Positions 1-26,861 of a DNA stretch of 26,861 nucleotides are shown here, in pieces. The translations under genes and the position numbers were made by a program. The notes under the pieces are model-generated. The model had not been told where the DNA came from and made no database searches. It saw only the letters and a program-made list of their open reading frames with translations. Positions within the stretch are counted from its first letter, which is position 1, and every line of letters starts with the position of its first letter. This stretch comes from a virus. Where the stretch lies: the IMG/VR virus record IMGVR_UViG_3300024262_004585, positions 1 to 26,861 of that record, one strand, 5' to 3'.

Positions 1-4
1 AATC

Positions 5-1039
5 TTAATTATTTTTAATCTCAGTTAAAAGCAATTTAGCTTTAAGACCCGAATATGTATTTTTTAATATGAATTCGGGTCTTATTTTGTCTTTATTACC
101 GATTACACATATATCATTGAAGTCTTTAAACGGCTTTAACTCTTTTGGCCATATAAAAACCTTCTCGCCGCTATCTGCTAGAGATATACTCTTCAACAAT
201 GCAGCTCTATCACAGCGTTGATTATCTAGTACGTAAATCTTCTCATATAAATTAAGCTTATTGATTTGCTGCTTCTGTAATACAGTAAACATCTTATCAC
301 TTCTCTCTGTAATACCGCAAGTAGCTAAACCATTTTCAACAAAATAGCTATCAATCGGGCCCTCAAAGATAAAAACGTAATCTAAGTCGGGGTTAATATT
401 TTGCATACCATATAAGCTTCTCTCAGCGCCTACTTTACTAAGATATTTCGGTCTCTCGTATAAATCCTTCTTCATTAACCCTCGAGATTGATAGAATATA
501 ATATCTCCATTATCATCATAGAAGGGTAAGATGAGTCTATTTTTATGTACTGGATCTTTTAGCGATATATAAAACGTTTTCGGCTTATTAATACCTTTAT
601 CTAATTTACGCGTTTTAATTAAGTTTAAAGCTGCTATTACTGATGCATTGCCTTTGTAATAGTCTAATTGACTTATATCTGATAGATTAATACAATCATC
701 AGGTAAACTAGTATCTATTACCTTCCTTTCCTCTTTAACCTCTTCGATAGGTGATTGAGACTCTATATCGAGGTTTTTAATTTCGTTTATTAATAAATGA
801 AGAGGTTTATTAGTAATATCTAATATAAACCCTAACGTCTTTTTACTATAACCGCAATTATGACAATATGCTAAGTCTTTTTTTGGTATATAAAAGAATC
901 TCTTCTTCTTACCCCATGAAGAACCCTCTTTACATATAGGACAGCAGCCATTATATGAATGACTATATTTATTATACGATATCTTATATATATTTTCGTA
1001 TAATACTTGTATTGTATACTGTTCTGGTACGACTATCAC
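5..1039 (-). CDS. 61: DNA primase, T4 gp61-like
   Basis: Makes RNA primers for lagging-strand synthesis together with the gp41 helicase. The 344-aa product is close to the length of T4 gp61. It starts with a zinc ribbon (CPIC at 33-36, CHNC at 59-62) and carries a TOPRIM-type segment (FIFEGPIDSYF at about 224-234, glutamate 226) followed by an acidic VLDNQ motif at about 270-274. The start is GTG at 1037-1039; it is supported by a TATAAT box exactly 6 bases upstream and by the short N-terminal tail usual before the zinc ribbon. No Shine-Dalgarno sequence is visible. A perfect 12-bp inverted repeat lies inside its 3' end (43-84). Assignment by motifs and by neighbouring T4 core genes is firm. 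Confidence 0.9.
   Translation of the reverse strand: MIVVPEQYTIQVLYENIYKISYNKYSHSYNGCCPICKEGSSWGKKKRFFYIPKKDLAYCHNCGYSKKTLGFILDITNKPLHLLINEIKNLDIESQSPIEEVKEERKVIDTSLPDDCINLSDISQLDYYKGNASVIAALNLIKTRKLDKGINKPKTFYISLKDPVHKNRLILPFYDDNGDIIFYQSRGLMKKDLYERPKYLSKVGAERSLYGMQNINPDLDYVFIFEGPIDSYFVENGLATCGITERSDKMFTVLQKQQINKLNLYEKIYVLDNQRCDRAALLKSISLADSGEKVFIWPKELKPFKDFNDICVIGNKDKIRPEFILKNTYSGLKAKLLLTEIKNN
43..84. repeat. perfect 12-bp inverted repeat inside the primase 3' end
   Basis: Arms TAAGACCCGAAT (43-54) and ATTCGGGTCTTA (73-84) are exact reverse complements around an 18-base AT-rich loop. Read on the plus strand the stem is followed by TTTTG and further T-rich sequence, so it resembles a terminator for plus-strand (antisense) transcription. 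On the minus strand no T-run follows. It lies within coding sequence, so codon constraint must be considered. Confidence 0.6.
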
Positions 1040-1073
1040 ACACTAATTATAGTATATTAATAGCAGTAATCCA
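1040..1073 (-). promoter_or_regulatory. sigma70-like promoter of primase gene, TATAAT 6 bases before GTG
   Basis: TATAAT at 1046-1051, 16-bp spacer, TGGATT at 1068-1073 (5 of 6 matches to the TTGATT used elsewhere here). Six bases separate TATAAT from the GTG start, so +1 would fall on the start codon. Confidence 0.6.
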
Positions 1074-1079
1074 TTAATA

Positions 1080-1328
1080 TTAACCTCTACTTTGAGTCGT
1101 AACACTTCTACCAATAACACCTTTATAATCAGCGATTAATTCACCAGTTTTGGCGTCTTTAACTGAGACTAACCCCTTTTTTATAATATGACCGGTTACA
1201 GGGTCGGAGAAGACTGCTTGCTCGTATGTCTTACCGTCTGCGTTATATGTATTAAATGTAGGTCGAGATGTTTCACCGGTATAAGGTGATCTAATTTGCT
1301 GAGGATTGACGAAGTCGTTTTGGTTCAT
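1080..1328 (-). CDS. hypothetical protein, 82 aa
   Basis: I do not recognise this protein. It is 82 residues, hydrophilic, without cysteines, signal peptide or membrane segment, and opens with an Asn/Gln/Pro-rich stretch followed by SPYTGE and a charged C-terminal half. The ATG at 1326-1328 lies 8 bases after the RNase H stop (1337), so the two are probably co-transcribed and the gene sits between RNase H and primase in the replication cluster. No clear Shine-Dalgarno sequence precedes it. It is kept as real because it fills the gap between two core genes in the same orientation. Confidence 0.7.
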   Translation of the reverse strand: MNQNDFVNPQQIRSPYTGETSRPTFNTYNADGKTYEQAVFSDPVTGHIIKKGLVSVKDAKTGELIADYKGVIGRSVTTQSRG

Positions 1329-1336
1329 ACAAATAT

Positions 1337-2191
1337 TTAAGCTAGTAATTCTAATAATCTATTACTTTGGAAGAATGTAGAGTACCAGCCAATATCATTT
1401 TTAATGATATTTTTAAAGTTCAATTCTTCAACTTTTGCCTTAAACAAATGCCAGTCTGTATTAAAAGAGCAGGTCTCCAATTGAGCTCTTACATAATCTG
1501 CTTCATTTCCACTATTTACCAGTGTTACTAGTTTTATATTTCTATCGAATATTGCTCTTTCTTCTTCGGTAAAGTCTACTTGGTTATTGAAGTACTTTTC
1601 AATCCTTTTCTTACCAAATCCTTTAATACCTGGTATATTATCACTCTTATCTCCAATTATGGCCTTTACTTTTACAAACTGTTCTTTATTATATTTTAGT
1701 TTTTCTTCAAAGTTACTTAAATTAATTTCAAGCTTGCGGATACCATCATATATAACAGTCTTATTAGTAATTAGCTGGCATAAATCCCTATCCACTGTAA
1801 TAATTATATGTCTATCGTAGGGTATAATATTGTCGATAATAGCTATGACATCATCTGCCTCATATTCTCGGGGAAATATTGACGGTATACCCATCATTTG
1901 TAATAATTCTTTAATTAATGCATTTTTTGTATGTACTACCTTAGTCTTCTCCCTATCACGGGTACCCTTGTATTCAGGTAGTAGTTCTAAACGCTTATTA
2001 GGTGTATACTCAATTTTTTCATCCCACACACAGTATACTTTATCAGGACCGTACATATCGACATAGTTCTTCACACTATTTAGAAACATGTATACATGTA
2101 AATACTCAGTGTGATAAGGCAAATTATTTGCCACGTAATACACTCGATGCACGAGGTTATTCCCATCTATAGAAAGTATACGATTACCCAT
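1337..2191 (-). CDS. rnh: T4 RNase H-like 5'-3' exonuclease (FEN family)
   Basis: Removes RNA primers and flap DNA during lagging-strand maturation. The 284-aa protein has the FEN/T4 RNase H order of acidic metal-binding motifs: SIDGNNLVHR near the N-terminus, YEADDVIAII at about 110, TVDRDLCQL at about 132, and GDKSDNIPGIKGFGKK at about 180, which is the second metal site plus the helix-hairpin DNA-binding segment. T4 RNase H has 305 residues, so the length is normal. The ATG at 2189-2191 has tandem TATAAT boxes just upstream. It is followed by the 82-aa unknown and primase, all same strand. Family assignment is firm. Confidence 0.9.
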   Translation of the reverse strand: MGNRILSIDGNNLVHRVYYVANNLPYHTEYLHVYMFLNSVKNYVDMYGPDKVYCVWDEKIEYTPNKRLELLPEYKGTRDREKTKVVHTKNALIKELLQMMGIPSIFPREYEADDVIAIIDNIIPYDRHIIITVDRDLCQLITNKTVIYDGIRKLEINLSNFEEKLKYNKEQFVKVKAIIGDKSDNIPGIKGFGKKRIEKYFNNQVDFTEEERAIFDRNIKLVTLVNSGNEADYVRAQLETCSFNTDWHLFKAKVEELNFKNIIKNDIGWYSTFFQSNRLLELLA

Positions 2192-2225
2192 ACAATATTA
2201 TATTATAGTTCCGTATAAAAACCAA
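2192..2225 (-). promoter_or_regulatory. candidate promoter of RNase H gene, tandem TATAAT
   Basis: Two overlapping TATAAT hexamers (2202-2207 and 2197-2202). The proximal one is 5 bases from ATG and 17 bp from TTGGTT (2220-2225), a weaker -35 than in the other promoters here. Confidence 0.45.
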
Positions 2226-2289
2226 CTATAATAAACGTAACAATATACAGTGAGTATGTAATAAGAATTGTAAGTTAATTTTAAACTTC

Positions 2290-2547
2290 TTATGCTTTTT
2301 CATTCTTTTTATATTGATTTATAATAACTTTTAATACATGCCTCGGGGTATTTTCAACAAATTTTACTAGCTCGGTTGTTATGCCTCTGTCGAAGTCTAT
2401 CTGTTTAATTCTTAACGTCTTCATATCAGGTAGAGCTAGAAAATTATATCTTTGTTCCTTCTTATCTTGCATAACATATACAATCATTTGTCCGGCGTAA
2501 TCGCCATGATGAATCGCATATATATTACCTTGTTTTATTTTATGCAT
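2290..2547 (-). CDS. hypothetical protein, 85 aa, last gene of the rml unit
   Basis: I do not recognise this protein. It has 85 residues with alternating hydrophobic segments (IYAIHHGDYAGQMIVYVM, then YNFLALPD) suggesting a small beta-rich domain, followed by a basic amphipathic C-terminal helix ending in Lys-rich residues. The ATG at 2545-2547 overlaps the rmlB stop by 8 bp, so it is translated from the rmlDAB message, but nothing in the protein points to sugar metabolism. A 98-base spacer separates it from RNase H; in that spacer I see the RNase H promoter but no convincing terminator. Confidence 0.7.
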   Translation of the reverse strand: MHKIKQGNIYAIHHGDYAGQMIVYVMQDKKEQRYNFLALPDMKTLRIKQIDFDRGITTELVKFVENTPRHVLKVIINQYKKNEKA

Positions 2548-3499
2548 AAATTTTAACTAATTCTTTTAATTGATTGTCGAAATCCGTATATAGAGGCTCA
2601 TATAATAATTCTTCTTGTATTTTACTACAATCAATACTATAACGGAAATCATGTCCTAATCGATCTTCAACAAATATTGCGTTTTTATCTAAATCCTTAC
2701 CCATAATAGTACAGATTTTATCAACTAATTCAATATTAGTTAATTCTACACCAGATCCGATATTATATATCTCATTTTTACCTTTCGTAGCGACTGCCCA
2801 TACAGCTAAATTATGATCATGTACATGTACCCACTCGCGTATATTAAGACCTTCGCCGTAAATTGGTACTTTCTTACCTTCGCTAAGCGATTTTATAATA
2901 GTCGGTATGAATTTCTCACTATGCTGATTAGGACCATAATTGTTACAGCATCTAGTAATACTAATATTACAATCGAAGGTATTAATATATGCCATACACA
3001 AGAGATCGCTTGATGCCTTACTCGCAGCGTAGGGAGAACGAGGGTTAATTGGGGTCGACTCTAAGAATGAAGGGTCGTTAAAACCCAAATGTCCGTATAC
3101 TTCATCAGTGCTAATATGTACCATTTTTCCATATTTTGCTTTACGGAAACATTCAAGTAAATTTTGCGTACCTACAACGTTTGACTGTATAAAAATAGAT
3201 GGATCTTTAATACTATTATCTACATGAGATTCAGCAGCAAAATGGAATATATAATCAAATTTATCTTCTGTTTTAAATAGCATATCTAGCTTTTTATTGC
3301 ATACTAAATCAAATACATATTCTTTATCGCATAGACTTTCTACATATTTTTTATTTGAAGCATACCCGTTTTTATCTAAACATACAATACGATATTGAGG
3401 AAAATTATCTCTCAAAAACCGTATAAAATTGCCACCTATAAAGCCGTATCCACCTGTTACTAAAATATTCTTACTACTAATTTTACTGCTTATTTTCAT
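2540..3499 (-). CDS. rmlB: dTDP-glucose 4,6-dehydratase
   Basis: Converts dTDP-glucose to dTDP-4-keto-6-deoxyglucose with bound NAD+ (SDR family). It has the Rossmann motif TGGYGFIGG near residue 15, the STDEVYG segment carrying the catalytic Thr-Asp-Glu, and the YAASK active site (Tyr and Lys). The 319-aa length is slightly short for RmlB (about 350). I chose ATG at 3497-3499; a TTG two codons upstream is possible. The start overlaps the rmlA stop by 17 bp. It follows rmlD and rmlA in one unit, so the three enzymes act in sequence from glucose-1-phosphate. Assignment to RmlB is strong; another NDP-sugar 4,6-dehydratase specificity cannot be excluded. Confidence 0.9.
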   Translation of the reverse strand: MKISSKISSKNILVTGGYGFIGGNFIRFLRDNFPQYRIVCLDKNGYASNKKYVESLCDKEYVFDLVCNKKLDMLFKTEDKFDYIFHFAAESHVDNSIKDPSIFIQSNVVGTQNLLECFRKAKYGKMVHISTDEVYGHLGFNDPSFLESTPINPRSPYAASKASSDLLCMAYINTFDCNISITRCCNNYGPNQHSEKFIPTIIKSLSEGKKVPIYGEGLNIREWVHVHDHNLAVWAVATKGKNEIYNIGSGVELTNIELVDKICTIMGKDLDKNAIFVEDRLGHDFRYSIDCSKIQEELLYEPLYTDFDNQLKELVKIYA

Positions 3500-4244
3500 A
3501 TCCAATTTTATTATTTGTTCTCGTTTGTATAGCTTTTACAAAATTACCAGCATCGAGTAAATCGTCGATTGTACCGCAATCAAACCATGCAGCTCCTTTA
3601 TCTAATTTATAAATGCTAATGTTTTTTTCTTTTATATACTGCTTAATTACATCCACGATTTCATATTCCCCCCGCATGCTCTTTTTACAATTTTTGGCTT
3701 TTTCGACGACTGTACTATCAAAAAAGTATAAACCTGGTATAGCATAATTACTAGGAGCGTTCATAGGTTTTTCTACTACATCAATTAATGCACCATCTTC
3801 ATCAAAAGCAGCAACTCCATATGCATTTGGATTATTTACTTCATACCCAAATATAATATTTTCACCTGGTAGTATATTAGCAAGATCATCATTTAATGTA
3901 TCGCTATAAAAAATATTATCACCCAAAGCTAATACAACTGAATGTCCCATAATATAATCTTCAGCTAAAATAAATGCTTGGGCTAAACCGTTAGGTTCCA
4001 TCTGCATTATAATACTATACTTAACTGGTAAATTAAGCTTACTAATTAACCCCTGAAAATTATAATACTGATCAGGTTTGATAATAAAAATAATTTCATC
4101 TACACCAGCATCTAATACCGTTTGTATTGGGTATAGTAGTAGCGGTTTATCATATACCGGTAATACTTGTTTTGAGATACTGTGAGTTAATGGAAATAAA
4201 CGCGTACCGTTACCACCAGCTAAAATTATACCTTTTCTTGCCAT
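3483..4244 (-). CDS. rmlA: glucose-1-phosphate thymidylyltransferase
   Basis: Makes dTDP-glucose from dTTP and glucose-1-phosphate, the first step of the dTDP-6-deoxyhexose pathway. The nucleotidyltransferase signature GGNGTRLFPLT is at residues 8-18, followed by KQVLPVYDKP, the metal-site region LALGDNIF, VVEKP and GLYFFD. The ATG at 4242-4244 lies one base after the rmlD stop and is preceded by an AAAGAAA ribosome site; an open frame extends 23 codons upstream into rmlD, but the family starts at this ATG. At 253 residues it lacks roughly the last 40 residues of the usual 290-aa RmlA, ending just after the region that follows the second sugar-binding segment. Function is clear; the effect of the short C-terminus is unknown. 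Confidence 0.9.
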   Translation of the reverse strand: MARKGIILAGGNGTRLFPLTHSISKQVLPVYDKPLLLYPIQTVLDAGVDEIIFIIKPDQYYNFQGLISKLNLPVKYSIIMQMEPNGLAQAFILAEDYIMGHSVVLALGDNIFYSDTLNDDLANILPGENIIFGYEVNNPNAYGVAAFDEDGALIDVVEKPMNAPSNYAIPGLYFFDSTVVEKAKNCKKSMRGEYEIVDVIKQYIKEKNISIYKLDKGAAWFDCGTIDDLLDAGNFVKAIQTRTNNKIGYENKQ

Positions 4245-4245
4245 A

Positions 4246-5103
4246 TTATTTTCTTTGTAATACCGAGCAATTGAGACGAATATAATATTCTTCATCCCCG
4301 AAATCAAAGTCAAAATCTCTCTTTGCTTTATTATTGTCTAATACGCAATTACTTCTATTTGCTTTAATAGGTAAATCTTCATATGGTACAAACTTCCAAT
4401 TATCATTCTGCAAACCATACTCTGCCATAATCTCTGTAACCTCTCTTGTTGTAAGAGTCTTATTATGTACTGCGTTGTATATACCTGGTTTAAAATTCTC
4501 TACTACTACTTCAATAAACTGGCATAATCTAACTACATCAGTTTTACTATTCTTATAGTCAATAATATTATCATATTTGTTTAATTTAGTAAGTAAATTT
4601 TTATGATCAGCATTACTAGTAACCGGCATTCTAATACGAATTGTATTAGTAAAGTTATTATCTAGCGTTAACTCACATGCATGCTTTGTCTTACTATAAA
4701 AGCTTGACTCGCTGTTATACATACCAAAATTCGGTTCATCTTCTTCTGTATAGTCTTTATCATAACCGGTATAAATACAACCAGAACTTACATTGATAAA
4801 TTTAACACCTGTTGCTTTGCAAACACTTTCAATCGTTTTTGGTAACTTAACATTTAAGTCAAAGCATTCAGCTTTTCTTAACTCACATTCATCTACATTA
4901 GGACTACCAGTAAAACCAGCTGTATTAATAATAACGTCGTATCCTACACCAGCTACTTGATTTACAATTTTATTGTATAAGATGTTATCATCTGAATAAT
5001 CTAACTCTTCACGAGAGTAACAATCGACTGAATGATCAGAACCGTTAAGATATTTAACAAGATATTCAGATATAAAGCCTTTACCCAATATTAATAATTT
5101 CAT
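4246..5103 (-). CDS. rmlD: RmlD-like NAD(P)-dependent dTDP-4-keto-sugar reductase
   Basis: Predicted SDR reductase acting on the 4-keto sugar made by RmlB. The 285-aa protein begins with a nucleotide-binding strand-turn (LLILGKGFISEYL), has NVSSGCIY (serine of the catalytic triad) and the Tyr-x3-Lys pair in YSKTK at about 136-140, and matches the RmlD length of about 290-300 residues. It is the promoter-proximal gene of the rmlD-rmlA-rmlB unit. No rmlC (3,5-epimerase) is in the unit or elsewhere in the window, so it may reduce the keto sugar directly, giving a D-sugar such as dTDP-fucose, rather than complete dTDP-L-rhamnose. The fold is well supported; the exact product is not. Confidence 0.75.
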   Translation of the reverse strand: MKLLILGKGFISEYLVKYLNGSDHSVDCYSREELDYSDDNILYNKIVNQVAGVGYDVIINTAGFTGSPNVDECELRKAECFDLNVKLPKTIESVCKATGVKFINVSSGCIYTGYDKDYTEEDEPNFGMYNSESSFYSKTKHACELTLDNNFTNTIRIRMPVTSNADHKNLLTKLNKYDNIIDYKNSKTDVVRLCQFIEVVVENFKPGIYNAVHNKTLTTREVTEIMAEYGLQNDNWKFVPYEDLPIKANRSNCVLDNNKAKRDFDFDFGDEEYYIRLNCSVLQRK

Positions 5104-5137
5104 ACATATATTATATCATATAATATACGAAAATCAA
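5104..5137 (-). promoter_or_regulatory. sigma70-like promoter of rmlDAB unit, TATAAT 6 bases before ATG
   Basis: TTGATT at 5132-5137, 16-bp spacer, TATAAT at 5110-5115, then exactly 6 bases to the rmlD ATG (5101-5103). +1 is predicted on the start codon; no Shine-Dalgarno sequence is visible. Confidence 0.7.
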
Positions 5138-5529
5138 TGCTGGTTTTTCATTGAAGACATAAAATACTGCTGCATATAATGTGATAACGCATCAGCTTCC
5201 ATATCTGTCTTAGCATAAAATATCGGTGCTATCGCATTATCATTAAGATCGTATCCCATAATAATAAAACTCTTCATAAACTCCGAGCAAGTCGAAGTCA
5301 TCGCTTCAATAGTTTCTTCATCCTTTTTAATACTGCTACTCTCAGTTATAATTGTCCGTAGAGCTTCTCTGATAACATTTTGTATATCAGTATTAGTTGT
5401 ATTAGTTATATCTACTGCAGAAAGAGAGATAGACTCAATTTTTACCTTTTTAGGTATACCTCTCTTTTTTGGAGTGCTATCATCCATATACTTACTTAAT
5501 CTTACCAAATGGATTTTTTGATGCGTCAT
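5134..5529 (-). CDS. hypothetical protein, 131 aa
   Basis: I do not recognise this protein. It has a basic N-terminus rich in Lys/Arg/Pro (about residues 1-30), a Thr-rich linker, then an alpha-helical region and a C-terminal part with IFYAKTDMEADALSHYM. No membrane segment or metal motif. I chose ATG at 5527-5529 because it is preceded by AAGGGAG at good spacing, one of the clearest Shine-Dalgarno sequences in the window; this makes a 38-bp out-of-frame overlap with the upstream 121-aa gene. A later ATG at 5485-5487 would remove the overlap. It is the last gene downstream of the sliding clamp. Confidence 0.7.
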   Translation of the reverse strand: MTHQKIHLVRLSKYMDDSTPKKRGIPKKVKIESISLSAVDITNTTNTDIQNVIREALRTIITESSSIKKDEETIEAMTSTCSEFMKSFIIMGYDLNDNAIAPIFYAKTDMEADALSHYMQQYFMSSMKNQH

Positions 5530-5857
5530 TATTAACTCCCTTTTCAATGAGAGTAGTAACTATGGATTCGATGCTATCGGTTTTATGGAAAAATCCACGA
5601 TTAAAATTATTACCACCATCATCAAATTCAAATAAAACTTCATTTAAATTATCCTTATTATGATGACATGTAAGATATACAGATGAACCACCTGGATCAA
5701 TTAACACTGTCCATCGTCTGGGGTCTATATTACTATAGGCATTAAACATTTTAAAAACAACGAAGCCGTTATCCTTTAATCTTTTTATAGTATATCCAGC
5801 TGTCTTAACTTTATTGCTAATCCGCTTGACCTTTAACTTACCCTCTTGGTTTAACAT
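5492..5857 (-). CDS. hypothetical protein, 121 aa, next to sliding clamp
   Basis: I do not recognise this protein. It has a strongly basic N-terminal region (residues 8-27) and then alternating beta-type segments (FVVFKMFNAY, WTVLIDPGGSSVYLTC, NEVLFEFDDGG) and a C-terminal helix with IVTTLIEKG. The ATG at 5855-5857 is only 3 bases after the clamp stop, so it is co-transcribed and possibly translationally coupled with gene 45. In T4 the clamp is followed by regA, a translational repressor of similar length (122 aa), but I see no convincing RegA similarity, so I do not call it RegA. Confidence 0.7.
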   Translation of the reverse strand: MLNQEGKLKVKRISNKVKTAGYTIKRLKDNGFVVFKMFNAYSNIDPRRWTVLIDPGGSSVYLTCHHNKDNLNEVLFEFDDGGNNFNRGFFHKTDSIESIVTTLIEKGVNNDASKNPFGKIK

Positions 5858-5860
5858 ATA

Positions 5861-6604
5861 CTAATTAATTAGGGCTGATACTATATAAATCAATGATACA
5901 TTACCCTTTTTTATATTACAAGTAATTATTCCCATGTCTTGATTAATTTTAAACTCAACTTCTCTACTACCACTAAAGCTTAGTAGTCTAAACGATTCAA
6001 AATTTAATGCAAGTGGTTTCGTTAATGGATCTCCCTCATACTCTTTACTTAACACACATACAAAATTGTCGGTATTATGCCGGCTCTTATCTCCTAACTC
6101 TCCAGAAATATTGCCGTCGTCTTCAAATATATACAACTTCGAAGTCTCGGTAGTAAAAGAACTACCTTTATATAGCATATTTAAGTTAGCTTCGGTAACA
6201 TTAAATGCCGTCTTAAACTCAAGCTTATAAATTTTATTAACATTAATATTAGGTAGTTTAATAATATTATCATCTAAAATATGATATCTAAACTTATAAC
6301 CATCTTTACTATATGATATATTATTACTCTTAATATCAATATTAATTTCAGTTGCTGGTATAATCTCTAAAACTCTAACTAGTTTTTTAATATCTGGTAT
6401 ATTAAGAGTAATACATTCCCCATCACCTATATCAATTTCACATTCTAGATCTGCCTTGCAAACAATAGTCGCATCAGCTGATGCAATTATACATGATATG
6501 TTATTACTAGTAACTTTAAGTACACACATATCATTTAAGTTTGATACTGGTCCAAGAAAGCTGCTAATAAAATCCTTCTTATTTTTTATTTTTAATGTGG
6601 TCAT
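5861..6604 (-). CDS. 45: sliding clamp, T4 gp45-like
   Basis: Trimeric ring that tethers polymerase to DNA and, in T4, also activates late transcription through gp33 and gp55. The 247-aa protein (T4 gp45 has 228) shows the clamp pattern of repeated beta-alpha-beta units: an N-terminal helix region, VLKVTSNNISCIIASADATIV as strand pair, a second domain starting near FKTAFNVTEANL, and a C-terminal beta strand. No enzymatic motif is expected. Neighbours gp32 and gp59 support the call. The gene has its own extended -10 promoter. The clamp loader genes 44 and 62, adjacent in T4, are absent here and must be elsewhere in the genome if present. Confidence 0.8.
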   Translation of the reverse strand: MTTLKIKNKKDFISSFLGPVSNLNDMCVLKVTSNNISCIIASADATIVCKADLECEIDIGDGECITLNIPDIKKLVRVLEIIPATEINIDIKSNNISYSKDGYKFRYHILDDNIIKLPNINVNKIYKLEFKTAFNVTEANLNMLYKGSSFTTETSKLYIFEDDGNISGELGDKSRHNTDNFVCVLSKEYEGDPLTKPLALNFESFRLLSFSGSREVEFKINQDMGIITCNIKKGNVSLIYIVSALIN

Positions 6605-6624
6605 ATATACTCTGTATTATACCA
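6605..6624 (-). promoter_or_regulatory. extended -10 promoter before the sliding clamp gene
   Basis: TGGTATAAT (TG-n-TATAAT, 6616-6624), 11 bases before the ATG at 6602-6604. No good -35 at 16-17 bp, in keeping with an extended -10 element. An AGAG ribosome-site candidate lies between box and ATG. Confidence 0.5.
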
Positions 6625-6654
6625 GGTTTCCTTGTTATAATTAACTGACTATTA

Positions 6655-7140
6655 TCAGTTTGCTGATTTTTTTTTTTGAGGTTGCGAGCATTCAATTTGT
6701 TCTGCGATTTTATCAACTTTATGGTGCAACCTATCTAACCTTGTTAGTATTTTATTAACTAAAGCAAATAATTCTGCCTTCTCATCTATGTCAAAGTTAA
6801 ATGATAATTGATTATATTCCACTACATTCATAAGAGCCGTTGCTGCATCAACTGGTATAGATGCAGCAACGGTTACTGGTATAGAAGCAGCCGAACTTAC
6901 CGGTATGGCGGGTATGATTTCTTCGCGTGTTGTATGAACTAACTTTTCAATATGCTGTCTTATTTCATTACTTTTATTATTACTGAGAGTAGAAGATGCT
7001 CCGATAACATTACTGTCTAGTTTTTTAGTCTCCCCGTAGATATTACCCATAAAGTTAATTAAAACATCACGCTCTTCTTCTGTTGTTAATACTCTTTCAA
7101 AACTAGTGGGCTGTTGCGGTGAGCTCTCTATATTTTCCAT
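6655..7140 (-). CDS. hypothetical protein with AASIPV repeats, 161 aa
   Basis: I do not recognise this protein. An acidic N-terminal helical region (residues 15-75) is followed by a low-complexity hinge with 8-residue near repeats ending in IPV (about residues 77-101, SSAASIPV then TVAASIPV), then a C-terminal amphipathic helix or short coiled coil (LVNKILTRLDRLHHKVDKIAEQI) and a Lys-rich tail. The layout suggests two helical parts joined by a flexible Ala/Pro linker. It follows gene 32 by 16 bases and probably shares its promoter. It ends with three consecutive in-frame stop codons, TGA TAA TAG (6649-6657). Confidence 0.7.
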   Translation of the reverse strand: MENIESSPQQPTSFERVLTTEEERDVLINFMGNIYGETKKLDSNVIGASSTLSNNKSNEIRQHIEKLVHTTREEIIPAIPVSSAASIPVTVAASIPVDAATALMNVVEYNQLSFNFDIDEKAELFALVNKILTRLDRLHHKVDKIAEQIECSQPQKKKSAN

Positions 7141-7156
7141 AATTATTTTTTTTAAA

Positions 7157-8026
7157 TTACAGATCTAAGCCAGCTAGCAAGTCTTGGATTTCAGCATCGT
7201 CGCTTACAGTGACTGGCTTAGCCTGCTCTGTGACTACTGCAGGTTTATTCATAATATCCGCAGCGGTCGTGTTAGCAGTTAGTTGACCTGGTAGACTTTC
7301 GCTACGCTCGGAATCTGCATCCTTACATAGGATATGCTCACTTACCATTTGCTTAAGTTCATCATAACTCTTGAACTTAAAAATAGTCGCGAGTTCTGTA
7401 GCTGACTTATAAATATCTGCAAACTTAGATTCTTCAAGACCCTTAATTTCAGTAGGGAAAGAGAATTTGGATGAAACATATGTCGGGTATTCGCCTTGCT
7501 TATCAACAATAATCTTAAAATTAACCCCCTCTGGGCTTAAGTCAAATACTCGAGCTCCGAGATCTGCAGAATCTTCACCATTAATAGCACTAGTAATAAC
7601 TTTGTGTAACTGCTTACCATATCGTAATACCATTACTTTACCGTTATTATCTGGGGTAACCGGGTCATTAACCACATACACGTTAACTAACCATTTTTCA
7701 GAGCGAAGAATCTTACTTGCATTTGCTTGATCTACGTCATTACCTCTATATAGTTTATATCGATATTCTGCGATAGGATCTCTCTCATCGAAAGTCTGGG
7801 GAGATAATGCACTGACATACTGACCAGTTGCAAAGCTATTCCAACCATGTTGAAAGTAGTGAAAGAATGTATTCTTAGGATCGACAGAGTAGGGTAAGAT
7901 ACGAACGGTATATGTATTACCTGGTTCAGTTCGTAAGATATTGGTGGATGCAGACTTATCATCACTAGAAGCGAGCGCGTCGCGAATTGATTCAAACATT
8001 GATTTTGTTATTGTATTTGTATTCAT
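7157..8026 (-). CDS. 32: single-stranded DNA-binding protein, T4 gp32-like
   Basis: Coats ssDNA and organises the replisome and recombination machinery. The 289-aa protein has a basic/Ser-rich N-terminal part, an OB-fold core (NTYTVRILPYS, then FFHYFQHGWNSF), and an acidic C-terminal tail ending in DLLAGLDL, like the T4 gp32 tail that contacts partners. Unlike T4 gp32, the core has no cysteines where the His-Cys3 zinc ligands should be; the only Cys is near residue 233. The ATG at 8024-8026 is 6 bases from a TATAAT; ATG at codon 10 is an alternative but has no ribosome site. Position after gene 59 matches T4 gene order. Confidence 0.85.
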   Translation of the reverse strand: MNTNTITKSMFESIRDALASSDDKSASTNILRTEPGNTYTVRILPYSVDPKNTFFHYFQHGWNSFATGQYVSALSPQTFDERDPIAEYRYKLYRGNDVDQANASKILRSEKWLVNVYVVNDPVTPDNNGKVMVLRYGKQLHKVITSAINGEDSADLGARVFDLSPEGVNFKIIVDKQGEYPTYVSSKFSFPTEIKGLEESKFADIYKSATELATIFKFKSYDELKQMVSEHILCKDADSERSESLPGQLTANTTAADIMNKPAVVTEQAKPVTVSDDAEIQDLLAGLDL

Positions 8027-8060
8027 ATTTTAATTATAGTATATTATTTTGTGTTTTCAA
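8027..8060 (-). promoter_or_regulatory. sigma70-like promoter of gene 32, TATAAT 6 bases before ATG
   Basis: TTGAAA at 8055-8060, 16-bp spacer, TATAAT at 8033-8038, 6 bases to ATG. The -35 abuts a perfect palindrome (8060-8080), and part of it lies in the gene 59 3' end. Confidence 0.7.
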
Positions 8061-8685
8061 GGTATGTTTTAAACATACCTATATTTTTTTTTGTTTGGTT
8101 AGCCGTATAGAGCTTAGTTCTCAAATAGTTGATTCTAGCTAAATACGGTGAGTATATTTGTTTAATGTTATAATCTAACTTCGTTATTATAGTTTCAAAT
8201 TCCGAGAAAGCAAATAATATGTATATATTAATTTGTCTATTTTTTATATGGGATAAAAATATGTTATAAGCCGATCCAGTTTCCATAAATGTTATATACG
8301 TTTTTATGGGTATGTTTTGATCTTTACAGTAATTATGAATATACAGTATACTGTCTTTTATTTTTTGTAAACATTGCTTACTATCCGGATTAGATATCAA
8401 ATAATTATCATTATACTTGGTATATGTCGAGATTGCTTTATGAGAACAAAAAAAGCTTAAATCGAAATGCTCTTCATCATATACAAAAAATGGAGCTTCA
8501 AAAAAACTATTAATATTAATATGAGGGTGCTTATTAAAAAATTTACTAAGCTTTACCACTGCCGGGTAGTCTTTATGTACATTAAAGTTATTAAAATCTT
8601 TTCGTAACCGGAAAGGTTTATTATTGACAGCTCTTGAAACTGCTAGGTATGTATTATATACTCTTTTATCGAATTCTTCCACCAC
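8044..8685 (-). CDS. 59: replicative helicase loader, T4 gp59-like
   Basis: Predicted to load gp41 helicase onto gp32-coated forked DNA. The 213-aa, mostly helical, Lys/Tyr/Phe-rich protein is the same length as T4 gp59 (217). By eye the C-terminal part aligns with gp59: YILFAFSEFETIITKLD followed by YSPYLARINYLRTKL parallels the T4 segment with ILLDSFLNIIDKHD and YSIKLKAYRKIL at the same distance from the end, and VYNTYLAV near the N-terminus parallels VYKLYLMI. It sits directly before gene 32 as in T4. The start is one of two adjacent GTG codons (8683-8685 taken); its upstream neighbour stops 1 base before. Similarity is low, so a profile search would be worthwhile. Confidence 0.7.
   Translation of the reverse strand: MVEEFDKRVYNTYLAVSRAVNNKPFRLRKDFNNFNVHKDYPAVVKLSKFFNKHPHININSFFEAPFFVYDEEHFDLSFFCSHKAISTYTKYNDNYLISNPDSKQCLQKIKDSILYIHNYCKDQNIPIKTYITFMETGSAYNIFLSHIKNRQINIYILFAFSEFETIITKLDYNIKQIYSPYLARINYLRTKLYTANQTKKNIGMFKTYLENTK
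8060..8080. repeat. perfect 10-bp palindrome at the gene 32 promoter
   Basis: AGGTATGTTT (8060-8069), one central T, AAACATACCT (8071-8080). It shares one base with the -35 of the gene 32 promoter and lies inside the last codons of gene 59. On the plus strand it is followed by a long T-run (8083-8092), so it could also act as a plus-strand terminator; as a DNA element it could be an operator. Confidence 0.6.
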
Positions 8686-8686
8686 T

Positions 8687-8971
8687 CTATAATAGAGGCG
8701 TTTTCAGCTTATTCAAGTACTTTGTTATATATTTACTTTTAGTAATTGAAGGTTCCATTTCAATAAATTTTTTAACAGCAACAAATTCACTATCTTCATT
8801 TATATGTTCCATGTAAATATGCCTGAGATTTGGATTCTCTAATATTTTTAAAAAAACAGTAGGGAAGTTCATTTTTTTACCATTTAAAATTGATACTAGC
8901 GAGCAAAATGATAAGAAAGCGTGCCTAAATTCATCATTTTCAATATTTTGTGCCGGTGTGTTAGTTAGCAT
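8687..8971 (-). CDS. small helical protein at the gene 33 position
   Basis: A 94-aa helical protein with no strong motif. Its place directly before gene 59 and gene 32 is where T4 encodes gp33 (112 aa), the late-transcription co-activator that bridges RNA polymerase and the clamp. The C-terminal half (SEFVAVKKFIEMEPSITKSK then YITKYLNKL) loosely resembles the gp33 core, and the protein ends in a short hydrophobic tail (TPLL) where gp33 has its clamp-binding residues. This is mainly a synteny argument; direct similarity is weak. ATG at 8969-8971 overlaps the previous stop by 7 bp. Confidence 0.7.
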   Translation of the reverse strand: MLTNTPAQNIENDEFRHAFLSFCSLVSILNGKKMNFPTVFLKILENPNLRHIYMEHINEDSEFVAVKKFIEMEPSITKSKYITKYLNKLKTPLL

Positions 8972-9342
8972 GGTTGTAAAAGTTTTGTTAAATTAATTAT
9001 CTTATCACTTAATATACATCCAGCTACATCAGGTTTACCACCACCTATTGATAGATGCTTTGCTAATTTTCCTAAATCTATACCGCATGTTTTATTCTTT
9101 CTTAGAAGAGTTACTTTTTGCTGTAAATTTAATAAGATAACAATATCACTATTAGTACATTTAATAATACTATCTGCTAGCGCATGTGGATTATTTTCAA
9201 AAAATACTCCCACTACAGAATAGATAGTATTGCCTATAGTTATATTACCAGAATATAACGGGGTATTTATATTATATTCTGGTATAGTAGTATACTCAGC
9301 TATAAACTGTTTAATAATATGCAATGTTTCTATATCAGTCAT
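8965..9342 (-). CDS. free-standing DHHA1-like domain protein, 125 aa
   Basis: The C-terminal half reads like the DHHA1 substrate-binding domain of DHH phosphoesterases (NrnA/RecJ-like): VTLLRKN at 77-83 corresponds to the SLRS strand, and GGGKPDVAG at 100-108 to the GGGHxxAAG motif, with Lys in place of His. The catalytic DHH domain is absent: the protein is only 125 residues and contains no DHH or aspartate cluster. It may be a nucleic-acid or nucleotide-binding module, perhaps of a split enzyme or an inhibitor/adaptor. It lies between gp41 and the gene 33-position protein. The motif match is clear by eye, the function is not. ATG at 9340-9342. Confidence 0.75.
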   Translation of the reverse strand: MTDIETLHIIKQFIAEYTTIPEYNINTPLYSGNITIGNTIYSVVGVFFENNPHALADSIIKCTNSDIVILLNLQQKVTLLRKNKTCGIDLGKLAKHLSIGGGKPDVAGCILSDKIINLTKLLQPC

Positions 9343-9367
9343 TCTACATATTATTTAGTTCCCTTGT

Positions 9368-10690
9368 TTAATTACTCAACATACCTAGCACAGTAGATAA
9401 TTCACTTAGGTCACCATCATCATTTAACGACACATCTTCATGAACGGTTAATGTCTTAGAATCAAGTCTCATTTGATTACTACCAAAATTTGGGCCGAAT
9501 CTATTTTTCATAATATGAATATTAATAATATTAAGTTCTTTATCTTCATCACTTTGAGTAATACCTATAATAACATCAGCAGTTGCAGCTAATCCAATAC
9601 TCTCGCCAATACTATCTAGTTTAGGTATATCGACGTCATAACCTGATCTGTTAAGTTGCGTTGCACTAATAATAGGGCAGTTAAACTTATATGTTAAAGC
9701 TCTAATCTCTTCTGCTGCTGATTTAATTCTTTCATACATATTAGTGTTCATCGAACCCTTAATTAGGTTAATATAATCTAATACAATTGCATCTACTTTA
9801 ATACCTTTTAACTGTAACGTTTTAATGTAGCTAGCAATTTGCTGGGAGGTAATTGTATTTGGTGGGAATTCCTTAATTATAATCTTACCAAAATCAGGAG
9901 ATTTATTCATCTCAGAGATAGTGTGTTTGAGAGTAGCAGCTTCATCTGCTAAGCTTGCAATGGGTATTTTCGTTATATCTGATGCTAAGCGACAGCCATA
10001 CATTATATCACTCATTTCGAGAGATATAACAACTACATTCATACCTTGTCTACTTATATTAACGGCGATATTACCTAAGAATATACTCTTACCTACATTT
10101 GTCTGACCTGCAAATACATAAAATGCTCTGCCGTTAGACTTAAACCCACCATCAAGCTTTTCATCCAGCCATGGCCATAAAGTTGAAATTACAGGTCGAT
10201 CACTAGTTATCTCGTCAATTAGAGTATCTATATTATCAAATAAATCTAACCCAATATCATTTTTAAGATCAATTTGACAGCTTTTTTCAAAACGCTCTAA
10301 AATATAACTAGTATCTACTTTACCCTGCGTTATATCTTCCGCTACCTCCATCATTGTATGGTATATTGACCGCTCTTTAAGGTACCTCTCGGTATTTTCT
10401 AATAACTCATCATTATTTAAATTTTTATCAATTTCATTAAACACTCCCGATACGGATCTAAAAGCCTCTTTAACGTCGTCGTTAACAAGATATGTTTTAA
10501 GTTCGGTTATAGTAGGTGGTACACCCCTCTTATTAAAAAAATCTTTAATAACCGTAAATATAATTTTAATATTCTTATTTGCTATAATAGCGGGGTCTAC
10601 GTGACTAATAATATCTGAGAGATATTTGGCATCAGTTAAACTCTTATAAATAAGAACCTTTTCGAAATAATCTAAATCTATTTTTTCCAT
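9368..10690 (-). CDS. 41: replicative DNA helicase, T4 gp41-like (DnaB family)
   Basis: Hexameric 5'-3' helicase that unwinds the fork and partners primase gp61. The 440-aa protein has an N-terminal helical domain (about 1-150), then a RecA-type motor with Walker A GQTNVGKS at 195-202, VVISLEMSD, a Walker B strand AIVLDYINLI, and SATQLNRSG with the DnaB-type sensor glutamine. T4 gp41 has 475 residues. The ATG (10688-10690) overlaps the stop of the upstream glycosyltransferase by 13 bp, so the helicase is co-transcribed with it. Confidence 0.92.
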   Translation of the reverse strand: MEKIDLDYFEKVLIYKSLTDAKYLSDIISHVDPAIIANKNIKIIFTVIKDFFNKRGVPPTITELKTYLVNDDVKEAFRSVSGVFNEIDKNLNNDELLENTERYLKERSIYHTMMEVAEDITQGKVDTSYILERFEKSCQIDLKNDIGLDLFDNIDTLIDEITSDRPVISTLWPWLDEKLDGGFKSNGRAFYVFAGQTNVGKSIFLGNIAVNISRQGMNVVVISLEMSDIMYGCRLASDITKIPIASLADEAATLKHTISEMNKSPDFGKIIIKEFPPNTITSQQIASYIKTLQLKGIKVDAIVLDYINLIKGSMNTNMYERIKSAAEEIRALTYKFNCPIISATQLNRSGYDVDIPKLDSIGESIGLAATADVIIGITQSDEDKELNIINIHIMKNRFGPNFGSNQMRLDSKTLTVHEDVSLNDDGDLSELSTVLGMLSN

Positions 10691-11355
10691 TTATTAATAA
10701 AATACTCTTGCCCGTTATAAAATTCTTCATCTGGTTTAGTTAAACCCGGACTCTGGTGGATAATAGGTATATCCACAACGCCTATTTTAACGTTGTTCCT
10801 ATTACACTCAAGTGAGAAGTCCATATCATAGTAATGAAATTTAGATGGATAAGATTCATCAAACTTTACATTTCCAGGTAGCTCTTTGATATTAATACCA
10901 ATAAATACACCGTCAATAACTAAGCATCTACTAGGCATAGGCCCGAACGAAGTATACATATAGGACTCTTTATTACCGTGTGCAACACACCCTCGATGAT
11001 CTTGCCTCTCTGACATAAGATGCCACAAAGCAGGGCTGCCGATTTTGCAAGAAATAGCACCAGCAAGCCCAAACACAGTGTAATGTCTCGCGCTATCCAG
11101 TAAACGAGTTCGTAAATCCCTCGTGTTAACATATACATCATCATGCACAAAAACCGCAATATCAATATTGTTGAGTCTTGCGTCGACTAGGAAACTGTTA
11201 TAAAGCGTTTGTAAGCTTTTAGTATTTTTCTCTTCATAATGTACATCAAATGGCATTATCGGTCCGTAATCCGCTAAAGTTTCATTTAAGGATTTAAAAA
11301 TGGATGTATCTTCTTTTTTACCTTTAGTTGCTGTATAGATTTTTATATTATTCAT
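10678..11355 (-). CDS. GT-A type glycosyltransferase (StrF-like / Glyco_tranf_2_5)
   Basis: Predicted inverting GT-A glycosyltransferase of the small StrF-domain type. The 225-aa protein has an N-terminal IKIYTATKG strand, a metal/nucleotide-binding VFVHDDVYV with HDD at 71-73, a central VIDGVFIGI strand and an acceptor-side segment FHYYDMDFSLEC followed by IIHQS, which is the usual order in this family. No signal peptide or membrane anchor, so it acts in the cytoplasm. Its donor could be the dTDP sugar made by the rml unit; the acceptor (DNA, phage protein, host glycan) is unknown. It overlaps and leads gp41 and has its own promoter. Confidence 0.75.
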   Translation of the reverse strand: MNNIKIYTATKGKKEDTSIFKSLNETLADYGPIMPFDVHYEEKNTKSLQTLYNSFLVDARLNNIDIAVFVHDDVYVNTRDLRTRLLDSARHYTVFGLAGAISCKIGSPALWHLMSERQDHRGCVAHGNKESYMYTSFGPMPSRCLVIDGVFIGINIKELPGNVKFDESYPSKFHYYDMDFSLECNRNNVKIGVVDIPIIHQSPGLTKPDEEFYNGQEYFINKWKK

Positions 11356-11395
11356 ATATATATTTTTATTATATATTAATTGGCCTAGATTTCAA
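11356..11395 (-). promoter_or_regulatory. sigma70-like promoter of glycosyltransferase-gp41 unit
   Basis: TTGAAA at 11390-11395, 16-bp spacer, TATAAT at 11368-11373. The ATG follows after 12 bases, so a leader of only about 5 bases is predicted. No Shine-Dalgarno sequence in those bases. Confidence 0.65.
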
Positions 11396-11418
11396 TATAT
11401 TTGTACAACTTACTATCT

Positions 11419-11781
11419 TTATTTTTTCTTTGGTGATTTAGGTTCGTTATGATACGACCTATCATCAAGTTCTGGTCTCGTCTCTCTAAACTCGATCATA
11501 CCCATTATGTTCCAGAGAGCTGCACTTAAATGATCTTCACTACCATCCCCTACCCAATCCGCCATCAAATGTCTCATTGCTGAATCATATAGCACAGAAT
11601 GCTTCATACCTAATTTCCAGTTATGTTCATTATACGCTTCAGCCCCTTGTAAATATCTCAACATAACTGATTCTAAAGCTTTATGTGGTACTAAACTCAT
11701 ACGTAACTTGCCTTCGCCGCTATCACGCTGTGCTCCAGTTTCAAATTGCCGCGGCTTACCTGTTGTCTTTAGATCATCCAT
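11419..11781 (-). CDS. dATP/dGTP diphosphohydrolase-like protein (DUF5664 type)
   Basis: A 120-aa protein matching the conserved pattern of the phage family annotated as dATP/dGTP diphosphohydrolase N-terminal (DUF5664): ETGAQRDS at 14-21, GKLRMSLVP, GAEAYNEHNWKLG ending at 58, DSAMRHLMADW, and EDHLSAALWN at 82-91. The charged His/Glu/Asp residues in these blocks are the likely metal ligands, as in all-alpha MazG-type NTP pyrophosphohydrolases. A role in removing dGTP or dATP would fit genome base modification or dNTP-pool control. ATG (11779-11781) is 6 bases from a TATAAT. The C-terminus is a Lys-rich tail. Family call is good, the substrate is inferred. Confidence 0.75.
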   Translation of the reverse strand: MDDLKTTGKPRQFETGAQRDSGEGKLRMSLVPHKALESVMLRYLQGAEAYNEHNWKLGMKHSVLYDSAMRHLMADWVGDGSEDHLSAALWNIMGMIEFRETRPELDDRSYHNEPKSPKKK

Positions 11782-11816
11782 ATAGAAATTATACTATCTT
11801 TTGTTAAAGAAATCAA
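11782..11816 (-). promoter_or_regulatory. sigma70-like promoter, TATAAT 6 bases before ATG
   Basis: TTGATT at 11811-11816 (inside the formyltransferase 3' end), 17-bp spacer, TATAAT at 11788-11793, then 6 bases to the ATG of the DUF5664 gene. Confidence 0.65.
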
Positions 11817-12330
11817 GCCATAGATTAAGCGATATGGATTTAAGGGTACTAAACATTTCATCTAACGTAGTGCATTTATTTTCTATTCCGCGAGAGAGAA
11901 CTACGCTACCTTCATCTACTCCAGGTGTCACATGGTGAATAACAGATCCAATGCGGCTATATTTACCATTAAATGCTTTAACTTGAGGGTCTTTACCTTT
12001 CAGGCATTCAAACTCCGTTATCAGTCCAGGATGACCGTTATATATGTCATACTCTTCACATATCTCTTTAGGTACAATACTAAGCCATCCATGTAATGTA
12101 ATATAACACTCCTTAGGGTCCCCCAGCATTGCTCGTAACGCTTTTACGTCTTTAGAATGCTCATACGGCAGACTAAAAAGGCTATATGAGCAGAGCCTTG
12201 CAAGGTCGCGATTAATGGTATGTCTACTACTAAGTTTATGGTTGTGTATAACGACATCTGGTACAACGCCCGATCGTATTAGATCGACGATTTCAGTACC
12301 TGTCTGCGAAAATAATGCTATATGTTTCAT
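11794..12330 (-). CDS. formyltransferase-domain protein (PurN/Fmt fold)
   Basis: A 178-aa single-domain protein of the N10-formyl-tetrahydrofolate formyltransferase fold. The catalytic triad is present: Asn98 and His100 in NGHPGLI and Asp139 in TPGVDEGSVVL. It lacks the C-terminal tRNA-binding domain of methionyl-tRNA formyltransferase and is slightly shorter than PurN. The HGWLSIVP segment before the active site is also typical. It could formylate an amino sugar, as in LPS sugar formyltransferases, or be PurN-like. Its ATG overlaps the amidotransferase stop by ATGA, so translation of the two is coupled, which hints at a joint pathway. Confidence 0.8.
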   Translation of the reverse strand: MKHIALFSQTGTEIVDLIRSGVVPDVVIHNHKLSSRHTINRDLARLCSYSLFSLPYEHSKDVKALRAMLGDPKECYITLHGWLSIVPKEICEEYDIYNGHPGLITEFECLKGKDPQVKAFNGKYSRIGSVIHHVTPGVDEGSVVLSRGIENKCTTLDEMFSTLKSISLNLWLDFFNKR

Positions 12331-13004
12331 AATGTTAAAAATGGTGAATCGTATGCAAATGTATCAAGTTCTACTAGGCCCTCAGCTGTATATCCGTATA
12401 ATATACCTTCTTTTACTTCTGTATAACCATCACCTTTAATAGATGATACATTAGCATCTTTATAAAACAAAGTACTGCCTTGTCTTGCTATATAAACGTT
12501 CATTGTTTTAATATTCACAATCCATACTGCAAATGTACCTTTCAATTTTTCAATTGTATATAAAATATTCTGTATTTCTGTATCTGAATCTTCACATGGT
12601 CCGAGATTATACTCGAATTCATCTAATAAAGCTGGTATTACACTACTATCAACGGGATTATCATGATCTGGTAGGTATTCATCAATTAACTCATTGTAAT
12701 TAGTTAAAACTCCATTATGAGCTACTATCCAGTCTCCAGACCTAAATGGGTGTGATGTTTTTTCTTTCCATTCTCTAGCAGAACTTGTCGGCGCTTGATT
12801 ATGACCAAGATATATAAAATCTCCTACATCTCCTTGTGGTAATTTAACTTCATTCCAGTTAATACCACCTTCATACTTTTTAACATCATAGTTAGATGAA
12901 CGATATACATGAAATATACCAGTAGAGAAATTACCCCTCTTTTTATTAGCTTCTTCGAGTACCTCGAACGTTGAGAGATCATTACTTAAATAAATACCGC
13001 ACAT
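12327..13004 (-). CDS. class-II glutamine amidotransferase domain protein
   Basis: An Ntn-type GATase, predicted to release ammonia from glutamine. Cys2 (MCGIYL) is the N-terminal nucleophile, GHNQAPT at 67-73 the substrate-binding loop and HNG at 96-98 part of the oxyanion hole. The usual Arg of the GHTR loop, which binds the glutamine carboxylate, is Gln70. At 225 residues it is only the glutaminase domain, without the synthetase partner found in GlmS, PurF or AsnB, so the acceptor enzyme must be separate. Candidates in the window are QueC (as in archaeal/phage Gat-QueC) or a sugar enzyme. It is the first gene of a unit with the formyltransferase. Confidence 0.85.
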   Translation of the reverse strand: MCGIYLSNDLSTFEVLEEANKKRGNFSTGIFHVYRSSNYDVKKYEGGINWNEVKLPQGDVGDFIYLGHNQAPTSSAREWKEKTSHPFRSGDWIVAHNGVLTNYNELIDEYLPDHDNPVDSSVIPALLDEFEYNLGPCEDSDTEIQNILYTIEKLKGTFAVWIVNIKTMNVYIARQGSTLFYKDANVSSIKGDGYTEVKEGILYGYTAEGLVELDTFAYDSPFLTL

Positions 13005-13040
13005 ATAATGATATTATAGTAGAAATATGTCAGAAATCAA
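13005..13040 (-). promoter_or_regulatory. sigma70-like promoter of the amidotransferase unit
   Basis: TTGATT at 13035-13040, 16-bp spacer, TATAAT at 13013-13018, 8 bases to ATG. Its -35 overlaps the late-type box of the divergent plus-strand gene by 2 bp. Confidence 0.65.
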
Positions 13041-13051
13041 TAAATATTATT
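13039..13051 (+). promoter_or_regulatory. T4-late-type promoter box before the plus-strand island
   Basis: AATAAATA at 13039-13046 matches the T4 late box TATAAATA in 7 of 8 positions, followed by 5 bases (TTATT) and ATG. A late box centred 10 bp upstream of +1 would place +1 on the A of ATG. Confidence 0.55.
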
Positions 13052-14500
13052 ATGAACTTTATTTCGTGGGCAACTAAACCAACTATTATTAACGAAAATA
13101 CGCAGAACTACATTTTTAGCGACTTAGTAGAGGAGAAAACATTAATAGGCGGTGCATTAGGACCTATTGCCGGTCTAATAAAATCTCAAATAGGAAGTAC
13201 AGGATTTAGAGATGTACGTATTTTATTTTATCAGTGGCTGCGTAAAAATTATCCAGATTCCATACCTTCTGAATTTATGGAAAAATTTGAAACGCGTAAA
13301 CCTAGCGCGAAGGATGTAAATGACCTCATTAGAGGTATTGAATCGGAATTATCTCCGGAAGCAGTTAATGATATAAAAACAGAATTCACAGAATGGTGTA
13401 CTACTGATAATGCTCATGGCGCGACATTTGAAGATAAGGATGGTAAGAAGAAACTTATGAGTAATGCTGCTGATTTCGTTAATACGTTAGCTACTTTACG
13501 AGACAAAAAGGGTGTAAGACCTAAAGCAGGTATAGGTAGAAAAATTCACGATTATAGTCAAGTATCTACATCTGATATTGCGAATAAAAACATCGAAAGT
13601 GAGAGAGAGCGAAAAGCTGCTGAAAGGGAACAGCGAAAGAGTAGTATAAGAGGTAGTGATATTTCCAATGAAGCAATATCTATTAAAATTCTAGTTGCGC
13701 AAATGCTTGAAACCGCACGTAAAGATCTTCAAGATAATCCTGTATCAGCTGAAGCTGATGAGATGAGAGAAGGAGTTCTAATGAACATTGCTGATGCTTT
13801 CACAAAAATTAGATCCATAGATCGATTTAGTTTATTTCTCGATCAGTTAAAAGAATATGATGAGTATGATGGTGTACGTATTGAACTCGAAGATGTGCTG
13901 GATGCTGTTGAAACTGATGTAGCTGAAAGAGATGCTAAGTCGATGGTTGATACTCAAATAGAAGATGAAGAGCATGAACAAGAAGGTAATTACCCTGCCC
14001 GCGAGCAAAAAGAAAATCTTGTAGGTATGGAAGCTGTATTAGACAATGAACGATCGGTAATAATAGTTGATCATGAACCCGGAACCAGGTTTGTTTTTGT
14101 CCAGGATGAAGATAGTAATGAGTATAAGGTACCTCTTAGTAGATTAGACTTTCGTGTAGCTCCAGAAAATGGAGAGCATGAGCAAGAAGAAGTATCATTA
14201 GAAGATGCTATAACATTATCACACGAGGAATACGAAGCAGTTCAAAACTTCCAAAACTTTAACCCCGACGAATGGCAGGAAAAAGAGGATGGCAGCGGAT
14301 GGGAAAGAAAACCTCAAGCTGAAGAAGCTGAAGAGGATTCAACTAATCGTTATATGTCAAAAGCTCCTATTGAAAAGAGAGAAGAAGCTGAAGAGGTAAA
14401 AATGTCTCAACTAGAAATTAATCAATATCTTGCTGTTCAAGAAAGACAGAGAGTTCAAAATCTCTATGCACAACAAAGACGCCATACATACGGTTACTAA
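13052..14500 (+). CDS. unknown Glu-rich late protein, 482 aa
   Basis: I do not recognise this protein. The N-terminal part (residues 1-60) includes a Gly/Ala-rich IGGALGPIAGLI segment, then a globular helical region to about 170, a highly charged Glu/Arg/Lys helix near 180-210, a second helical region, a short beta-rich section around 340-370 (SVIIVDHEPGTRFVFVQDED) that resembles an SH3-like small barrel, and a very acidic Glu-rich C-terminal part with repeated HEQE and EEAEE. I chose ATG at 13052, 5 bases after a late-type box; an upstream in-frame extension of 27 codons overlaps the divergent promoter and is less likely. Late expression and composition suggest a virion or assembly protein, but that is inference. 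Confidence 0.75.
   Translation: MNFISWATKPTIINENTQNYIFSDLVEEKTLIGGALGPIAGLIKSQIGSTGFRDVRILFYQWLRKNYPDSIPSEFMEKFETRKPSAKDVNDLIRGIESELSPEAVNDIKTEFTEWCTTDNAHGATFEDKDGKKKLMSNAADFVNTLATLRDKKGVRPKAGIGRKIHDYSQVSTSDIANKNIESERERKAAEREQRKSSIRGSDISNEAISIKILVAQMLETARKDLQDNPVSAEADEMREGVLMNIADAFTKIRSIDRFSLFLDQLKEYDEYDGVRIELEDVLDAVETDVAERDAKSMVDTQIEDEEHEQEGNYPAREQKENLVGMEAVLDNERSVIIVDHEPGTRFVFVQDEDSNEYKVPLSRLDFRVAPENGEHEQEEVSLEDAITLSHEEYEAVQNFQNFNPDEWQEKEDGSGWERKPQAEEAEEDSTNRYMSKAPIEKREEAEEVKMSQLEINQYLAVQERQRVQNLYAQQRRHTYGY
14321..14396 (+). repeat. 16-bp direct repeat, 60 bp apart, in the Glu-rich gene
   Basis: GAAGAAGCTGAAGAGG occurs at 14321-14336 and again at 14381-14396, exactly 20 codons apart and in the same frame, encoding EEAEE in both places. 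Confidence 0.6.
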
Positions 14501-14804
14501 ATTTAATCAGCTGTTGGAAATGGTTGATAAGGCCGATTTCCAACAGTATAAAGAGTTTGATTTAAACGCGGATTCAGCTGACGATAAGTATGATGATATA
14601 TCTCTTACCGGGGATTTAAAAGCATACAATCAAAAGCAATTACAAGCTCTTAAAGATTATGCGAGTAAACAATTACCGGATGAGAGTGATGCTGATATAG
14701 AGATGTTTATGATAAAAGCTTTGAGTAACCCAAAAACTCATAACGTTATGAGACAGCATATAGCGTATCATAACCCTGAGTTATTTGAGTATATTAACAA
14801 ATAG
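14466..14804 (+). CDS. hypothetical protein, 112 aa
   Basis: I do not recognise this protein. It is acidic and mainly helical (KFNQLLEMVDKADF, then LKAYNQKQLQALKDYASKQL and DADIEMFMIKALSN), soluble, with no cysteines. I chose ATG at 14466, which overlaps the preceding gene by 35 bp; ATG at 14520 is an alternative and would lie inside a perfect inverted repeat (14511-14546). An upstream TTG is unlikely. The gene ends convergently with queC, their 3' ends overlapping by 11 bp. It is the second gene of the plus-strand island and is probably co-expressed with the Glu-rich protein. Confidence 0.65.
   Translation: MHNKDAIHTVTKFNQLLEMVDKADFQQYKEFDLNADSADDKYDDISLTGDLKAYNQKQLQALKDYASKQLPDESDADIEMFMIKALSNPKTHNVMRQHIAYHNPELFEYINK
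14511..14546 (+). repeat. perfect 11-bp inverted repeat at the start of the 112-aa gene
   Basis: CTGTTGGAAAT (14511-14521) and ATTTCCAACAG (14536-14546) around a 14-base loop. It starts 11 bases after the stop of the upstream gene, and it encloses the alternative start ATG at 14520. It could form an RNA hairpin that controls translation of the second gene. Confidence 0.6.
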
Positions 14805-15543
14805 CTTTGCAACCATTCTTTTCATATACAGCATCTAATTTATCTTGCTGTGTATATAAAAGAGGATCTCTTAGCTTAGCATCTATAAAGCCTTTTAAAC
14901 GTAAGCTGCTGCTAGCAGACTCAGCGTCACAAGGGTATTCGCCAGAATAACAAGTATATGTATCATCGAAGTTAACCCCTAGAGAAACGCCGTCTAATAC
15001 AATATCTTTCTTAGACATCCTTACTAAAGGTGCAACCAACTTAATAACAGTCTCGCGATTTAACGCTGCAAGATTATTAAATGTATCAATGAACTCATTT
15101 GACGAATCCCAGTAACCAGCTAAACTATCCGCTTCAGCAGCCCCATACCAGATCTCTGATGCTTTTACTGCTTCCGCGTAAGATGCTAATATACTTATAA
15201 ACATTAAATTACGGAATGGTACATAACTCTTCGGTTGAGCTTCACCCATAATATCATTTACATTAGGTGTATCAATATCATCATTCGTAAGTGATGAAGT
15301 AGGTGCAATCTCTTTAATATACTTTACATCTAGTAACTTATTCGTAAACGTAACATTAGGAAAATCATGCTTAGCGTTTAATAATTGCTTCTTAGCAGCT
15401 ACTAACTCCCTATCATGTCGTTGACCGTAATCAAACGTAACAGTATGGACTTCTCTATACAATTCTGCAGCTTTATACAACAGTACTGCTGAATCCATTC
15501 CTCCAGATAATGTAACTATGACTTTTTTATTTTGCATCTTCAT
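14794..15543 (-). CDS. queC: 7-cyano-7-deazaguanine synthase, QueC
   Basis: Converts 7-carboxy-7-deazaguanine to preQ0 using ATP and ammonia. The PP-loop SGGMDS is at 13-18; TFDYGQRHDREL, SYVPFRN at 106-112 and the GYWDSSNEFI segment are typical. The zinc-binding block is altered: Cys198 and Cys205 are present but the last two ligands of the usual C-x2-C-x2-R pattern are Ser209 and Ser212. Two extra cysteines appear at the C-terminus (Cys245, Cys249). The start overlaps the uvsX stop by 17 bp; ATG at 15537 is an alternative. Other 7-deazaguanine genes (FolE, QueD, QueE, DpdA) are not in the window. A use in phage DNA modification is an inference. Confidence 0.88.
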   Translation of the reverse strand: MKMQNKKVIVTLSGGMDSAVLLYKAAELYREVHTVTFDYGQRHDRELVAAKKQLLNAKHDFPNVTFTNKLLDVKYIKEIAPTSSLTNDDIDTPNVNDIMGEAQPKSYVPFRNLMFISILASYAEAVKASEIWYGAAEADSLAGYWDSSNEFIDTFNNLAALNRETVIKLVAPLVRMSKKDIVLDGVSLGVNFDDTYTCYSGEYPCDAESASSSLRLKGFIDAKLRDPLLYTQQDKLDAVYEKNGCKAIC

Positions 15544-16666
15544 TAATTAATACTTCTTCTGATTGTTGATACTCGATAACTTCATCTGGAATTTCTTCTG
15601 GTGTATCATCATTAATTTTATTACCATACTTCCACTCGACTTTAATCTTTTCTTCAATAACTGGTACAATAGTATTATCCCAAAGTTCCTTATCATCTTT
15701 CCACTTCGAATAGTAGCCGAGCTTAGTACCATCTGGTAAAGAATACGTTGCTCCTGATTGTATAACTGCCCCTAAACCGACTGCTAAGTCTAATAGACCG
15801 TAATATTTGTTTAAACCTCTCTCGAATGAAAGATACATTTCACCTTCTAAATACTGCTTAACGAAACGATTCTTAACTGTTAACGCTCTTAGAATAACTC
15901 CAGAATAACTCTTCTGTAATGCTGCTAGTTTACCATCTGTATTCTTATCTTCTTTAACTGGCTTACGAGCTAATTGAATGGTAACTGACGGTAAGTATAC
16001 AGCAGCAGTACCACCTGGCATTGCTTTTACAAGAGTTGGAAACATCGCAGAAGGGTCTTCGTAAATGTGATTTGTAGCAAGAATAGTTGTCTTAGTTAAT
16101 CCAGATAATTGAGTACAAGTTCTAAGAAGAGTTTTCATTGCTTTAGCTCTACTACCCATATCAGCACTTACATTATTTTTAGTCATTCGGCCGATCTGCA
16201 GCTGACTCTCCATATTACCTAAAGAGTCAATAGCGATAATAAATTTACCTTCTTGACCCTTTTCTTTAACCTTCATTAAGAAGTCGTAAATTGTATTTCG
16301 GCATTCTTCGATACTAAATACCGGTACATACTTTACTTTACTTACATCTAAACCTAATGCTTCAGCACCGTCTTTATCAATAGCATTTTCACTATCAAAG
16401 ATGACCGGTATAAGGCCTTCTTTTTGAGCGTTTGCTAGAATCTTTTGTAAGATAAATGACTTACCTGTCATCGATGGACCTGCTAAAAGAGTCATTCTAT
16501 TTTTTGGAATACCTCCAAATAACGAACCGGAAACAATACCGTTAAGTACCATCGACCCGGTATCGATCCAACCATCTACATTACTAAGAGCACTTTCATT
16601 TAAAAAAGATGCGTATGGGTTTGTTTTATCAATAACGGATAAAATGTCGTCAGTCTCTTTACTCAT
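15527..16666 (-). CDS. uvsX: RecA-like recombinase, UvsX
   Basis: Strand-exchange protein for recombination-dependent replication and repair, working with UvsY and gp32. The 379-aa protein (T4 UvsX about 390) has Walker A GPSMTGKS at 63-70, a VIFDSENAID strand with the catalytic glutamate region, Walker B FIIAIDSLGNM, a DNA-binding loop region with MGSRAKAMKTLLR and ILATNHIYEDP, and an acidic C-terminal tail. The ATG (16664-16666) follows a TATAAT by 7 bases and an AAGG ribosome site lies between them. It is followed by queC with a short overlap. Confidence 0.92.
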   Translation of the reverse strand: MSKETDDILSVIDKTNPYASFLNESALSNVDGWIDTGSMVLNGIVSGSLFGGIPKNRMTLLAGPSMTGKSFILQKILANAQKEGLIPVIFDSENAIDKDGAEALGLDVSKVKYVPVFSIEECRNTIYDFLMKVKEKGQEGKFIIAIDSLGNMESQLQIGRMTKNNVSADMGSRAKAMKTLLRTCTQLSGLTKTTILATNHIYEDPSAMFPTLVKAMPGGTAAVYLPSVTIQLARKPVKEDKNTDGKLAALQKSYSGVILRALTVKNRFVKQYLEGEMYLSFERGLNKYYGLLDLAVGLGAVIQSGATYSLPDGTKLGYYSKWKDDKELWDNTIVPVIEEKIKVEWKYGNKINDDTPEEIPDEVIEYQQSEEVLINEDAK

Positions 16667-16701
16667 ATACCTTATTATAGTATACTATCTGTATCTTTCA
16701 A
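16667..16701 (-). promoter_or_regulatory. sigma70-like promoter of uvsX
   Basis: TTGAAA at 16696-16701, 16-bp spacer, TATAAT at 16674-16679, 7 bases to ATG. The sequence between box and ATG contains AAGG, a Shine-Dalgarno-like motif that would not be transcribed if +1 is at the ATG. Confidence 0.65.
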
Positions 16702-17205
16702 CAGCTTTTTTATCTTTACTGATATATAGTTACTTTTCCATTTATATTCTTCAAAAAACTGCTTCCATATTAAAGCTACCTTACGTACTTTTTCTTGGTT
16801 TTCATTAACAAACCCAGATTCGGATTTACCATACTTAAAAATACTAATAACTTCCTGTGTAAAATTATCGACGTCTGCCTCAACTTTAATAGTCGGCTCT
16901 TCAACTTTAAATTCCAGCTCTTCCGGTATTATAAAATGCCTTTTTTCTCTATTTAGAGAATCAATCGTTGATTGCTTTGCAGCTAATTTCAGATCTTTTT
17001 CAGCAAGTGCTTGTTTTAGATTCTCAATTTCAGTATCCTTTGAAGTAACAATAACATGTATAACTTTATTAGCTTCGTCTCTAACCTGCTGATTAATCTC
17101 AACTCGAAGTCTTTGCTCTGCTTCAGCTGTTACCTTATCGAAGTACGATGTTGTATCACTAGGTGGTCTAAAAGATTTCGCCCCGACAGTTGTATCCCAA
17201 TTCAT
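16675..17205 (-). CDS. hypothetical coiled-coil protein, 176 aa
   Basis: I do not recognise this protein. Residues about 20-90 form a long charged heptad-type coiled coil (AEAEQRLRVEINQQVRDEAN then IENLKQALAEKDLKLAAKQ), a Pro/Glu-rich linker follows, and a basic helical C-terminal domain with VRKVALIWKQFFEEYKW ends the protein. No membrane segment. It lies directly before uvsX and its last codons contain the uvsX promoter, so it may be expressed with the recombination genes. The ATG (17203-17205) is 6 bases from a TAAAAT box. Confidence 0.7.
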   Translation of the reverse strand: MNWDTTVGAKSFRPPSDTTSYFDKVTAEAEQRLRVEINQQVRDEANKVIHVIVTSKDTEIENLKQALAEKDLKLAAKQSTIDSLNREKRHFIIPEELEFKVEEPTIKVEADVDNFTQEVISIFKYGKSESGFVNENQEKVRKVALIWKQFFEEYKWKSNYISVKIKKLLKDTDSIL

Positions 17206-17239
17206 ATATGTATTTTATCGGTTAAATTTTGTATTTCAA
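17206..17239 (-). promoter_or_regulatory. sigma70-like promoter of the coiled-coil gene
   Basis: TTGAAA at 17234-17239, 16-bp spacer, TAAAAT at 17212-17217 (one mismatch to TATAAT), 6 bases to ATG. Confidence 0.6.
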
Positions 17240-17249
17240 GTAAGCGTCC

Positions 17250-17307
17250 AAAAAGAAGCCTCGGTATCTTTTAACTTTAACGGGTAATAAAGATATAGCC
17301 GAGGCTT
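17250..17307 (-). terminator. candidate rho-independent terminator after the 122-aa gene
   Basis: On the minus strand, a 9-bp GC-rich stem (arms 17299-17307 and 17256-17264, AAGCCTCGG paired with CCGAGGCTT) continues after a 3-base bulge with 7 more pairs (17289-17295 with 17265-17271) and is followed by CTTTTT. It lies between the 122-aa gene stop and the promoter of the coiled-coil gene. The loop is long (17 bases) for a simple terminator. Confidence 0.55.
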
Positions 17308-17328
17308 ACAATTGGTATTTATTATTAA

Positions 17329-17697
17329 TTATTCATCAAAAAGCTTAATAACTTCTGCATCTTCAACCGCTTCATTTCCGACTGGTACCAATGTAGGATT
17401 GACTACCTTCTCGTACTGAGCAGCAATTCGAGGATCGACGTCAAATTCCTTACCGATAGCAATATTATTCTTAATATAACTAAAAACGGTATTACGCCCG
17501 GTAGTATCACTTTCAGTAACGAACTCAGCGAAGAATAGTGGAAACAACTGAACCGCCATTTGACCGTCTTGTTGTTGTTGAACAGCGATCATAACTGGAT
17601 TTTTGACGTCAATCAGAGTTTCTGACTCGTCTTTAACTTCGCCAAAAATAGAGCGACCGGCATTATCGATGAATGTAATATATGTTTTATCTGACAT
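17329..17697 (-). CDS. hypothetical protein, possible Sm-like small barrel, 122 aa
   Basis: I do not recognise a named family. The first 60 residues read as a chain of short beta strands (TYITFIDNAGRSIFGEVKD, then ETLIDVKNPVMIAVQQQ, then MAVQLFPLFF) with the G-x-V pattern and spacing of Sm/LSm-type small barrels, followed by a helical, acidic C-terminal tail (residues 75-122). An RNA- or protein-binding role would fit such a fold but is inference. The gene lies just after the polymerase gene, has its own promoter with a palindromic spacer and an AAAGG ribosome site, and is followed by a hairpin terminator, so it may form a transcription unit of its own. Confidence 0.7.
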   Translation of the reverse strand: MSDKTYITFIDNAGRSIFGEVKDESETLIDVKNPVMIAVQQQQDGQMAVQLFPLFFAEFVTESDTTGRNTVFSYIKNNIAIGKEFDVDPRIAAQYEKVVNPTLVPVGNEAVEDAEVIKLFDE

Positions 17698-17731
17698 ACC
17701 TTTATTATATATTATAACATGTTATAATCAA
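17698..17731 (-). promoter_or_regulatory. sigma70-like promoter with palindromic spacer
   Basis: TTGATT at 17726-17731, 16-bp spacer, TATAAT at 17704-17709, 6 bases to ATG. The spacer is almost entirely taken up by an 18-bp perfect palindrome (17711-17728). The 6 bases before ATG are AAAGGT. Confidence 0.65.
17711..17728. repeat. 18-bp perfect palindrome in a promoter spacer
   Basis: ATTATAACATGTTATAAT is its own reverse complement. It lies between the -35 and -10 of the promoter of the 122-aa gene, overlapping the -35 by 3 bp. A repressor operator at this place would block RNA polymerase. Confidence 0.55.
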
Positions 17732-20286
17732 CTTAAAAGATCGAATAAATTTGTCTGCGTTAATGAGCCAGGCTTCTGAACTGACCAGTTAACATTCACA
17801 TAAAATCGTTCGATCGCAGAGAAGATAATCTTTTCAAACATTTTTTCATAATCAATATGAAATATCTTTTTAAATTGATCCGGGTAGTAGTACTTATATG
17901 CAACATTTCCTATATTATAAGCATTTGGTCTCTCTACATAAAAATACCTAACCTTATCACCACTACCAATTGGCTCGTATTCATTCTCAATATTAAATTT
18001 CTTAAGAAGTAAATTATGATAATACGCCGCTTTAGCATGACCAGGCATGCCTTTAGCAGTTTTAAAGCCGTCGCAACCTGAAGCATATTTTTCGTAATTC
18101 TTAATACCGGATACGAACGCGATATCTTCTACCGGTAGACTCTTAAATGTTTTATACGCTTCGTTTAATACCTTATTAGTCTTTGTAATATCTTGAGTAC
18201 TTAACATCGTCTCAATAATATCCTTTACATACGGTTTAATTGCAGCTGGCATAGTGCTTCTAACAACCTCGACGCCGGTATATTTGTATTTGTCCATCTC
18301 AATACCTTCATCATCTAAAATATGCATTACATACCGCTTTTTTTGCAAGAACACTCCCACATCTGCAATTACCTCTCGCTTAAATACAAATCTACAATCT
18401 TTCGAATTTAAATTTTTAACGCCCCATACCTTAATATGTTTATTCAGATAGTCTTCAATATTCTGAACCTCTGTATATAACTCTGGAGTTAATTTACCGT
18501 CAGTACCTTTAAATTCAATATCAGTATTATCTATAATAGATTTAATAGAAATGTATGAGCTATCAGTATCGTTATATATAACGCATCCATTTAATATAGC
18601 TTCGTCAGTTATGTTTACCCTTTCGGTAATATAGTTTTTAAGTAAGTCATTAGACTTCTTAATTACCGATTGACCGGTAAGGGTAATCGATGCAGCTATA
18701 TCATCGTCACCAAATGGTGCATGCTTATTTCCGAAGTATCCATAAATTGAGTTAATGAAAATCTTAATACAAAGTTGTTTAGAGTCTAGCTGATCAATCT
18801 TAACTTTAGTCGATTTATTCTTATTCTTACTATACTCATGCTTTAAGGTAGTAAGCTCCTTCTTAATTTCGACACGCTTACTATAGTATTCATCAAGAAT
18901 CTCAGGCATAACTCCTTTCCGCTTTTGTGTAAACAAGACATTAGCTCTACTAATTGCAATCTCTTCATCCTTTACAAACTTTATAAAGTTACTCATCGGT
19001 AGAGTAAATGTCTTACCGTTTACGTGTCGAATAGTTACGTCTTTATCAGTCTTCTCCTCAATTTTACCTACCTTAGTTTCAGGTGAAATATTTAATGATA
19101 TCATTACGTTCGGATATAGTGAATTAGCATCAAAAGATATAATATTTTGTTGAAATCCGTTTAAAGGTTCACCTACATAGGCCCCAGGATTCTTACCGGT
19201 ATCTTCATTGCGAATAAATGTATGAATAATCTGATTACGGCGACGACCTCTAATAGCAGTAGCTCCATTAATTACGGATAATGCTCCCATCGCAGCTTCA
19301 AAGGTAGTTAATCCTGTATATGCTAACATTCGAATTAACTCTATATATTTTAATTTAACCTCTAAATGCTTAAGCAATCTAACGTCCTGAATATTATAAT
19401 CCACAAACGTCTGCCAATCCTCATCAGATAGTGTAGCGAGATTCATATTACCAAACTCTACCTTATTCTGCCCTAACTCAATCTCACCAATAGCATCAAG
19501 CTTATAGCTCTCGCGTAAGCCTTGAGTGAACTTCTTATATACATCCAGATAGTCAATTAGGGATATACCTTCAATATACCACTTTACTTGCTCCTGACCG
19601 AATTGACCTCTAATAGTTCGACTATAAACATTACCTGTTGGTGATAGTCGATCTACCCATTCATCCCCAAGTATGCGACGGCAACGATTAACAATATATG
19701 GTATATCAAAGAATTCAGAATTCCAACCAGATAGAATATCTGGATAATCAATTTCTAAATGCTGTATAAAAGCTTTAAATAAATCCTTTTCATCTGCACA
19801 TTTAACGTAAGTAACATCATCTTGAGTATTTTCATAATCGTTTAATCCCCAGGTTATAAATTTATCTGATAGAGAATCGTATACTGTTATAACGTTTACC
19901 AGGTGATTAGCGCTTATAATATCCGGGAAGGTATCAGGCGAGTAAGTCTCAATGTCGATAAACATTGTCTTGATCGGATGAGTATTAAATTCCAACTCTT
20001 CATTTACCTTCCAGTAAGTATCCACCAGAAATTGCTGAGGTAAAGGTATATTCTCAAATACTCTTTTAATACCTGAATCTTTTAAGAATTTATACCTACT
20101 ATACTGATTATTAAATTTCTTCTTAATCAGTTTAGTACCAAAGATCGATTCGTAATTACCGTTACCTTCTATATACAGGTATGGTTCAACAGTAGTTTCG
20201 AATCTAATTCGATTACCATCTTCATCCCAGGTAAATAGCGTTACGGTATTTTCACGTCCATTATAAATTGCATTACGGTAGCTCAC
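17728..20286 (-). CDS. 43: family B DNA polymerase, T4 gp43-like
   Basis: Replicative polymerase with 3'-5' proofreading. The 852-aa protein has exonuclease motifs DIET at 111-114, GWNSEFFDIPYI around 187-198 and YNIQDVRLL at 297-305 (Asp301), then polymerase motifs FDANSLYPNV at 385-394, KIFINSIYGYFGN at 508-520 and the catalytic YNDTDS at 571-576. All catalytic acids are present. T4 gp43 has 898 residues. The C-terminus ends QTNLFDLLS, a clamp-binding-type peptide. Start is GTG at 20284-20286 with AGGTAG just before it and TATAAT 6 bases upstream. No intein or frameshift seen. Confidence 0.95.
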   Translation of the reverse strand: MSYRNAIYNGRENTVTLFTWDEDGNRIRFETTVEPYLYIEGNGNYESIFGTKLIKKKFNNQYSRYKFLKDSGIKRVFENIPLPQQFLVDTYWKVNEELEFNTHPIKTMFIDIETYSPDTFPDIISANHLVNVITVYDSLSDKFITWGLNDYENTQDDVTYVKCADEKDLFKAFIQHLEIDYPDILSGWNSEFFDIPYIVNRCRRILGDEWVDRLSPTGNVYSRTIRGQFGQEQVKWYIEGISLIDYLDVYKKFTQGLRESYKLDAIGEIELGQNKVEFGNMNLATLSDEDWQTFVDYNIQDVRLLKHLEVKLKYIELIRMLAYTGLTTFEAAMGALSVINGATAIRGRRRNQIIHTFIRNEDTGKNPGAYVGEPLNGFQQNIISFDANSLYPNVMISLNISPETKVGKIEEKTDKDVTIRHVNGKTFTLPMSNFIKFVKDEEIAISRANVLFTQKRKGVMPEILDEYYSKRVEIKKELTTLKHEYSKNKNKSTKVKIDQLDSKQLCIKIFINSIYGYFGNKHAPFGDDDIAASITLTGQSVIKKSNDLLKNYITERVNITDEAILNGCVIYNDTDSSYISIKSIIDNTDIEFKGTDGKLTPELYTEVQNIEDYLNKHIKVWGVKNLNSKDCRFVFKREVIADVGVFLQKKRYVMHILDDEGIEMDKYKYTGVEVVRSTMPAAIKPYVKDIIETMLSTQDITKTNKVLNEAYKTFKSLPVEDIAFVSGIKNYEKYASGCDGFKTAKGMPGHAKAAYYHNLLLKKFNIENEYEPIGSGDKVRYFYVERPNAYNIGNVAYKYYYPDQFKKIFHIDYEKMFEKIIFSAIERFYVNVNWSVQKPGSLTQTNLFDLLS

Positions 20287-20298
20287 CTACCTATTATA
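20287..20298 (-). promoter_or_regulatory. TATAAT box 6 bases before polymerase GTG
   Basis: TATAAT at 20293-20298, 6 bases (AGGTAG) to the GTG start. No TTGA-type -35 at 16-18 bp, unlike the others. The AGGTAG could be a ribosome site instead of untranscribed discriminator sequence. Confidence 0.45.
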
Positions 20299-20307
20299 CA
20301 TATGTTC

Positions 20308-21525
20308 CTAATTATATCTACTAAGATTTATTCTCTTTGGATCATCTATAGCATACTGATAAAGTTCTGTATAACAATCAATATTTTTATCATCCTCTAA
20401 CCAGCGTGTATTAGCATACTGGGAAGCTTTTTTGCATAAAGATTTATACCGATTTCTATCTTTTAATGTAGCTTCTATCTGATTAATCATATCATCGCCA
20501 GTCTTAAACTTAATAGGAGCGTTTTCGTATGTGCACATATCTTGACACGCAATAGGTAATCCTAGAGCACATGCTTCAATATATTTTAGATCAGATTTTG
20601 ACCTATTAAAAATACTATCCTGTAACGGAGCAACTACCATATTGACATTCAGGTCATATAAGCCTTGACCGTATTCATACAAGCGTCTCCATGGGTGAAA
20701 CTCTATTTTACCCGATTGTACTAAAGGCTTTAAACTTAATGGAAATGCACCTAAAAATACCCATTGAAACTTATCGACTGTTTTCATTATAACTTCATTT
20801 ACATGGTAAAAATCATCACGCTGTTTAACTCTATTATCGACATCGAAGTGAGCTCCAGAACCTGCATACAGAATACGCGGCTTTCGCTTATTCTTTTCGT
20901 AACTTTCCATTGTACGGCTAAGGTCTGACTTACCACCTATCCAAAATTTCGGCATAAAATTAGGTATAACAGTTACATTTTTATTGTTTGTCTTCGAAGC
21001 GTAATAATCACGCATAAAGGGGCATGTTACAGTAATTTCGTCACACATCTCCATCATCGCCTGGGATGATTGTCTAATTTTTGGATCTGTAAAAGCTGGT
21101 TTATATTTGTTATAATCTGGTATATCTTCAGCAAAGCAAATATCATCAATTTCATAAATTAACCTCATCTGATTTTTATCAGCGACCTGTCTTAAGAATT
21201 TAACAAATTCTAACTGCTGCGGAGTTGCCTGTCGTTGTATTCTAACACTCTTTACCTGGCCGTAGTATCTTGGATCGCCATTCATTACAGTCGTTCCATG
21301 AACTACTGCCTTACTATGAGCATTCATGACTTGCTCCGGCCAGATCATTCTCCAGTGCCCGCACCCGCTATAATCAGCATAATAGTTCATAAACCTAGGC
21401 AGCCCGACTTCAGCAGGTACTGGTGTATTACTAATTACAGGTACAGGGTTGCTCATGGAAATAGGTGCCGAAAATGGTTTTATTAGAGCCGCTTTTTGAA
21501 ACGGCGCGTTGCCTTGTATTAACAT
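20308..21525 (-). CDS. GT-B type glycosyltransferase
   Basis: A 405-aa protein with the two-domain GT-B pattern. The C-terminal nucleotide-sugar domain shows NVNMVVAPLQDSIFNRSKSD then LKYIEACALGLPIACQD, the family 4/1 type segment with a donor-binding Glu, and RKPRILYAGSGAHFDV opens that domain. The N-terminal 40 residues are Pro/Ser-rich. A middle segment RLIYEIDDICFAEDIPD fits glycosyltransferases of phage and LPS clusters. No signal peptide, so it is cytoplasmic. The acceptor is unknown; with RmlA/B/D in the same genome a deoxysugar donor is possible. It lies between polymerase and gp46. Confidence 0.75.
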   Translation of the reverse strand: MLIQGNAPFQKAALIKPFSAPISMSNPVPVISNTPVPAEVGLPRFMNYYADYSGCGHWRMIWPEQVMNAHSKAVVHGTTVMNGDPRYYGQVKSVRIQRQATPQQLEFVKFLRQVADKNQMRLIYEIDDICFAEDIPDYNKYKPAFTDPKIRQSSQAMMEMCDEITVTCPFMRDYYASKTNNKNVTVIPNFMPKFWIGGKSDLSRTMESYEKNKRKPRILYAGSGAHFDVDNRVKQRDDFYHVNEVIMKTVDKFQWVFLGAFPLSLKPLVQSGKIEFHPWRRLYEYGQGLYDLNVNMVVAPLQDSIFNRSKSDLKYIEACALGLPIACQDMCTYENAPIKFKTGDDMINQIEATLKDRNRYKSLCKKASQYANTRWLEDDKNIDCYTELYQYAIDDPKRINLSRYN

Positions 21526-21558
21526 ATAGATAGTTAGTAAAATTTATATATTAATCAA
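21526..21558 (-). promoter_or_regulatory. weak promoter candidate before GT-B gene
   Basis: TTGATT at 21553-21558 with a 16-bp spacer to TAACTA (21531-21536), a poor -10, then 5 bases to ATG. Position matches the other promoters, but the -10 does not. Confidence 0.3.
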
Positions 21559-23356
21559 CAAAATTTACGCGTTTTGTAATACCATTAGACTTTTCAAGAA
21601 AAATTATGCTCCCGGTAGCAGCTTTAATGCTTTCTTTTCTATGACTAATAACAATCACACATTCATTATTTTTTTCAACCCGGTTATTTAAAATTTCAAG
21701 AACAAGATCTACCCCCTTTTCATCCAGACTACTATCAAACAATTCATCATAGAAACTTAGATTATAATGAACATCTCCTTGAGCCTTTCTCATATCCATA
21801 AATGAAAATAAACATGCTATATCAATAGCTTTTCTTTCGGCTCCTGAAAAGTTGTTATATTGACATATTTTACCCTTCTCATTAACAATTTCTTCTTCAA
21901 AGTATTCGTTAAATATGCATATACTATTACTATCTAACTCTTTAAGATAATATGTTAGTTTAGAATTAAAATTTCTAAGAATTTTCTTAACGATAAAACT
22001 TTTAACGCCTTCCTCGCTTACTACAAACTTAACGACATCTAATAAATCTAAACTTCTTTTTATAGTACTAAGTTGATTAGTAATATTAGTAATCTTTTCT
22101 TCAAGCTCAGTGACATTACCTGTATATGTATTCATCTCAATATCTATAGTTGCCTGCTCTTCTTCAATTTCAGATATACATCTTATTATATATTCTATAG
22201 AGTCATTTAAATGGGATATACTATACCTCTGCCTTTCAATATCAGATATTTTGGTATTCACAATATTAATAGCTTCCATAATTTTAACTATTTGGCAGTT
22301 AACAAGTTTAAATTCTGCAGAAAGGAGCTCTAAATTACACTTACCTTCATTAATAATAGCCCTAAGTTTTGTCTTTTCCTCTTCGATAACTTCTATATCG
22401 TGATCTTCAATAGGTCTCAAACATACAGGGCATGTATCGTCCTCTGTACCTATACGTTTAAATACACCTGCATTATTTTTTAATGTATGAGTTAGTAGCA
22501 ATATATCATCATTAAGTTTTCTCTGGTGTGCAGTCTTTTCGTCGACCGCTAAAGTAAGCATTTTAAGCTTATTAATAAATGGCTGATCGTCTAGAGCTTT
22601 TATCTTATCTAGTTTTTCTTTAGTATCTAGAACGTCTTGCGAATGCTGACGCATTGAATTACTTAATACAGCTTTTTTCTTATTCTTATTACTCTCAAAG
22701 CTATGTACTTGTGCCCGTTGAGAGTTTAAGTAATTATTAGTATCCTCCATACGCGTAATATTAATATCAAAGTCTTTTTTAATTTCCGATTGATCTGCTC
22801 TTAATTCAGATAGCATCTTTGAGAATACTTCAAGATTAAAAATTCTTTCAATAAACTTACGCTTCTCATTTTTGTTTTTAGCCATAAACGGAATATGATT
22901 ATTAAGAGTCATAATAACGCAATTCTGAAAAACTTCCTGAGATGATGATAATATGGTCTCTATATAACTACCGGTATTAGCTATGGTATCTCTAGTCTTA
23001 TCTACGCCATTCTTGTATACACTACACTTGGAAGGACCTAAAGTTCTAACTATATGAAAATCATTCACACCGTAATGCGGATCATTAACTGTAAATAATA
23101 GTTCGACTACAGTTTTACCGTTAGTTAGATTATTAGGTATAAAATTCTTATTAATCTCTCTCAAAGTATTGCCAAATATAGCAAAGTATAGGGCATCAGC
23201 AATAGTAGACTTACCTACTCCATTCCTACGATCTTCCTTATCTCTATTAATACCTGTCACAATATGTAGACCTTTTGTAAATTCTATGCACACAGGTGTA
23301 TCCCCTACCGATAGAAAGTTCTGTATTTTCAGTTCTTTAAATTCAACGTATTTCAT
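21551..23356 (-). CDS. 46: recombination nuclease ATPase subunit, T4 gp46-like (SbcC/Rad50)
   Basis: SMC-like ATPase that works with gp47 to resect DNA ends. The 601-aa protein has a Walker A with the insertion common in T4 gp46 (ending NGVGKST at 45-51), a long central coiled coil with a CPVCLRPI zinc-hook motif near residue 310, the ABC signature FSGAERKAIDIA and Walker B with SFYDELFDSSLDE. The ATG overlaps the gp47 stop as ATGA, coupling translation of the two subunits. Confidence 0.93.
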   Translation of the reverse strand: MKYVEFKELKIQNFLSVGDTPVCIEFTKGLHIVTGINRDKEDRRNGVGKSTIADALYFAIFGNTLREINKNFIPNNLTNGKTVVELLFTVNDPHYGVNDFHIVRTLGPSKCSVYKNGVDKTRDTIANTGSYIETILSSSQEVFQNCVIMTLNNHIPFMAKNKNEKRKFIERIFNLEVFSKMLSELRADQSEIKKDFDINITRMEDTNNYLNSQRAQVHSFESNKNKKKAVLSNSMRQHSQDVLDTKEKLDKIKALDDQPFINKLKMLTLAVDEKTAHQRKLNDDILLLTHTLKNNAGVFKRIGTEDDTCPVCLRPIEDHDIEVIEEEKTKLRAIINEGKCNLELLSAEFKLVNCQIVKIMEAINIVNTKISDIERQRYSISHLNDSIEYIIRCISEIEEEQATIDIEMNTYTGNVTELEEKITNITNQLSTIKRSLDLLDVVKFVVSEEGVKSFIVKKILRNFNSKLTYYLKELDSNSICIFNEYFEEEIVNEKGKICQYNNFSGAERKAIDIACLFSFMDMRKAQGDVHYNLSFYDELFDSSLDEKGVDLVLEILNNRVEKNNECVIVISHRKESIKAATGSIIFLEKSNGITKRVNFVD

Positions 23357-24405
23357 GTAGCTTTATCTATAGATTTTTTATATAATTCGGTAGTGTATTT
23401 TACAACTTCATTTTTATTTTCAATATCGAGTAAATTAATAAACTCATTAACTGCTTCGATTATATCAATACCTGATAGGTCATATTCACCTTCTTCAGTA
23501 AACTTAACTTTATTATAATTTACATCATAGTCTATTCTAAGATCACAAGGCTTGTAGCTCAATAATTTAGCTACTAATAAGTCTAAATGTTCGGTATTAA
23601 TATTTTTATCAATAATTAATTTTATAATATTATTGGATATAACGGTTTTAATAAAATTAATGACATTATTCTCTGTAATTAATTTAGATAAGTATACTTT
23701 AATATGTTTAGGGGTTATATTATTTTCGTGAAATGTATAGCTCAAATCATTAGTATTAAGAATATAAAATCCTTTTGTTTGACCAGAATCCCCGAAGTCC
23801 ATTTCAAATGGATTACCGACATATATAATTCTTGATTTGTCTTTAAAGTACTTCTCATCTCTAGTATGAAAGTGACCAGAAAATATTAGAGGAGCTTTTT
23901 CTATTAATATATCTGGATCATCGCCATGGTCACATATTTTAAACCCATTCATTTTAAAGTTTTCCAATTCAAAGTGACCAACTACAACATCACTTTTCGG
24001 TATATCATCAATCTTTGTACCCCAAGGACAAAAAGTAAATGTACGGTCGCCGTATTTACATGTAATTATCTTATCATATATCTTTAAATTTGAGGAGCCC
24101 TTAAGGATAGATAGACTATTAATTTCACTTGTATCTTTATACCATGCATCATGATTACCGGTAATCATAATAATATTAAAGTCATCAAACTTATCTAAAA
24201 AATCTTTAGCAAAGTTAAGAGTTTTTACACTAATCTCATCTCTATAATGAAAGAAATCTCCACCAAATATAATATCAGTAATCCCATGAGATTTTAATTC
24301 ACCTATATACCAATCAGCCCATTTATTAGAAATACCTAACCAAAAATCACTATTTTGATGTATACCTAAATGAAGATCTGAAAAAATCGCAATTTTTTTA
24401 TTCAT
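23353..24405 (-). CDS. 47: recombination nuclease subunit, T4 gp47-like (SbcD/Mre11)
   Basis: Mn-dependent nuclease partner of gp46. The 350-aa protein (T4 gp47 339 aa) has the metallophosphoesterase motifs in order: FSDLHLGIH at 8-16, GGDFFHYRD, ITGNHDAWY and GHFHTRD. The C-terminal third is the gp46-binding and capping region. Its ATG shares one base with the gp55 stop (TAATG), so it is translationally coupled to the late sigma gene. Confidence 0.93.
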   Translation of the reverse strand: MNKKIAIFSDLHLGIHQNSDFWLGISNKWADWYIGELKSHGITDIIFGGDFFHYRDEISVKTLNFAKDFLDKFDDFNIIMITGNHDAWYKDTSEINSLSILKGSSNLKIYDKIITCKYGDRTFTFCPWGTKIDDIPKSDVVVGHFELENFKMNGFKICDHGDDPDILIEKAPLIFSGHFHTRDEKYFKDKSRIIYVGNPFEMDFGDSGQTKGFYILNTNDLSYTFHENNITPKHIKVYLSKLITENNVINFIKTVISNNIIKLIIDKNINTEHLDLLVAKLLSYKPCDLRIDYDVNYNKVKFTEEGEYDLSGIDIIEAVNEFINLLDIENKNEVVKYTTELYKKSIDKAT

Positions 24406-24881
24406 TAAGATGTATAGTCTAATTCATCAGAGCAGGGTGGTATATATAACATACCTCCAGATTGACTATGTAACTCTTCTTCATACACTTTCTCTTTAAA
24501 GCTTGTTAAAGTCTCATGGTATTTTTTTTCTTTCTTAATTCTATTTATAAAAGCATGAAAAGCGACTGTAGTAAAATATGAGAACGGGCTAAAATCAGAT
24601 TCTACTCTAAACTTTTGATTTTTAAGAGCAGTAAACATCTTTACTAATGCATCTCCTATCATATCTTCTTTATACGTATAATTTATAAAGTTTGATTTAT
24701 TACCTAAACCGTATGCGATCTTTTTTAATGCATCTGCTAGCTTTGGTATGCATATTCCAGACTTATAATAATCTACAATTTGCTGTTTAAATTCAAAGGG
24801 GTCCACATAATATTCATCTATTTTAGGTTTAGGTCCTCTTCTCTTCTTTATAACGACTGTGGTATCATCTTTATCGGTCAT
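24405..24881 (-). CDS. 55: late sigma factor, T4 gp55-like
   Basis: Directs RNA polymerase to late promoters, together with gp33 and the clamp. The 158-aa protein has the compact sigma region-2-like core (YKEDMIGDALVKMFTALKN, then SPFSYFTTVAFHAFINRIKK) that is recognisable in T4 gp55, with a basic N-terminal tail (KKRRGPKPK). T4 gp55 has 185 residues and ends in a clamp-binding SLDFLYE; here the tail ends ELDYTS, so the clamp contact is shorter or altered. Its presence agrees with the T4-late-type boxes in front of the two plus-strand genes. A full promoter lies upstream. Confidence 0.85.
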   Translation of the reverse strand: MTDKDDTTVVIKKRRGPKPKIDEYYVDPFEFKQQIVDYYKSGICIPKLADALKKIAYGLGNKSNFINYTYKEDMIGDALVKMFTALKNQKFRVESDFSPFSYFTTVAFHAFINRIKKEKKYHETLTSFKEKVYEEELHSQSGGMLYIPPCSDELDYTS

Positions 24882-24917
24882 ATACTACAATTATAATATA
24901 TAATAGTTAATTTTCAA
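24882..24917 (-). promoter_or_regulatory. sigma70-like promoter of gene 55
   Basis: TTGAAA at 24912-24917 (in the uvsW 3' end), 16-bp spacer, TATAAT at 24890-24895, 8 bases to ATG. Confidence 0.65.
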
Positions 24918-26328
24918 CTATTTCTGTTATACTAAAAGGTATTTTTTCCTTTATATATATTTCTTTTCGCTTTTCTACATGACGCTCCCCATATCTAAGA
25001 TTATCAGCTAGATCTATAATAATTAATTTTGCCTTATCTTTATGCAACCGTAATCCGCGGCCGATAGACTGGATTGTTCTAACAAAACTCTTACCGCCTC
25101 CAGCAAATATAATCATATGTATATTTTTAATATTAATACCCGTGCTAAAGATTGAACTCATCGCAATACATACAATATTATTACTAATTTCCATTATGGT
25201 TTTAATCTCATCTCTTACGTCAACCTCCATTTCACCTTTTACAAAAAATACTTGTTTATCTTGGTAATTAACTAGCTTATCGTATAAGGCATCACCGTGT
25301 GTAAGGTGATTAACAAGTACAAGAGAGTTATTTTTAAATTTACCGCAAAGACCTTTAATTAAATTATTTCTAAATTCACTTTCATATATAAAATCTAACT
25401 CCTTTTTATAGTTATTATCAGTTTTTTTATACTTCGGCTTATCTTTATATTTTAACTGTAGTATTGATGTCTTTACTGTTGTTAAATGCTGCTCTGTTCT
25501 TAAACTAAAACTATCCTTCTCATATATTATACTACCTATTTTACCAATAACATTCCATTCATCAGGCTTATTGTCAGGTAACGTTCCTGTTAGACCAAAT
25601 TTATGTGTAGTCTTAATGGCCTCGACCATTTTATTAATTTTATTACTCTTCTTTAATTTGTGACATTCATCTATAATAAGCATATCGATATCTTGTAACC
25701 AAGAATTTTTATCAAACTGACTTTGAAGTATACCAATATTTGCGATTATCACGTTAGCAGTAAGATCTGGTTTAATCTTGCCTGTCCATCGTGTAAATTT
25801 AAATAAGGCATTATATTCCCCGAAGTCTGTATAAGTCTGGTTAACCAACGACAAGTCCGGTACGATTAACAGACATTTAAAATTATCTCTCTGCCTTATA
25901 TATGCACTCATTAATATTGAGCATATAGTAACTGTCTTACCAGCTCCTGTACCCATCTTAAGTATACCGCGGCCGAATTTAATAGCATTTTCGCATGCTT
26001 TTAACTGATAATCTCTCAAGCCAAAAGTTAGGTTATCATAAACTCTCGCATCTATCAACCCAGGCTTTACTATACCAGCAATACCTTCATTAATTAATAT
26101 ATCTTCAGTAGGGTATGTTTCTTTTATATGCCTTAAAATATCATAAAAGAGCCCAGAGTCAAACAAGCCAGTTGGTGTAATGCAATATGTTCGATTAGAT
26201 GCAAACCTAGCCCTACCTTTCATTCTAAATCTAGCTGTTTCATCCTTTACACTAAAATGTTCACGAATGTCTTGAAATAAATCTCCCTTTATTCCAATTT
26301 TATTCCTTTTTAAAAAAAATTCGATCAT
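24907..26328 (-). CDS. uvsW: recombination and repair DNA helicase, UvsW
   Basis: SF2 helicase that remodels branched DNA and unwinds R-loops during the switch to recombination-dependent replication. The 473-aa protein has a short N-terminal DNA-binding domain (1-90), Walker A MGTGAGKT near 120, motif II DECHKLK, motif III GLTGTLPDN and motif VI QSIGRGLRLHKDKAK. T4 UvsW has about 500 residues. Its ATG overlaps the uvsY stop by ATGA; its 3' end contains the gene 55 -35 element. Confidence 0.92.
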   Translation of the reverse strand: MIEFFLKRNKIGIKGDLFQDIREHFSVKDETARFRMKGRARFASNRTYCITPTGLFDSGLFYDILRHIKETYPTEDILINEGIAGIVKPGLIDARVYDNLTFGLRDYQLKACENAIKFGRGILKMGTGAGKTVTICSILMSAYIRQRDNFKCLLIVPDLSLVNQTYTDFGEYNALFKFTRWTGKIKPDLTANVIIANIGILQSQFDKNSWLQDIDMLIIDECHKLKKSNKINKMVEAIKTTHKFGLTGTLPDNKPDEWNVIGKIGSIIYEKDSFSLRTEQHLTTVKTSILQLKYKDKPKYKKTDNNYKKELDFIYESEFRNNLIKGLCGKFKNNSLVLVNHLTHGDALYDKLVNYQDKQVFFVKGEMEVDVRDEIKTIMEISNNIVCIAMSSIFSTGINIKNIHMIIFAGGGKSFVRTIQSIGRGLRLHKDKAKLIIIDLADNLRYGERHVEKRKEIYIKEKIPFSITEIVEN

Positions 26329-26720
26329 AATGTTTCCATTTTCATAATCTCAATTATATTTTTAATATCAAAACTTAACGAGGTAAATACTTTTTCAGTT
26401 TTTTCTAAAAACTCTATAATTAATTCCTGCTCGTCTATACTATGTTGCATATCAATCATTTTTTCGTGTTGATACGCAGATTTTTCAGCTACAGGTGCTG
26501 TAACTTTAACTGGAGATTGGGTTTGTATTAACTTTGCAATCTCTTTCTTAAGTTTAAACCGCTCTGATTTAAGATTGATCAATGTCTTTTTATGCTGTAT
26601 TAATTTACATACCCAAAAATGCTTTCTACCCGGTGTTTTCATCGCTACATCTTTAATGTTAAACTCATCAACATGTAATTCCGGTTCAATTTCTTTTTTG
26701 TATTGATCTATAATACTCAC
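26325..26720 (-). CDS. uvsY: recombination mediator, UvsY-like
   Basis: Predicted to load UvsX onto gp32-coated ssDNA. The 131-aa, helical, basic protein matches T4 UvsY (137 aa) in length and in pattern: an N-terminal half with FWVCKLIQHKKTLINLKSER like the T4 KWLNKHSSIKKEMLRIE region, a middle linker and a C-terminal FDIKNIIEIMKME segment like the T4 FAIKHIQDMR segment. Direct adjacency to uvsW supports it. The start is GTG at 26718-26720, exactly 6 bases from a TATAAT. Identity is low, but the pattern and context agree. Confidence 0.75.
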   Translation of the reverse strand: MSIIDQYKKEIEPELHVDEFNIKDVAMKTPGRKHFWVCKLIQHKKTLINLKSERFKLKKEIAKLIQTQSPVKVTAPVAEKSAYQHEKMIDMQHSIDEQELIIEFLEKTEKVFTSLSFDIKNIIEIMKMETL

Positions 26721-26754
26721 ATATTTATTATAAGTACTATTATGAAGAAAACAA
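26721..26754 (-). promoter_or_regulatory. sigma70-like promoter of uvsY-uvsW unit, TATAAT 6 bases before GTG
   Basis: TTGTTT at 26749-26754, 16-bp spacer, TATAAT at 26727-26732, 6 bases to GTG. The -10 overlaps the late-type box of the divergent gene by 4 bp, and the -35 lies inside that gene's first codons. Confidence 0.55.
26729..26741 (+). promoter_or_regulatory. T4-late-type promoter box before the last plus-strand gene
   Basis: TATAAGTA at 26729-26736 (7 of 8 to TATAAATA), 5 bases (CTATT), then ATG. The same spacing as at 13039-13051, again with +1 expected on the ATG. Confidence 0.55.
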
Positions 26755-26861
26755 CTAATCTTTTTGAAGAAGCTTTTAAAAAATCTTTAGCAATAAAAGA
26801 AGTATTACCGGAACAAGTACATCCTAATATATCTAAACTCCCAAGTGTTTATCACGCAACA
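26742..26861 (+). CDS. partial plus-strand gene, unknown, N-terminal 40 aa
   Basis: An open frame begins at ATG 26742 and runs to the window end without a stop. The visible 40 residues start MKKTTNLFEEAFKKSLAIKE, a charged helical segment, and continue to KLPSVYHAT. I do not recognise it. It is divergent from uvsY and preceded by a late-type box, which suggests the beginning of a late (structural or assembly) gene block on the plus strand, but the product cannot be judged from this fragment. Confidence 0.65.
   Translation, partial: MKKTTNLFEEAFKKSLAIKEVLPEQVHPNISKLPSVYHAT

Follow-up and report, generated by a model that had tools for sequence, protein, structure and literature searches.

Separate QueC and amidotransferase genes with alternative acyltransferases in a probable 7-deazaguanine DNA-modification pathway of T4-like phages

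A 26,861-base fragment of an uncultured virus (~26.9 kb, not a full genome; hereafter the window) probably encodes the later part of a phage pathway for 7-deazaguanine DNA modification, in which a split, glutamine-dependent QueC, QueF, DpdA and a formyltransferase (FT) would lead to formyl-preQ1. FolE2, QueD and QueE, expected elsewhere in the genome as seen in sister contigs, would convert GTP to 7-carboxy-7-deazaguanine. QueC would then form preQ0 with ammonia that a separate class-II glutamine amidotransferase (Gat) releases by hydrolysing glutamine, and QueF would convert preQ0 to preQ1. DpdA would put the deazaguanine into phage DNA in place of guanine and, before or after this insertion, the FT would formylate the aminomethyl group to give 7-(formylamino)methyl-7-deazaguanine. 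Sister phages carry a GNAT acetyltransferase in the FT slot, which would give the acetyl form. The prediction is of a specific chemical group on the DNA of T4-like phages from a widespread, uncultivated lineage.

QueC and a stand-alone amidotransferase

The phage behind the window is T4-like and without a close isolate: its family-B DNA polymerase shares only ~32% identity with the nearest match among isolates. In order of minus-strand transcription it carries uvsX, queC, gat, the FT gene and genes for a MazZ-like hydrolase, a glycosyltransferase and a DnaB-type helicase, with a plus-strand island between queC and gat (Table 1). The first-pass annotation had described QueC and a separate class-II Gat, both on the minus strand, and this description holds, with the island filling a 1.79 kb gap between them. 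Absent from that annotation was the FT gene, which overlaps the end of gat by 4 bases.

Table 1. Features of the window discussed in the text
Feature	Position	Strand	Remarks
RmlB/RmlA/RmlD-like dTDP-sugar genes	2540-5103		within replication region
Clamp-like gene	5861-6604		
SSB-like gene	7157-8026		
DnaB/gp41-type replicative helicase	9368-10690	-	type tracks acyltransferase type across relatives
MazZ-like dATP/dGTP diphosphohydrolase	11419-11781	-	PF18909, 6.6e-19; follows FT in same run
FT, DpdN-like	11794-12330	-	PurN-type catalytic N98-H100-D139; ATGA overlap with Gat
Gat, stand-alone class-II (N-terminal Cys) glutamine amidotransferase; 225 aa	12327-13004	-	GATase_6 5.9e-08, over cut-off
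Plus-strand island, two overlapping ORFs	12971-14804	+	12971-14500 (likelier start ~13052) and 14430-14804; no match to a known family
QueC, 7-cyano-7-deazaguanine synthase; 249 aa	14794-15543	-	Pfam QueC 7.6e-52; NCBIfam TIGR00364 over cut-off
UvsX recombinase	15527-16666	-	upstream of queC, 17-base overlap
Polymerase gene	17728-20286		

The window QueC retains the SGGxDS, YxQxHxxE and VPxRN motifs, which are present in every QueC aligned, and the essential Tyr after the first zinc Cys (Y199); these motifs and the residues essential in E. coli QueC, most of which the window protein retains, have been defined previously (PMC13329287). Two of the four zinc Cys are missing (CYSGEYPCDAESASS). In place of the canonical C(x)8CxxCxxC site stands C(x)6C followed by E/N and S, and the YPDC of QueC reads YWDS. 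Two of the four Cys are missing in 8/8 close relatives aligned. Among phage QueCs from Gat-clade or DpdA loci the zinc motif is lacking in 60/68: the full motif is absent from 45/47 QueCs of the Gat family and 15/16 from DpdA clusters without Gat, and intact in 5/5 from a second type of Gat-bearing cluster. It is also intact in the QueC of contig G016. Because loss of the site is usual in phage QueCs of these pathways, it is by itself no argument for a dead enzyme.

Gat begins MCGIY and keeps C2, N97-G98 and D119, with Q70 (in GHNQAPT) at the position of the glutamine-binding Arg of GlmS; R77 is invariant among 30 relatives. The AlphaFold model (pLDDT 91) predicts a class-II glutaminase fold, the nearest solved structures being the glutaminase domains of GFAT/GlmS and PurF (best E 6e-12).

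The QueC-Gat arrangement is conserved far beyond chance, QueC being visible on the sequence covered in 63 of the 82 Gat-family contigs. The two are separate genes in the window and stay unfused even where adjacent: in G016, QueC and a window-type Gat lie 5 nt apart on the same strand with no island, which makes the island look like an insertion into the pair. The island is fast-evolving, with overlapping ORFs of 509 aa and 124 aa in the window and a gene number that varies among relatives. A distant stand-alone Gat that shares the HxQAPT signature directly follows QueC in a second lineage, inside complete DpdA clusters (QueE, FolE, DpdA, FT, kinase, QueF, QueC, Gat and QueD; e.g., L144, L160 and L162). 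Together with the G016 pair, this agrees with the initial proposal that Gat and QueC are separate partners. Ammonia supply to QueC would be the simplest role for Gat, and in each of two independent lineages a stand-alone Gat may serve QueC as its glutamine partner.

Partner genes and the expected DNA base

The first-pass annotation had proposed a 7-deazaguanine DNA-modification pathway, suggested a genome search for folE, queD, queE and dpdA, and held that the lack of a DpdA-type gene would count against it. The 26.9-kb record is too short to tell, but relatives supply all four partners, as DpdA, FolE2, QueD and QueE, in keeping with the proposed pathway. DpdA is present in 7/17 Gat-family contigs (E 1e-96 to 1e-114), comprising all three of at least 185 kb and four shorter ones, and alignment of the family to the tRNA-guanine transglycosylase profile places the catalytic Asp in register (hhalign probability 94.5, E 7.5e-08). 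Each of the three long contigs (G008, G009 and G010; 185-221 kb) carries DpdA, a kinase, QueF, FolE2, QueD, QueE, QueC and Gat. FolE2, QueD and QueE also occur in G001, G004 and G012; of these, G001 has a QueC 97% identical to that of the window, and G012 resembles the window in having the FT beside Gat. No contig carries both DpdA and the window-type FT-Gat pair, contigs with this pair being at most 61 kb, and we infer DpdA and QueF in the window phage from its relatives.

When the window and seven of its relatives were searched with the Pfam TGT model, no DpdA came up, phage DpdA being too divergent. Profile candidates for DpdA in G001 and G004, both fragments, proved to be false matches to a glycosyltransferase and a GMP-reductase-like protein. 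The latter (L024:3096-4148, G004) resembles GMP reductase/IMPDH by sequence and is a possible guanine-nucleotide supply gene. A conserved P-loop kinase (AAA_28, thymidylate-kinase/NadR-like) lies directly between DpdA/FT and QueF at L197:3233-3787 and more than 100 other loci. These phages have FolE2 (PF02649; L015:15032-16075 and L019:7812-8864) rather than FolE, and FolE2 goes unmentioned in the main text of a 2019 phage survey (PMC6884629).

QueF of the relatives matches Pfam QueF_N and QueF. In G008-G011 and G016 it has the catalytic Cys/Asp and bears the NADPH-reductase signature (ESKSIKLY and SNCRVTSQPDWGD), the ESKSxKLY motif distinguishing nitrile reductases from QueF-like amidinotransferases. 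Because of this signature, preQ1 rather than G+ is the expected base for acylation, and a nitrile-reductase QueF accompanied by an FT points to formyl-preQ1 in DNA. Phage QueF gives dPreQ1 in Dp-1 and HVTV-1 (PMC6884629).

The gene set also resembles that of phage 9g and the Queuovirinae (dG+), where a class-II Gat and QueC occur with DpdA, QueD, QueE and a GTP cyclohydrolase. In 9g, however, Gat and QueC are fused, whereas the window genes are separate and Gln replaces Arg in the glutamine loop. The DpdA of the window's relatives belongs to another subfamily than that of 9g, with no hhalign match between them, and the relatives carry a reductase QueF and an acyltransferase. Gat and QueC could nevertheless make G+, or halt at preQ0, in the manner of the 9g fusion, with DpdA inserting the product. 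Indeed, 9g Gat-QueC with DpdA yields dG+ (PMC6884629), and the convincing phage relatives of Gat are, one other protein aside, all Gat-QueC fusions. Against this, no QueF is annotated in the 9g cluster, while the long relatives combine a reductase-type QueF with one amine acyltransferase, and FT clusters such as that of Flavobacterium phage vB_FspM_immuto_2-6A lack Gat in the stretch examined, which argues that the FT acts in the QueF rather than the Gat pathway. We consider a G+ or preQ0 product unlikely. The initial suggestion of such an end product is not supported: the NADPH-reductase QueF and amine acyltransferase of the long relatives point to acylated preQ1, and dPreQ0 or dG+ is probably not the best candidate.

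Formyltransferase or acetyltransferase in one slot

The formyl-preQ1 reading draws on the linkage of the FT. Among 66 viral contigs outside the Gat family that were recruited by FT sequence alone, 63 have a DpdA-type gene, 64 the P-loop kinase and 61 QueF; the three without DpdA are short. The FT directly follows DpdA (within 1 kb in 62/63, with a median FT start 7 bases ahead of the DpdA end), and the order DpdA-FT-kinase-QueF is found in 59/59. All members of the family have the Asn-His-Asp triad known from PurN-type formyltransferases, and in the FT tree those linked to Gat, including that of the window, group as a single clade nested in the DpdA-linked family. We take the window FT to be DpdN-like, by its match in family, place after DpdA and PurN-type active site to DpdN; DpdN was reportedly described by Cui et al. 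2023 (NAR 51:9214) as a dPreQ1 formyltransferase, and formylated preQ1 is a reported type of base. The FT shows both the homology and the linkage to DpdA/QueF clusters expected of DpdN, but differs in that the window gene has moved next to Gat and that a GNAT takes its slot in sister phages.

The closest isolate relative of the FT is gp204 of phage immuto (43% identity), which lies between DpdA and QueF in the cluster QueD-QueE-FolE-DpdA-formyltransferase-kinase-QueF. The two systems share pathway genes and a QueC without the zinc motif. They differ in that the immuto region has no annotated Gat, places the FT between DpdA and QueF instead of beside Gat, and encodes FolE where the window's relatives have FolE2. 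The immuto DpdA is in turn 44% identical to that of Campylobacter Firehammervirus CP220, where the same kind of kinase follows and no formyl- or acetyltransferase is annotated beside DpdA within the 25 kb examined. Deazaguanine is present in the DNA of the Firehammervirus genus (PMC8713573).

Two other roles for these acyltransferases deserve consideration. Because a sister phage (G001) has amino-sugar genes, a sugar could be the substrate of an amine acylase, and the FT or GNAT might work in amino-sugar metabolism, on sugar nucleotides or on glycans of the virion or DNA, and sit beside Gat by chance. The Rml-type genes in the window and a fold common to sugar N-formyltransferases and the FT would fit. 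However, the constant gene order that the FT keeps with DpdA, kinase and QueF in 63/66 independent FT contigs, best PDB profile matches to PurN and not to sugar enzymes, and the presence in G008 of a second, different kind of formyltransferase that is likely the sugar enzyme make a sugar role very improbable. That G008 gene (45826-46518) had appeared as a weak FT match and was set aside. The G001 amino-sugar cluster encodes a DegT aminotransferase, a PIG-L deacetylase and a radical SAM-SPASM protein.

Alternatively, the phage genes might raise queuosine in host tRNA while leaving phage DNA unmodified, or the FT might be the PurN of purine synthesis. FolE2, QueD, QueE, QueC and QueF do also make tRNA queuosine, and the FT matches the PurN model at 2.6e-07; yet its score of 30.4 bits falls far below the NCBIfam equivalog cut-off of 150.1, every relative contig of at least 185 kb has a DpdA-type gene, and the eight records searched for a canonical TGT yielded none. 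We regard this as scarcely credible, and return to a DNA base carrying an acyl group.

The slot after Gat holds one acyltransferase type or the other. Across the 82 Gat-family contigs it contains the FT in 17, the GNAT in 59, neither in 6 (cut or another type) and both in 0. The junction is clean, with an identical gat end followed by FT or GNAT and then MazZ. The GNAT model (pLDDT 89) matches N-acetyltransferases. Exactly one acyltransferase type is found on each of 11 contigs in which both the Gat and DpdA loci are visible: six have the GNAT and no FT of the DpdN-like family anywhere, and five lack the GNAT but have the FT in the DpdA module. For independent contigs, which these are not, a 6/5 split like this would have a chance of 1 in 462. 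About 51 DpdA modules near the clade of these Gat-family contigs have no FT between DpdA and the kinase; more distant modules have one.

The simplest reading is that the GNAT replaces the FT and would acetylate preQ1. We found no relatives of the GNAT in 50,697 phage records or in GTDB genomes (pattern-based scan), and a literature search found no acetylated preQ1 DNA base; acetyl-preQ1 would apparently be a DNA base new to the literature. These phages apparently form a natural pair of lineages that differ by a single acyl group, and it becomes testable whether particular restriction or glycosylase defences are overcome by acylation.

Acyltransferase type and the replisome

Acyltransferase type follows core replisome genes, not the neighboring base-synthesis genes. 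In quick trees of the helicase, SSB-like, clamp-like and polymerase proteins, one change separates FT from GNAT phages, with 100% local support for the split in the helicase tree (53 rows). Trees of Gat, QueC, UvsX, MazZ and the glycosyltransferase encoded between FT and helicase need 6-7 changes. Repeated swapping of FT and GNAT, suggested by the 6-7 label changes in the Gat tree, was dropped: because the replisome-gene trees need one change, a single switch combined with exchange of the Gat, QueC, UvsX, MazZ and glycosyltransferase genes between two lineages is simpler.

The co-segregation of acyltransferase and replisome is perfect, and it may reflect either lineage history or function. In the first case FT and GNAT phages would be two lineages with exchange limited to their more similar genes; in the second, the replisome would be matched to the modified base. 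We tentatively suggest, as a possibility somewhat short of probable, that DNA contains formyl-preQ1 in the window lineage and acetyl-preQ1 in the GNAT lineage, with helicase, SSB, clamp and polymerase matched to the acyl type. The MazZ-like hydrolase gene adjoins FT or GNAT in the relatives as well, and its product could possibly link dGTP pools to guanine replacement.
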